DNA of 64,000 bases from the NCBI GenBank assembly GCA_022539475.1, contig VCMS01000095.1, positions 1-64,000 on the forward strand. Direction: 5' to 3'. The stretch is from Gracilaria domingensis (lineage: Eukaryota > Rhodophyta > Florideophyceae > Gracilariales > Gracilariaceae). Positions 1 to 64,000 of the stretch are shown here, one piece after another; the stretch's first letter is position 1, and each line of letters begins with the position of its first letter. Both the position numbers and the translations under genes were made by a program. The notes beneath the pieces are model-generated. The model was not told the origin of the DNA and ran no database searches. It saw nothing but the letters and a program-made list of their open reading frames with translations.

Positions 1-1639
1 AAGAAAGAAGGAGTTGGCGACGGTTAAAGTGATATAGAATTCACATATTGCAGTGGGCACAAAATTGGGTGACTCGTCATCATCAAGGGCAAACAACAAT
101 CGTGAACGTAAAGTATATGGTCTAACGTAGTAAGTGTATGGTCTGATTTGGCCCGCGTAAATTAACGTAGTTTGTGCTCTAGGTCACGTGGTGTAAGCAC
201 GAAGGCTGCTCATAGAATGCCAGGATACTACGATAGAATCTACAGTGGAGATGTGCATCGGATTACGCAGGTAAGTGGGCGGAAGTGCAAACATTATGGT
301 ACCGACGGTACGCACAAGCGAAGGTACACACATGATCGAAGTACCCATTCATGGTAGCAAGCAAGGCGATAATGAACGACTGTGTAATAATTTTGGAGAG
401 TAAAAGGCGAAGGAGGAAGACTACTGAAATTATATGTACGAGAAAGAGCTGCTAACACATAAAGCAGAAGTTCTGTGAAGACCATGACAACCAGACCTGA
501 AAGTACAGAAGTGAGGCTTGAGGCGAGTAACGGGCGGGGAAACCAAGAATGTACAGTTTTCCTGTCAATTCTATTCGTTATTGGCCCTCTGAAAACAGCA
601 AGCGTATTCTTCATCTTCTTCATTACTGCGAGACGCGAAGGCTTAATCAGGGTTTTACCATAGTTGAAAAAAGGCTTTAGATCAACATTTAACATCCTCG
701 ATTGCCGTTAAGGCTGGTTTACGAACACCTCGAACCGCGGTTCATATCGCTTCCTTAACGCCGTGCGTCAAGAATAGAACCAGATATTCACATCGTGCAT
801 GGGGTTTTCATATCCTGCGGCTTTGGCACACGTCCTCTGGATGTAGTTGAGGACATGGGTTCTACCGGGAGACAGACTCTTCTTGCTTCATGTCACATGG
901 CATCGATTCACTAATTAAGTTGTATGTTTGATGTTTGTCCTTGGTTTGCATGAACCGGCACACACCCTGTTTCACCCGAGAACAAGCTGTTCCGATGAAA
1001 CGTTTAAAAGAAAGAAATAAGGGTATTAGTTGACCATTCCATAAACGGTCGCATGAAGTTCTTGAAACGTTCTTTCTATCGGCGGCCCCACAATCCACAC
1101 TCCTTGCTGAGCTCAGTCTGAAAGACCCAAGTTCTTTGACAGCGTAATGGCCCGCAAACCCAGTTCATTCATACAGTCGTACACATACTTGTATGCCCTT
1201 GCATCTTCGGCCCACTGCAGCATGCCTACTGCATGCCCTGTCATTCTATTTCTGACGGAAGCATACTGGTCATGAGTCCGTACACCCCCCAATCTCCTCT
1301 CACATAGATGTCTGCCAACACCGCAACCCAAAGCAGGGGATTGATTTGAAATGTACGTGGCCCAATATGAAAAGTGACGGAAGGGACAAGCAACATGGCT
1401 ACCTTTAAGTAGCATTTCGAAAGCTTCCACGGCTTCACTGATTGGTCTCACAAGATGTCCTGGAGTGTTCAGTTGGAAAGTAACTGCATTCGAGCAAAAG
1501 TCTCCAGCATCTGGTAGGCTTTGTTCGGGTGTTCGGGAAAAGAAGACCCTGGTGATAGAGCCAGTTGCTCGTATTAACGGCATTTGCCACAAGGAAAGTC
1601 TTAGAAACCGGCTTTGCGAACAAAACCGAAGGAAAGAGA
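1..1639. other. intergenic, no supported gene
   Basis: Only short, compositionally random open frames are present. The longest, on the minus strand at about 1113-1724, begins at a non-ATG codon and runs antisense into the 5' end of the next gene, so it is not called. No RNA gene or repeat is recognised. Confidence 0.5.
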
Positions 1640-3244
1640 ATGTCGGCTGATGAAAGGGGAGACAGAACCAATGATATTGCTCCTCAAGTGCTCCGACTGC
1701 GCAGTCAGGGCACCTTCCTCGCAAAAAGCTCAGATTTCACCCGAGACGCTGCGATTCTCCACACAACTGAGATTGAAGTCGATATTCAAGGCATGCACGA
1801 AGGTCGCATGGCAGGGCGAGAAGGTTCTGCGGGTGTGGGATTCGTTTCAGCTAAAACTAGATTGGATCGGATATTCCAGAAAGACTTCGATACGAAAGGG
1901 ACTTCTGCGAAGCCACCGCCACCGCCACCACCACCGCCACCACCGCCACCACCGGGGCTCCGTTCAAAAGCAATGGCGCCCTCTGCTGTCGACTCTCATG
2001 GCGGCAGAACTGCGGTTTCTATCCAAGAAGGCCAGTCTTCCGTTAGTCAGAAATCGAATGCCATTAGTAGAGGTGAGAAACCTCCAACATTTCGTGTTGC
2101 TCCACCACCAATCGAGGGCATGTACTTTCGTTCTCCAACAAGGCATATAAAACTTATCAAGACTCAACTTTCAGACCTGCCTGCGGTTATTCAAGAGCAG
2201 GAACCTCAAATACGGGGTGGAGTTGCGGTATATAAGGTAAATGACGAAGCCTACCGCGAAAAGTACGGCACGATGGTCGAGATAAACGCGGTTGACTACA
2301 TTAATCGTCTCAAAGATACTGTTCGTGACCTGGAGCGCCAGCTGAGTGTTGTCCATGGAATCTTGGAACAAGAAAGGGAGAGCCGCCAAACAAACAAGAA
2401 TATGCGAGCGTCTCTCCGTATGGGCACATTCATCGGAAGAAGGTCAAAAGATCCTGACCAAAGAACGTCAGAAAAATATAAGCGCTCTCAAAGGGGTAAG
2501 AATGGTTCAAATGCTAGCGGAAACACTAGTAATGCTTCTTCTGCCAAAGGTTCTCCAGGTTCATCAATATCGGAACACAAAAATCCAGGATTGCGGCCGA
2601 GGCCTGTGGTGCCTTCCGTCAATTTTCCACGTGGGTTTGGTTTTCATCCAGAACGAGCAAAAGATTCTAAGCCAACACGAGAAGAACAAATAACAACAAC
2701 ACTTATAACCAAAACGAACGATGATGGATTGGTCAGAGAAACTAGCTTAGATTCTACTGGTGAACCAGTACCTGACGTTGCCAAGGACGATACAGGGAAG
2801 AGCCCTAATGTTTCTGACTCAAGTTTGCCAGAAGACACGAACCAGAATTCAGTTTCGGCAGATGATGTCCAAATGCAATCTTCAACCTCTGGCACTTCTA
2901 CTAGTGTAGCGAAGTCTGAGAATCAAAAATCCACTGATCACATGAGAACTTTCCATCCAAGAAAACCAGCCCAACAAGATCGTAATGCCGCGCCGATGCC
3001 AGGAGTCGAAGCACGGAGAGCCAGGCGAGGAAAAGCTGGTCGAACGAAGAGTTTCTCTGGTGTGCCCACTGATGAAGCCCGAAAGGTCTCTTCCTACGAT
3101 TTCCATCAAGAGAAGGCCTCAAGGGCAATGTCCATGCACCGCGAATCGAATGCTGAACCGCCACCACCGCCACCGCCACCACCACCACCATCAATAACAA
3201 AGAAAAGTAGAGGGGTACGTAAGCTGTTTGGTCTACGATCCTGA
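1640..3244 (+). CDS. proline-rich coiled-coil protein, unknown function
   Basis: The 534-residue product is not recognised as a known family. The ATG at 1640 is preceded by an A-rich context; the open frame extends upstream only through non-ATG codons. It holds two long polyproline runs, one near residue 93 (fourteen Pro from a CCA/CCG repeat) and one near residue 508 (eleven Pro), typical of ligands for profilin, SH3 or WW domains. Around residues 205-250 lies a predicted coiled coil, with an ordered segment that includes MVEINAVDYINRLKDTVRDL. The centre is low-complexity Ser/Thr/Asn/Lys. The extreme C-terminus is basic (KKSRGVRKLFGLRS). This layout suggests a cytoskeleton- or membrane-associated scaffold, which is inference only. 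It converges on the ABC transporter gene, with 263 bp between the stop codons. Confidence 0.8.
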   Translation: MSADERGDRTNDIAPQVLRLRSQGTFLAKSSDFTRDAAILHTTEIEVDIQGMHEGRMAGREGSAGVGFVSAKTRLDRIFQKDFDTKGTSAKPPPPPPPPPPPPPPGLRSKAMAPSAVDSHGGRTAVSIQEGQSSVSQKSNAISRGEKPPTFRVAPPPIEGMYFRSPTRHIKLIKTQLSDLPAVIQEQEPQIRGGVAVYKVNDEAYREKYGTMVEINAVDYINRLKDTVRDLERQLSVVHGILEQERESRQTNKNMRASLRMGTFIGRRSKDPDQRTSEKYKRSQRGKNGSNASGNTSNASSAKGSPGSSISEHKNPGLRPRPVVPSVNFPRGFGFHPERAKDSKPTREEQITTTLITKTNDDGLVRETSLDSTGEPVPDVAKDDTGKSPNVSDSSLPEDTNQNSVSADDVQMQSSTSGTSTSVAKSENQKSTDHMRTFHPRKPAQQDRNAAPMPGVEARRARRGKAGRTKSFSGVPTDEARKVSSYDFHQEKASRAMSMHRESNAEPPPPPPPPPPPSITKKSRGVRKLFGLRS

Positions 3245-3507
3245 TTGTGTGCAGTAAACAAGTACCTAAAAGAGCACCGACCGCGGGCTGTCATGAACAG
3301 ATTTCTAGTCGACAGCCGGGTATGGAAACGGGTCACGTTGTTGTTTGTAATGTTCCGGATTCTGGGTTTGTTTCCAGTCTAAATCTCACTCAGGATACTC
3401 CTGTGTACTCACGAAACAGAAAGGAAATCGAAGAAGTAACGGATAGGCAAAACAAGATTTGTATATACCTCTTGACTATGAGATTTGCATTATTGTATCG
3501 AAGGTTC

Positions 3508-5559
3508 TTAACCATCTTTACTAGGAATCTCAGGCACCAACATTCGACGAAGATGAGAAGTGGGATTGCTCATGAGCTTTTCATATGAGTCAAGCTCAGC
3601 TACCCGTCCTTCTACAAGTACTGCAACTCTATCTGCACGACGCAAAGAACTAGTTCGATGTGCGATGGTCAGAACGGCCATGTTGAGATCACTGGCTGCG
3701 TTGGATAGAGCATCGCCGACGGCACGCTCAGACCCCGCATCAAGAGCAGCACTATGTTCGTCTAGCACGAGTACTCGTGGCCGACGCGCTAAGGCTCGAG
3801 AAAGTGCGGTTCGGGCACGCTGACCACCTGAAAGGGATGATCCACGCTCACCGACTCGGGTATCATACTGTTTTGGTAAGCCCATGATCATCTTGTGACT
3901 TGCAGCACTCTTCGCTGCTTCGTGCACTTTGTCCATACCAATCTTTCCCGGCATAGCATACTTGATGTTATCGGCAACAGAACCGTCAAATAGTACAGGT
4001 TCCTGAGAGACGACTGCAACCTGGTTTCGAAGCCACACCGTGTCAAGCTTAGCGATGGACGTGTTTCCTAGTTCGACTGCCCCCGAATTGGGTTCGTACA
4101 GGCGGGAGAGAAGAGCTCCTACAGTACTCTTTCCAGAACCACTTCCGCCGGCAATTGCAACTATTTCTCCGGGGCGGATTACGAGATCAACTCCTCTCAA
4201 AATCGCGTTGTCCGGATGTGTGGGATAGGAAAAGTGTACGTCATTGAAGCGAACAGTGGCATCATATCCGGGTTCTAAACCGTTCACATTTGTTTCAGCT
4301 TCTTGCTCCAACGGTGGGTGTCGATTAGTCGCTGAAAGATCTAGATCTACAATAGTTGAAGATCGACCTTCTGGATGGCGGTCAAGAATTTCAAATATGC
4401 GGTAACCAGCACCCATGGCCCGCAAGAGTTGGCCGTATGAAGTACCCATGGCGGAAACAGAAACTCCAAGGTTGACTGCGTACATGGCAAAAGATGTTAA
4501 TGTGCCGATAGTCATCGGATCTAAAGGATTGACGACCATTCGTCCTCCAAACCACAAAACTCCGACGAGGGACATCTGTGCGGATAATTGGACAGAACCT
4601 GAATAAAGCGCGTCTGCAACGGCAACCTTTTTGGCAAGACTATACGTTTCATCTACTTGCTTTGCATACCTGCTCGACTCAAATCCTTCTGCTCCGAAAG
4701 TGCGGACAGTACGGATCGCGCTAGTGCGTTCGGCAGCAACCTGGGTAGCTGCTGCGAGAGCATCGACAAGTTGACGAGACAGTTTCCGTGCAGTGCGACC
4801 AAATATAAAAGCAAACCCTACAATAGGTGGGATGGAACAGATTGTAACAAGGGAAAGCTTGGGGGATAAATACAAAATGAAGGTCAGAGATGACACTGTA
4901 GTCACCCCGTTTCTAAGCATCTTCGCCAAGTTTTCTGTTAATGTTCGTGATACCAATGGAACATCTGAGGATAGGCGGTTGACCAGCTCGCCAGACTGCC
5001 GTCTGTCGAAGAAGGCAGTTTCTTGCCGCAGTATAGAATGAAACAATGACACGCGCAGTTGCCGCGAAATTCTTGACCCAGCGAGCGACATAGCAGCTAC
5101 TCGGGTCGCTGATGCAATCGCAGAAACAGTAAAAACACCGCCCATGGCGAGCACAAGTGTGTCTAAATCTGTAGGACCAGTTCCTGTTACGGCATCCACA
5201 ACTCGACCTAGAGCGAAAGGAAAGAGCATCATTGATGAAGCAGAAACTAGCTGAGCTGATAGCGCGAAACCGATAAGCCCTTTCTCGGGACGAGCAAGAC
5301 TTAACAGACGTGATATCTGTAGCCGCCCTTCGGGATTATCGGAGGATGTTGAGGATGCATTTAGATTTTGAGTAGCAGATGAGACGAGTCTCTGCAGGCG
5401 TGTTAGTAATGGAAGTGGCTTTGCGGATGCGCTAGATGACAGGCCACGAATGCGGAAATTTGTACAGGAGTGTAGTTCGGGGTGCAAAACTGCAGTCGAT
5501 GACCGCTTTGACCCGTGTAGTACTAATGCAGTTCGCAGTGAGGGAATGAAGCGATGCAT
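3508..5559 (-). CDS. half-size ABC transporter, ABCB (TAP/ABCB10-like)
   Basis: The 683-residue protein is a complete half-transporter: an Arg/Ser-rich N-terminus resembling an organellar presequence, a six-helix exporter membrane domain (about residues 95-385), then one nucleotide-binding domain. The latter shows Walker A GGSGSGKST near residue 470, Q-loop VVSQEPVLFDGS, signature LSGGQ near residue 575, Walker B VLVLDE with the catalytic Glu, and the switch His in IAHR. The usual ATSALD stretch after Walker B reads HSAALD, a small departure. ABCB half-transporters dimerise and export peptides or metal- and redox-related substrates across inner organelle membranes; mitochondrial ABCB10/Mdl1-type is most likely, with plastid location possible. 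The substrate cannot be read from sequence. Confidence 0.93.
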   Translation of the reverse strand: MHRFIPSLRTALVLHGSKRSSTAVLHPELHSCTNFRIRGLSSSASAKPLPLLTRLQRLVSSATQNLNASSTSSDNPEGRLQISRLLSLARPEKGLIGFALSAQLVSASSMMLFPFALGRVVDAVTGTGPTDLDTLVLAMGGVFTVSAIASATRVAAMSLAGSRISRQLRVSLFHSILRQETAFFDRRQSGELVNRLSSDVPLVSRTLTENLAKMLRNGVTTVSSLTFILYLSPKLSLVTICSIPPIVGFAFIFGRTARKLSRQLVDALAAATQVAAERTSAIRTVRTFGAEGFESSRYAKQVDETYSLAKKVAVADALYSGSVQLSAQMSLVGVLWFGGRMVVNPLDPMTIGTLTSFAMYAVNLGVSVSAMGTSYGQLLRAMGAGYRIFEILDRHPEGRSSTIVDLDLSATNRHPPLEQEAETNVNGLEPGYDATVRFNDVHFSYPTHPDNAILRGVDLVIRPGEIVAIAGGSGSGKSTVGALLSRLYEPNSGAVELGNTSIAKLDTVWLRNQVAVVSQEPVLFDGSVADNIKYAMPGKIGMDKVHEAAKSAASHKMIMGLPKQYDTRVGERGSSLSGGQRARTALSRALARRPRVLVLDEHSAALDAGSERAVGDALSNAASDLNMAVLTIAHRTSSLRRADRVAVLVEGRVAELDSYEKLMSNPTSHLRRMLVPEIPSKDG

Positions 5560-5868
5560 CCCAAATCAAATGAGAACCAGCGGGAAGGCGGCTTTGATGA
5601 GGACAGAAGCTTAGGAGGCATCTATCCAAGAGAAGCAAACGGTTTACGTTGAGCATAAGATTTCAATGTGAGTTGCGATGCAGCGCAGTGCGATGCAAAA
5701 CCCTTCGAAGACAAGTGTGGGGCACCAAACAAAATAAAGGGCCAATTCAGCGCAAGAGCACAGCCGAATGTTTCGTTGCCCTTGACGATTCCATACGATG
5801 GAATTCGGAATCGACGGATAATCGCGAGAACTGGTTCGAAGACTGGTCTGGTCTGTGATCACAGAAAC
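5560..5868. other. intergenic
   Basis: Spacer between the ABC transporter start and the stop of the next minus-strand gene. It should contain the ABC promoter. No motif is recognised. Confidence 0.4.
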
Positions 5869-6951
5869 CTATTGGTCGTCGCCTTGCCGTTGAGTGCGTG
5901 CTTCAGCTCTTAAGCGTCTCAGGCGTCTTTCTGCAGCCCTTCTTTGGGATGGTGTCATCGGTTTCCGGTCGTCTTCAGTGAAACCGTTGATATCCGAATA
6001 TGGGTCAAAATCATTGTCCTGCTCCCTTTCCCTGGCTGCCTTGGAGAAGTCAAATGGCTTCCCCCAGAAATCCTCCTGATCATCAGGAACAAATTTACCT
6101 CCTGCTTGCTTCCTCTGACGCGCTCTTTCAACCTTTTTAAGACGTTCTAACTCTTCGCTTCCCGTAAACAAGTCCTTCAAATTGGTTTCATTTTGTATTT
6201 CTTCCTCCAAAGTATCAGATTCTTTTGCTGGCGCTCCCATCCTTCTATGATTAATAGTTTGTAGTATCCCAGATCGATTTCCCTCCGCATCTCTACGCAT
6301 ATCACTGGTTCGCTGCGTCACTCGCCAGTCCTGTCTCTCTGTCCTGGACCGAGTTCCCTTCTCGGGACGTTCGCGTCTCATTGCCATTATCTGTGGGTGC
6401 GGCGGCATTTCCACGAGCAATCTTGGTTTCAGCCTTAGCTGGGGGTGCAGGTCATCATCATGCTCATCATCCATTGGAACAGCACTGAAATCAGTGACAA
6501 ACTCACGCTCCCGGCATACCTGGCGGAAGTAGGGCCCTTCTGGGCCTTCAAGTTCTGCTAGAATGATACGCGCTTCGTTGCCGAGTGCGCTATCCATATT
6601 GGTGGTTACAATGTGTGCGAAAGTGTCCTTTGAAACTTTTGCAGCACGACGCTGCACAAACCACGACGTTGAAACCACCGCTCCCATCGCATAGGTGAGT
6701 CTAATTGCCCTTGATTTGATTCGAGAAATGGCCTGCCTGTAGATCGCCCATTGCGCGAAGACGAGGAATAAAGAATGCCCTAACACCTTCTGTCTTTCGG
6801 CTACACCATACTCAAATGCCTTACGTTCTTCAGCCGTGATTTCCCCCTTTTTCTTGTTGCTCATCTGAGCTCGCCGAAGACGATCGAATAACTCTCTAAA
6901 GGCGGGTGCCACCACGGAGTCTGGTGGGTCGAACTTGTTCGGTTGATTCAT
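5869..6951 (-). CDS. conserved-looking hypothetical protein
   Basis: The 360-residue product starts at the ATG at 6951 (MNQPNKF); the frame continues upstream only from a TTG. I do not recognise a family. Residues about 10-60 are charged and helical. Residues about 60-110 contain two moderately hydrophobic stretches (LGHSLFLVFAQWAIY and LTYAMGAVVSTSWFV) that could be short membrane helices. The C-terminal half is Arg/Glu/Asp-rich and probably disordered, ending in a strongly basic helix with many RRAAERRLRRLRAE-like residues. The layout could suit a mitochondrial or plastid inner-membrane protein, but that is a guess. Neighbouring genes on the same strand have their own spacers. Confidence 0.7.
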   Translation of the reverse strand: MNQPNKFDPPDSVVAPAFRELFDRLRRAQMSNKKKGEITAEERKAFEYGVAERQKVLGHSLFLVFAQWAIYRQAISRIKSRAIRLTYAMGAVVSTSWFVQRRAAKVSKDTFAHIVTTNMDSALGNEARIILAELEGPEGPYFRQVCREREFVTDFSAVPMDDEHDDDLHPQLRLKPRLLVEMPPHPQIMAMRRERPEKGTRSRTERQDWRVTQRTSDMRRDAEGNRSGILQTINHRRMGAPAKESDTLEEEIQNETNLKDLFTGSEELERLKKVERARQRKQAGGKFVPDDQEDFWGKPFDFSKAAREREQDNDFDPYSDINGFTEDDRKPMTPSQRRAAERRLRRLRAEARTQRQGDDQ

Positions 6952-7743
6952 GACTCGAATGATACAAAACCGCGATGCCGCTCTGCGCCGAGGAACGAGA
7001 ATTGCCAAACCCGATCCAGGGAAGTTAAGCGCCGGAAGCTTCAGAAAAAGGATGTCCGGTAGCTATAACGTATCGCTGAGCAGAAGTTACATGCTCTACG
7101 CTTCTTTGGATTGAATCTCAAAACTGTTGGGCAAGATGATGATGAATTTGCATATCCAATTTAGAAGCCCCAGGTTCATTGCATTTGACGACAATCACAA
7201 ATATGCATCGATCGGAGACCTCGCATCGCGCGATTCGCAAGGCCCGTCAGGAACTGCCTTAGCTCTATCTATACCTCAGCTGCTGTTTTCTGAACGTCGC
7301 AGTACATGCCATCCTATGAATGAGGATATGATGCAACATGATTTATTCTTTCTCTACTTTACGCGCTTTTAGGAAGCGTCACATATCAAAGTAAGAAAGG
7401 CATCGGCAATCATTTTCTAGCGCACGCTAGAACGTGTGTAGGGCTACAATGTAGGCTAAAAGACTCCTACTTGCCTATATTCGCAGCGTGACTTAGATTT
7501 TGGAACTCATATCGTCACGTGGTTTCCATCGTAGACTTGGATGACTATTGTTCACGAAAAAAAGGCAAGTATGGATTGTAAATTGCGCAGTTAGCAACTC
7601 ACTCAAGAGCATATTCGGGGCCACACACTGCCGATCGACATACTTGTGCGATTTCACGGCGAAAGCAACACGTATTCGTTCAACATGTCTAATCTCGCCG
7701 ACAGGCAAGCTACAGCGCTGCGATAGCTAAGCATGCATACTCT
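6952..7743. other. intergenic
   Basis: AT/GC-balanced spacer of about 790 bp upstream of the hypothetical gene and downstream of the FBPase stop. Only short random frames; no RNA gene or repeat recognised. Confidence 0.4.
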
Positions 7744-8823
7744 TTACAGGTATTTGGCAGCCAAGGCCTCGAAGTCAGCGATGTCGTCAGAAGAGCCCAT
7801 GTACACAGGCACTCTCTGGTGAATGGAAGAGGGCATGATGTCAAGGATGGGTTCTTTGCCTGTGGTAGCCTTTCCACCAGCTTGCTCCATCAAGAAAGCC
7901 ATGGGCGCAGCCTCATACAGAAGACGAAGCTTGCCAGTCGGTGACTTCTTGTCGGCAGGGTAGATGAACACGCCTCCATAGAAAAGAGTGCGGTGCACAT
8001 CCGCAACCATAGAGCCAATGTATCGCAACGAATAACTAGACTTCCCTTCCTCAGGATATTTAAGACTCTGGACGTATTCTGAGGTGGGCTTATCCCAGTT
8101 CTTTGCATTACCCTCATTCACTGAGTAGATCTTTCCACGTGAGGGAATCTTGATGTCAGGATGTGTGAGCACAAACTCACCTAGTGAGGGGTCAAGCGTG
8201 AATCCATGAACACCAGTCCCGACGGAAATGACGAGGTTGGTGGCCGACCCGTACATGGCATAACCAGCGGCGACCATTTCACGACCGGGCTGCATGATAG
8301 CTCTGCCAGCGGTCTCCGCATCTACAATTGACTCAGGGTCGTTCAGCTTGAATATGCTGAATATAGTACCAATGGACACATTAGCATCAATATTAGAGCT
8401 TCCATCTAACGGGTCGAAAGCGATGGCGTACTTGCCGGTAGAACCGTCGATGCTACTCTTCTGGCACACGATAGCAAGGTCATCCTCCTCGGAAACCATC
8501 ACGCCACACCTCTCCGAGCTGTTGATGTTGACCTTGAAGGTGTCGTTCGCGATGACGTCAAGCTTCTTCTGATCCTCACCTTGCACGTTGCCGGACCCGG
8601 CCAGACCATAGAGCTTAGCGATTCCAGCACGACGCACACAAGTTTCAGTCACCTTGCACGCAAGCTGGACAGCGGCCAGCAGAAGCGTGAGATCGCCAGA
8701 AGCCTCATGATGCTTTCGTTGTCCTTGCAACACAAAGCGCGTGAGCGTAACGGAGTCAAGCCCCTCCAAACCGGTTGGGGGCTTGAGCCCAGAGTTCAAC
8801 TGTTCTTGAATCATCTGCTGCAT
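7744..8823 (-). CDS. fructose-1,6-bisphosphatase, cytosolic type
   Basis: The enzyme hydrolyses fructose-1,6-bisphosphate to fructose-6-phosphate in gluconeogenesis and sucrose/floridoside-type carbon supply. The 359-residue product shows the metal and substrate site DPLDGSSNID, the SEEDD metal ligands, the LAGSGNVQGEDQKKLDV loop and the C-terminal AGGKATTG segment. The Cys-containing redox insertion of plastid FBPases is absent: the region before REMVAAGYAMYGSAT is short and has no Cys, as in cytosolic enzymes. The start chosen (ATG 8823) gives a cytosolic-length N-terminus. An in-frame ATG at 8994 would add 57 Arg/Ser/Pro/Cys-rich residues that could be a targeting peptide, so organellar targeting is not excluded. 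Confidence 0.95.
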   Translation of the reverse strand: MQQMIQEQLNSGLKPPTGLEGLDSVTLTRFVLQGQRKHHEASGDLTLLLAAVQLACKVTETCVRRAGIAKLYGLAGSGNVQGEDQKKLDVIANDTFKVNINSSERCGVMVSEEDDLAIVCQKSSIDGSTGKYAIAFDPLDGSSNIDANVSIGTIFSIFKLNDPESIVDAETAGRAIMQPGREMVAAGYAMYGSATNLVISVGTGVHGFTLDPSLGEFVLTHPDIKIPSRGKIYSVNEGNAKNWDKPTSEYVQSLKYPEEGKSSYSLRYIGSMVADVHRTLFYGGVFIYPADKKSPTGKLRLLYEAAPMAFLMEQAGGKATTGKEPILDIMPSSIHQRVPVYMGSSDDIADFEALAAKYL

Positions 8824-9680
8824 GGCGGAAGGACGGAAAAGCGTGGGCGGGGAAAAAAAGTCGAGTCGCAATCGCTGCGCAGGCGGTTCGTGGGTAGGGG
8901 AGTGCGAACGGCGCTTTGGTGCTGAACCAGGCACTGAAGTGCGGACAGAACTTGCTGCACAGACACAGCGCGTCTCAGCGCAGCGGCAGCACATGGCAGC
9001 GCCGTTGTTGAGAGTCGCGCTCAGATCTCGGCTATCTATCGTCCACTCGTTGCTCCAGTTTATTTGTGCGACGCGCCCAAACTCGACAAGTGTGCGCGCG
9101 TCAATGGCGCGTATTCGCGCGCCGTGGCTTCATCATGCTTCTGCCTTTCTTCGTGAAGAAAATATGCGCGGTGTCAGCAGCAGAGCATGGAGAAACGGCA
9201 GGCTTTCATCGCCGCTATGCCCTGGTTTCATTATGCAAGGGGCGAGATTGCCTGCGTTTGCGGAGACGTCTTCCCCGGCGCAGGCCCGATCAGCGACGCC
9301 TTGCTTCTCGTGCGTTGGTGTCCCAAACAGGGAACAATTCTCTCACTTTTTCGCGCACGGGAGGCTTTTTACATATCTACGTGTTTATGCCTGTTGAAAC
9401 ATCAGTCGCACTAGACCAAACTTGTTACCCTTACCTTACAAAACAATCAGGCACACACTCTTCATTATACACAGCTCTACGTGAAACAGTCTACACACAA
9501 CAACACGATTCCGCAGCAAATCGCAGACAATTCTTTCCAGCGCGCCTTAGTTTCTACTCTGCTAGTCGTCCGCAGTCATTGCTGACGCACCAAAACACAT
9601 TGTTGATCGAAAATAAACGCATCCCCTCTTTAAACTGACCCAAGCTCGCGAAAGCCGCCATTCACAAAATGTTAGCTAAA
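8824..9680. other. intergenic / FBPase leader
   Basis: Contains the possible N-terminal extension of FBPase (8824-8994) and its promoter. The plus-strand open frames here are G/C-rich shadows without protein-like composition. Confidence 0.4.
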
Positions 9681-10781
9681 CTACTCGTTAGTCACCGCGA
9701 ACCAAAGGTCAATGTTTTCGTCTGTGATCTCCTTCTTCGCAAGCACGACCAACCCAGGGGCAGTGCCATCCTGTCCGGACCACCATTGCAAAACTTTGCC
9801 CTCTTCCATGCTCAGTAGTTGCTTCACAGACACCTGCACGAAACCGATCAGTTTGGGATCTATGGCACTTCTCTTCTGGTAAAACTCTAGCCTCATCGGC
9901 TTGCTATCTTGCGCTGCGAACAGGTCAGCATATGTGGTAACAGCTGTCTTGAACTCTCGATTCGGACTCGCATGGCTCTCAGAGCGGTATACAGGCGTCC
10001 ACCTGGCTTTCTTCAACGCACGGTTGAGAATGAAGAACGTTTTTGCACGTGGTTTGGCTGACTTGTCAAACTTGACGTTGATGTTGACAATTCGGTCAGC
10101 TCCACGCTGGCGCTTGGTATCTCCAGAAAGAATGACCCATGTATCCTTCTTCTGGTTGATAGAATCCATCTTCATGACCTTACACTGGCCGGGTGCGACG
10201 ACAATATCCCACACGGAGCACATGGCGTGCCCTAGAGGAATGGCCTTCTTCATGGAGCCCTTGCCATAAACCTTGACCAGCAGCTCCTTGTCCATGTCCT
10301 GGTCGGGCAGCGCACTGAACGAAAACTTGGTAACGAAGCGCGGAAAATGGCAGTTGGTGAGCGCTTCCGTACGGCCGATTTGTCGCCATCCATCGTGCGG
10401 AGTGTCTCGCATGTACATGATAACAAAAGGATCGGTGTTGGAAAAGAGGTCAATCTTGGGCAGAAACTGACATTCAACAGAGACTTCCATGGGCTCGGAA
10501 TAAAGCGCATCGATGTAGTCGCGCGTGCTCTCAGAGCCGACGGTGCTGCCGCCCAGAAACTCGACGACGAGCTGCACGGGCTTGGGGGTCTCCTCCTCCA
10601 GCACGGTACCGATTGGAGGCGGCTTATGCTTCGGAAAATCCTCCAGACGGGTGATGGTGCGGGTGACAGTGAGGTTCGACGCGGCAGTCATGTCCGAGTC
10701 GACGGACATGTTGTCGTCGTCCACGGACGGCACGGAGCTGAGCGTGTGCTCCGAGATGGACTTGTGCATGATGTCCGACAT
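9681..10781 (-). CDS. tandem C2-domain protein, copine-like, without vWA domain
   Basis: The 366-residue product has a Ser/Thr-rich N-terminus (about residues 1-65), then two C2 domains (about 70-215 and 216-355). The first has copine-like signatures: VSVECQFLPKIDLFSNTDPF with Asp residues placed to bind calcium, WRQIGRTEALTNCHFPRFVT, and a following strand VKVYGKG. The second begins near FFILNRALKKARWTPVYRSE and ends with the Trp-containing C-terminus. Copines place a von Willebrand A domain after the C2 pair, and none is present here. Such proteins bind phospholipid membranes in a calcium-dependent way; the partner is unknown. It is divergent from the QTRT1 gene across a GC-rich 554-bp interval. 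Confidence 0.8.
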   Translation of the reverse strand: MSDIMHKSISEHTLSSVPSVDDDNMSVDSDMTAASNLTVTRTITRLEDFPKHKPPPIGTVLEEETPKPVQLVVEFLGGSTVGSESTRDYIDALYSEPMEVSVECQFLPKIDLFSNTDPFVIMYMRDTPHDGWRQIGRTEALTNCHFPRFVTKFSFSALPDQDMDKELLVKVYGKGSMKKAIPLGHAMCSVWDIVVAPGQCKVMKMDSINQKKDTWVILSGDTKRQRGADRIVNINVKFDKSAKPRAKTFFILNRALKKARWTPVYRSESHASPNREFKTAVTTYADLFAAQDSKPMRLEFYQKRSAIDPKLIGFVQVSVKQLLSMEEGKVLQWWSGQDGTAPGLVVLAKKEITDENIDLWFAVTNE

Positions 10782-11335
10782 GTTGGCGAAGGGTGGCTGC
10801 GAGGTGCGACGCGGGGGGAGGTGGGGGAGGTGGTGCGGCAGACGCGGGGCGCAAAGGCGGGACGAGGCGCAGACGCGGGCGGCGCTGCAGACGGCGGGCG
10901 CGCTTGTTTCCGAGAACGGGTGCGGGGCGGCTGCGAGCGGGGGTCGGGTGCCTCGCGGCGCGCGGCGTTTTGAGCGTCTTCAAGCCGCCGCAGCGGCGCC
11001 GAAATGGGCAGCGCCCTTTTCGGGAAGCGCCCAAGCGAGGGGGGACTGCGCAGCCGCATCCCCCCCACCCTCATTCCCAAACACGTCCCCCACGTGGCCA
11101 CGGGCGATGCCCTTACAGCGCACAGCGCGCGCTCCGGCTCGCGCGGCTACCCGCAGCTCCTCCGCGAGCGCGCCGCGCCGGTATCCTGCTCATCTAGATC
11201 GCGTTGAGCATCTGCCGTGGCATTGGCGATGCCGCCGGTCGCGCGAAGAAGAGAAACGGTTTCGTTGCGATTTGGAGGCGGAAGGCGGCGCTCAAGCGCC
11301 CGCCTCGAAGCCGCCGCGCCGTCCGCCGCTGTGCC
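10782..11335. promoter_or_regulatory. GC-rich divergent intergenic region
   Basis: Separates the minus-strand C2 gene from the plus-strand QTRT1 gene, so both promoters must lie here. It is strongly G/C and CpG-rich with no TATA-like element seen. Long open frames in it are composition artefacts. Confidence 0.5.
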
Positions 11336-12596
11336 ATGCCCGCGCAGCCGTCGCAGCCACCAGCCCACAAGCCGCACGATGCGTCGCCGTCGCCGCCTCT
11401 GTACTACGGCGGCGCCCGTTCGCCCGCGCTCCGGCTAGAGGTGCATGCCACCTGCAACAAGGCGCGGGCCGCTACGCTGCATCTGCCGCACCACTCCGCG
11501 CTCACGCCTATGTTCATGCCCGTCGGCACGCAGGCTTCCATAAAAGGCTTGGCGCCTTTTCAGCTTCTTGAGCCGTCTGTTGATGCGCAGCTCATTCTTG
11601 CCAACACCTATCATCTGGCGCTGCGGCCTGGCGGACACGTTGTGCGACACCACGGCGGCGTGCATTCGTTTATGAACTGGCCCCGCGCCGTGCTCACCGA
11701 TTCGGGCGGCTTTTCAGATGGTGTCTTTGTTGCGATTCTCCACTGTCACAGAGAGCGGCGTGCATTTTCAAAGCCCCGTTGATGGCACGGAGATGCTCCT
11801 TACCCCGGAGAAGAGCATTGCTATACAGAATGATATTGGAGCCGATATTATTATGGCCTTGGATGATGTCGTGCCCTCTACCACCACTGGCCCGCGCGTC
11901 GAGGACGCCTGTCACAGAACCCTGCGCTGGATTGATCGTTGCGAAGCCGCTCACTCGAGAAAGAACGAGCAGAGCTTGTTCGGCATTGTCCAGGGTGGTC
12001 TGGACTCTCGTCTCAGAGAGCTCTGCTGCAACGGTCTCATCGAGAAGGATCTGCCTGGTTACGCTATTGGCGGTCTCTCTGGCGGCGAGGCGAAGGATGT
12101 CTTCTGGAAGGTTGTTAACCAATGCACTGACCTTTTGCCAGAGGACAAACCGCGCTATTGCATGGGCGTTGGCTACCCAGAAGATCTTGTGGTTTGCGTT
12201 GCACTTGGTGCCGATATGTTTGATTGTGTCTATCCAGCGCGTACTGCGCGCTTTGGCACCGCGCTTGTTCCGTCTGGTCTGCTTAAGATTCGCCATGCCT
12301 CTATGGCTACCGACAAACGCCCTGTTCAGGACGATTGCCCTTGTCACACATGCCGCAACTATTGTCGAGCCTATCTGCATATGCTCACCGCGAAGGATGG
12401 AACCGTTGGCGCTCAATTACTCACGCTGCATAATATTGCATACCTCACGCAGCTGATGAAGCGCACGAGACAAGCCATTCTTGACGGCGTTTTCGAACAG
12501 TTCGTGCAGAAGTTCATGCTTGATCTCTACCCGGAGAAGAAATATCCCAAATGGTCGAGCGATGCTCTCAGTTCCGCAGGAATAACACTGTTGTAG
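11336..12596 (+). CDS. QTRT1: queuine tRNA-ribosyltransferase catalytic subunit, with a +1 frameshift
   Basis: TGT exchanges guanine-34 for queuine in GUN-anticodon tRNAs. The product matches the eukaryotic catalytic subunit along its length: MPVGTQASIKG, NTYHLALRPG, the nucleophile/base region LTDSGGF, then MVSLLRF, the QGGLDSRLR region, AIGGLSGGE, MGVGYPEDLV, MFDCVYPARTARFG with the second catalytic Asp, and the zinc site CPCHTC plus a later His. The 5' part (11336-11714) and 3' part (11718-12596) lie in different frames. The conserved GGF-Q-MVSL passage is broken at the TTTT run 11711-11714; one T fewer would restore family register. It may be a sequencing error, an allele, a pseudogene or a translational frameshift. 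The rest shows no decay, favouring error or recoding. Confidence 0.9.
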
Positions 12597-13446
12597 CGAC
12601 TGAGGTTTTCTTTCCGACAGTCGCACATCCTCGATTTTGCATTACGCACTGTCTCGACCTCAATGCGTGTGTCGCCCAACAAGGACAAGGGTTTATTGTA
12701 ATTGATTTCGAAAGGGGATGACGAAGGGTACCCTCTTGCCCCAACACATTCTTGTCGTGAGTGGTCCAGCAAACTCTGATTGCTACGAATGTGGCACCGA
12801 CGAACTCTAGGGACGTTCCAAATTGCGTGGACCCCACAACGAGCCTCACATCGCCCCATGGCACGAGCAGGCCCGTATTTGATTCCCGTGACTTCACCGC
12901 TTTGTCACTCGCGACTCTCCATGCTTGACGCCGGGCAGCGAGTGTGTGCGTGTGAGGTGCCCGAAAATGGCGCGTGTCCGCCGCTGAACATCGTCACACG
13001 CGCGCCCCTTTTCTCACTCGATTCTTCGCATCCTCGAATCTCGGTTCCAAACATCGATCGCGCTATCATGTCCCGTGTCCCCCTTCTTCCCCTCCAATGC
13101 GTGGTTAGAGGCACACTCTTGCACCAAGTTGCGTAACACTCTGTTGCCCCGCAGCATTGCGCGCTCGCTTATGTGACTCCCATGCACCTGCGCTCAGCTC
13201 CGGCCATTTGCAACACGCATTTCATGTGCTCAGCGAGTCACCGGACTGCCGTGCGTTCTCACGTCCCTTCCCTTTCTCTCCTCCGATCTCTTTTTCGCTT
13301 TCTAAACCTACCTTTTCCGTCGCCGCCGGGTTCTTTCGGCCGACGAGCTGGGTGGTTTCACTGCCCTTCTCTTTGTCGATTTTTTGTGTGTGCCTTGCTC
13401 GGTTGCATGTGCTACCGCGCAACGCGCGTCGCTTGGAGCCCTTCAT
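12597..13446. other. intergenic / MYB leader
   Basis: About 850 bp, pyrimidine-rich towards the 3' end (13250-13390, many CT tracts), which probably includes the promoter and 5' UTR of the MYB gene. No other feature recognised. Confidence 0.4.
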
Positions 13447-14949
13447 ATGGGTCGCTCTGAGAACGATACTTACGCCAGAGGTCCGTGGACGAAAGATGAG
13501 GACTCGATGCTCATTTCGCTCGTCAATGCCCATGGTCCGCGAAACTGGACTAATCTAGCTTCGCGAATGCCTAGTAGGTCAGGAAAGCAATGTCGTGAAC
13601 GTTGGCTGAATCACCTGAACCCTAATATTAAGAAGGGTGCGTGGACGTCCGACGAAGACGAAAAGCTTGTTTCCTTGCATAAGACTATTGGCAATCGTTG
13701 GTCGGAGATTGCGAAACATCTTCCTGGACGTACGGATAACGCAATTAAGAATCATTGGAACTCCACTATAAAGCGAAAGATTCGCCCGGATGGATCCGGT
13801 TTGATATCTACGCCGAGCTCAAGCGGTCGTCGCGTTTCTGCCCCTACTCCTGCTTCTGCATCCGCCAAAGCTCCTTTTGTTTCCGCTTCCGCTTCCGCTT
13901 CCGCCTCCGCCTCTGCTACAGTGTCTGCGTCGGCCCCTGACAGAACGTCGAGCTCATCTCAGTCTCAATCATCTCGGGCGAGGCAGGGTACGCTTCGAGA
14001 TAACAAGAGAAGCGGTTTGCATTTGTGGAAGTCTAGTCTACGTCATAATAGTGAGAACCCTAATGTTCCTGTAACCAGAGCTGGTTCGCCCAAATCAGAC
14101 GGCCATCGCTCCCCGCGTTCTACGATTCAGAGGATTTCGACTCCCTCTCGCAAGAAAGGTCACAGATCGGAAGATACGTGTGATAAATCCGAAGTCAAAA
14201 CCCGCACTGCCGTATGTGAGACCCCGACGCAGAGTGCAAGGTTCCCTGTCATTGTTCTAGGCTCTTCCCTTAACGTTCTCTCACCGCAACCCCTCGCGCC
14301 CGAGCAAAAGCGAACATCGCTCGCAGGAAGTGACAGTTACTCCTCTGTCACAGACCCACACTCTCCATCTGCCCGTACTTCGTCTCAGTTTTATGAGCAT
14401 CAGGACGAGTCTGTGAATCTGTCTGTTACGAACACTGCACTTGTCACGAATTTCTCTGGGACACCGATCGCAGGCCATACATCTGAATTAAATGTAGACC
14501 GTGATTCCACTGCAAACACTCCAACCACCACCCGCCGTCGACTCTTGACCGAAGTGGAGGAGAAGAGTGATGGTCGCCCTTCTCACAAGCGTCAAAAGAG
14601 TGACACTGTTTGTTCCGTGGAAGACGATCCTATTCCTCCATTTCTTTTCGAAACCACGATAGGTGATTATGGTCTGGAAACCATACCACTAGCAGATCTT
14701 GGTTTGGCTTTTTCGCTCACTGACTGTGACCCTATTTCCGCTAGCCATTCATCTTTGCATTCAGTCGGTGTTGGCGAAGACGGGCGGATGAAGGAAATAG
14801 GTATCGGAGGTTTTGACTATGTGCCTGATGAAATTCCTGATCATGTTGACAACGAAGAGTTTTCCAACATCTACAACAGCACAAATTTGAACTATTCATC
14901 CCTAATAGCTTCAATCAACCCGATAGCTAATCCTGACTATGGATTATAG
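13447..14949 (+). CDS. R2R3-MYB transcription factor
   Basis: The 500-residue protein has two MYB repeats at its N-terminus: R2 (about residues 11-60, [20 protein letters not shown] ... [11 protein letters not shown]) and R3 (about 62-112, [20 protein letters not shown] ... [14 protein letters not shown]), with the regularly spaced Trp residues needed for the hydrophobic cores. The recognition helices resemble the broad MYB/CDC5-independent R2R3 class that binds YAAC-type sites. The start at 13447 follows the pattern of very short N-termini; the frame upstream lacks ATG. The rest is Ser/Thr-rich and probably disordered, with a Ser-Ala repeat near residues 140-158 and an acidic C-terminal third rich in Asp/Glu/Phe that may be an activation domain. 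The target genes are unknown. Confidence 0.95.
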
Positions 14950-15644
14950 GACGCCAAACGGCTCTGATTCAATCTTTTCAACTTAGAGGGCCGCAGCGCT
15001 GTTTACTTTTGACTGCTCTATTCCCACTTCCAACAACCCTTAACCGCTTCATTCACTATCACAAGTTTTCTTCATGCAGTCATCCAACTAAGCGCGTTCT
15101 AAGATAAGTGGGTCGCAAGAAGAGATATCCTAGACATCCTGGATTTCTTAGAACTTCAACCCATTGTACAGACATTATCTCTGCTCGTGCAAAAGTTTGT
15201 CGTACTGCAGCTCTCTTTCAGGATAGTTTCGCTGCAACACCGCTTTCGTGATTATTCGACGCGTGATTCTATCATTTTTAGTGACCTTTTAGAGTTTTCG
15301 GAGGGTCTATACAATCCTCACATAAACACAAAAACATATATCTTAGTTTCCAATCCACCCAGCATAGACTGTGACAGTTGTAGCCTCGTAGATTATAAAG
15401 CGTCAGCTCGGCAGGGAATGGAATTCGTACCGGAGGTTAAAGGCTAACCTGAGCAGTCCTCAATCTCTGAAGTTACTTCTGACTATGTCCTTGAGGTTCT
15501 ACGTCGCAAAAGATCAATATCGCTGCAAGTGGTGAATGAGTATTGAGGCCGCGCCTCCCTATTATCCAGCATCTTTGAAGCACGATAGTAGAAGGAAGCT
15601 CTGCAGGAACTCCTGCCTACGACGACGGGTGATGTTTGTGCCAT
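14950..15644. other. intergenic between convergent genes
   Basis: The MYB and PPR genes converge here. Only an 86-residue open frame with random composition is present; no RNA gene or repeat recognised. Confidence 0.4.
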
Positions 15645-18359
15645 TTACTCAGGACCGAGCACGGAGTTGCTGCTTTCCATCAGTTCTGGGCAAACTCGCT
15701 TAGCTAATGAGCGAGCATGAACTTCCCCACAGTCCTTGGCCATCGACTGCAATATATTTCTCAATAATCTGGACCGTTCCAACGTATTAGGAATCTTGTC
15801 AATTGCTCGAATTATAGCTTCGTATAAGTCCCTCCACCTGTGGGAACGAATGCGAGGATCACCATCCCTCACGGTCGAACGAACTTTTCGGAACAAAGCA
15901 CGTGCGCGTCTGATGTGAGCAGGTTTCTGACTAAGCATACATGCCTGTATTAAAGTACGATAAGTTTCAAGGTTCGGAGGATACCCCAATCGCTGCATGT
16001 CTGAAACGACTCCAAAGGCAGAGCTAACGTTTGCTTCTTCAGCGTAGGCCTTGACAATTGCTTCCAAAGCCATTCGTTGTGGCCGGACATTCAGAGCTTC
16101 CATCGCAGATAACATGCTTCGCAATTCAGATCCACTCCTTTCCCTGTCTCCGACGTTTCTGATCATCTTGTTTAGCACAAAAGGTACAGAATATCCAGCG
16201 AGATTCATTTCCTTAGCGAGTTTCAAAGCCATCTCCTTGCGATCGCTACTAATTGCAGCCACTAGTGCCGCTGTGTACAGTTCTTCGTCGGGTTGACCCC
16301 ACATTCTTCGCGACTGCTCCAGGGTCTTCATAGCTAAATCAACGTTCCCTACTCGTCCGTATCCCGATATGATCGACGTGAACGTGAGCTTGTTAGGTCG
16401 CATCCCATTTTCTTGCATTCGCTTCAGGATGGCAACGGCCTCTTCTACATGTCCCTTGGAAACGTAAGCCGCTATTAAAGTCGAGTACGTTATCACATTT
16501 GGTACCAATCCTCTTACTTTCATTGTGTTGAATGCAACTTCCATTCTCTCAAAGTCATCGGCTTTGAAACATGCATGTATGAGGGCGTTGTATACGGGAG
16601 CATTAAGTTTGATGGATGGAAATTCTTGCGGAAGTTGTTCAATCACCTCAAAAGCAAGACCGACATCACCACTACGACCACATGCATCAACAAGAGAACA
16701 CAAAGTTACAATGTCAGGCACAATTCTGTCCCTCCGAAGATGATTCAAGACGTTGAAAGCCATATCGATCCGCTTCGCGCGTGCACATGAGTGAATAAGT
16801 GAATTGTACGTCACCAAGTTTGGTTCCAACCCAGAGCTCTTCATTTCGGTTAGGAGGTCGAAGGCTTGATCGGCACCGACCGCACCTCCTCCCTTAGCAC
16901 AAGCATCAATTGCGATTGAGTAAGTGACAATCGTTGGAGCCACTCCAGCCGCCCGCATGGAACGAAACAAGCGCAAAGCAGAATTCAGTTCACCCCATCT
17001 CCCACAGCCTTGAATAAGGGTGTCATATGTGTGAGAATTGGGGCGTATGCCCTCCTTTTGAATCATAATCTTCACCAGAGCAAACGCCCGCTCCAGACGT
17101 CCAGCTTTGCAACAGGCCTGCAACAGATTGTTATATGTTACGACGTTGACTCGAATACCTTCGTCTCGCATTGTGCGTGCCACATGAAACGCACGAGCGA
17201 CATCCCCTGCTCGAGCGCACGCATTTACAACCCAGTTATAGCTAATAGCATTCGGTTTCAGGTTCTCCTTCTCACGCATGGACTTCAGAGTACTAAGGGC
17301 TTTATCTGGTTGAGCTGCTCTCGCAAAAGAGCTCAGTATCGCATTGAAAGTGTCCAGATTAGGTTCAATAGGCGACTCCTTCAAGGTGTTATACACCTTC
17401 ATTGCATCGTTGAATCTGCCCGCTCTTGCCGAGCTGCGGATAAGTGCGTTGTATGTTGTGATCTTCTGCGCCGAGAAACCATCAGCTCGCATCTGTGACA
17501 GAATTGCAAGACCGTCATCGACTTGTCGAGCAGTGCCTGATGCACTTAACAAGCAATCGTATATAGTTTGAGTACGAGGCACACAACTTTCCACCATACC
17601 TTTCAGTAGCGATTGGGCCTTTTTGACAGAGTTACATCTGATGCAAGCATCGATGAGTTTCTCGTAGACGACAGTTTGTTCCAATTTGGATAGACTGACG
17701 AAGCCCTTATCGACTAAAACGCAGAGAGCCTTTCTCAAATTTCCCGCACGGCCACAAGCGTCTACAAAACAAGCGAAGGCGAAAGCATTCGGCACAAACC
17801 CATACCTTGGAAAAAGCACGTTAAGTACGTGATTCGCGTTGGATACATGCGCCGATCTCGAAGCTGTCTTCAGCATAGCTTCCAAAACACTCGGATCAAG
17901 TGTTTCGGAAGGCGAAGAATCTAGCAGATCAAAACATTCGTGTAGTTTTCCATTCCGGGCAAGTCGGATAATGTGAGATTGAAACTCCGAAGGTCCAGAG
18001 ATGTCCTGAGAATCCCTTCGATTAACAGAAAGAAGATCTAAAGCTGTGCTCGACGCTTCAATATGTCCGGCAATCTGCTTGATATGCTCGTGTTGTCCTC
18101 GCCGACGAAGTTTAGCGACAAGATCGTGCGCAATGTAATCCGGAAGGCGCAGGACTGGGTTCTGCTTCAGAATAGAAAGAGCTGTCCCAAACTGTTCATT
18201 AGTCACGGCGTTGTGGATTCTCTGTAGGATTCTGGCGCCGTTAGGACGACGTGGTGATGCAGATGTACTCTTCACGGTCGTTCTCTCAAAAGGAGTAAAC
18301 GATACGTGGCATCGGACAGGGACGAACGAAGGTAATCCGAATACGCATGGCGACATCAT
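15645..18359 (-). CDS. organellar pentatricopeptide repeat (PPR) protein
   Basis: The 904-residue protein consists largely of P-class 35-residue PPR motifs, at least fifteen from about residue 190 to 830, recognisable by recurring patterns such as VTYNNLLQACCKAGRLERAF, VTYSTLIAAYVSKGHVEEAV and TYDTLIQGCGRWGELNSALR. PPR arrays bind single-stranded organellar RNA one base per repeat, acting in transcript stability, processing or translation. The ATG at 18359 gives an N-terminus (MMSPCVFGLPSFVPVRCHVS) rich in hydroxylated and basic residues, consistent with plastid or mitochondrial import. The C-terminal 80 residues are basic and helical, without a recognisable SMR, E or DYW domain. The target RNA cannot be inferred without decoding positions 5 and 35 of each repeat. 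Confidence 0.95.
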   Translation of the reverse strand: MMSPCVFGLPSFVPVRCHVSFTPFERTTVKSTSASPRRPNGARILQRIHNAVTNEQFGTALSILKQNPVLRLPDYIAHDLVAKLRRRGQHEHIKQIAGHIEASSTALDLLSVNRRDSQDISGPSEFQSHIIRLARNGKLHECFDLLDSSPSETLDPSVLEAMLKTASRSAHVSNANHVLNVLFPRYGFVPNAFAFACFVDACGRAGNLRKALCVLVDKGFVSLSKLEQTVVYEKLIDACIRCNSVKKAQSLLKGMVESCVPRTQTIYDCLLSASGTARQVDDGLAILSQMRADGFSAQKITTYNALIRSSARAGRFNDAMKVYNTLKESPIEPNLDTFNAILSSFARAAQPDKALSTLKSMREKENLKPNAISYNWVVNACARAGDVARAFHVARTMRDEGIRVNVVTYNNLLQACCKAGRLERAFALVKIMIQKEGIRPNSHTYDTLIQGCGRWGELNSALRLFRSMRAAGVAPTIVTYSIAIDACAKGGGAVGADQAFDLLTEMKSSGLEPNLVTYNSLIHSCARAKRIDMAFNVLNHLRRDRIVPDIVTLCSLVDACGRSGDVGLAFEVIEQLPQEFPSIKLNAPVYNALIHACFKADDFERMEVAFNTMKVRGLVPNVITYSTLIAAYVSKGHVEEAVAILKRMQENGMRPNKLTFTSIISGYGRVGNVDLAMKTLEQSRRMWGQPDEELYTAALVAAISSDRKEMALKLAKEMNLAGYSVPFVLNKMIRNVGDRERSGSELRSMLSAMEALNVRPQRMALEAIVKAYAEEANVSSAFGVVSDMQRLGYPPNLETYRTLIQACMLSQKPAHIRRARALFRKVRSTVRDGDPRIRSHRWRDLYEAIIRAIDKIPNTLERSRLLRNILQSMAKDCGEVHARSLAKRVCPELMESSNSVLGPE

Positions 18360-19431
18360 GGAAAATGCGCCCAATCGCGAATCGAGATTCGCTTTTATCG
18401 CGGCACACCGCTGCAAAATGTCATTCGTAATTGTGGGTAGACTAAAACGCTCGCGCCGCCTAAACGTGCTCGAAGCTTGGGGCCCTTGGGGTGAGCAAGT
18501 ACCTTTGTACTCACTGGGCACTCACTGGAGCAATAGCGATTCCAATCGCACACGTGAAATCACATGTAGGTGATGGGCGATGATCAACATGATCGGATGA
18601 ACAGTGCTCACCTGGGCACAGTGCACTGGAGCCAAAAACGAGTTTGAGAACTTAAATTCCATGCATTTGTTTCGCTCTCGCGTTCTGTAGTTCGAGGTTA
18701 TACAGTACTCTTTGTTTGCAACTGTAGATATCGACTACAGATTGCATCTCAGGACTTGCTCGGACTCCGAAGAGTCGGCATGCATTTTCGAAAGCCAGAT
18801 AACCATGCGAGCATACACAGTACAACCGTTACATCAGATCATGGCTGCTGTACTGTATATATGTAAGCAAGCACACTTATCCTGTGTTCTTGCAATCAAG
18901 ACGAGCTTCTCTATGGCTCTCGAGGTGAGCTCTTGAGCTCCTGCTCGCATGTCATCCACCAACCCCAGCCAACAGAACAAATTTCCGAGGGAGAAGGGCG
19001 CAGTTTTACGTCGAATACGATGGACTCGTGGCACAATGGTATAAAATGTTATACATAGAAATGTTTGCAGCTTGTTTTCCTGCTTGTCGCCTCACAGCTG
19101 CATTGATCAAATTTGTACCCTTGGTCGCCGCCTCCAAGCTTTTCATTTCCAACGCGGAAAACGTAAGGGGCTTCTTCCTGCAAAATTGCTATCTGTATTG
19201 GAAGCCTCGCTGTTTTCCACCAACTTCCATTTCATTCGCCCCTCAGTTCTGCGTCATGTTAAGTCTGTACCTCGTACAATGTGACCTCGAAACACAATAT
19301 CGAGTCCCAAGGGGGCTCTGACCCTACAGGTAGCTCCCTGCGTGTTCAATCAGGCCAGCCACATCCTTTTGCCCCTGCCCCAGGGCTAAGACCTCTAGCT
19401 CAATAGTGCTCCCTGTTGCCCAGTGACAAAC
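18360..19431. other. intergenic
   Basis: About 1.07 kb containing the PPR promoter and the 3' end of the next minus-strand gene. I looked for tRNA-like arms, notably near 19020-19060, and found no complete cloverleaf. Confidence 0.4.
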
Positions 19432-20346
19432 TCAACCCAACATTTTTTCCATCAAACACCACATCTTCTCCTTTTGACGCATTTCGAGCTCCTTCTCACG
19501 AAGCTCCAACTCTCGTTTTGCCAACATTGTCCGCATGTATTCCAAGCGGAGCTTACCATATCGGAAATCTTCATTGGACTGCGTCTTGTTCTTATCATCA
19601 ACTTCTTTTGTACTGAGCAACATTTCTTCAATTGCTAACGAACGTTCTTCCATTCTGGACCTCCTCTCCTCGCTCTGATCCAACATTTTCACAATTAATT
19701 GCAAACAGCGCGCCTTTCCCTCGTCAATGCCTTTCACCAACGTTTCACGCGGTAACTCAGTTTCCTTCTTGACTTCCACCTTCGGTACAGTACGGACCAA
19801 GTCACTGGGCTTATGGTTAGGAACAACATCTTTTGAGAGCGAAAACTCATCGGGACACGGATCACTCGCTTGTTCCTTGTCGTTCTCCAGTTTCCCGTTG
19901 CCTAAAGAAATGCATACTCGTTTCTTCGGTGTGCCTTCAGGCCGCTCTTTGAGTCCCTCATCACACAGCCCGGGGTTTAGCCCCAGATTCCGCTGTCGTT
20001 TCTTATCATTTCGCTTTTCTCGATCTCCGACAATTTTACTGAGCAATCGAACGCGCAGCAATGATACCTCCTCGGTTCCTGTGTCTTCCAAACTTCCTAT
20101 TCCATATCGGTATATTAAGTTACGAAAACGATGGCTCAAGCCTTTATTCGTTCTTGGCGGAAACTTCAATCCCTCCTTTCGCTTTATAGCATGATACCTT
20201 TCAACGACTTCGCTCATAACATGTTTCGAAATGCAATGCTTTATAGGGTTAATCTCCTGATCCGTCTTAATCCGCAAGTGTGCTCCGATCTGCAGAACAG
20301 CCTGCAGCAGTGCGACATCTTCCTCGACTGCATACATAAAGGCCAT
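19432..20346 (-). CDS. SANT/trihelix-like DNA-binding protein, family member 1
   Basis: The 304-residue product begins at ATG 20346; upstream the frame has no ATG until a TTG. Its N-terminal helical domain (about residues 8-110) contains EEDVALLQAVLQIGAH and then KGLSHRFRNLIYRYG, an arrangement like the Myb/SANT-like or trihelix domains derived from DNA-binding parts of transposases. The C-terminal 70 residues form a heptad-rich, highly charged coiled coil (RTMLAKRELELREKELEMRQ). The middle is basic with PKKRVC, a possible nuclear localisation signal. The product of the gene at 30780-31976 has the same layout and shared residues. A role as a transcriptional regulator is inferred. Confidence 0.75.
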   Translation of the reverse strand: MAFMYAVEEDVALLQAVLQIGAHLRIKTDQEINPIKHCISKHVMSEVVERYHAIKRKEGLKFPPRTNKGLSHRFRNLIYRYGIGSLEDTGTEEVSLLRVRLLSKIVGDREKRNDKKRQRNLGLNPGLCDEGLKERPEGTPKKRVCISLGNGKLENDKEQASDPCPDEFSLSKDVVPNHKPSDLVRTVPKVEVKKETELPRETLVKGIDEGKARCLQLIVKMLDQSEERRSRMEERSLAIEEMLLSTKEVDDKNKTQSNEDFRYGKLRLEYMRTMLAKRELELREKELEMRQKEKMWCLMEKMLG

Positions 20347-21469
20347 TTTCACAATTTGCCAGGCTCCGCAAAAAGAAAAAGTCCGTTGTAAAACGCGGTT
20401 CGTAGTAGATGGGAGCGCTCTATGACAGCTCAGCCAGCACGCGAGCAAGCACGAGGAGCTTCTGATTCTCAACGACTGTGGGCTTCTTTTGTTCCTCCGT
20501 GGGCATCATCATGCAAGGAGAGGGATATCCCTAGGGTACCCAAATGTTCTGAGGATAATTAACAGTACCTGTGGTACCCTTGGGAGCGGAAGAGACGGCG
20601 AATGAGAGGGAAAAGGATTGAATCAACATACACATTGTTCAATCTGGAACGACAGTCACGAGAGTATCAGCATGCGTCGCGCAATGCAAAGCTGTTATCC
20701 TTAGGATATCCTCCGATAGCACTGGCACTTGCTGTAGATTTGGCACGGAGCAACTTTGATCTGTAGCAAAATTCTTACAAGCTTTCGGTTTGTCTTACCC
20801 TGCCCCTTTCTTCCTCTTAAGATAAGGGCCAGCCTTCTAACTTCGTCTGTCAAGTATCTCAACAAGAAATATGCAGCATGCTACTAAGCGGTACGTACTT
20901 TCCCACAAGTTGCATACAGCTCTCTATATACAGCATATCTATGAAGCGGTTTGCCCAATCGTTTGATACTTGGCATTTGAATTTAATAAATTCAATATTC
21001 AATACATTCCTCTGGAACGCTCCACTTGTGTCACACAAGTTGTGTGAAGTTCGTCGGATCGACAAGTGATCCAAGATCGAAGCCTCTATATCATCAAAAA
21101 TAAGAGGGGGAGATTCTGATATATCAATGATATTCTACAGCCTTTGTTTCGAAGACACCGTGAACAACAGCCAGAATGTCATTAGGCTCACGGGGCAGGG
21201 ACACATGCTTGCTTCTTGACTAAGGGCCTCCCAAGCTGTTCAACTGTAGGATGTAACTTATCTTAATACACATGGCAGCGCCTGGCTTTGCCGAGGCACA
21301 GGGGAGGAGCGACAGCACGACAACGAAAAAGGGACAGTTGCAGCAGGTTGCAATTACTACTCGCTCCCACAACAGTGATCCATGAGAATCACTCTTCGAA
21401 TTCAAATCCCAGCGTACACTCCAACATGCATTTAGGTCACACTCGCGTTCCTCCCGAAGGAGCTTAGAC
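20347..21469. other. intergenic
   Basis: About 1.1 kb between divergent genes. It includes a perfect 12-bp palindrome at 20521-20532 (AGGGATATCCCT) and several short related inverted motifs around GGTACC. No RNA gene recognised. Confidence 0.4.
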
Positions 21470-22195
21470 ATGGTATCTTTGGGAGTCGAATCAATCACGC
21501 CTTTGCCTTCCGTTATGATGGGCAATTGTGATACGTTTTCTTCACGCAGTCCTTCAGTTTCGTCGAAGGACTGTGATCTTGTGCTCGAAGAAGGTTTCTC
21601 ACCAGAGTATGATGCTGGAAACGCGTGGAGTTTCTTTGATAGCGATCAGGCTTCATTGTCTACACCACTCGCAGTATATGCAACCGTCATTTTCGCGTTG
21701 TGCCTGTTACTTCTATCAAGCTTTCTTTTCATCGAGTTTATCGCCTATCTTACCAAGAAAGCTGTTCATCACGTGGCAGGAATCCTGGCACTGCCTTTCG
21801 ACATCGATGCAGACATGTACTATCTCACCGCTCGGCGCTCTGTTCTTCCACACGTTCTGGTACATGAGTTGATCGATAAGACCTGTCCCGTGACGAGTCA
21901 CACGCCCTCCGAAATGCCACGCGCTGTGGACACCGCAAAGCGTCATTATCTGCCACCAAAGCTCAGATCCCCTTGCAGTCTTTGTGACATTGGCATTGCG
22001 ATGGGAGAACTGTGTCGAACGTTGCCATGCGGACATACGTTCCACGCTCGATGTGTCGACAAATCGTGTCTCACACTAGCTCAGCGGAACACCCATCGAA
22101 TGCAGTATATCGCCTGTCCCACATGTCAGTTCGTAGTTTACCCAACTCCGGAGCTCATCAGAGACACGTTTATGTTCATTCGTATGGAGGACTGA
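21470..22195 (+). CDS. membrane-anchored RING-H2 protein, putative E3 ubiquitin ligase
   Basis: The 241-residue product has one hydrophobic helix at about residues 66-92 and a C-terminal RING-H2 finger with Cys169, Cys172, Cys187, His189, His192, Cys195, Cys216 and Cys219. The Cys195-Cys216 loop of 20 residues is longer than in the common ATL-type RING-H2 fingers. The presumptive role is recruiting an E2 to ubiquitinate membrane or membrane-adjacent targets, but substrates are unknown. The ATG at 21470 is the first in frame. It is followed 314 bp downstream by another membrane-anchored protein on the same strand, with independent spacing. Confidence 0.88.
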   Translation: MVSLGVESITPLPSVMMGNCDTFSSRSPSVSSKDCDLVLEEGFSPEYDAGNAWSFFDSDQASLSTPLAVYATVIFALCLLLLSSFLFIEFIAYLTKKAVHHVAGILALPFDIDADMYYLTARRSVLPHVLVHELIDKTCPVTSHTPSEMPRAVDTAKRHYLPPKLRSPCSLCDIGIAMGELCRTLPCGHTFHARCVDKSCLTLAQRNTHRMQYIACPTCQFVVYPTPELIRDTFMFIRMED

Positions 22196-22509
22196 ATTAC
22201 CGCCGATCGACTTCGAATCGAACACGCCATGATCCGAGCAAAACGCAGAAAAGAAAAAAGATTCGCATACAAGTGGCTCCTTCATTGTGATCAGAATTAT
22301 TTGACGTTAGCACCGCTTCCAGTCCTCTTAGAACGCAACTGTGTCTGCATGGTGATCGTTGCACATACTCCCTAAACTCTTAAGCTGTCAATGACTTGAT
22401 GGGTTTATATCGAAGGTACGACGGATAACTGTAGCATTATTCTTCCAAACACCCTCTCTGCTTCTATACCCAACTCTCTTCCTGGCTGACGACCCTTCGT
22501 TTAAATCTT
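22196..22509. other. intergenic
   Basis: A 314-bp spacer between two plus-strand genes; nothing recognised beyond a presumed promoter. Confidence 0.35.
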
Positions 22510-23451
22510 ATGCCTCAGAATGGTGCGCGCTCCAAGACTTCCCGACTGCTATGGCTTCTCCTTGTGGTAATCGTTATTGGCGAACAGTTGAGAAAGAAAC
22601 CATTGGTACCCAAGCAACAAAAACATCAGTCTTTTGAGCAAAGCGTTCATGAGTTAGAAGCAAGACTCAACGGCGGTAGGAATCGAGGTATACCAGGTGG
22701 AGCTTCGGTGTATCGTGTATGCACCCAGAGATGTGATACACAGCAAACTAGCCCACCAAATGTTTCAGCACATATAAAACAAGTTCCTAAGATTCACGGC
22801 GTGTTCGAGACTCAAGTTGCAGACGAATCTTCTCTAGATCTCTATGACCCACCAATACCAATTATTGGAACTGACCACAACAACGCTCGAAAGATTTACG
22901 CAAGTGATGTTGCGATGTTCCAGGCACATATCAACATCTGGCGAGATCTATTCCACGGCGACAGCAGTTGGACGCTGGTATTCAACTGCAGAGTGACCAA
23001 CATAGAACGCATGATCATGCAATTAGCGGGAACAAAAATATGGGACAAGATGACAAGCGAATTCGGCGGCCATGACTTCAAATGGGATATGCTGATGCTG
23101 ACCTCTGCCCAATCAAGCGAGTCAGCAAGCAATGCTCCGGAAGATATGGTTCAGAACGCGGCGCAAATTCAACCTCATGACATTCATGCATACGCCCTCG
23201 GCAAAAGAGGTTCCGAAATTCTTTTGTCACACACTCGAGCTTTCACACTTCCCCTGCATGAGTTTCTAGACATTCTACTTGAGCGCGCTAGAGAGCTCCG
23301 AGTAGGGAGAATGGCTACGACATCCGTCTATCTTTCGCAGACCTGCGAGAAGCGGACGAGATTCGTGGCAAGCAGTTCGCTACCATTCTACCCGCCTTTG
23401 CACTGGACGTACACAACACAATCACGAATGTCGCGACAGCTACCTTCCTGA
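22510..23451 (+). CDS. type II membrane protein, weakly GT25-like
   Basis: The 313-residue product starts with a basic tip and a single N-terminal hydrophobic helix (about residues 13-25), followed by a Lys/Gln-rich stem, the layout of Golgi type II glycosyltransferases. The segment from about residue 125 (NARKIYASDVAMFQAHINIW, then SSWTLVFNCRV) recalls the GT25 pattern in which a chain is followed by W.LIFEDD, but the acidic metal-binding EDD is replaced by NCR. It may be an inactive or highly divergent transferase, or an unrelated secretory-pathway protein. The later part (HAYALGKRGSEILL) is also compatible with GT25. The assignment is tentative. Confidence 0.5.
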   Translation: MPQNGARSKTSRLLWLLLVVIVIGEQLRKKPLVPKQQKHQSFEQSVHELEARLNGGRNRGIPGGASVYRVCTQRCDTQQTSPPNVSAHIKQVPKIHGVFETQVADESSLDLYDPPIPIIGTDHNNARKIYASDVAMFQAHINIWRDLFHGDSSWTLVFNCRVTNIERMIMQLAGTKIWDKMTSEFGGHDFKWDMLMLTSAQSSESASNAPEDMVQNAAQIQPHDIHAYALGKRGSEILLSHTRAFTLPLHEFLDILLERARELRVGRMATTSVYLSQTCEKRTRFVASSSLPFYPPLHWTYTTQSRMSRQLPS

Positions 23452-23812
23452 TGTAAAGGTAACTCCCTTCCGCACACTCGCTCAGGCACAGCTCCTTAAC
23501 AATTCCCTGACGCGTCGCAACCTTAAACGAACAAGTAGCGTTGAAACGCGTGTCAGCACACACAAATTATATGACAAGACAAGTGTTTACTACAGAAAAT
23601 GATAGTGACTGGTTGTTGCTTCCGTCTGGGAAATGGAAGCAAGACTTTTAGCAAGAACAAGGTTGCATAACCTCCGGCGTTCCGCAAAACGACAAACATG
23701 TAAAAGAATGTCTACTTCAAAGCATGACAAAAGCGTCTGCCGCACGAGAACAACATTCAACATGAACAGCCACAAGCAGGGAGGGAAAAAACGCTAGTCC
23801 CAGACCAAGCGC
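23452..23812. other. intergenic between convergent genes
   Basis: Presumed 3' UTRs of the GT25-like gene and the SAM synthetase gene. Nothing else recognised. Confidence 0.35.
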
Positions 23813-24970
23813 TTAGTAGTCGAGCTTCTTCGGCTTCTCCCAAGTGAAGTCATCATCATCACGACCAAAGTGACCGTAGGCAGCCGTCTTAGAATAGATC
23901 GGACGGAGAAGGTCAAGCTCACGAATGATGCGACCAGGGCGAAGGTCAAAGTTCTTCTTGACGATATCAGTGATCTCAGCGTCCGTCTTCTTACCAGTAC
24001 CGAAGGTATCGACAAAGATGGACAATGGCTCCGCAATACCGATACCATATGAAACCTGAACAAGGCAACGATCAGCCAAACCGGCGGCAACGACGGACTT
24101 GGCGACCCAGCGACCGGCATAGGCGGCAGAGCGATCAACCTTGGTGGGGTCCTTTCCGGAGAAGGCACCACCACCATGGGCGCCCCATCCACCGTAGGTA
24201 TCGATAATGATCTTGCGGCCAGTGAGGCCAGCGTCACCTTCTGGGCCACCAATGACGAAGCGACCAGACGGGTTGAGGTGATAGATAGTATTATCATCCA
24301 AGTACTTCTCCGGGATGACCTCCTTGATGACCTTCTCCATGAGGTCAGCACGAATCTTCTCGTTGGTGACCCCCTCATCATGCTGAGTAGAGATGAGGAT
24401 GGTGTGCACACGCACCGGGGTGAGCTTACCTTCGGCCGATTTGTTGTACTCCATGGTAACCTGTGTCTTACCATCCGGACGCACCCATGGGCAAATTCCG
24501 GACTTGCGAACTTCAGTGAGACGGTATCCGAGCTTGTTGGCAAACGAGGAGGTCAAAGGCATGAGGTCGGGGGATTCGTTGGTAGCGTAACCAAACATGA
24601 TACCTTGGTCACCGGCGCCAACATCCTCGGCGGTACGACCCTCATGCACACCCTGGGCAATGTCAGGGCTTTGTGCGTGAAGCTCGACCAGGACACGGCA
24701 GGTCTTGTAGTCAAGACCCTTTTCCTCGGCGTCGAAGCCAATCTTCTGGATGGCATCACGAATGACCTGCTCGTAGTTGATTTTAGCCTTGGTAGTAATC
24801 TCGCCGAAGCACATGACCATGCCGGTCTTGGAGGCAGTCTCACAAGCAACCTTGGACCACGCATCCTGCTCCAGACAGGCATCCAAGACGGCATCAGAGA
24901 CCTGATCGCACAGCTTGTCGGGATGTCCCTCGTTGACGGACTCACTAGTGAACAAAAACGAACTAGTCAT
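23813..24970 (-). CDS. S-adenosylmethionine synthetase
   Basis: The enzyme makes S-adenosylmethionine from methionine and ATP, the cell's methyl donor, in the cytosol. The 385-residue product is full length and strongly conserved: [20 protein letters not shown] at the N-terminus, [15 protein letters not shown] (ATP-binding hexapeptide region) and [19 protein letters not shown] (P-loop-like segment). It begins at ATG 24970 (MTSSFLF); the frame upstream reaches only a TTG. Codons are strongly biased to C and G third positions (GGC, AAG, GTC), consistent with high expression. The 5' flank changes abruptly to a very GC- and CpG-rich tract at about 25020-25500. Confidence 0.98.
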
Positions 24971-26254
24971 TTCGTATAAAGAAGTTGAAACGCAGGGGCA
25001 ACAAGTCACAGACAAACCAAAAAGGCCGAGAGGTAGAAGCTGAGGAGGGAGGGGGAGAGCTCGAGGGGCGGGCTAGACGCGCGCCGGCGCTTTTTGTACA
25101 AGCACGCGGCGGCACAACGCCGTGACGGCGCCGCGGCGCGCCGTACGCACGGCTGTCACTCGCTGACAGCGCACGTGCGTACAATTGGCCCGCACGGCGC
25201 CAAGTGTCGCGCGCCGCCCACAGCCGCGCGCGCATTGGGGCGTCGCCACTGGCGCGCCGTTGCAAGTGCCGTGCTGACAGCCCCGAGATGCGCCCGCTGC
25301 GCGGCGTGCGCTGCGCTCGAATCTGCGCGCACAACACGCGCCGCTATCTATCTATCCATCGGCGCTGACACTGCGCCCCAGTGGGCGCGCGCGCGACACT
25401 GTGCGCGCGGCGCAGCAGACCTGAGACGGGGTGTCAGGGAAGCGTCGTGTCGTGCGCGAGGTCGCCACTGGCTTGGCGGCGGAACGGGGCCCTGTGCTGG
25501 AACTGCTCTCAAAACGGAAATGTTTGACGAAAGGCCACTTGCAAAACCCCAGCAACGGCTGCTCCATAACCACCACACGAACGATACGACAAGTTCCTCT
25601 GGACAAGTTTGCTGCTTGTAGAGATGGCGCGCACCAAGCACGACTGCTTTGAGTCATTCGGCTTGGCATGAACATGTCACGCTTGCAGGCGGCAGTTGTA
25701 GAAGGAATGCTCTGGATTCCAGACTCTATGGAATGCCACGCACACGCAGCTCATGCGTTAGCACATTACTTGCACAACAACTGCATTCACATTTCGGGCA
25801 CGACCTGCGCACGCGCCGGCCCGCGCACCGCCGCAGCGTTCGTTCCTCTATCTGTAAACCGAGCTCTGAGCGCGAGCAGCAGTGCCCATGGATTTACTCT
25901 TTTCTTTCATCTTTGGCAAGTTCAAGACCCTTCTTCCATAATCAACATTCACCTCGACGCCTTAAAGATCGTCCGTACTTTACTCTCTACCTCCACAAAA
26001 CTGATTGTATGTTCACCAACTTACCTTCTTCCTCATACGGAAGACTAAAGCTTATCTTTAATCCTCCACAAAACCTACGAAGGTAGGGACTGCGTTAATA
26101 GTACATTCCTCGTTGTCGAACGCAAATGTTGGAAAGCATGTACATTTTGCTCTTTACACTCATATATTCAACGTGAGACTCAACTCTTCGCTTTCGCACT
26201 CTCGTAAACCACCCAGCCGCCTCGCTACTGTTGAGCCTTCAATCTTTCGAGCAT
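24971..26254. other. intergenic with GC-rich promoter block
   Basis: The part next to SAM synthetase (about 25020-25500) is extremely GC- and CpG-rich with many GCGC and CGCG words and probably holds its promoter. From about 25550 the composition returns to average. Several 100-residue open frames lie here but none has a protein-like profile. Confidence 0.4.
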
Positions 26255-27154
26255 TCAGAAAAAGAAGCTCCTCGTTCCAAATAACCCGTCGTACGTTCCA
26301 TAACCTCGATATCCATATCCCTTAATTTTGTTATGCAGACGTTCAACTCGGTCTGCCCCCTTCCCAAACTTCACCTCCACGTCGAACACCTCATCCGACC
26401 ACTGTCGCTCAAGCTTGTTCCCTGTATCTTCATCTTCATCTTCTTCCTCCTCCGCCGATTGCTCCTCCTTTGCACTTTGCTCAACTTCTGAAGCTTGGCC
26501 ATCCCCTGCATACTGCTCATACCAGTCCTCATCCCCGCTTTCGTATTCATATTCATACTCATATTCGTATCCTTCTTCGCCGTCAGCAACGTCATCAGCG
26601 TCCACATCCAGGTCCGTTTTAGTACCCACTTCAGCACAGTCCTTACCAACCTTGGGCTCCTCAAATTGCATTGGCACAGCCCCCACTCGACGAAAACGAT
26701 GAAAACCTTCCGGACATATCCTTCTGGCCAGCTCATATGAAGTGAATTCTTTGTCCTCATCGAAATCGTCACTTCCAAACAGAGCTCGTTCTTTTTCCGA
26801 AGCCGTTCGAAGCTGAGCTTGTGTCATCAAGTCTTCCCCATGTCGATCGACGACACCCACTGAACGACCTCGAATTAAACCTCTTGGAATACATTTCATA
26901 GAAACACATTCTTCATCTATTTCATCCACATAAATAGACCTATTCGTTCCTGGCTTTCGTAGAACGGAGTTCCGATGAGCAATTGCTGGGTCCAGTCTTT
27001 CCAAGAACCCCACGAGCGCCCCTGCCTGTGAGTCTTCTCCCAAATTTGCTTCGAATGACTCGGTGGAGCAAACGCTTCCTAGGCGACTCTGACCAAGCTT
27101 ATCTACCCCCCCGCTTGCCGTTGAAGTTGTAGTCGTCTCTGTGTGTTCTGACAT
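26255..27154 (-). CDS. uncharacterised acidic protein, HRNSVL/ICPEGF family member 1
   Basis: The 299-residue product belongs to no family I recognise, but it has an unmistakable relative at 38979-39815. Two blocks are shared: block 1 (about residues 50-98) reads LERLDPAIAHRNSVLRKPGT followed by VDEIDEECVSMKCIPRG and RGRS; block 2 (about residues 143-160) reads ELARRICPEGFHRFRRVG. Between and after the blocks the sequence is acidic and variable, with a Glu-Tyr dipeptide repeat (YEYEYEYEYE) near residue 200 and a Glu/Asp-rich tract. The C-terminus is Gly/Tyr/Phe-rich. No signal or membrane helix is seen, so a soluble regulatory or scaffold protein is likely. The ATG at 27154 is well placed behind a TATA-like box. 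Confidence 0.85.
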   Translation of the reverse strand: MSEHTETTTTSTASGGVDKLGQSRLGSVCSTESFEANLGEDSQAGALVGFLERLDPAIAHRNSVLRKPGTNRSIYVDEIDEECVSMKCIPRGLIRGRSVGVVDRHGEDLMTQAQLRTASEKERALFGSDDFDEDKEFTSYELARRICPEGFHRFRRVGAVPMQFEEPKVGKDCAEVGTKTDLDVDADDVADGEEGYEYEYEYEYESGDEDWYEQYAGDGQASEVEQSAKEEQSAEEEEDEDEDTGNKLERQWSDEVFDVEVKFGKGADRVERLHNKIKGYGYRGYGTYDGLFGTRSFFF

Positions 27155-28143
27155 GAGTGTTGTGGCTTATGGCAAAGCCGTTTTTCGAAAAAAGGAAAGA
27201 TAGCTGTGAGAGCCTCTGATTGCTGAGTCGTTCGAAGAGGTGAGCAAAGAAGCCGATAAACGAACTTAAAAGCTCGAGGCTGCCGAAGTCTGAGTGGTAT
27301 TTATATAGCAATCGTCACGGTTTCTCAATGAGCAGAAACCATTTCGGTGATGGACAGGCTGATTTTTAATTGTCTCTTCATCGCTTTTATATTGGTAGTA
27401 CCTACTGGTGGAAGTTCCGAATGGTGGGATGAAAGCAAATCATCTGAGACCCGCCTGACTGGATGGGTGTCTCGATTCATCCAAGCGGGTTGTTTCCGTA
27501 AATAGAAACAATGCCTGCGGCCTGTATAATATCTAATATTATGGGTATTGTAAAGAACAGCTTCAAAAAAGGAAAAGCTTATTAAATGGACTCTTGTATT
27601 CTTGGCCCATCTCATGATTTGCTGCAACAAGTACCAACGCATATCCTTAAGATAGCAACATTCAGGCGTATGATCATGATGATGGTGATCACGCTCATGA
27701 TCCAGTGGTGCCGCCCTTATCCGGAGAAACAGAAGAATCTCTGAGAAGTGGCTTGCTGCTGAAGAAATGGCGCGCAACGGCCGATATCACGAGCTCATGC
27801 TGATTTTGGTAAGAGGCGCTCGTTATCATTGGGTACCTTGGTGCACACATTCTGTCCATCGGACCGCGTTCCAAGCGGACCTGTATTTGGTACGTCTGAT
27901 TTGTTGAATTAAGCCAAAGTATCTAGCCTGGCTCGCGCTCTGCAGGACAGGTGGCCGTGAGGCTTGCACCACGCTGAATTAATAGAATAAGAGAAACTCT
28001 AACAAGGAATAGCTTTAGTACAATTTCATAGATAAGGGCCGGTCTTAAGACCCAGACACCAACTGGACGCTACACGACTTGAGACAAGACATTGATGGGC
28101 AACGTGCTTAGGCTCTTGACAAGGAAGTGGAATGTCAAAAAGC
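27155..28143. other. intergenic
   Basis: About 1 kb holding the promoter of the family member 1 gene. A 150-residue minus frame (27325-27777) exists but its composition (His runs, many rare changes) looks random and it is not called. Confidence 0.4.
27298..27308 (-). promoter_or_regulatory. TATA-like box
   Basis: On the minus strand this reads CTATATAAATA, about 145 bp upstream of the ATG at 27154. Confidence 0.5.
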
Positions 28144-29277
28144 TCAGACGCCCATATTGACGAGCTTAGCACTTAGATCCCACAACATTTCGGCCTTGTC
28201 AGCCTCTTTCTCCGTGGGATCAATCTGCACAGGCTCAGTTTTCTCAATGCCCTGCAGATAAGAACCTCTCCACTGCCAGTAAGTGCCCGAGTCTCCAAAG
28301 CGTCCATCAGAGGCAACAAGAGCCACTCTCCTTCCTGCTTCCTCCACCGGGACCATTTGCTTGGTGACGTACTTCTGGAACAGCGGGAAGAACCATCTGA
28401 ACCAGGCACGTTTTTCACGAAACAGGTCAGACTGAGCAATGCAGCCCGGGAAGATGGCCGAAAAGATGACTCCCGACGATCCGAAACGGCGGTGCATCTC
28501 CTTCATGGTGAGAATGTTGCAGGCCTTGCTATCCTTGTAGGCCTTTGTGGGCTCAAACGCCTTGCCATCAATGGTTCCAGGCATGTTCTTGAAGCCGCTG
28601 AGCATGCCCTCCAACTGCCCCAAATCGGCCTGTGGCGGGATCTTGCCCGGTAGAGTGTCTGGGTTGTGGGTCTGCGTGGCCAGGAAGACACAGCGACCTT
28701 TGGTACGCTTGAGCACGGGGAGCAGCAAGTTGGCCAGCAAGAAATGGGACAGGTGGTTGACCTGGACGGTTTCATCGTAGCCGTCCTCGGTGAACCTGGG
28801 CTTCTTATCCCTGGGATGCCAGGTGGCGGCATTACACACGAGCGCGTTCAGCGAGCTGAACTGGGCGCTGAAAGCGGCGACAAACTTGCGTACGGACGAA
28901 AGCTTGGCAAGATCGAGCTCCAAGACGGAGTAGGAATCGAGCGGCATGCGCAGCTCGGCGGCGGCTTGGCGGGCCTTGTCGACGTTGCGCACGGCCATGA
29001 CGACGTGGTAGTCGCCGCGAGCCACGAGCTCCTTGGCGGCGTGGAGGCCGATCGACGAGGAGGCGCCCGTGACGATGGCGGTGTACGGCTTGAACGACAT
29101 GGCCGGCACATGGCGCGACGGGGCGGCGGCGGGGGCGGCGGCGACGCGCGGCGGCGCGCGCAGGGCGACGCGGCGCGCGGCGAAGGCGCCGGGCGCGACG
29201 GGGCGCAACGGCCGCGCGGCGGTTGATCGGGCCCTCACGGCGGACACGGCGGGGAGCGGGGCGGAGACGAAGGCCAT
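28144..29277 (-). CDS. protochlorophyllide oxidoreductase-like SDR, plastid
   Basis: POR reduces protochlorophyllide to chlorophyllide with light and NADPH in the plastid. The 377-residue product has an Ala/Arg-rich transit peptide (about residues 1-58) and the POR-specific body: DSYSVLELDLAKLSSVRKFV, NAATWHPRDKKPRFTEDGY, NHLSHFLLANLLLPVLK, active-site YKDSKACN (Tyr247, Lys251, Cys253), LFREKRAWFRWFFPLFQKY and PVEEAGRRVALV. Two departures are notable: the Rossmann loop reads TGASSSIG, with Ser where POR normally has Gly, and the usual GSITGN motif reads LATQTHN. This may be a POR isoform with altered cofactor or light response, or a POR-like paralogue. It lies head-to-head with the thioredoxin gene, 425 bp apart. 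Confidence 0.88.
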   Translation of the reverse strand: MAFVSAPLPAVSAVRARSTAARPLRPVAPGAFAARRVALRAPPRVAAAPAAAPSRHVPAMSFKPYTAIVTGASSSIGLHAAKELVARGDYHVVMAVRNVDKARQAAAELRMPLDSYSVLELDLAKLSSVRKFVAAFSAQFSSLNALVCNAATWHPRDKKPRFTEDGYDETVQVNHLSHFLLANLLLPVLKRTKGRCVFLATQTHNPDTLPGKIPPQADLGQLEGMLSGFKNMPGTIDGKAFEPTKAYKDSKACNILTMKEMHRRFGSSGVIFSAIFPGCIAQSDLFREKRAWFRWFFPLFQKYVTKQMVPVEEAGRRVALVASDGRFGDSGTYWQWRGSYLQGIEKTEPVQIDPTEKEADKAEMLWDLSAKLVNMGV

Positions 29278-29702
29278 GGCGGATGTGGTGGACGAGGAAG
29301 GAGAGCGGAGGAAGGAGAGCGGAGGAAGGAGGGCGCGCGGAAGGACGGCGGATGGGGACGGCTGCTGCGCAACGTTCGGGCAGCGAAGCGGCAGATCACG
29401 CGGCGCGAGGTGCGGCGAATGGCGGCCGAATCTGGCAGATTTTTGCGCACGCGCGCGGCGCCAATGGCGCGCTGTAAGCGCGCTGTCAGGCGCGAGGTTT
29501 TCGGGCGCGTCGCGCTGTGTGGCGGAGAGCGGCGCGCCGCGGCGCGATCCCCCCGAGCGCGCGAACGGCGCGCGCGCAGCTCGCGACGAAGGCGCTCGCG
29601 CGCGCTGTGCGCCGCTCCTAGATAACTGCGCGCCGCTCGCCGCCGGCAGCGCACTGCGCGCCCCCGCCGCCGCGCGCGCGTGAGCTGCTGTTTTTTCTCG
29701 TC
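29278..29702. promoter_or_regulatory. shared GC-rich divergent promoter region
   Basis: A 425-bp extremely GC-rich interval between the divergent ATGs of the POR-like gene and the thioredoxin gene. No TATA element is visible. Both promoters must be here unless the transcripts overlap. Confidence 0.5.
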
Positions 29703-29820
29703 ATGGCGTTCGTACCGACGCTCTTCTCCGGTAGACCGCTGCCGCAGGCCGGCGCGGCTGCAGGCGGCGCGCTGTCGTCGCCGCGCTCGCGCGCGCGCGC
29801 GCGCGCGCGTGCGCGCTCGC

Positions 29821-29882
<62 letters not shown>

Positions 29883-30215
29883 CGCATGCTGGTGATTGAG
29901 GCCGGGAGCACGACGGAGATGGACAAGATTCTGGGCATGGCGGACGGGTCGCTGGTGGTGGTGGACTACTCCACGACGTGGTGCGGGCCGTGCAAGAAGA
30001 TCGCGCCCATCTTTGAGCGCATCAGCGAGCAGTACACGGACGTGGTGTTCGTCAAGGTGATGGGCGACGCGGACGCCGACAGCGGCGAGCTGATGAAGCG
30101 CGAGGGCATCCGCGCCGTGCCGGCGTTCCACTTTTGGAAGAACAAGGAGAAGGTTCTGGATTTAACCGGCGCCAAAATAGAGGACGTGCAGCGCAACATC
30201 GAGTCGCTCAAGTAA
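29703..30215 (+). CDS. thioredoxin with repetitive N-terminal extension
   Basis: The C-terminal 109 residues (from Met62, ATG 29886) form a complete thioredoxin: VVVDYSTTWCGPCKKIAPIF with redox Cys94 and Cys97, the cis-Pro in GIRAVPAFHFWKN and an ending IESLK. The upstream in-frame ATG at 29703 adds 61 residues, mainly Arg-Ala and Gly-Ala dipeptide repeats encoded by CG and GCGGGC tandem repeats. The extension begins MAFVPTLFSGRPLP, which could be the start of a plastid or mitochondrial presequence, but the repeats are not typical of one. If translation starts at 29886, the protein is a short cytosolic thioredoxin. The head-to-head partner is a plastid chlorophyll-synthesis-type gene, which would suit a plastid thioredoxin. 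Confidence 0.9.
29788..29880 (+). repeat. (CG)n and (GCGGGC)n tandem repeats in coding sequence
   Basis: A run of alternating C and G (29788-29820) is followed by about nine to ten GCGGGC units (29821-29880). They encode the (Arg-Ala)n and (Gly-Ala)n stretches in the N-terminal extension of the thioredoxin. Such repeats are prone to slippage and Z-DNA formation. Confidence 0.9.
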
Positions 30216-30229
30216 AAAACCGCTCCCCT

Positions 30230-30490
30230 TCAGCGCTCGCGCGCGCCCGACAGCGCGCGCTGGCACGCGTGCGGGAACGACAGCGCCGCCTCGTCGGCGA
30301 ACGGCGGCGCCTGCAGCCCGACGCGCCGCGCGGTGTCGCGCACGCGGTCGCGCGCGTCCACGGCGGTGGTGATGCCGTTGCTCTGCAGCAGCCGCTGGTG
30401 CGCGGCCACGGCGACGCGCAGCTCGCGCCACACGCGCAGCACGTCGCGCGGCGCGCCGGCGGCGCGCAGCGCGTCGGCGCACTTGACGGA

Positions 30491-30523
<33 letters not shown>

Positions 30524-30526
30524 CAT
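30230..30526 (-). CDS. small hypothetical protein
   Basis: A 98-residue frame starts at ATG 30526 with a polyalanine run (from a GGC repeat) and continues with a helical, charged sequence (ALRAAGAPRDVLRVWRELRV, then QSNGITTAVDARDRVRDTAR). It ends only 14 bp from the thioredoxin stop codon, in convergent orientation. The region is so GC-rich that third-position evidence is weak, and longer overlapping open frames occur on both strands. The helical amphipathic pattern and the fit between two called genes favour a real gene. Its function is not recognised. Confidence 0.4.
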
Positions 30527-30779
30527 GACGGAGGAGCTGCGACCGCGCGATGACGCGCGCGCCCGCCGCGCGCGCCGGCCGCGCGCGCGGCGGCGGCGGC
30601 GGCGCGAGTTATCGCGCGTGGCGCGCGCTCCGCGCGGCGGCCGACAGTGTAAGCGCGCACGTGTGCGCGCTGTGCGCGGCGCCCGCGCCACGCGCGCTGT
30701 CATCTCGTCAAAGACGCGGCGACCACGCGCGCGCGCGCGCGCGTCAGCGCTCGCCGCTTCCGCTTTCCCGCGCGGCGCC

Positions 30780-31976
30780 ATGGGCGACCACCATCGGCTG
30801 CTCGTCGCGGCCGATGTCTTCCGCGCCGACGACGCCGGCCACCTCCACCGCCCCCACGCCCACGTCCACCACCGCCACCACGCCCCGCTGCCCGCCGCCG
30901 CCGCCGCCGCGCCGCTGTCGGTCGACGAGGCGCCGTCGTGCGCGCGTGACGCGCACGCCGCGCTCAGCGGGCTGGTGGCCACGCCGGCCGACACGCTCGG
31001 CAGTGCGCGCGGCGCCACGCCGTCGCCCACCGCCACCGCCACCGCCACCGCCACCGCCACCGCCGCCACCGCCGCTGCTGCCGCCGCCACCGCCGCCGCG
31101 CGCGGCGGCGCAAAGCGTCGGCGCTTCCGCTTCAAGGAGCGGCACGACGTGGCGCTGCTGCACGCCGTGGTGAAGACGCGCGCGCACGTCGCGCCGCACG
31201 GGCTGGCGCAGCAGCTGTTCGACGACGCCACCGCGCTGCTGTACCAGAGCCACACGTTTGCAGACGTGACGGACGGGCCGCTGCCCAGCGCCAAGACGGT
31301 GTGGGATCGCTACCGCCACCTGCTGCACACGCATCGCGCGCGCGGCCTCACGCGCAGCGCGGAGCGCGGCGACATGTTTCGGGAGCGGCTGCGACTGCTG
31401 GACCTGGTGGCCGTGGAGGTGGAGCGCTTCCGCGAGCAGAGGGAGCTGCAGCAGCTGCAGCTGCAGAGAGAGCATTTTGAGATCCGCCGACGCTGTGAGC
31501 GCGCCGACGCCGCCGACGCCGCGCCAAGCGCGTCGCTGTCGCCGTCGCTGTCGCCGTCGCCGTCGCTGTCGCTGAAGCGGGCGTCCGACGCGTGCGTTGA
31601 GCGCGCGGCGCGGCGGAGGAGGGTACACGAGCAATCGGAGCAGCGCGTGGAGCTGCCGCCGGCGGACGAGGAGGAGGAGGAGGAGGAGCAGCAGCAGCAG
31701 CAGCAGCAGCACGCGCGCGTGTGTGTGACGCGCGCGGCGGGCGACGTGGAGCGACTGCGGCTGGAGCTGGAGCTGCGGCGCATGGAGGCGGACGAGAAGG
31801 AGCGGCGGCGACGCTTCGAGCTGGAGCAGCGCTTCGTCAAGATCGAGGAGCACCGCGCCGCCGTCGAGGTGCGCCGCCTGCAGCTGGAGGAGGACGAGCG
31901 CAAGAGCGCGCGGCTGGAGCGCCAGCTGCTCACGTCGCTGCTGACCACGCTGGCCAACGGGCTGCTCAACAAGTGA
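30780..31976 (+). CDS. SANT/trihelix-like DNA-binding protein, family member 2
   Basis: The 398-residue product begins at ATG 30780 (MGDHHRLLV). After a His/Ala/Thr-rich N-terminus with an Ala-Thr repeat (near residues 82-106) comes a basic patch KRRRFRFKERHDVALLHAVV and the domain also seen in the 19432-20346 protein: DVALLxAV, then AH, then a KxxxxRYRHLL-like segment. A Leu/Gln/Glu-rich helix and a C-terminal heptad coiled coil (about residues 318-395) follow, interrupted by poly-Glu and poly-Gln runs (GAG and CAG repeats, 31669-31710). The layout suggests a dimeric nuclear DNA-binding protein. It is much more GC-biased than its relative, so it shares architecture more than codon usage. Confidence 0.75.
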   Translation: MGDHHRLLVAADVFRADDAGHLHRPHAHVHHRHHAPLPAAAAAAPLSVDEAPSCARDAHAALSGLVATPADTLGSARGATPSPTATATATATATAATAAAAAATAAARGGAKRRRFRFKERHDVALLHAVVKTRAHVAPHGLAQQLFDDATALLYQSHTFADVTDGPLPSAKTVWDRYRHLLHTHRARGLTRSAERGDMFRERLRLLDLVAVEVERFREQRELQQLQLQREHFEIRRRCERADAADAAPSASLSPSLSPSPSLSLKRASDACVERAARRRRVHEQSEQRVELPPADEEEEEEEQQQQQQQHARVCVTRAAGDVERLRLELELRRMEADEKERRRRFELEQRFVKIEEHRAAVEVRRLQLEEDERKSARLERQLLTSLLTTLANGLLNK

Positions 31977-32343
31977 GCTGCCGTGTAACTGTATCTAGAC
32001 GCCCCTGAGATCTTGAGCCTTAAAACAAATGAGTGTGCCTTGAGGACATCTGCTGCCGCGTGTCGCAGCGTGTGGATTCCACGCTGTGGAAGCTGCTGGC
32101 CGCTTCTGGCCGCTTCCAGCCGCTTCCGGCCGCTTCCGGCCGCCGCCGCGCTACCGTTGAGGTCGCGCCGCGCGCCCACGCCGCCCGGACGCGCGCGCCA
32201 CGCGCGCCGCGTGTGCGCCGTGGCGCGCACCGCGCGCCGCGTATAAAGCCGCACGCGCCGTGTGCGCTGACGCGCCGAGATCGCGGGCGCCCCCGTCGGT
32301 GCGACCCCTCTCGGCGCTCTGTTGCTCAGCGGCGGCTGAGGGC
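31977..32343. other. intergenic with ClpB promoter
   Basis: Contains tandem GCCGCTTC(T/C)GG repeats around 32098-32146 and the promoter of the ClpB gene. Nothing else recognised. Confidence 0.4.
32242..32248 (+). promoter_or_regulatory. TATA-like box
   Basis: TATAAAG in an otherwise extremely GC-rich flank, about 100 bp upstream of the ClpB ATG at 32344. Confidence 0.5.
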
Positions 32344-35274
32344 ATGCTGCGCGCCCGGCTCGCGTCCGTGTCGCTGCTGCGTCGGCTGTCGCGCCCGCCC
32401 GCCGCCATGCCGCGCCGCGCCTTTGTGGCCCCGACGCCGGTGTGGCTGCGGTCGTCGACGGCGCCGGCGGCGCGCTCCTCCGCGTCGTCCGCGTCGTCGC
32501 CGTTCGTCGCCGCGCCGCCGCGCCGCGCGCCCGCGCTGGCGCAGCCGCTGGCGCTGCCGCTGGCGCTGCCGCTCACGCGCGCGCCGCAGCAGCGCCGCCG
32601 CTTTCTGATTTCCGCCAACCTGCTGGAGCCGTCCGCGTACACGGAGAAGGCGTACCACGCGCTGGCGGGCACGCAGACCATTGCCGCCGACGCCAACCAG
32701 CAGCTCATCGAGGCGGAGACCATGCTGCTCGCGCTGCTGGAAGACGACTTTGCCGCGCGCGTGGTCGACAAGGTCGGCAGTCATAGCGTCGTCAAGGAGG
32801 CCGCCGCCAAGTTTCTGGCGCGACAGCCCAAGGTGCTGGGCACTCTGCCGGACTCGTCGGGCTACGTCATGGCGCGCAGCCTGAGGGAGGTGCTGGAGGA
32901 GGCGCGCGCGTCGCAGAAGGAGTTTGGCGACCAGTTTGTCGCCGTGGAGCACTTGCTCATTGCGTGCTGGAAGAATGGCCGCTTGCAGCGCGGATTGTTG
33001 AACGCCCCTTCCATGCCGTCCGTGCAGGACATTGTCAGGGCTGTCAAGGACATCCGCGGCGATCGAAAGGTCACCTCGCAGTCGGCGGAGAGCACGTACG
33101 AGGCCTTGGAAAAGTACGGCAGGGATCTTACCGATGCCGCCAGAAAGGGCCAGCTCGACCCTGTCATTGGCCGCGACGAGGAGATTCGACGAACTATACA
33201 GATTCTCAGTCGCCGCCAGAAGAACAACCCCGTTTTGCTGGGTGAACCGGGTGTCGGTAAGACCGCCGTGGCGGAGGGGCTGGCGCAGCGCATTGTGTCT
33301 GGTGATGTGCCGTCGTCGCTATCCAATCGGCGCTTGATTGGGCTCGACATGGGCGCGCTCGTGGCCGGCGCCAAGTTCAGGGGCGAGTTTGAGGAGCGCT
33401 TGAAGGCTGTGCTTTCGGAGGTGAAGGACTCTGACCCCAGCGTCATTCTGTTCATCGATGAGATTCATACCGTCGTCGGCGCCGGAAAGACGGAAGGTGC
33501 TATGGATGCTGGCAACCTGCTCAAGCCCATGTTGGCGAGGGGCGAGTTGCGCTGTATTGGCGCTACCACGCTGGATGAGTATCGCAAGTATATTGAGAAG
33601 GACGCTGCGCTTGAACGACGTTTCCAACAGGTGTTGGTGGATCAGCCTTCTGTGGAGGACACCATCTCTATTCTCAGGGGGTTGAAGGAGCGATACGAGC
33701 TTCATCATGGCGTGCGAATCACAGACAACGCGCTTGTTGCTGCTGCTACGCTGTCCAATCGGTATATATCGGACCGTTTCCTGCCGGACAAGGCGATTGA
33801 TACTGTGGACGAATCGATGGCGGCCTTGAAGATGCAAATCACCTCCAAACCAGCCGAGCTTGACCGGCTGGATCGCAAGATTATTCAAATGGAGATGGAG
33901 CGTCTGAGCTTGAAGAACGATAAGGAATCGGGTGCGCGGCAGCGCTCCGAGAAACTCACGCAGGAGATTGATGCTGTGCGCAAGGAACAGCGAGAACTTG
34001 AGGTGCAGTGGGAGAAGGAAAAGGGTTCGTTGGATACCATTCAGCAGACCAAGGAAGATATCGACAAGACCTCGCGTGAAATTGAGGAGGCTGAGCAGGC
34101 GTACGATCTGGATAAGGCGGCTCGATTGAAGTATTCCACTTTGCCGGAATTGGAAAAGAAGCTGGCAACTCTTGAGCGAGAGCATCAGTCGTATATGAGG
34201 GACTCTTTGCTGCGGGACAAGGTCACTGAGGATGATATTGCAAAGGTCGTTTCGGCGTGGACGCGCATCCCGGTGGCGAAGCTGTTGAGCTCCGAGCGGG
34301 AGAAGTTGCTTGCGCTGGACAAACAGTTGTCGAAGAGAGTGATTGGGCAGTACGATGCAGTGCAGGCGGTTTCGGAGGCGATTCAACGCTCGCGTGCTGG
34401 GCTTTCTAACCCGAACAAGCCGATTGCTTCGTTGGCGTTTCTGGGGCCGAGCGGTGTGGGGAAGACAGAGCTGTGTAAGGCGCTCGCGGAGCAGTTGTTT
34501 GACTCGGAGCAGGCGTTGATCCGACTTGACATGAGCGAGTATATGGAGAAGCATACAGTGTCAAGACTTGTTGGAGCGCCTCCTGGGTACGTTGGGTACG
34601 ATGAGGGTGGTCAGCTTTCGGAGGCTGTTCGACGAAGACCGTTTAGCGTTGTGCTGTTCGATGAGATTGAGAAGGCGCATCCGGACGTGTCTAATGTGCT
34701 GCTGCAGGTTTTGGATGATGGGCGGTTGACGGACGGGCAAGGAAGAACGGTTGACTTCACTAACACGGTTATGATCTTCACTTCTAACATTGGATCGGCG
34801 GACATTCTGGACGTGGCTGGGGACCCGTCTCGCAGGGAGATTATGAGAGCGAGGGTTATGAACGCGCTTCAGGCACAGTTCCGACCGGAATTCATCAATC
34901 GGCTGGATGAGACGATCATCTTCGAGTCGCTGAGTCGCGAGAATCTGAGAGAAATCGCAGAGTTGCAGCTCGGCGACGTGAACCGCAGGCTGGCTGAGAA
35001 GAATATGAGAATTGAAGGAAGTGTGGAAGCAGTGGATTTGATTGCTAACCTGGGGTACGACCCCACTTATGGGGCGCGACCGCTGAGGAGGGCGGTGCAG
35101 AGGCTGGTGGAAAATCCGATCTCGAAGGGCATGCTTGAAGGGCGGTTCAGGGAGGGCGACCTGATCCGGATGGGCATCTTTAACGAGCGGTTGGACTTTC
35201 GCGCTGTGCGAGGAGGGGCGGGGCTGGGCGGCAATGGACGAGCCGAAAGTGACCGCGTCGCGCTTGTGGAATGA
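32344..35274 (+). CDS. CLPB: ClpB/Hsp100 disaggregase, mitochondrial or plastid
   Basis: ClpB hexamers pull polypeptides out of aggregates with Hsp70. The 976-residue product has a targeting peptide of about 85 residues (Arg/Ala/Ser-rich, [20 protein letters not shown]), an N-terminal Clp repeat domain, nucleotide-binding domain 1 with Walker A GEPGVGKT at about residue 300 and Walker B ILFIDEIH at about 368, a coiled-coil middle domain (about 505-625) rich in Glu/Lys, and nucleotide-binding domain 2 with GPSGVGKTE at about 701 and [20 protein letters not shown]. The middle domain separates ClpB from ClpC/ClpA. The start at 32344 is the first ATG. The first 650 bp or so are extremely GC-rich; the composition then relaxes to the window average within the same gene. 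Confidence 0.96.
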
Positions 35275-35866
35275 CGCGAGTTTCGTGAAGGATTGGGAGA
35301 GGTCGATGTCCCTCCTGTCCTGCAGGATACTCTGTATAAGGAGAACGCGCTCGCAGTAAATAGATCAACCTACTGTAAAGTTGTGCCTTTGAGGGAGCAC
35401 TTGCACGTACCTTCGTGAAGTTAGACCACAGGCAAATGAAATTTGCGCCCGTCGCCGCCTGGTAGGCCCTGTGGGCCTGATCACCGATCACTGCGCATTT
35501 GTGAGTGCACTGCAATGCTGTTGGATCAGCCATGAGCAGCAGGCTGCTCATGCAAGAAAATGGAGCATTCAAGTGACGGAAACGAATCGAAACGAACGCT
35601 CGAACGACGGAAAGAAACGGGCACGCAGAATGGTGAAAGATGAGGTAGCGCCGCCAAAGTGCGCTGCCATGTCGCGCACAACGCAGCCACCCAGGTGCGG
35701 TTTGGAGAGCCCCAGGGTACGACTGGGATGGGGGTCCTCGTTTGACACATTTGGGCCAGTTTTGCGCGTCTGACGTTTACAACCAAACAACAAGTCTCCC
35801 TAAACTACGTGAGCAGCGAGGCCGAGACGCGAAAAGGCCCGCGACTTCAATTGCTTTCCAATGCTA
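35275..35866. other. intergenic between convergent genes
   Basis: 3' flanks of the ClpB and uridine phosphorylase genes. Nothing recognised. Confidence 0.4.
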
Positions 35867-36754
35867 TCACTGCGAACGCGATATTCGGGATAGCACGAAG
35901 TCTACAACGAGCGTGATGCAGCGCTGTTCAAACTCCGCTATCGTTTTGCCGTCATCCGTCGGAGTTTCGAACCTGAGTCGGTCTACGAGCACTACGCACA
36001 CCACCGCAGTCGGGACGTTCACCATGCTAGCAAACGCCGCCAATGGCAGGCTCTCCATCTCCAGGTTTACTACTCCAACGTCGCGACATCTTTCGAAGAA
36101 ATCCAGTTTGTCACGATTTGTGTACGGCACAAACGCACCGTCGTGTCGCCCTTGCGCTATGTGAAATGTTTCGGCACACAGCGTGTCACCTCTGACACAG
36201 CTGCCGCCAAACTTTGACAGGCCGGTTTGAAACAGAGATTCGCTCAAGGGCTTGTCAAGTTGAGCGTTGTAACGCTTGTCTTCCCCGAGAACAAACATAC
36301 GAAGCGATGGAGTCAAATCTCCCCCCAATGGGCGACGTGTTACTACCAACGTTCCAGGGGGAACCCCGAGTCCACCACAACTCCCAGTTCGAATGAAACA
36401 CCAGTCTGAAGCCTGTGCTGCCTTCAAAGCTACATAGATCTCGTGCAAAAGCACGTCTATAGAACCTATCCCTATTCCATGCGCAGCAACCAACACTGAA
36501 GGTATGGGTTGCAAGAGCAGATATCGATCAGTGCAACAGAAGTTTTTAGCTGGCAGAGTAGAGAATTCTTCAGCTATTCTTCGAGCTCGATGAAAGGAGC
36601 CGCAGAGGATGACGTGGCTTACCGAGTTCAGATGCTCAAGCAAGTAAGATGTATCCTTCGGGAGGCGATAGCCTAAGTGAAGCAAGATAACTTCATTGGT
36701 GTTCGGCGCTGGCAAACACTCGATGCTATCCTTACGATCCGGATCAGCCGGCAT
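35867..36754 (-). CDS. uridine phosphorylase-like nucleoside phosphorylase
   Basis: Uridine phosphorylases split uridine with phosphate into uracil and ribose-1-phosphate for pyrimidine salvage. The 295-residue product matches the eukaryotic UPP1/UPP2 type across its length: VILCGSFHRARRIAEEF, AAHGIGIGSIDVLLHEIYVA, FIRTGSCGGLGVPPGTLVVT (phosphate-binding Gly-rich segment), TLCAETFHIAQGRHDGAFVP, VVNLEMESLPLAAFASMV with the EMES ribose-binding motif, and AVVCVVLVDRL. No targeting peptide is seen, so it is probably cytosolic. The ATG at 36754 is the first in frame. Specificity for uridine over other nucleosides cannot be fixed from these motifs. Confidence 0.9.
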   Translation of the reverse strand: MPADPDRKDSIECLPAPNTNEVILLHLGYRLPKDTSYLLEHLNSVSHVILCGSFHRARRIAEEFSTLPAKNFCCTDRYLLLQPIPSVLVAAHGIGIGSIDVLLHEIYVALKAAQASDWCFIRTGSCGGLGVPPGTLVVTRRPLGGDLTPSLRMFVLGEDKRYNAQLDKPLSESLFQTGLSKFGGSCVRGDTLCAETFHIAQGRHDGAFVPYTNRDKLDFFERCRDVGVVNLEMESLPLAAFASMVNVPTAVVCVVLVDRLRFETPTDDGKTIAEFEQRCITLVVDFVLSRISRSQ

Positions 36755-38978
36755 TTAGAACGGGTCCCTTGAACTGCAAATCTTTTCTCGATGAGCTGGA
36801 CTGGCAGTCTTGAAGCGTTCCTTATAGAATATACTCTTATCTTCCAAACTTTTTGTGGTTGGTGCAGAGTAGGCGCGAAGCACGGTTTTAACGATGTTGA
36901 AGCAAATCGAGTGAACAAGACGATCGTGATGGCCAGATGAGTTCATCGGGGATGTGTGAATCCTTGATTCCATTTGTAGATCCTTCATTATTACATGTGC
37001 TTTTGAGTTCTTGTTATGTTTTGCTGTATGGGGCACAGATGAGCGGAACATAATTGCCGTCCTCATCATTCAAGTTGAAGAACAGAATATCTGACCGGCT
37101 GGCAATCAGCCAAGTGGAATCTACTGTAGGTTGTATTCAGACATCAAAAAGTTTTAGGGATAAGAGGGCCAACGTGTGGTGGCCTTCATCACGATGCAAA
37201 GCATGGATGCGCACAAGTACTGTAACCTTATCGCCATGACAAAGTGCACTATTGAGGTTACACTGTGGAGTTCCAGACAAGCAGGTGTTCAGAGCATGCA
37301 GAAGAGCGCGAGAAATGGCGAAGTGAAGCACGTTTCTTTCGTAAGCTACGTTGCTTGCTGCGTATGGTGTCGTGCGACGTTGCCTATCCGTGAAATGACA
37401 CAGAGGCAGAGACATAGAGAGAAAGAGCTAGGCTTGGAATTACTGTACTTCCGAATTGTCGCCAAGCGCGTGTCGGGATGACCGGCTTTTCACGACTTCT
37501 CAAGAAGAAGAAGAAGAAGTATTGCCCCTTTGCCCCTTTGCATAGTTCCAGAAGCGTTGTTTGGAACAGAAGTGAGCTTCGCCAAGGTTAGCTGTATCCG
37601 CCCAAGGACCGAAATACTCTCCTGGTCATAGGCACTTTGTGAATACATAGGAGCAGATGCATTTAGAAACAGAAAGTGTTGCTTCATGCGTGTTGCCGGT
37701 CTGTACTTCTGTAGTAACTTCCGCGGGGGTTGCACGTTTCATAAAACTGGCAACACTCCAAGAACTGTTTGTCATGGCAAAAGGACCATTACATTGATAA
37801 GCTTCGAAGAACCTTCTAACCCTTGTACTTTTCTTGTAAGCTCAGATTTTCATTTGTTCATGCTTCAAAGTGGCGATCGCCTTAAGGCAGAGTCGTGGAC
37901 TCCGGGACGGAGATTTTTGAAAAGGGGGCATGACAATTGTCATTTGGCTTCCACCTTTACGGAAGCGCTTAAGAGAGCACTCTCTCTTCAGCGGCCCACA
38001 CTGTAGACGCCCCGCTGCAGCTGTGACACCAGCGAGCTCCTACCGATTTTGATGTTGCCGTCGCACTTCAGTTCTGACACCAAGTCATGCTCCCTCGTTA
38101 GATTCCTCGGCATGCTTACGTGTGACATTAGGCTGGCAACTTCAGTATGAAGCTAAGTGTAGGACTCCCAAACTGGGGGTTCGGATTAAAGAACTTTACC
38201 CGCGGCATCGACCTTTCTCGCATTCATAGACATTTTTTCCGTTCTGAAGACTTACGATACAAAACATGCAATGCTTTAAGCTCCAATGCTGAGGTCTGGT
38301 TCAAAGCGAAAGGTATAATAGCCTTCTACGAAAGATTCGCATACCCTTCGGCGAGTCAGCCATCAAATGGTACACAAATACGATTGCTGCTCCTCACAAT
38401 TTGTGAGCACAACAGAGAGAGCCTTTGTTCAAATTGCGATTGTACTAAATTGGTGTAGGTACGTTGGCTCCCGTGAGGTTAGAAATGTCCAGCACTCGTA
38501 GCGGAACCAGCCCGGGGTTACGCACGGTATGTCCATCCACCAGCTTGTTTCAGTACACGCGTGTGAGTTATGAATTATGAGTCTCCGTGAACGAGCGCCA
38601 ACCAGTCACGGAAGATGCGCATCTCCAGTGGTTTCTTCTATGCATTTCCTCTCTTCCCTTGGGCAGTCATTTTGTATCTTGATTCCGTTTATGGCAACAG
38701 CGCCTTCCATCAAAATCGGACACCTCGCCTTGTCAACCTTAATATTCATGCGTCGACAGACACAGCTGTGACTTATTTCCGAGTCGAGCAGCAGAGAATG
38801 AAAGAGCGAATTTGTTGTCCACAAGTCTCCCCTCTACTTCGTTCTCTGTTTGCCAGGTAGTGATAAACCGCACCCGCGGTGTTTGAATATCTCTCTGCTG
38901 CTCTTGTGCCAATACCCTTGTCTCGCTCAAAGAGATAGCAACCACGCCATTCGAAAGTTGCACTTGGAGTCTTTGATT
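36755..38978. other. long intergenic region, no supported gene
   Basis: About 2.2 kb with only short random frames. It includes an (AAG)n run at about 37502-37519. No RNA gene or transposon ends were recognised. It could hide a non-coding RNA or a heavily intron-broken gene. Confidence 0.4.
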
Positions 38979-39815
38979 ATGTCCAGCAGATTCAGAAACT
39001 CCAACCATAAACTGGCCAACATCGAGGAGGAGTTTAAGGCGTACACACCGCGTGGCGAGGAAGAAAAACAGACCAGAACTGTTCTTTTTAATGTTTCATC
39101 AGGAGAATCGGCGGAGCCTATTTCAAATGGAGACGTAGAAGTAAGCTCAGTACGCTCGCTTGCGGGAATGCTCGAGAGGTTTAACCCCACCTCACCGCAT
39201 AGGAACTCAGTTTTGTTGAAACCAGACACCAAGAAGTGTATTCTAGTTGACGAAGTCGACGAAGAATGCGTGTCTATGAAGAATATTCCGAGAGGATTCA
39301 CCAGAGGCCGTTCTGGTGCGGGAGGTTTTGAAGCAAACGATGGCGAGGAAGGACATAGAGCGCGAACGAGATCCACCTCTCGTTTTCGTGGATACGGAAG
39401 AGAAGAGGAGGACAAGATAATTCGACGAGCTCGGGCGAGATCGGTTTCCAGGGGCATTCGGCTTTCATGGAATTTGATGACCAACGAAGAGTACTCGGAA
39501 TTGTCCAGCACAGAGTTAGCCAAGAAGATATGTCCAGAAGGTTTCCATCGCTTTCGTCGTGTGGGTCCCAACAGTGACGAAAACGACACCCAGAACATGA
39601 GTCAAGAAGATGCAGCGGAGGAGACTTGTCAGCCCGGCAAGGCCGCCAACACACAGGTGAAGGATCGTCAGTCAAGGGATGACTTCGACCTTAAATTTGT
39701 TAGCGAAGTGTATCGGGTTGATAGTATCAACCTTGATGAGACAGGGAGTAATGACAATCCTACCACTTCACAGGAGTTCAGGAAGCAGCGAAAGTCGAAG
39801 AGTGTCATGACTTGA
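38979..39815 (+). CDS. uncharacterised protein, HRNSVL/ICPEGF family member 2
   Basis: The 278-residue product starts at ATG 38979 (MSSRFRNSNH); upstream the frame is open only from a TTG. It repeats both conserved blocks of the 26255-27154 product: LERFNPTSPHRNSVLLKPDT with VDEVDEECVSMKNIPRG and RGRS (about residues 68-119), and ELAKKICPEGFHRFRRVG (about residues 178-195). The linker between blocks differs: here it is basic and Arg/Ser-rich (RARTRSTSRFRGYGRE, RARARSVSRG), while in member 1 it is acidic. The C-terminus is acidic then basic. Such RS-type linkers are common in RNA-associated proteins, but no RNA-binding domain is visible, and the function is unknown. Confidence 0.85.
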   Translation: MSSRFRNSNHKLANIEEEFKAYTPRGEEEKQTRTVLFNVSSGESAEPISNGDVEVSSVRSLAGMLERFNPTSPHRNSVLLKPDTKKCILVDEVDEECVSMKNIPRGFTRGRSGAGGFEANDGEEGHRARTRSTSRFRGYGREEEDKIIRRARARSVSRGIRLSWNLMTNEEYSELSSTELAKKICPEGFHRFRRVGPNSDENDTQNMSQEDAAEETCQPGKAANTQVKDRQSRDDFDLKFVSEVYRVDSINLDETGSNDNPTTSQEFRKQRKSKSVMT

Positions 39816-40615
39816 ACTTGATATCGAATATTTCTTCCCATTCAGTACTCTCCTGAATCCGCATTTATGTAGAGTTATGTGACCAGGCTACACAAGCCTT
39901 ACATGTACGTCCTCGCCATAGTCTTGTTTGAGTTTGGCAGTATCTGTATGCAATTCATTTGTTATCATTTTCATCCTCGAATCTGTACATCAAGCGACGA
40001 ATAAATCATGTCCATTTCGCTCTTTATATGAACCTGGAGCTACTTTCTGCGTATGGGTACGATAGGCAATCTGTCGAATGCAGTAAACGCAGAACATTTA
40101 TCATTGTCACACTTCACTTAGGAATCGTGAATCTGCCGTCTAGGACTAAACCGTACATTACTGACATAACTTTTCCAGTAGAACCAAGTTCCAAGAACTT
40201 CGGTCGAGCATGAGCTTGTCATGTCCAACTGACGATATTAAATTCAGAGGCCAAGTTGGGCAGGGGTGAGGGCTGTATGTACAGCACGAGAAGACCAACT
40301 CTCCTCCCACTGCGTTTCGAGACCCTTGATCATCCTTGTCGGAAGCGTCCACGTTCACCAAACTCTCTACTCCTGTGGAAGGGAGACGCAAACGAAATCG
40401 TGCGAAACGGAGATATTGTAGGCAACGAGGTACCTTTTGGTAACTCGCTTTGGCCTTGAGCTACAATACCGGCAGAAGTCAAGAGAAAGCACAAAAGTGA
40501 GTATTGCAAAAGTGGGACAAGTTGTGAAGTATCTGCCGCACTATAATAGACCGGCTGAACATCTTATAACGTGAAATATTTACGTTGGGGTTGTTCAAGT
40601 GACACGTTAACTGCT
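39816..40615. other. intergenic between convergent genes
   Basis: About 800 bp without a recognisable feature. Confidence 0.4.
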
Positions 40616-41047
40616 CTACACCTCGATTAGTCCGTCAGGGAACGGGGCCTGATAAAGAGGCGGGCCACGCGACACTTCAAAACAGAAGCCATAAAGGTCT
40701 TGATCATCAGGCAAGACAATTGGTGGAATGCATTCCATCCCGGATTGAGTTAGGAACATAAGCGAAGTCCTCAAGTTTCCAATCTTAACCCGACTGACAA
40801 GCTTGTATCTTTTCAATAGGCCTCCAGACTTCTTCGCTCGAAAGACATGTATCACGGACTGTTCAGACTGTTCGGCTGTATTGGAAGGACAAAATACATG
40901 CTTTCCTTCTTCCGTTATGCAGCCACACTTGTCTCTACAAGTGATTAGCACGCTATCCTCTTCCGATAATGCTGGAAATGGAAACGAGAAGAAGGAAATT
41001 ATTAGCAGCAGAACAAGTGCGGCGTGGAGATGTGTGAAGGCGAACAT
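40616..41047 (-). CDS. small secreted Cys-containing protein
   Basis: The 143-residue product begins with a clear signal peptide (MFAFTHLHAALVLLLIISFF, then SFPFPALS) and a mature part of about 115 residues with six Cys (a C-x3-C-x-C-x10-C cluster near the N-terminus and two further Cys), compatible with disulfides. No domain is recognised. The ATG at 41047 follows a plausible spacer and the length and hydrophobic leader make a random frame unlikely. It may be an extracellular or endomembrane protein; paralogues elsewhere in the genome would settle it. Confidence 0.65.
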   Translation of the reverse strand: MFAFTHLHAALVLLLIISFFSFPFPALSEEDSVLITCRDKCGCITEEGKHVFCPSNTAEQSEQSVIHVFRAKKSGGLLKRYKLVSRVKIGNLRTSLMFLTQSGMECIPPIVLPDDQDLYGFCFEVSRGPPLYQAPFPDGLIEV

Positions 41048-41589
41048 GGCGGTTCGGGTTGCTCGTTAGAGCTGGGGATGAGTGGAAGAGAGAAGGGTAG
41101 GGTGCGTGCATTTATCGACAGCTGGTTGTAAGAGAAATGTAAATGGAGGTAACACGAACGTACGCGTGTGCCAATTTGATGTGGTGATGACCATCAGATG
41201 ATGATCTTTTGAGCTGAGCTCATTTCATGCATAATGGTATGAAGGAAGAAGTGCGCTCAGTGGAAAAAGTGCGTCGGCAAGATGCGACGAAGGAAGAGTT
41301 GCAGACCATACTGCAGAAGAAGGAAGGTGCAGACCAGGTTGGTTAGCCAGGAGCACATGCAGGACGTGAGTGCACGTGACTGCTTCAGAGGCAAGATCGT
41401 TTTTGTGTTACGAAAGTTCTACGAAGGTACGAACGGCCAACATTTCCGGTGAACATTTTAAAACTTCGAACCACAAAGTTTGAAGTTTCAGGCGCCGAGA
41501 GTCTTTGGATGACATCCAATGAGCGTACTTGTCATCATGACACCGTGATGGTGCCCATTTGCTTTCTTGCTTTCCCTTTTCGCCTCGCG

Positions 41590-41606
41590 TGACGCAAGTT
41601 GCGTCA
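41590..41606. repeat. perfect palindrome
   Basis: Arms TGACGCAA (41590-41597) and TTGCGTCA (41599-41606), one-base spacer. TGACG is also the core of bZIP sites. Confidence 0.85.
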
Positions 41607-41747
41607 TGCGTCATGCCCACACGTCATGGCACCACAACGAATTGGCGCCAAACCGCGCGCCCGAACAGTTTCGCGGGAAATTTCACAGCCATCATAGCTG
41701 CATGGCATGCAATCTGATCTCCGTGTACCAGCCTGCCTCCTTGCTAT

Positions 41748-41850
41748 GAGACCAAACTTTTTGAGTTGTGACAATCCTATCTCAAAAGTTTGGTCTGGTT
41801 TGAGACCAAACTTGTGATGACAGTCCTATCTCAAAAGTTTGCTCTCAAAC
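41748..41850. repeat. tandem pair of inverted repeats
   Basis: The unit GAGACCAAACTT ... CCTATCTCAAAAGTTTG occurs twice in tandem. Within each unit the arms (AGACCAAACTT and AAGTTTGGTCT, or a one-base variant) can pair, so each copy folds into a hairpin. It lies about 140-250 bp upstream of the oxygenase ATG. Confidence 0.8.
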
Positions 41851-41859
41851 AGAATTTGA

Positions 41860-41881
41860 GGCATGCCGTGCACGACATGCC
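41860..41881. repeat. near-perfect palindrome
   Basis: Eleven-base arms abut with no spacer (41860-41870 and 41871-41881); one transition mismatch, tolerated as a G-U pair in a minus-strand transcript. Confidence 0.8.
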
Positions 41882-41992
41882 GTGTATCGCCGCCTATATT
41901 ACATACAGACCATTGTAACCATACGACTCGTATGATACGAGGAAAACACCTTCCATCCCAACACGCTCTACTGCCCAACTCAAACCTCCGCC

Positions 41993-44911
41993 ATGTCGGA
42001 CATCGACGCTTCTGACCTCGACGTCTCTGACCTCGACGCCCCTGACTTCGACTCCCCTGACAGCGACACAGAAGACATCGAACCCCCCCACCACCTTCTA
42101 CCCAACACTGCATTTCCGGAAGAGCTACAAAGTGCATTGCAGAGCGTCTCGGAGCCCTTCACGCCCCACATCGGTGGAGCATGTGACCTTCCCTGGCCGG
42201 GGCTGCGCGTCGCGCAGATGGACCACCCGGTCGCCTTTCCGCTTTCCCCAACTCAAGCAGAGCAGCTCGCCCAGCTAGCCGCGCCCTGTCCGCATGGCCG
42301 CGGTCTCGAGACAGTCGTCGACGCTGACGTCAGAGATTGCATGCAGATCGAGCCATCGGCGCTCACGCTCTCCAATCCCAAGTGGGAAGCCGCCGTTACA
42401 AAGCTACTGACTGGTATTGCAAACGCTTTTGGTGTGCCTGCCACAGCAATTACGGCCTCCTTGTACAAGCTTCTACTCTATCGCCCTGGCGGACACTTTA
42501 AACCCCATCGCGACACAGAAAAGGAGCCTGGCATGTTTGCCACGCTGTCCATCCAACTTCCCAGCCTGTTCCAAGGCGGTGAGTTTGTGGTAACACACAA
42601 GAACAAGTCCACCATGTACCACGGTGGAGTGTGGGATGGGTCGTGTGAGTATAGCTCCCACTATACTGCCTTCTTCGCTGACGTGGAGCATCAGATTCGT
42701 CCAGTTACCAAGGGCTACCGTATAGCCCTTGTGTACAACCTGACTTGGTTGGGAAATGGCTGCCCACCAAGTGCTAAAGGTAGCAACATGTCTATGGTAG
42801 GCCGCGCCCTGTCAGGGCACGCTAAAAAGTTCCCATCGCGCGCATGGTATGTGGCATTTGGGCTTGAGCACAAGTACACGGACGCATCACTTTCAACGAT
42901 GGGTGTTCGAGCATTGAAAGGGGCTGACCGTCGTTACGTGTCTGCAATCAGCTTAGCCTCGAAAGAAGCTGGAATGGGAGACGTGAATGTTGTACTCTGC
43001 AAACTGTCGAAGACAAATCAGGAGTCGGGTGATGGTTGGTACGGTACTTTTGACGTGCAAGAGACCGACGAGGGAACACCGCGAGTAGATGAGCAGTATG
43101 TTGGAGACGGTACGCTTGGAAAATACGAGCTTGGTTTTGTTGACTGGGATTCCGCTTTGAGCAATCTAGATTTCGAGGTAACTGAAGAGGGCGAAGTCGA
43201 GTACACTGGCAACGAAGGCGCAACACGTGAAACCACCTATGGGGCGCTAGCAGTGGTGCTTTGGCCGAAGAACAAAGATCTAGAGCTCATCTGCTCTTGC
43301 ACGAATGACATTAGCCCTCTTCTTCGCATGGTACCCAAATGTGTCCTGCATGAGAGAATAGATCGCTTGTTAGCACACCGAGAAGCACTTGGACCTTCGG
43401 ATCGAAATGCATGGCGTCATACGCGGTATATTCTAGAAGTGGCAGGGCTGAATGGTGAGAATTCACACATCACACGAGCAATGAAGTTTGCGTCAATGCT
43501 TTCCGATACCCAAGGCATTGAAGAGGTAATTAGGGTAATTCTCTCGCGGCATGGATGGGCACAGTGTGAGCAAGCTGTGACCGAATTTCTGAGTCATGCG
43601 AATATGCCAGAACTCAAGACATGTGAGTCTCACATAGGCATTCTGTTCATTGTTTTGTCACGCCATAACACGTCATCGAAGTTTTCTCAAGATGGTTTGC
43701 AGGTGGTGCTTTCGTTTCTGGAGAAAAACAACGGATTAACTGTTCAGGAAGAGAAGCCTGTTTCGCGTACTTACTTTGGACTAAACTCTTATGGGAGGGG
43801 AAGAAAGAGTTCATCTCCGCAGTGGTCCATGTTACTTCGCATAGTTGAGAAGGTTTGGGCACTTGCATCTGCAGCAAATGAGGGAACCTCTGTTGAAACA
43901 TTAATGACGCGGCTAGCTGCGGTGATCAGCAACCTAAAACACGAGGAGCTCAAAGAACTGGAGCAGGCGATGAAGATGACTTATGAACATGCAAGCCCCT
44001 CGTCATTAGCGCAAATAAGGACAGCCATTTCTACTCGGCGAAGGAAGTTAGATCTTGCTCAGTTTCTGGAAGTAGCTGACGATCTCATCAAGAACAAATG
44101 TTTATCGGATCCTCTTTTTGCGACACATTGGCATCCTTGCCAGGACAATCAACAAGAATCGCCGCGGAGTTTTGTGGACTTAGCTTGTTCTTATTTCTCT
44201 GGTGATACGGTTGAAGACATCGCGCGGACAAAATTCGATTCCGCCCTGATGGTTTTGCCCAATCTGCCACAGCGCGACATTAATTTGCTGATCGACGGAG
44301 CAAATAACGCGCAACTGGTCGGGATGCATGAACCGACCGCAACTCGTATCAAACAGGCCGCACTGTCCGTTCAACTATCTCGCGAGGAAGATTCTTTGCG
44401 TGCGCAGATCCAGGGATTGGAAAGCGCAACTGCCATCCAGCCAAGAAATGTTCCCGTGCGCTATCCTGGTTCTTATGGAATGACGGAGGTTGAAGTCTTT
44501 ATGGCAGGCGACAAAATTGAGACGACGGTGACAGGGTTCGGTAGTGTTGTCGTTGCACGAAAAATGTTGAAAGGTTTCCAAAGCAGTCTTCCAAGTGGCA
44601 CACATGCAGTAGCTGGTGGAACTGGTAAGAGGTCATTCATCTCCTTACGAAAACCATTTTATCATGAACGGATGCTATGGCTGGACTACAAGAAGAAAAT
44701 GACGGAGCTGGGGGCGAAAAGGCGGCAGCTGACCGCAGTGCAACAAAAGCGCTGTATGCTGGATCCGAGTGGGTCTCAGCGGCCGGCGAAGCGTTTGAAG
44801 GTTGAACACCAGGGACATGGCGTTTTTAATGTGGCCAAGACCAACTCAAGCGTCGGTGTAGATGGTTATGCAAAGAAAGGAAGGATCATTGATTCTATCA
44901 CAATTGACTAA
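41993..44911 (+). CDS. large 2-oxoglutarate/Fe(II)-dependent oxygenase
   Basis: The 972-residue protein begins with a striking Asp/Ser repeat (MSDIDASDLDVSDLDAPDFD) and has a double-stranded beta-helix oxygenase domain at about residues 150-255. The iron triad is His172, Asp174 (in GGHFKPHRDTEK) and His233 (in DVEHQIRPVTKGYRIALVYN), with Arg243 placed to bind 2-oxoglutarate. The remaining 700 residues show no recognised domain, apart from mostly helical stretches and a basic C-terminal region (KRLKVEHQGHG). Similar large, single-oxygenase proteins exist in fungi and algae without assigned substrates. The product may hydroxylate a protein or nucleic acid. The start is at the ATG that begins the acidic tract. 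Confidence 0.9.
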   Translation: MSDIDASDLDVSDLDAPDFDSPDSDTEDIEPPHHLLPNTAFPEELQSALQSVSEPFTPHIGGACDLPWPGLRVAQMDHPVAFPLSPTQAEQLAQLAAPCPHGRGLETVVDADVRDCMQIEPSALTLSNPKWEAAVTKLLTGIANAFGVPATAITASLYKLLLYRPGGHFKPHRDTEKEPGMFATLSIQLPSLFQGGEFVVTHKNKSTMYHGGVWDGSCEYSSHYTAFFADVEHQIRPVTKGYRIALVYNLTWLGNGCPPSAKGSNMSMVGRALSGHAKKFPSRAWYVAFGLEHKYTDASLSTMGVRALKGADRRYVSAISLASKEAGMGDVNVVLCKLSKTNQESGDGWYGTFDVQETDEGTPRVDEQYVGDGTLGKYELGFVDWDSALSNLDFEVTEEGEVEYTGNEGATRETTYGALAVVLWPKNKDLELICSCTNDISPLLRMVPKCVLHERIDRLLAHREALGPSDRNAWRHTRYILEVAGLNGENSHITRAMKFASMLSDTQGIEEVIRVILSRHGWAQCEQAVTEFLSHANMPELKTCESHIGILFIVLSRHNTSSKFSQDGLQVVLSFLEKNNGLTVQEEKPVSRTYFGLNSYGRGRKSSSPQWSMLLRIVEKVWALASAANEGTSVETLMTRLAAVISNLKHEELKELEQAMKMTYEHASPSSLAQIRTAISTRRRKLDLAQFLEVADDLIKNKCLSDPLFATHWHPCQDNQQESPRSFVDLACSYFSGDTVEDIARTKFDSALMVLPNLPQRDINLLIDGANNAQLVGMHEPTATRIKQAALSVQLSREEDSLRAQIQGLESATAIQPRNVPVRYPGSYGMTEVEVFMAGDKIETTVTGFGSVVVARKMLKGFQSSLPSGTHAVAGGTGKRSFISLRKPFYHERMLWLDYKKKMTELGAKRRQLTAVQQKRCMLDPSGSQRPAKRLKVEHQGHGVFNVAKTNSSVGVDGYAKKGRIIDSITID

Positions 44912-45700
44912 GTTCTGTGGCGTCGAAGAATGACGAAAGAAGGTGGTCACCAGAAAGGTGAGACATGATCCTAGATAGCTGGGTAATGGGGAAATTAGTC
45001 GACCCGACTAGGGTACGTTAGCGATGGAGTACTGGTGCGAAAATGTTTGCCTGATATCTTTCCGCTCTCTATTTGGGTTTGTACCTATAGTAAGCGGCCA
45101 TCATACCAGGATACTTAGTCATCTGTCCGCAATCGCGAAGCTCGACTTGGTTGTGAACTTTGTGCGTTTCTATCATCTGCTTCACACTGTTATCATGGCT
45201 CAACATCGAAGAAGCGCCTGACTTTGTTCTACCTGCGTCGTGAGCTCTGTTCTGGTTTTGACGGAAGAAATTGGTGAAGGGAAAACTCAAAAAGATAGCC
45301 GCACGTGCACGGCGCATTGCGCACGTGACTCCGATAAGCATCGACCTCAAAAGGCGATGTTGCGAAGGGCAAATCGCTCCAACCGCACCTGCCTCCTTGT
45401 TCCCTTGCATGTCACATTGAGTGGGAAGAAAGAAGACATCTACCCAAGCTATGTACTTAAGATGCATTTCCAACGATCGTCGGACTATCTATTGACACCT
45501 ACAGGCTCAGCTCAATTCACGCCAATCGCTTTTCTTCCCCTTCTGCTCTACTGGGCATTCGCAGCGGTAAGCCGATAAACCTCCACGAGAAGAGAACAAA
45601 ATGCCAAACAGACAACTTGCAAATCACACATTACCTATGATACGCTACTATCAGATTGAACACCCACTGCCGATGTCATTTCAATCTCATCAAGGGCATG
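44912..45700. other. intergenic between convergent genes
   Basis: About 790 bp between the oxygenase stop and the dehydrogenase stop. No feature recognised. Confidence 0.4.
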
Positions 45701-46813
45701 TTACACCCCCCATCCGTGCTGTTCCTTAACCTTCTCGTACACAGCATCCACGATGCGTTGTGTCGTCATAGTTTCAACCATCCACTTCGAAGAAGCGTTC
45801 AAGTCATTTTCCTGAATCATTCGAACAAATTCTTGCACCATTTTCGTAGCCTGTGATCGCCCACCTTCATCAACGTGAATCTCTTCAGGCGACGGATAGC
45901 ACCACTGATAATCATCATCTCCCTCGATTTTGCTAACTGACCTTTGGAAAATGTACGCTATGTCGTCCGTGTAATCCTCCGGTTTTCGAACTGCTTCAAA
46001 AACCGATGACTGAGTAGGAGGCACACCGTATCCATCCATCTCGACGTAGCCCATCTCACCAATAGCAGTAGCCCGCATTATCACAGTTGAAGTGCAATCT
46101 ATGACAAAGCACAAGGAGATCTTGTCCACATCATCAGTTCCGAATTCAACAACTCCTTCAACACTCTGCACAACCATAGGGAACCGTTTGTGCGCCTTAC
46201 TTGTGCAGTGAACGCGTAGAATGTTTCTGGTAGCGTCAACGCCAAGCAATGCAACAGCTGCACGACATACATACCACCCAAGATCGCCCCAAAGCGTCAT
46301 AGGTTCGAGTTCTGGTTTGGAGCGAATGTTTGTCGCTAAGTTTGGCATGGGTATGCAGTATGTAGCCTGCACTCGTTTGAGCTTACCAATATCACCGTTC
46401 ATGATCCGTTTTCGCACTTCCTTTGTACGAGTTGCATGCACAAAATGAGTGGCATCCATGAAGATAACGTTCGCCTCCTCACAGGCATTCTTTATCTCTT
46501 CCACTTGGGAAGCACAGCCAAATGGTTTATCGACGAAAACATGCTTCCCCGCGTTGGCACTACGAACAGCCCATTCGGTTGCGAGAGCGGTCGGGAGGGG
46601 AACATAAATGGCGTCAACTGGCGCGTTTAGGATTTCCTCGTATGTACAAGCGTGTTTTATATCATGCTTTTCAGCGTACTTCTGCGCTCTGTTAGCATCA
46701 CGAGATGCTATAGCGGTGCACTCGATTCCGTCGACGAAAGTAACACTCTTGACAATCACATCGCTGATCAATGCCGTGGAAATTATGCCAAGCCGCACAA
46801 CGTTGCTCCCCAT
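45701..46813 (-). CDS. Gfo/Idh/MocA-family NAD(P)-dependent oxidoreductase
   Basis: The 370-residue product has an N-terminal Rossmann fold (VVRLGIISTALISDVIVKSV, about residues 5-24) and the family's VFVDKPFG sugar-site motif near residue 93-100, followed by a mixed alpha/beta substrate domain with DATHFVHATRTKEVRKRI and LWGDLGWYVCRAAVALLG. It is closest in style to the dihydrodiol/xylose dehydrogenase branch of the family. Such enzymes oxidise or reduce sugars, inositols or related polyols with NAD(P). The substrate is unknown; polyol or galactoside metabolism would fit an alga. The ATG at 46813 is the first in frame. Confidence 0.9.
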   Translation of the reverse strand: MGSNVVRLGIISTALISDVIVKSVTFVDGIECTAIASRDANRAQKYAEKHDIKHACTYEEILNAPVDAIYVPLPTALATEWAVRSANAGKHVFVDKPFGCASQVEEIKNACEEANVIFMDATHFVHATRTKEVRKRIMNGDIGKLKRVQATYCIPMPNLATNIRSKPELEPMTLWGDLGWYVCRAAVALLGVDATRNILRVHCTSKAHKRFPMVVQSVEGVVEFGTDDVDKISLCFVIDCTSTVIMRATAIGEMGYVEMDGYGVPPTQSSVFEAVRKPEDYTDDIAYIFQRSVSKIEGDDDYQWCYPSPEEIHVDEGGRSQATKMVQEFVRMIQENDLNASSKWMVETMTTQRIVDAVYEKVKEQHGWGV

Positions 46814-47912
46814 GATGAGAAGAATGTTGGCAATAATAGACGAACTATTACAAGCGTAAAGCTCTTGGGTGAGTGCGATTCGATGTCCGAAATTGCGTTT
46901 GAGGACGAAAGCTCACACTAGGAACAACCGCGGCGTCTTTCAGTCGAATCTAGATTCATTTTCTTGCTTCACCTAATATTTACCCCACAAGACCTCACTC
47001 ACTCGCGATGTGCCAATCTACTTTGGAATTGCATGGGGGGATCATCCCCAACATGGGTACTTCAATCATAGGGTTGTTCACGCATTTCCGCACGTGCAAC
47101 CTTGTCTGGAGATACCTTCGGTAGAATTAGACTGGCAAAAGACGTACCCTTGGTAACTAAATCTCAGTCTCGCGAGATAATCTCCGCAAATGAATGCCCG
47201 TTAACTGTCATTGGTCCTGCAACTGATTGGTGATCAACGCCGGTGAATTGTTCGTCGCTCGAGCAGATCGGTGGGCATCAGATACTGATGAGCAGTAGTG
47301 GAGAAACTGCGTGCTCGGAAGCTTGAGCGATGCTATCCGCAGTGATGAAGCAGAAGCGCAGCGCGAGAGACCTCTGTCGTGATTGTCGCGCAGACTCTAG
47401 GTAACGTCGTACACATAGTAGAGCAGCCCTTCATGCAGCCGCCAGACCGCTTGTCCGCAGGTCAAAGTAAACTTTGAAGTTTGACACGCAGTACGCGCGT
47501 CTCAAAAAAGTCAGGACTTCTGCGTTTATAGAAATCCAACTGGATTTCTACTCTAAAGCCATTCTTTGATGAAGAGCCGCTCTTCATCGAAGAATGGCAT
47601 TACCAGGGGTACATGTTGCCTGTTTTCTGTTGGCACCAAAGTTCTGTGACAAAACGCGCGCTTCGTGGGGCAACTTGCATGACATGCGACAACATTGTTG
47701 TGTCATGAAGAATAACGCTACCAACGGTAGCCTTCTACACTGTACTCGAATCCTTCCATGCCGCACTGTTTTTGTCAATTGACGAAGAACAGAGAAGGGC
47801 TTCCAGCGCCAGCTATGGCCTTAAATACAGCTCAGTAGCATCATAGAGAACAAGTAGCGTTGTAACGTCTCAACATCTCCGGTCGCCTCAAACACATGAT
47901 ATTGAGTGCGAA
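46814..47912. other. divergent intergenic region with palindrome cluster
   Basis: About 1.1 kb between divergent genes. The segment 47529-47731 is a dense set of inverted repeats, listed separately. The remainder is unremarkable. Confidence 0.5.
47529..47731. repeat. cluster of palindromes
   Basis: Four inverted repeats in about 200 bp. First: 47529-47538 with 47541-47550, 10-base perfect arms, 2-base spacer. Second: 47558-47577 with 47579-47598, 20-base arms, 1-base spacer, one U-G-compatible mismatch. Third: ACAACATTGTTGT within 47689-47702, 6-base arms and a 1-base spacer. Fourth: 47717-47722 with 47726-47731, 6-base arms. It lies about 180-380 bp upstream of the orphan gene. Confidence 0.85.
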
Positions 47913-50234
47913 ATGTGGATTCGCAGTTTGCACTATGAAAGGCTCGACGTCTCAGATGTTACGAAAGCACTGGCGGATATGGATGTTCCAGCCCGTTTCA
48001 CCGCCGATGTTTCTCACGCCAATGCTTATCTTCGCGGAACTCCGATTCTGAAGTTGATCTCAGATGCTGTGGCAAATGAGATGTCGTTAAAGCGACAAAC
48101 TATCGATGTCTCTGGCACCTGGAAAGTTGTTGACGAGCATCACTGGAAACAAGCTCTACAGTTTGCAAAAGGCTTTGAGTGGCAGCCAATTGAAGTTTGT
48201 GTCGATCGCATCTTGAAGACGGCGGACGAGGTAATCGCTGGAGAAGAAAGCATGATCGAAAGTTTAGGTGATCCTTTTATCTTCAAATCTACTTTTCGTC
48301 AAGATCATGAGTATGGTTTGCAGGTGTCTTTCGTTCTTCAAGCCATGTTTATAGTGTCATTGGTCGAAAGTCATGGAGGAACATTCATCTGGAATCGCAG
48401 CGCATGGGAACCGGAGAGAATCGGCTACAAGAAATTTCCTGTATCATGGAAAGATGGTAAATATGTCCTTAAACACACACATGTTTCCAGATTCTTTGCT
48501 CGGTTCCATACCCGTTCGAAACGAGGGGCTGCTAGATTGCTTGATTTTCCACATGCCACAAGAGAAGTCGAGACGCTCACATCTTCGGGTCACAGCAAGC
48601 AAGAGGTCCGTGGATTTGCTGAGTCGAGAGATCCCGCGAGAGCTGCTATCTGGGCAAATATTACGGTTAGAGAACTCCGTTTGCATGCTCTATCAAGTCT
48701 TCTAGAGACGAATCAGAACCATTTAGTGAAGTATGCAGCAGAGGAAGGGGTCGACTTAGCGGATCTTCTAGCGTTGGGGTTACGCACAGCTGTTCATTCG
48801 CGAATTGGATTGGTACTTTGGCACAACTCGCGCGTACTTTCTTGGCCTTCCTTAAGCGAAGCAACCATTGAAGGATACTCATTCATGCTTGATTGGGGTC
48901 TTACTCGAGAAATGCAGCTTTTGGTTGGGGCAAAGCGGCGATATCACTACTTGCGTGCTTACTGCGATGCCAACCAAAGAAAATGGGCCGCAGGTGGTAG
49001 GAAATGGGTTTTCGCTAACAATGAGACATATGAGAGCTTTCCTTCGGTCTTAAACAAACCAAGATCTGCTTTGGACATTCTTTGGTGGTATGCAAGAGGC
49101 ATGATTTCTAACGAAGAGGCATTCAGAAGAAACAAACTTGATGCTCAAGCACGATTACGGCGACCACGGCACGTGAAGTATATTGAGTCGGCAGAAGAAT
49201 CAAGCTTAAAACCGCCGATCGGCGATCTGATGCTCGCCTCGTTAAGTGAAAGAATTGATTTGGAAAATCAAAGGGGATGCGAGGTTGGTTATCAACGATG
49301 TTTTGGAGAAAAACCAGGAAAGGGGAATGAAATCTTAGATGACGAGATGGTTACAGTTCTAAGTTATCGTCACGAGAGCCCTTCTGTGCGAATGAGTGTT
49401 GAAAATTGGAAGTATTGTTATGAAGACATATGCACGTTAATCTTGATTCACGGAAAAAAGGCAGCGAGGGTATGGACTGATAAGCTTGCTTCGATCGCTA
49501 GAAAAGGCGCTACATGGATTGAAAGCGGCGTAGAGCCTTACAGAAACGGAATTGTTCTTGCATTTAACGGGATTGGTGACTCCGTCCTTGTAGACCGGTT
49601 TTGGATATCAATGGAACGAAACACAGCGATACGAGCATGGGGTTATTGGTTTAGGGATGATCTTGGGCAAATGACTAGGTTTGCGAATGAAGAGTATCCA
49701 GCAAGAAAGTCGGACCGAGAATTTCTGAGGCAGATTTTGTGTACACCTGGTCGTTCAGATGGACCGTTGTGGGAAGAAGATAGGTTGGAAGTGATACGTG
49801 AAGCGGCAGATTTATTAGGGGTGAGCGATATTAATTCTTTCTGGGAATGCTTGTGTGAGCAGCAGCTTGAAGAGATGTTCGTACCTTTCGAGACAGTGCA
49901 TCAGAAACGAAACTGTGGGGAACGAAATGCCAAAGGGTGGGAGCCACTAGTGGATTGTTTAGTCGATCGTGATTTGATCGAAAAGAGCTTGAAGTTTGAA
50001 CTCAAAGATAGGTCCAAGAGAAAAGTTATCAAGTGGAGAACCGGTGAGTCAGAACGCGTGGCAGCTGCTGAGTCGTGGACGTCAGACCAATGGTTTGTGT
50101 GTCTTGTCGAGTTGCAGGAAACCGACGGGCGATTAAAGCTTGCGGATATCATCGAGAGGAAATTGATGACGATGACGGAGCTGGAGTTCTTGCTTGCAGC
50201 GTGCGACCGGTGCGACGAGGAGGTTTGGGAATGA
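47913..50234 (+). CDS. orphan protein, 773 residues
   Basis: A continuous 773-codon frame from ATG 47913 with normal codon use and composition, so it is almost certainly a gene, but no family is recognised. It is rich in Trp, Arg and Glu, mostly helical in appearance, without signal peptide or membrane helix. No catalytic triad, Walker or zinc motif is visible; HVSRFFARFHTRSKRG (about residues 190-205) is a basic patch. The gene lies between two palindrome clusters (47.53-47.73 kb and 50.53-51.17 kb), an unusual setting that may be coincidental. Lineage-specific or fast-evolving proteins are the likely explanation. Confidence 0.85.
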   Translation: MWIRSLHYERLDVSDVTKALADMDVPARFTADVSHANAYLRGTPILKLISDAVANEMSLKRQTIDVSGTWKVVDEHHWKQALQFAKGFEWQPIEVCVDRILKTADEVIAGEESMIESLGDPFIFKSTFRQDHEYGLQVSFVLQAMFIVSLVESHGGTFIWNRSAWEPERIGYKKFPVSWKDGKYVLKHTHVSRFFARFHTRSKRGAARLLDFPHATREVETLTSSGHSKQEVRGFAESRDPARAAIWANITVRELRLHALSSLLETNQNHLVKYAAEEGVDLADLLALGLRTAVHSRIGLVLWHNSRVLSWPSLSEATIEGYSFMLDWGLTREMQLLVGAKRRYHYLRAYCDANQRKWAAGGRKWVFANNETYESFPSVLNKPRSALDILWWYARGMISNEEAFRRNKLDAQARLRRPRHVKYIESAEESSLKPPIGDLMLASLSERIDLENQRGCEVGYQRCFGEKPGKGNEILDDEMVTVLSYRHESPSVRMSVENWKYCYEDICTLILIHGKKAARVWTDKLASIARKGATWIESGVEPYRNGIVLAFNGIGDSVLVDRFWISMERNTAIRAWGYWFRDDLGQMTRFANEEYPARKSDREFLRQILCTPGRSDGPLWEEDRLEVIREAADLLGVSDINSFWECLCEQQLEEMFVPFETVHQKRNCGERNAKGWEPLVDCLVDRDLIEKSLKFELKDRSKRKVIKWRTGESERVAAAESWTSDQWFVCLVELQETDGRLKLADIIERKLMTMTELEFLLAACDRCDEEVWE

Positions 50235-50534
50235 ATCGCTTAATATTCACTCCATCACTGCGATGACTGATGACATGAGACACAGGGCTTACAAGGCTTG
50301 GAAACGGAACCGTATCTTTCGGAGCAATCTTGATCAGTCCCAAAAGGGTCTGAAATGTTTATTGCGGTGTGGAATCTTTTCTTGTTGTTCGCGAACGGTC
50401 CTTCTAGAGCCATAGGCGAGTAGCCGGATTTGGTTAGTTCGTTTTCGGAATGTTCCCTTCGAAGCATTCACTCCTCATGCTTCGTTTTGGCAGTCGAGGA
50501 TTTTTCTAAGTTAGCCTCATTTTGTTCACAATCA

Positions 50535-50557
50535 GAGACCCGCTGTCAGCGGGTCTC
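50535..50557. repeat. perfect hairpin A
   Basis: Eleven-base perfect arms (50535-50545 and 50547-50557) around a one-base spacer, beginning GAGACCCGCT. Confidence 0.9.
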
Positions 50558-50570
50558 CGGGGGACCGTTG

Positions 50571-50587
50571 TGACGTCAATGACGTCG
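50571..50587. repeat. paired CRE-like TGACGTC sites
   Basis: TGACGTCA (50571-50578, a perfect palindrome and classical cAMP-response/bZIP site) is followed by TGACGTCG (50580-50587). They lie between hairpins A and B. Confidence 0.7.
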
Positions 50588-50670
50588 CAACTGTCTCCGC
50601 TGTCTCTAATGATAAGAGTGTGATTGTGCTCATGGTACGATAATCATAGCATGATTCTGAGAGACTGAGT

Positions 50671-50701
50671 CCAGGGTTCCCAGCGGCGCTGGGAACCCTG
50701 G
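50671..50701. repeat. perfect hairpin B
   Basis: Fifteen-base perfect arms (50671-50685 and 50687-50701) with a one-base spacer. The flanks GAGAGACTGAGT and ATTCAAGACTCTC extend the pairing imperfectly. Confidence 0.92.
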
Positions 50702-50714
50702 ATTCAAGACTCTC

Positions 50715-50743
50715 AATAGCTGCGCTGGGCCAGCGCAGCTATT
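50715..50743. repeat. perfect hairpin C
   Basis: Fourteen-base perfect arms (50715-50728 and 50730-50743) with a one-base spacer, starting AATAGCTGCGCTGG. Confidence 0.92.
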
Positions 50744-51058
50744 TAGTTGTCGACAAGTGCGGGAGGACGCTTGGGACTGCGACGCAACCAGCCTTCTTCC
50801 ACATAGTTTAACCCTCCCACCACGTGTACTGCTGTCAACAACCTTGCACTTACCCAGGGTACTTTTCATTGGAGGGGAACATTTGTGACAACACTGCGGT
50901 GTTCGGAAAGCAACTTTTAAATTTGAAAACGTCTCTGTCATCCTTTCTTCCCACTTCACGTAGAGGCTCTTCAGGCCTAACTGGTGTCTACCTTCGTATA
51001 ATATGTAACTGATAGTGGTCGCTGCGCCAGCTCTCCCCAACGTGCCTTCCACGACCTC

Positions 51059-51127
51059 ACCATCGTAACGTGCTTGTCTCAAACCATTGTAACTTGCAAT
51101 GGTTTGAGACAAGCACGTTACGATGGT
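51059..51127. repeat. perfect hairpin D, 31-bp arms
   Basis: Arms 51059-51089 and 51097-51127 are exactly complementary over 31 bases with a 7-base loop (TAACTTG). This is the longest perfect inverted repeat in the window. It overlaps hairpin E by three bases. Confidence 0.95.
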
Positions 51128-51173
51128 TGTAATGTGACGGTCTTACAATTTGTAGGACCGTCACATTACAACC
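51125..51173. repeat. near-perfect hairpin E, 24-bp arms
   Basis: Arms 51125-51148 and 51150-51173 pair with a single T-G mismatch (51143 with 51155) and a one-base centre. It is adjacent to and overlaps hairpin D. Confidence 0.93.
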
Positions 51174-51933
51174 GCTGTGCAGTCGTTTCATTGTTCTGTG
51201 GAGTCAATCCTCCGCTTTTTCGTTTCATTCATCGAGTGAGGTTCATTTCTGTTTTTGGGGTCTTACGCTTGATGGCAGTCAATATTCTGGTTGAACTACG
51301 GAACTTCCTTTCCAAGACTGACTTCGATACCGTCACATCGTTCATCGTTCTGTATAACAGTTTTAAGGCAGAAGAAGCGGGACAAACAAGGGCGGCTTTC
51401 TAGTTTTTTTGTGGAAAACCTTCAAAAACGATACAATAGAGAGTTTGTCGATTGCCACAAGGTTCTTTACGTCAGTTCAAACGAAGTGGAGGAACAAGTG
51501 TTCGTCAATGAAGCCCGAACAGATTGACAGGTCTCCGGAGTCGGAGAAACGGAGAAACAAAGGGAAAGCGCACAGAGGCAGGAGATAGCGACAACCGCAC
51601 AATGTGTCAGGCATCTGCGCAGATGAAACACAAGATCGAAATCTCTAAATCTGCAAAACTGCAGGATCAGAGCCAAAGAGATGCTGCAATAGAGAAAGAA
51701 ATGGAAAGGCATAGCCAATATGAGCAAGGCAAGCATTCAAGCTCTCCAATCAAGCAGGTAGAAAGCATTTAAAGTTGTACTGTTTTTACTTCGCTAAACT
51801 TCTTTCTTGCGTCTCATGGAAGGGAACGATCCTGCATTCCCACCTCACTATTTTCTCATTCCAACATCCAATGCGCTCCGATATGTCTTTGATAATATGC
51901 TGCTTCAATGCGACAAGCAGACAAGATGTCTCA

Positions 51934-53628
51934 CTAGAACTCGCCAGTAACCTGCTGGACAGAGCTTGAAACGAAGACGTTGTTGTCACCACTCTCCCAC
52001 TCAATGCCGACGTCTGCTTCCGTATCATCTCGTTTAAGACACTTCCACTCCACCCTTTTGCCGTACCCCACATCAATGTATCCGCTCCAAACAGAGCGTC
52101 CCTCAAGAACGAGTTTCACCGCCTTAGCCACTTTCCAGCGCCCAAGCTCATCAACACTACCAATCGCGAACACGCTTTGTCCAGATCGAACAAATGCATT
52201 GTTACACGTAAACTTCACCTTCACTACTTCGCTACTCTTGTCCTCAATGCGCTGATCCTGAAACCCTTTGGGTAATTCACCTACTCTCGTTCCAACGTGT
52301 ATCGCAGCCGCTCCAATTGTCTTCACCTGAAATCGAGCCTTGCCATTACTTCCAACCTCAATCACGTCGCCGCTACAAACGCCATCTTCAAATTCACCGT
52401 TCACAATGTCGCAGTACCTACCGGCCGCCATACCAGCATCAAGAACGCGATCCATATCCCCATCTTCTCGATTGATCACAACAAACCCCTGTCCTCCGCG
52501 TCCGAAAGCAATTTGATGGTTGCCGTTATCCCACCAGTTGGTGAGTCGGAACTCGGAAGAGCAAACCTCTCGAAATTTGACCATGTTCGCAATTCCTCTC
52601 CATCGATGCTCGCAGACCCATTCTTCCCCACATCGTGCGCCTGAATGTACACCCTTCGATGGCGGACCTTGGTCATGATCCTCAAAGAAATAACTGGACA
52701 TAACCTTTGGATATCCATAGGGATAAGCCAAACTGAAAATCTCGCCAATGTAGTACAACCCTCTGACGTCCTTGTACGTCAGCGTGTTGAACGTATTCTG
52801 CCGTTGATCGTCATGATTCGAAACAAACACCACCGCATCATCGCTATTGAGCCACCCATCAAAGTTGACAATGTTTCTCAGTTCTTTGAGTGGGCCACGT
52901 CCCTTAAAGTAAAAGCCCAACGTGCGTTCAAAGTTGAATTCAGTGACAGCAGCGTTACCCACGTACTCAGCCGGTTGTACAGGTTCTCCACCAGCACCAA
53001 TTACTTCTTGGAAGATGTACACGGGCTTGTCCAACTTGGCGATGATAGCAGCAATGTCAGCCGAAGGCATATGCTTTGCGGCATCGATACGAAAGCCCTT
53101 GACGCCTAGACCGATTAGGTCATTCATGTACGCAGCGATCCTGCCACGAACGTATTCAGATTCGGTCTTCAAATCGTTCAAACCGACCAGGTCACAGTTC
53201 TGCACCTCGAAACGATTGTTGTAGTTGATGGGCGTGACACAAGTATGGAAGTCATTTGGAGAGTACGGAACCTCAGGGAAGCTTCGATCCAAGGCGGCCA
53301 TATGATTGATGATCGCATCCACATAGATGTCGACGCCTACCATGGCGCAACGCTTCACCATGGATCGAAACTGAGATCTTGTACCACTTCTGCCCTCCAC
53401 TGCATAGCTGAGCGGCTGATAACGGGACCACCATTCTGGACGATCAACAGACTTTTGCGGCGGGGATACTTGCACTGCTGCGAATCGTTTTGGGCCTAAG
53501 TGCTGCTCACATTCCTTGGCAATGTCATCCCAGCTCCATTCGAACAGATGAACAAATGCGGTACGGGAAGATGCAGGTAGTACAAGAGCAAGCACAATAA
53601 GAGCTGAAAGAGAGCGTAACAAAACCAT
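51934..53628 (-). CDS. secreted alpha-amylase with C-terminal starch-binding domain
   Basis: The 564-residue product starts at ATG 53628 with a signal peptide (MVLLRSLSALIVLALVLPAS). The GH13 catalytic domain has the nucleophile Asp in VKGFRIDAAKHM, the acid/base Glu in VYIFQEVI and the transition-state Asp in VFVSNHDDQRQN, with WWDNGNHQIAFGRG in domain C. The C-terminal 100 residues (VKVKFTCNNAFVRSGQSVFA, DELGRWKVAKAVKL) form a CBM20-type starch-binding module. The enzyme cleaves internal alpha-1,4 bonds of starch-like glucans. Red algal floridean starch is cytosolic, so a signal peptide suggests extracellular glucans or a vacuolar route. A TATA box lies about 70 bp upstream. Confidence 0.93.
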   Translation of the reverse strand: MVLLRSLSALIVLALVLPASSRTAFVHLFEWSWDDIAKECEQHLGPKRFAAVQVSPPQKSVDRPEWWSRYQPLSYAVEGRSGTRSQFRSMVKRCAMVGVDIYVDAIINHMAALDRSFPEVPYSPNDFHTCVTPINYNNRFEVQNCDLVGLNDLKTESEYVRGRIAAYMNDLIGLGVKGFRIDAAKHMPSADIAAIIAKLDKPVYIFQEVIGAGGEPVQPAEYVGNAAVTEFNFERTLGFYFKGRGPLKELRNIVNFDGWLNSDDAVVFVSNHDDQRQNTFNTLTYKDVRGLYYIGEIFSLAYPYGYPKVMSSYFFEDHDQGPPSKGVHSGARCGEEWVCEHRWRGIANMVKFREVCSSEFRLTNWWDNGNHQIAFGRGGQGFVVINREDGDMDRVLDAGMAAGRYCDIVNGEFEDGVCSGDVIEVGSNGKARFQVKTIGAAAIHVGTRVGELPKGFQDQRIEDKSSEVVKVKFTCNNAFVRSGQSVFAIGSVDELGRWKVAKAVKLVLEGRSVWSGYIDVGYGKRVEWKCLKRDDTEADVGIEWESGDNNVFVSSSVQQVTGEF

Positions 53629-54846
53629 TGCGGAGCTGGATGATGCTATGAGAGCCGATGAAGAGTATGTGGATCTCACTCGGCGCTGGGGTTCCTTTTA
53701 TAGCGTTGAGCGGCATGCTGCGATTGTTTGACGGCGACTCGACTGCGGTTTGACGGCGTTTGACGATTGTTTGAGGGGGAGCTGACGGAGTTTTGGCTCT
53801 GTGCGCTAAATGCGGGGGCGTATGTTACAAATTTGGTACGACACGCCATTGGGGAAGATGATGGCGCCGATGGCAATGCGAGCTTTGCGGCATGGATGGA
53901 GATGAGGGAAGGAACTGTAAAGAGACGATGGCTCACCACGACGGGGCGACATTTTGTATGTACACATGGGGGATGGGAGGGGGCGGTAGCTGGAACAAGA
54001 AGCACGATTGAAAAGGGACTGATGGCGGGAACGTCATTGCTCTGATGGCGGCCACTTAGCCCTTTCCGAGATAAGTTGTATAGATGGGATGTTATCAGGA
54101 GTTACCTACGGTAGTGCGAAGCAAGCAGCTCACCAAGGGGGACGTGTGGGAATTTGGGGAGAAGGTGGACTGCGGCACCAGGGGCTTGCGAACGAGGGTG
54201 GGCGGATGGGCACAGCTTTCATAACGCTTTACGCAAGGCGCGATGGAAGTTCATACGAAGGTGGGTACAGGCGTAGCCCTGATACGGCCGCGCGTGGTGC
54301 GAGATCCGCAACTACAACGGTACGTATTCGATCACATGATGCACGCCGGCAATGCCAGCGCAATGCCTACGTGGCACGGCCAGGGCTTGCCGTTGTCTCG
54401 CCCAAGTGCGCCACGTCACTCCGCGCTCCACGGCGACCACGTTAGCACCGTGGCTGGTCCTTCGCGTCGCGAATTTTGCGACCGATTGCGCCGCGTCTGT
54501 CGTTGGAGCATCTAAGTGCTCGACATTGTCGAGTACAATCATCGCCATCATCATCCCCCCAATTACCGTGCTATTGCCATCGTTGTGTCTCCCGCCTCCT
54601 TCCGACATAATTCGCCACTTCCCAAGCGCCCCTTTCCACTTCGCACCGCCCCCGGCTTTTAATTCATCCCCGTCGTCCCGCCCATTGCGAACCCATCGCC
54701 ATGTCTCTCCGCGCCGTTCCCCTTCGCGTCGCCGTACATAAGGCGCCCATCTCCGGGTCGCCGTGCTTCTCGTCCCTCTCCCTACCAACCTCACCCGTGT
54801 CCCCGCACCGCCTCCTTCAGCCCTACAGACTTTGAAAGCCTTCAAC
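53629..54846. other. divergent promoter interval and 5' flank of duplication copy 1
   Basis: Contains the amylase promoter and the 5' flank of the first Ser-Pro-stalk gene. The stretch 54090-54240 is homologous to 56515-56602 plus 57406-57475 and therefore carries the intact (empty) insertion site of the hAT-like element; the empty target is CCAGGGGC at 54178-54185. The stretch from about 54490 to the ATG is homologous to 58555-58913. Confidence 0.6.
53697..53703 (-). promoter_or_regulatory. TATA box
   Basis: On the minus strand this reads TATAAAA, about 70 bp upstream of the amylase ATG. Confidence 0.55.
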
Positions 54847-56298
54847 ATGATCTTCCACACCGTCTTCGCGGCCGCGTTGCTCGCTTTCGCCTCCGCTCAC
54901 TGCATCTACAGCGATACTGAATGTGTCTGTACCCAGGCGCAGGCCGGCCGTGTCTGTCTGCGTTACTACAGTGGCTCGGGCGCCACCACCCAGTGTGAGA
55001 CTTATGAATGTGGTACAGGCTTCGTCTGTGATTGTGCCGGAACGGAGATGTGCGATGTTACCGACTGCAGCCTTATGCGCACTGTGTACCGCCCCGTCGG
55101 CGCCACCCCCGCCGGCACTGGTCAGATTGTCGACTGTCAACTCGCGTCGCAGGTTACCTGCGTAACCCCCAGGAACGAAGCTGCTCCATCTGCGCATGCG
55201 AGCCCGTCTTATTCGCCGATGCCGTCTCCGTCGTCGTCTCCTGCGCCGTCTTCATCTTCATCCCCGGCTCCGTCTTCATCTTCATCCCCGGCTCCGTCTT
55301 CATCCTCATCCCCGGCGCCGTCGTCCTCCTCTTCGCCGGTGCCGTCGTCCTCCTCTTCGCCGGTGCCGTCCTCCTCTTCCTCTCCAGCACCGTCGTCGTC
55401 TTCGTCGCCAGCTCCGTCTCAGTCCTCGTCTCCGGCGCCTTCTTCATCTTCATCCCCGGCACCGTCGCCGTCTTCGTCGCCAGCTCCGTCTCAGTCCTCC
55501 TCTCCAGCGCCATCTGCGTCCTCCTCTCCGGCGCCATCTGCGTCCTCCTCTCCGGCGCCATCGGCGTCCTCCTCTCCGGCTCCTTCCGCTTCCGCCTCTC
55601 CGTCTGCGAGCGCTTCTGCCACTCCTTCCGCCTCGGCTTCTCCGACGCCATCCAGCTCTCCGGCTCCGTCCTCCTCCTCCACGCCGTCCGCAACTCCTTC
55701 AGCCTCTCCATCGGTGTCCGCATCCCCGTCCAATGCGCCGATTATTCCGCTTGGTGGCGTTTGTGGTCCCACCTCCACTTGTGAAACTGGAACCGGATGC
55801 TCTTGCACAGGATTCTGCGCTCCTATCATCAACATTGAGATCCGCGCTGTGGGTGATGACAGCGTTGTGCCAATTATGTGTAACACTGAACTCGGTCCGG
55901 AGACTCCCAACTTCAGCACTCGTGGAACGTACTTCTACAACGGAGTCTGTTCTGACCTCTTCTTCCGCACTCATAACTCTCTGGGCAAATGGGATGCCGT
56001 CTTCACTGCAGTTCGTGACCTTGACACCAACACGTGGTACTCATCGGAGATTCCTCCTCAAGCTGGTCTTTATGCCACTGCGATCAACGAACCTCCGAAC
56101 CTTGACTTCTTCACTGACCCGGCATACGATTACAGCGCCTGGAATGCTGTTGAGGAGCACGTTGAGCTCCGCACCCGAGGTGGCTTCCCAAATGTGCTGG
56201 CTGACCATGGCGGTGCTATTTGGACGGTCGAAAACATCGATTTCGGTCCCGGTGATCGTGGCTTCTCGTACTACCGTACCATTCTTCCATTCTGTTAA
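54847..56298 (+). CDS. secreted Ser-Pro-stalk glycoprotein, copy 1
   Basis: The 483-residue product has a signal peptide (MIFHTVFAAALLAFASAH), a Cys-rich head of about 85 residues (many Cys, with TECVCTQ, CETYECGTGFVCDC and MCDVTDC), a Ser-Pro stalk built of 8-residue units of the type SPAPSSSS (about 20 units, residues 120-305) and a C-terminal domain of about 170 residues with Cys pairs at its start (GVCGPTSTCETGTGCSC). Ser-Pro stalks are typical of heavily O-glycosylated cell-wall or extracellular-matrix proteins, consistent with red-algal cell coats. No catalytic motif is visible. The start is the ATG beginning the signal peptide. A close relative lies at 58914-60197. The domain family is not recognised. 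Confidence 0.85.
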   Translation: MIFHTVFAAALLAFASAHCIYSDTECVCTQAQAGRVCLRYYSGSGATTQCETYECGTGFVCDCAGTEMCDVTDCSLMRTVYRPVGATPAGTGQIVDCQLASQVTCVTPRNEAAPSAHASPSYSPMPSPSSSPAPSSSSSPAPSSSSSPAPSSSSSPAPSSSSSPVPSSSSSPVPSSSSSPAPSSSSSPAPSQSSSPAPSSSSSPAPSPSSSPAPSQSSSPAPSASSSPAPSASSSPAPSASSSPAPSASASPSASASATPSASASPTPSSSPAPSSSSTPSATPSASPSVSASPSNAPIIPLGGVCGPTSTCETGTGCSCTGFCAPIINIEIRAVGDDSVVPIMCNTELGPETPNFSTRGTYFYNGVCSDLFFRTHNSLGKWDAVFTAVRDLDTNTWYSSEIPPQAGLYATAINEPPNLDFFTDPAYDYSAWNAVEEHVELRTRGGFPNVLADHGGAIWTVENIDFGPGDRGFSYYRTILPFC

Positions 56299-56602
56299 GC
56301 TGTTTTGAACATGTTGTGGGCGTTTCGTCCTTAAGGTCGTCTTATGACCAGAATGACACTCGTTCGCAAAGAATTTTTTAACGCGAACTAGAGTCTTGTG
56401 TGCGGCAGGAAGCTAGGTAGAGGAGCCCACAACCTAGACTGTTCTTAGTTTTAATGGATTTCTGTCTTGCTATGCTACAAAGAAAGCAATCGTAAAGTAT
56501 TATTATTGGATACGATGTTGTCGGGAGTTTGTGCGAAGCGAGCGGCTGGCTAAGGGGGGAGTGTGGGAATTTGGGGACAAGGTGGACTGCGGCACCGGGG
56601 TC
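56299..56602. other. 3' UTR and duplicated 5'-flank fragment
   Basis: The first part is the presumed 3' UTR, nearly identical to that of copy 2 (shared GCTGTTTTGAACATGTTGTG). About 56515-56602 matches the 5' flank of copy 1 (about 54090-54180). The upstream target-duplication copy CCGGGGTC (56595-56602) ends it. Confidence 0.6.
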
Positions 56603-57405
56603 CAGGGCTCCTCACAATATTATTGCAATATATTGCTCTACAGAACGCAATATCCAATATTGGCTATCAAACTAATTTTCGCGCAATAAATATTGCAATA
56701 TAAAAACTTATCTGCAATATTACTGCAATAATATCAGACAGAAGCAATAAGTTGCCAATTGAACTCATGCTTTAAGAATATGTTTATGGCTCAGCTCCTT
56801 GAAAAGTCAAGAACATTGTGCTTTGCTCGTAATCTGTTTTGAATTTACTGTTTTGAAGCCATATATCACTTTGCAGAAAATTCAAACGTACGGTGTATCT
56901 GAATATATTCTTTACAACTTGTGTAAGGTTAGCACTAAAAGTAAACTAACGCTAGTGACATGTTTCCAATCAAGACGCGATAACCTAGCATTAATACTTT
57001 GTCTTACTGTCGTGTAAACGTCAGAGCAGGAACAAGTATACTTTGTACAATCAGAGTAGAACGAAAGGGATACATAGTTTTGGGGAGAGGCGCGTCTCTT
57101 CGCGCCCGATTTGTGTCTTTACTTTACAATAAAGAAACAACCAAATCTACTACTACTCTTCTTCTTCCGTTCGACTGCGTGCGAGCGTTGAGCGTTCATA
57201 TGCCCTACGAGCTCATAGACCTCGAGGTCTGTGAGCTCACTGTTGAGCTCTGTCGTTGCTGTCGTCCAGCGAGGACGACAGCTTCTTGATTGGGCTCGCA
57301 GTACTGACACCTACAAGGTTAATTGCAATAAGAAGAAGACTGCAATAAAAATTGCAATATGTTCAGGAACATGCAATAACGCATTGATATTGCTGAGGAC
57401 CCCTG
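56603..57405. mobile_element. non-autonomous hAT-like transposon 1 (803 bp)
   Basis: The left end is CAGGGCTCCTCACAATATTA and the reverse complement of the right end is CAGGGGTCCTCAGCAATATC, matching after one indel. The flanking 8-mers are CCGGGGTC (56595-56602) and CCAGGGGC (57406-57413), a diverged 8-bp target duplication. The empty site, with CCAGGGGC once, is at 54178-54185 in the paralogous flank. TIRs beginning CAGGG and 8-bp duplications are hallmarks of hAT elements. The inside is AT-rich with repeated GCAATAT motifs near the ends; it includes two hairpins (57209-57238, 57258-57282). No transposase is present. Confidence 0.85.
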
Positions 57406-57540
57406 CCAGGGGCTTGCGAACGAGGGTGGGCGGATGGGCACAGCTTTCATTACGCTTCACGCAAGTTGCAGTAGACTTTTCCGATGTGCGAACGACCTTG
57501 GGATGCAGAGCAAAAAGCAAATCCGTCGCTCAACAGCAGG

Positions 57541-58405
57541 TAGGCATTTATCCGGACGGCTAGCCGTTTGAATGCACCCGTTGCAAACCCATCCAAAATT
57601 ACCCTGGACGAATTTGGAAAATCGAAAACTACATTTTAATTTATCCGTCTTCGCCCACATTATAAAAACTGTTTTCGCAAAACAACCGAGTCCAAACATT
57701 TATGATCTTATCGGTTCCGGAAAAAACCAATACGTTTGCGATTATGGATAATCCGAAATAGTAAAAATTTCTAAACGGATTGTATACTATGTTTTCTATT
57801 TGCAAAACTGCTTTGAAGATTTGAACTCCGTTTAAATTCATAATCATTTAGTCTGATAAGATGAAAAACTTCTTGTTGCCTTTTTATATGCAGTTTCTTT
57901 GTAAGTATATGCTAGAACACTGTATAAACACAGCAGGCAACGAAAGGTTTTATGTTCAGACCTGAAACCAATACCCCAGGAACGGCTTATTGACAAAAGA
58001 ACTCAATGTTTTCACAATAAATATATAGTTGACACTTATAAAGACTCAGAAAAGGAATTACAGTTCTTTGAGATAGCTTAGTTCAATTTTGAAAGCTACG
58101 TGTAGTTATTTGGAATTATTTGGTTAGCAATGAATATAATTTCTCGTTTAGAAAAATTTGGTTACTTAACGAAAACGAATACTGTTAGTTTTTGAAAGAA
58201 CACATATATCAAAACCGTGGCATCCGTTACTGTTTGAAAGTCTGCAGAAATCATTCTTTACGATCCATATTGGTTTGTTGTAGTTTTTCTCAAATTCATA
58301 TCCGATTATGTCCGGAATTTCTACACGCCATTCTTGTTTCTAGTTGTTTATTATGCATCGTACTTCAGAGCCTATATGGATAATATCCGTCCGAATAAAC
58401 CCCTA
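57541..58405. mobile_element. non-autonomous hAT-like transposon 2 (865 bp)
   Basis: The left end reads TAGGCATTTATCCGGACGG and the reverse complement of the right end reads TAGGGGTTTATTCGGACGG, 16 of 19 positions identical. Exact 8-bp target duplications ACAGCAGG flank it at 57533-57540 and 58406-58413. The interior is AT-rich, with recurring ATCCG/CGGAT motifs, probably subterminal binding sites. No open frame is longer than about 70 residues. The perfect duplication suggests a younger insertion than transposon 1. Confidence 0.9.
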
Positions 58406-58913
58406 ACAGCAGGGTCTGTCTTGACTAATTACTGTAAGCGTGCAGTTCGGTATCAGCTTGATCCGCATCTGTCGTCGGCGAGTCGACATGCTCGACTGGT
58501 GAGAGTCGACACGAGTCGACAATCGGTCGAGCACGGTCGACAGTGCCATTAAATAAAGGTCTCGTTCGTTCCTTCGTTCGTTGACAGTGCCGTGCCTCGA
58601 CAATCATCGCCACCATCATCCCACGCCCGCGCGCTATTATATTATCGTCGTGTCTCCCGCCTCCTTCCGACATAATTCGTCAGTTCCGCTGCGCCCCTTT
58701 CCACTTCCCACCGCCCCCAGCTTTTAATTCACCCCCGCCGTCCCGACCATTGCGAACCCGTCGCCATGTCTCTCCGCGCCGTTCCCCTTCGCACGTCGCC
58801 GCACATAAGCCGCCCATCTCCAGGTCGCCGTGCTTCCCGTCCCTCTCCCCACCAACCTCACCCGCGTCCCCGCGCCGCCTCCTTCAGCCCTACAGACTTG
58901 GAAAGCCTTCAAC
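58406..58913. other. 5' flank of copy 2
   Basis: Shares the segment upstream of the ATG with copy 1 (from about 58555). The stretch 58470-58545 is rich in GTCGAC palindromes and TCGAC words. ATTAAATA at about 58550 may be a TATA-like element. Confidence 0.5.
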
Positions 58914-60197
58914 ATGATCTTTCATACCGTCTTCGCGGCCGCGTTGCTCGCCTTCGCCTCCGCTCACTGCATCTATAGCGATACCGAATGTGTCTGTACC
59001 CAGGCGCAGGCCGGTCGTATCTGTCTACGTTACTACAGTGGCTCGGGCGCCACCACCCAGTGTGAGACTTATGAATGTGGTACAGGCTTCGTCTGTGATT
59101 GTGCCGGAACGGAGATGTGCGATGTTACCGACTGCAGCCTTATGCGCACTGTGTACCGCCCCGTCGGCGCCACCCCCGCCGGCACTGGTCAGATTGTCGA
59201 CTGTCAACTCGCGTCGCAGGTTACCTGCGTAACCCCCAGGAACGAAGCTGCTCCATCTGCGCATGCGAGCCCGTCTTATTCGCCGATGCCGTCCCCGTCT
59301 TCGTCGCCAGCTCCGTCTCAGTCCTCGTCTCCGGCGCCTTCTTCATCTTCATCCCCGGCACCGTCGCCGTCTTCGTCGCCAGCTCCGTCTCAGTCCTCCT
59401 CTCCAGCGCCATCTGCGTCCTCCTCTCCGGCGCCATCTGCGTCCTCCTCTCCGGCGCCATCGGCGTCCTCCTCTCCGGCTCCTTCCGCTTCCGCCTCTCC
59501 GTCTGCGAGCGCTTCTGCCACTCCTTCCGCCTCGGCTTCTCCGACGCCATCCAGCTCTCCGGCTCCGTCCTCCTCCTCCACGCCGTCCGCTACTCCTTCA
59601 GCCTCTCCATCGGTGTCCGCATCCCCGTCCAATGCGCCGATTATTCCTCTTGGTGGCGTTTGTGGTCCCACCTCCACTTGTGAAACTGGAACCGGATGCT
59701 CTTGCACAGGATTCTGCGCTCCTATCATCAACATTGAGATCCGCGCTGTGGGTGATGACAGCGTTGTGCCAATTATGTGTAACACTGAACTCGGTCCGGA
59801 GACTCCCAGCTTCGGCATTCGTGGAACGTACTTCTACAATGGAGTCTGTTCTGACCTCTTCTTCCGCACTCATAACTTTGAGGGCAAATGGGATGCCGTC
59901 GTCCTTGCAATTCGTGACCTTGACACAAATACGTGGTACCCATCGGAGATTCCTCCTCAAGCTGGTCTTCATGCCACTGCGATCAACCAGCCTCCGAACC
60001 TTGACTTCTTCACTGACCCGGCATACGATTACAGCGCTTGGACTGCTGTTGAGGAGCACACTGAACTCCGCACCCGAAATGGCTTCCGAGATATTGTGAA
60101 TGACCATGGCAGTACTGTTTGGACGGTCGAAAACATCGACTTCGGTCCCGGTGATCGTGGCTTCTCGTACTACCGTACCATTCTTCCATTCTGTTAA
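58914..60197 (+). CDS. secreted Ser-Pro-stalk glycoprotein, copy 2
   Basis: The 427-residue product has the same layout as copy 1: signal peptide, Cys-rich head, Ser-Pro stalk and C-terminal domain. The head differs from copy 1 by essentially one residue (Val to Ile). The stalk is shorter by 56 residues, exactly seven 8-residue units, so the frame is kept. By contrast the last 130 residues show about 22 substitutions (for example PNVLA versus RDIVN). The ending VENIDFGPGDRGFSYYRTIL is unchanged, as are the first parts of the 3' flank. It is a tandem, direct duplicate separated from copy 1 by the two hAT-like insertions. Confidence 0.85.
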   Translation: MIFHTVFAAALLAFASAHCIYSDTECVCTQAQAGRICLRYYSGSGATTQCETYECGTGFVCDCAGTEMCDVTDCSLMRTVYRPVGATPAGTGQIVDCQLASQVTCVTPRNEAAPSAHASPSYSPMPSPSSSPAPSQSSSPAPSSSSSPAPSPSSSPAPSQSSSPAPSASSSPAPSASSSPAPSASSSPAPSASASPSASASATPSASASPTPSSSPAPSSSSTPSATPSASPSVSASPSNAPIIPLGGVCGPTSTCETGTGCSCTGFCAPIINIEIRAVGDDSVVPIMCNTELGPETPSFGIRGTYFYNGVCSDLFFRTHNFEGKWDAVVLAIRDLDTNTWYPSEIPPQAGLHATAINQPPNLDFFTDPAYDYSAWTAVEEHTELRTRNGFRDIVNDHGSTVWTVENIDFGPGDRGFSYYRTILPFC

Positions 60198-61359
60198 GCT
60201 GTTTTGAACATGTTGTGGGCGTGTCGTCCTTAAGGTCGTCTTATGACCAAAATGACACTCGTTCTCACAGACTTTTGTTACGCGAACAATAGAGTTTTGT
60301 GTGCGGCAGGAAGCTAGGTAGAGGACCACACAGCCAAGACTGTGTTCTTAGCTTTGATGACTTTCTATCATGCCATGCTACAAAGAAAGCAATCGTAAAG
60401 TATTATCATTGGAGCACTTCTGTTCTTCATGTTCCATCTTGCAAAACGCGAAACGCTCCAGTTCGTGAAACAGCTCTCAAGCTCAAACCGAAGGGACGGT
60501 TTTCTTTTTTTCCTTCATCTCTCCTGATGACAGCGCGCAAAACTCCGCCGGTTCTAGTGACGTAGCCATGGGCGAGGACTATTCGTGAACACCACTTCGA
60601 ATCAGTTTCGTAGCACATTGAGAGGTGTTTCAAAGTGCTTCGGTGTGCCGGGCATAGCATATGAAGTAGCGGATTCCATACGTCCATTAGCTGAAAAATA
60701 GTCTTGTTTCGAAGTTAGCTGCATGTCGCGGCTTTTGAGCTATGAAGGCAGCGTTCGCGTGCAAAGTGAGAAGCATCTACCTTAGTACAAATTGCGGTAA
60801 AACCCGTGTGGAGACTCAAGAAAATCTAACGGAGTGCAGGCTATCGAAAGCGGGCATTCTACCAGGTTACAGTACGCTGCAGCAGCTCTACTCAGTGGAG
60901 TCCACTGTAGCAGCTACATACAACTTTATTTACTGCTACCAAGGGTAGATATAGGGCGAAGGATATCCTTAAATCTAGCCCTCAGCGTATGAGCTACGCT
61001 GCACAATAGTATCCTACATCGATGAGCGAATCGTTTTGGAAACAACGAATTGCAAAGCGCATAAACCGAGCGTGGTTGACGAACTGCACATCACCTTGCA
61101 AACCCCCGCCAGTTTCAAACTTGGACGTGTCCACTCGCCTCGCTCTTCTGCTTTTCAGTTTCTCTTCATCACATTATTCCCTTCCCCATTTTACCTTTTT
61201 CCCGCCTCTGAGTAGGACAGCCTTGCCATAATCTTGAGCGCCAACTTCATCTTACTCGCGGGCAAATCTAAGACACTCTGGTCCTTTGAACTTTTTGGAC
61301 CGTTCCCACCTTTCGCGAACAAAACGCGCTTATGCGAAATCAAGAATATTGTTATCAGG
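60198..61359. other. intergenic
   Basis: The first 210 bp are the duplicated 3' flank. The rest includes weak palindromes around 60880-61000 (for example AAGGATATCCTT at about 60959-60970) and the F-box promoter. No RNA gene recognised. Confidence 0.4.
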
Positions 61360-62547
61360 ATGAATGTTCCCATATCGCAGTTTCCGTTGAATGTGCTTCA
61401 GCATATATTTAAGATCGGTGTGGAACAAGTTTGGCGTTTATCTGCAGAATACATTCGTCAACACCCCCCGGTCATAATCGTTGATGACGAACCGTTTGGT
61501 TACCTCTTCAGATCAGATGGGGATCGTTTCGAGTATCATCCGAATATCTTAACACTGATACAATGCGCATCAGTTTGCAAAACCTGGGCAGACGCCGTAA
61601 TTGACCGCGACTTTTGGGACTCACTCAAGCTCGGCATGGACATACATGACCTTACAGAGCCGTGGAAGCTCGGGAGAAGATGGAATGAACTGTTCAGAGA
61701 TATGCCTGTTCACCTCCTGTGTTTAAAGGAACAGGCCGTGACAAACATTGGAAAAATATCGACATCCGTGGAGCGAGGTCGATGCGCGTTCAATATATAT
61801 TTTCCAGAGAAGGCCTTCTCTGGAAATGATTTGCCGGAAGCATGGTATCATCTGCATAGTTTACTACGATACGATTGTGAGCACCTGAAGCTCATATCTA
61901 CCCCGGCCCATACCGTATCCGGCATCTGTGGTGATAGAAGGATTGGGTTATACAGTGTCATGTCCTTAACATGGCCACGGTTATTGTCCTTATCAGTCGA
62001 CAACGCTAATGATGAAGTTCGGAACTACAGAATGGCTCGACGGCTTTCTCGTTATATGTCACTACCTGAAGACGTTGTGAAGGCGCGTGCGCCGCTTCCT
62101 GCTCTAAAAAAGCTTTGCCTCTCTGGCAACCTGAGGTCTGATATTCATCGATTCGTGCCACTTGTCTCTCCGCGACTCGAACATTTCTGGGTGAACATTT
62201 CTGAATTAGAACCATATTATGTTGTGGAGGGGAAGCCTAGGCAAATGCACAAGAAGCGTCTCCTTCACGAAAAGTTCCTTGAAGAAGACAAGGCCTACAG
62301 AACATTTGTGACCACGTTTTGCATGCACGCATTCAAATGGCCAGGACCCAAGACCATGGATGAACATAAAAAAGAGTGGATCTCCAGGTCCTCTGATATC
62401 TTTATACAGACTAATGTGTTGATCTTCGAAAGACGAGGAGGGAAGCGATGTTCACTGCAACTAAGCGTCAAAGAGTTTTTTGAGGTAGAAACCTCAGAAA
62501 ACTTCGCATTCCGGAGGCATGCGAAGACGGCATCGCTTGAAGGATAA
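61360..62547 (+). CDS. F-box-like protein
   Basis: The 395-residue product starts at ATG 61360 (MNVPISQFPLNVLQHIFKIG), the first part of an F-box, which is completed by SVCKTWADAVIDRDFWDSLK after an insertion of about 45 residues. An insertion inside an F-box is unusual. The remaining part contains repeated Leu-rich stretches (LKLISTPAHTVSGI, ALKKLCLSGNLRSDIHRFV) that could form irregular leucine-rich repeats, the usual substrate-binding partner of F-boxes in SCF ubiquitin ligases. The upstream open frame lacks ATG. The substrate is unknown; a non-SCF F-box role is also possible. Confidence 0.7.
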   Translation: MNVPISQFPLNVLQHIFKIGVEQVWRLSAEYIRQHPPVIIVDDEPFGYLFRSDGDRFEYHPNILTLIQCASVCKTWADAVIDRDFWDSLKLGMDIHDLTEPWKLGRRWNELFRDMPVHLLCLKEQAVTNIGKISTSVERGRCAFNIYFPEKAFSGNDLPEAWYHLHSLLRYDCEHLKLISTPAHTVSGICGDRRIGLYSVMSLTWPRLLSLSVDNANDEVRNYRMARRLSRYMSLPEDVVKARAPLPALKKLCLSGNLRSDIHRFVPLVSPRLEHFWVNISELEPYYVVEGKPRQMHKKRLLHEKFLEEDKAYRTFVTTFCMHAFKWPGPKTMDEHKKEWISRSSDIFIQTNVLIFERRGGKRCSLQLSVKEFFEVETSENFAFRRHAKTASLEG

Positions 62548-63056
62548 CGAGTGTGACGACAGTGTTAGAGAAGTTTGAAACAGGTCTTCAGAATCGTACA
62601 GCGAGAGCACTTTGCTTTTATTTGTCGACTGGTTTGGTTTTATGAAGACGCTTCATATGCTGCGATCGCCATACTCCGCTTCTAAATAATTGCAGATGGA
62701 GTGTGCGGACATCGTAGCGTGAAGCATCGTTGAATTTCACCATCTTCGGCGCGGTGAGAGACATGGTCGATGGTAGATCCGCCCAAGATCCATCATGGCC
62801 CCGGCCTTTACTCTTGAACGGCCTTACAGCAGTATCTCGCAGATACACAATATGTGCTGAACTGAATCTGCTGTAAGGCAAAGAGCCCAACCAAAAGTTG
62901 TATGATACAACGCGCCGCCATAATCGTGACGAAGACAAGTTTCTACAAACTGTCAGCCTTGACCCCCAAGCGAATCGTCTCCATGGTCATTATTCTCCTG
63001 AGAGAGACTCCGCTCAAGTCCATCCGCAGCAGAATATCGCTCACAATAAGGGACAA
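62548..63056. other. intergenic
   Basis: Spacer and presumed 5' UTR of the AIM24 gene. The minus frame at 62618-62938 is not protein-like. Confidence 0.4.
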
Positions 63057-64000
63057 ATGTCGGTCGAAACTCCAGCGGGATTGTCGTTAAAGGCGCTTGC
63101 CGCTAAAGCAAGCGTCAAGCAAAATGGAACACACCTGTTTGAATTAGAGCGTGATAAACTCTTGCGCATCAACTTGAACGATAACACCGCGCCGTTCGCT
63201 TGGATCAAAGCCGGTACCATGGTAAGTGCGTCAACGACATAGCTGAGCTTAATACTAAAGCGGCAATGCCCGGGAGCAAAATACTGAACTCATCGTTTTC
63301 GGTTTTAAGATAGCCAGAACTGGCCAACTCAAGTTTAGCCGGCAGAGCGCTCGCGAACAGGGATTTGCCAAAGTCCTAAAAAAGGCGTTTACTGGCGAAG
63401 GCATGACGCTCGTGAAATGTGAGGGAAGCGGTGTTGCATTTTGTGCTGATGCGGGCAAGCTGGTGTCCATTATTATGCTTTCTGATGAAACAGTGTATCT
63501 TAACGGCAATGATGTACTTGCGCTTTCCTCCTCTCTCACGTACGATATCAAGCTAATGAAGGGCGCTGGTATGATGTCCGGAGGCCTCTTCAACGTTAAG
63601 GTGCGCCCTTATGCTCATCAGTTGTTGCCCATGCAAGGGGTATACTAACTTATCGTCATCGCTGTGTGGTCTGTGTGTGTAGGTGTCTGGCACTGGAGCA
63701 GTTGCTTTTACCTGCCATGGCGCTGTGGTTGTGCTTCATGCAACGGCAGAGAAGCCGGTTTATACGGACCCGGATGCCACAGTGGCTTGGACTCATCCCC
63801 CCACAATGAAGGTAAGCACTCGAGTCAGCATAACGTGGGATGTGCACTTTGTTTCACTTTGCTGACTTAGTTGTCCTGTGCAGACTGACCTTAGCATGAA
63901 ATCGTTCATGGGTAGAGGTTCTGGCGAGGAGTTTCAACTGGTGTTCAACGAGGGCTATGTTGTAGTGCAACCGTTTGAGGAGCTACCCCCACCCCCATCC
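63057..64000 (+). CDS. AIM24-family protein, exons 1-4, truncated at window end
   Basis: Four exons are clear: 63057-63221, 63310-63600, 63683-63811 and 63884-64000 (open at the window end). All junctions keep frame (phase 0). The spliced product reads SVETPAGLSLKALAAKASVK, then LRINLNDNTAPFAWIKAGTM, joined to IARTGQLKFSRQSAREQG, then GGLFNVK joined to VSGTGAVAFTCHGAVVVLHA, and ends in a Pro-rich tail. This is the AIM24/DUF124 beta-barrel family, whose yeast member is a mitochondrial protein acting in MICOS and respiratory-complex organisation; bacterial members are uncharacterised. The introns are 88, 82 and 72 bp with GT-AG ends. Intron 2 has a TACTAAC branch site. Confidence 0.88.
63222..63309 (+). 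other. spliceosomal intron 1
   Basis: 88 bp, starts GTAAGT and ends AAG; it interrupts AIM24 between ATG (Met55) and ATA. Confidence 0.85.
63601..63682 (+). other. spliceosomal intron 2
   Basis: 82 bp, starts GTGCGC and ends TAG. It contains TACTAAC about 38 bp before the acceptor, the consensus branch site. Confidence 0.88.
63812..63883 (+). other. spliceosomal intron 3
   Basis: 72 bp, starts GTAAGC and ends CAG, with CTGAC near the 3' end as a candidate branch site. Confidence 0.85.

Follow-up and report, generated by a model that had tools for sequence, protein, structure and literature searches.

What produces five hairpins of differing sequence, side by side, in the gap between two convergent genes? 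The question is raised by positions 50535..51173 of the window (the whole 64,000-nucleotide stretch of Gracilaria domingensis DNA analyzed here), which lie between a 773-aa open reading frame on the forward strand (47913-50234, without a Pfam match) and an alpha-amylase open reading frame on the reverse strand (51934-53679). We present here an analysis in which four of the five hairpins are read, with high confidence, as two excision scars of hAT-superfamily transposons, because they carry paired 8-bp target site duplications (TSDs) and centers that follow a complement rule.

The hairpins, A to E, were found where a sequence-only reading of the window had placed them, between convergent genes and with D and E fused by a 3-bp overlap. 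That reading gave a one-base center to four of them, while all five are centered on a single base. Its arm lengths hold for A (11 bases), C (14 bases), D (31 perfect bases), and E (24 bp, with one mismatch); the perfect arms of B measure 16 bases rather than 15. Allowing one mismatch, B extends to 20 arm bases, C to 17, and D to 34, the mismatch in D adjoining the center and leaving 31 perfect outer bases. Hairpin A (50535..50557, center T) has no TSD partner, and none was found by eye on either side when it was considered as a one-sided scar. Descent of B to E from one repeat family was considered and rejected: among the matches listed by a repeat-family search, which scores the best candidates only, each matches only its own other strand (A is not listed). 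The doubled CRE-like TGACGTC pointed out in the same reading is real (50571..50586, copies at 50571-50577 and 50580-50586) and is single in a paralogue on contig C32, so that it is probably a short direct duplication; as a hAT footprint it has the wrong center bases, judged by eye.

The hairpins are not independent, B and C forming one adjacent pair and D and E another, and in each pair the six bases beside the left center reappear beside the right center, in D/E with one mismatch. The left palindrome of scar 1 (hairpin B, 50666..50706) consists of left flank, a center G at 50686, and the complement of the left flank; its left arm ends C|CCAGCG, which gives TSD bases n1-n7 as CCCAGCG (50679..50685, forward strand). 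The right palindrome (hairpin C, 50712..50746) has its center G at 50729, followed by CCAGCG|C, so that n2-n8 read CCAGCGC (50730..50736, forward strand). Scar 2 is built in the same way. The left arm of hairpin D (51059..51127, center C at 51093) ends A|TTGTAA, with n1-n7 ATTGTAA at 51086..51092 on the forward strand, as read from the sequence and from the scar-rule scan described below, and the center T of hairpin E (51125..51173, center at 51149) is followed by TTGTAG|G, with n2-n8 TTGTAGG at 51150..51156 on the forward strand, one mismatch from the left copy; the other arm of E has TTGTAA on the complementary strand. The overlap of D and E is GGT. With n1..n8 equal to CCCAGCGC in scar 1 and ATTGTAAG in scar 2, the left center complements n8 and the right center complements n1 in both pairs, so that the rule holds at four of four centers. 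The reading of scar 2 depends on the one mismatch in its TSD copy, and its arms are far longer than those of the other one-mismatch cases found in this genome. In scar 1, the flank complements account for 37 of 42 gap bases by hand count, tiling being incomplete at the worn ends.

Contig C32 carries a diverged and apparently noncoding paralogue of approximately 50575-50830 (aligned region, window 50575-50890 with L012:5440-5800), which lacks the length of scar 1 and is itself diverged at the bases of the site. It includes the counterpart of segment 50746-50807 and was used as a partial empty site. Collapsing scar 1 as the excision model prescribes raised the global alignment score to this paralogue from 44 to 61 and left a 2-base gap near the site, a gain that supports, and does not prove, excision at scar 1.

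In the proposed history, insertion of a transposon first creates an 8-bp TSD, n1..n8. When the element is excised, the transposase would place its nick one base into the flank, and both flanks would be closed as hairpins, the left flank (..n1..n7) being joined to n8' n7'.. and the right flank as ..n2' n1' joined to n2..n8. Repair nucleases would then nick these hairpins away from the tip, by approximately 17-34 nt in scars 1 and 2, so that long inverted tails (P nucleotides) remain, to be joined through short homology, such as the 3-bp GGT at D/E. Two palindromes of odd length are then expected side by side, each with a one-base center bordered on its outer side by n2-n7. Opening of a hairpin so far from its tip would suit an MRE11/CtIP-like nuclease acting on a protected end. 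The idea that the hairpins are recent events and not copies of one unit is upheld by this scheme, each scar being made from its own flank, hence the differing sequences. The scars are most likely without function now.

Hairpins opened off center are familiar from V(D)J coding joints, where they leave inverted tails, usually of a few bases; the off-center opening is as proposed here, but those joints have no 8-bp TSD. An 8-bp TSD is characteristic of hAT elements, Ac included. The footprints of the maize elements Ac/Ds in Saccharomyces cerevisiae, Arabidopsis, and Candida albicans have been explained by flank hairpins and are P insertions whose center is the complement of the base adjoining the element (PMC5873905). 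The hAT transposases of Hermes and Kat1 form flank hairpins (PMC4763223, PMC6900584), and Kat1 cuts mostly 1 nt from its own end (PMC4763223). The scar kind is thus known from Ac/Ds. The algal scars differ from those of Ac/Ds in test hosts in being natural and present in an assembly, in most often being detected in a 22-base form (below), and in arm length: the arms reach 22 nt at L008 and, with one mismatch each, 24 nt in E and 34 nt in D, beyond the maximal arms quoted in PMC5873905, which are 20 nt in yeast (a figure from Lazarow 2012) and 3 nt in Candida. No genome-wide description of such scars in an alga was found among the titles and abstract openings of the open-licence literature.

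The rule was fixed from B+C and D+E and then applied to a sample of 327,528 bases, comprising the window and loci L007 to L034; the sample is not strictly random and includes the window, neighboring DNA on the same contig, and transposon flanks. The scan looked for 6-base words shared exactly, required flank complements to tile the gap between them, and scored both center rules. Both rules were obeyed at 11 places, one rule at 5, and neither at 4, with 0 in four shuffles; the 5 one-rule places are simple repeats by eye. Two of the 11 lie within the window. Scars 1 and 2 are not counted among them, scar 1 having been missed by the gap-tiled scan because its tiling is incomplete. For words of other lengths, both rules were obeyed in 5 of 78 cases (length 4), 1 of 41 (length 5), 0 of 2 (length 7), and 0 of 0 (length 8). 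The outcome was less clear-cut when one mismatch was allowed in the word, with 18 places obeying both rules, 31 one, and 30 none; one of four shuffles gave 4 with both. An earlier scan with stricter tiling and no complexity filter returned 6, 5, 4, 6, 1, 0, 0, and 0 matches for words of 3 to 10, and the word-6 excess is clear only after simple repeats are set aside. The complexity filter and the thresholds were chosen during exploration.

The commonest detected form, seen at 9 of the 11 places, spans 22 bases and reads n1 X n8' X' n1' X n8 (X being n2-n7), that is, TSD(-1), inverted TSD, TSD(-1); here pairing of the two tails apparently took place through the full 8-bp TSD. Two of these nine have one mismatch in the inverted part. 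All seven exact 22-base scars obey both rules (mean of 30 shuffles, 0.00), and an independent gap table also gave 7 versus 0 for the exact form. At one mismatch, 4 cases obeyed both rules, 1 obeyed one, and 3 obeyed none (shuffles, 0.13 with both). Words of 7 and 8 yielded no exact 22-base case, with one near case for 8, and words of 4 and 5 showed no preference for the center rule. Within the window, exact 22-base scars lie at 21025..21046 (TSD CTTGTGTG) and 41920..41941 (TSD CATACGAG), and a possible one with one mismatch at 32070..32091 (TSD GTGTGGAA), which is less sure and falls inside a 420-codon stop-to-stop frame. One of the seven exact cases, L009:494, is weaker, since its word is self-complementary (the TSD contains TCCGGA) and a tandem duplication could mimic it. 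Two long scars also fit the rule: L008:5773-5817, with 22-bp arms followed by n2-n8, and L018:1986-2022, with 18-bp arms, after which come a small right palindrome and n2-n8. L015:6279 and L026:3476, with 5 TSD bases each, agree in part with a one-sided rule and were left uncounted; the latter begins a long imperfect palindrome (L026:3476-3548) that lies between two direct repeats of approximately 100 bp with 82% identity. Short-tip footprints, with gaps of 0-2, which are the usual kind elsewhere, showed no clear excess (gap 1, 8 with both rules versus 40 without).

TSD bases were tallied over 14 scars: scars 1 and 2, the seven exact and one near 22-base scars, L008:5773, L018:1986, and the gap-7 and gap-10 cases of the gap table (L009:4538 and L018:403). 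The one-mismatch candidates L020:8723, L022:8090, and window 32070 were dropped. Among these 14, 12 have A at position 7 and 8 have T at position 2, a tendency like the Hermes target nTnnnnAn (PMC2803484); the TSD of scar 2 fits this pattern and that of scar 1 does not. Nine of 13 scars examined lie outside stop-to-stop frames of at least 200 codons, and 4 lie inside. Searches for empty-site paralogues of window 41920, window 21025, the three L009 sites (searched as one 10-kb query), L018:1986, and L008:5773 returned none that covers the site.

The sequence-only reading had also suggested comparing inverted repeats with shuffled sequence, and palindromes proved to be in excess across the 327,528 sampled bases. 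For these counts, the second and third copies of one transposon were masked and low-complexity arms were filtered. One-base-center palindromes are present at many sampled places. Those with arms of at least 14 number 7, whereas 5 Markov shuffles gave 0.0, and chance therefore does not account for the cluster; those with arms of at least 8 number 31, versus 5.6. The other loop sizes from 0 to 12 gave 3-19 palindromes each, several of them above shuffles (for example, 19 versus 3.4 for loop 6), so that palindromes are generally in excess, with the one-base center most of all. hAT excision is not the sole source, because hairpin A and other one-base-center palindromes fit no TSD; those for which no fit was found, long and perfect or nearly so, are at window 47558-47598, L015:4582-4622, L015:4907-4935, and L017:1532. 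A long even palindrome at window 61801-61826 lies outside the hAT rule, and a two-hairpin unit is repeated in opposite orientations at L015:3693-3778 and L024:162-247.

hAT elements are abundant in this genome and have been mobile recently. At least 109 matches to PF05699, the hAT dimerization region, were found, 40 of them in open frames of at least 600 aa and one on the window's own contig, at approximately 160 kb. A 5.7-kb element occurs on contigs C1, C59, and C241 with 98.8-99.7% identity and 8-bp TSDs GTCCCGAG, CTCGGAAC, and GTGCTCGT. The protein of one copy (L027) matches PF05699 at an E value of 1.5e-14. The C terminus of the transposase resembles that of Hermes over approximately 70 residues (E value, 5e-11). 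Pfam recognized the dimerization region only: no DDE catalytic domain with an insertion domain was recognized in the L027 copy by Pfam at an E value of 0.1. The same genome contains phycobilisome linkers on several contigs and on C680, together with LHC genes, a combination that marks a red alga.

The window itself holds a nonautonomous hAT element of 865 bp (57541..58405, forward strand), with ends TAGGCATTTATCCGGACGG... and ...CCGTCCGAATAAACCCCTA, flanked by TSD ACAGCAGG at 57533..57540 and 58406..58413. It shares its terminal inverted repeats with the autonomous-type 5.7-kb element, differing by 2 mismatches in 20 on the right and 4 in 19 on the left. The assembly contains 8 other near-full copies, six at 99-100% identity, one at 93%, and one at 85%, and their matches stop at the element ends or a few bases off. 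Copy ends were read in 7 of the 8, and 6 of these 7 have perfect 8-bp TSDs, two of the six (C556 and C361) having common flanks that may mark one locus assembled twice. The seventh, at C74:134431-135336 (L047, L048), has left TSD GTCCGGAG, and its right flank carries an additional base, then the inverted TSD and TSD(-1), as might result if a hairpin had formed on one side only, been opened, and been rejoined to the element. The self-complementary TCCGGA lies within this TSD, and the flank may instead reflect a tandem duplication.

Four other explanations were weighed against excision. Replication template switching, by which quasi-palindrome correction would have perfected each hairpin, can create hairpins (PMC8794818), and one sampled locus suggests it: L017:1532-1578 is a perfect 23-bp palindrome whose tandem paralogue (L017:463-841) has a shorter quasi-palindrome that lacks 13 outer left-arm bases. 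The process likewise yields perfect hairpins, without TSD pairing or a center rule; it predicts no adjacent pairs, no 8-bp duplicated target, and no complement centers, all of which are seen in B+C, in D+E, and at 11 other places. It is accordingly improbable for the cluster, and neither template switching nor the plain foldback insertion proposed earlier is retained for B to E, their paired TSDs and complement-rule centers pointing to departure of hAT transposons. Scars of another transposon superfamily, with another TSD length or without the 1-nt offset, might account for palindromes outside the hAT rule, such as the even one at window 61801-61826 and the odd hairpin A; both center rules stand out for words of 6 (a TSD of 8) only, however, and not for 4, 5, 7, or 8, which makes this a slightly slimmer prospect still.

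A selected feature, either a hairpin RNA gene (a miRNA-like precursor) or a terminator between the convergent genes, would suit the position of the hairpins between convergent open reading frames and their RNA folding, which is far stronger than that of shuffles (D+E, z = -18.2; B+C, z = -10.5). Good folding is expected of any long palindrome, however, and the same class of scar occurs at other sampled places with unrelated sequences. All 26 Rfam matches listed (E value up to 1, both strands) are below the gathering score, the best at 41.9 of 74 bits, so that none of the listed families, miRNA included, reaches that score for the hairpins. Selection, a small-RNA gene, or a replication structure, as the sequence-only reading had envisaged, found no support here, and we regard a selected feature as very improbable. 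An assembly or sequencing artifact from inverted chimeric reads is close to negligible in our estimation: perfect inverted repeats are a known form of such artifacts, but an artifact would not follow an 8-bp TSD and complement centers, and the arms hold a few differences.

Read as hAT excision scars, the hairpin cluster becomes a readable record of DNA repair: sequence alone yields the TSD, the offset of the cut, and the minimum distance from the tip at which the hairpins were opened. With the scar rule, any assembly can be checked in a simple way for past hAT excision. Perfect inverted repeats can thus arise without selection or template switching. Compared with the tails quoted in yeast and Candida, those found here are longer, suggesting that the step of hairpin opening is different in the red alga. 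It is conceivable, at somewhat less than even chances, that opening far from the tip, at a distance of at least approximately 8 nt and up to approximately 34 nt, is routine for hAT flank hairpins in this alga, with excision writing long perfect inverted repeats; provided that the sample represents the genome, 11 clean scars per 327,528 bases would correspond by extrapolation to approximately 2,600 in 77.9 Mb. If so, departing transposons would continually supply the genome with preformed hairpins, some of a length from which small-RNA genes, structured transcript ends, or fragile sites could develop, and the scars would be a natural archive of hairpin opening in this lineage.
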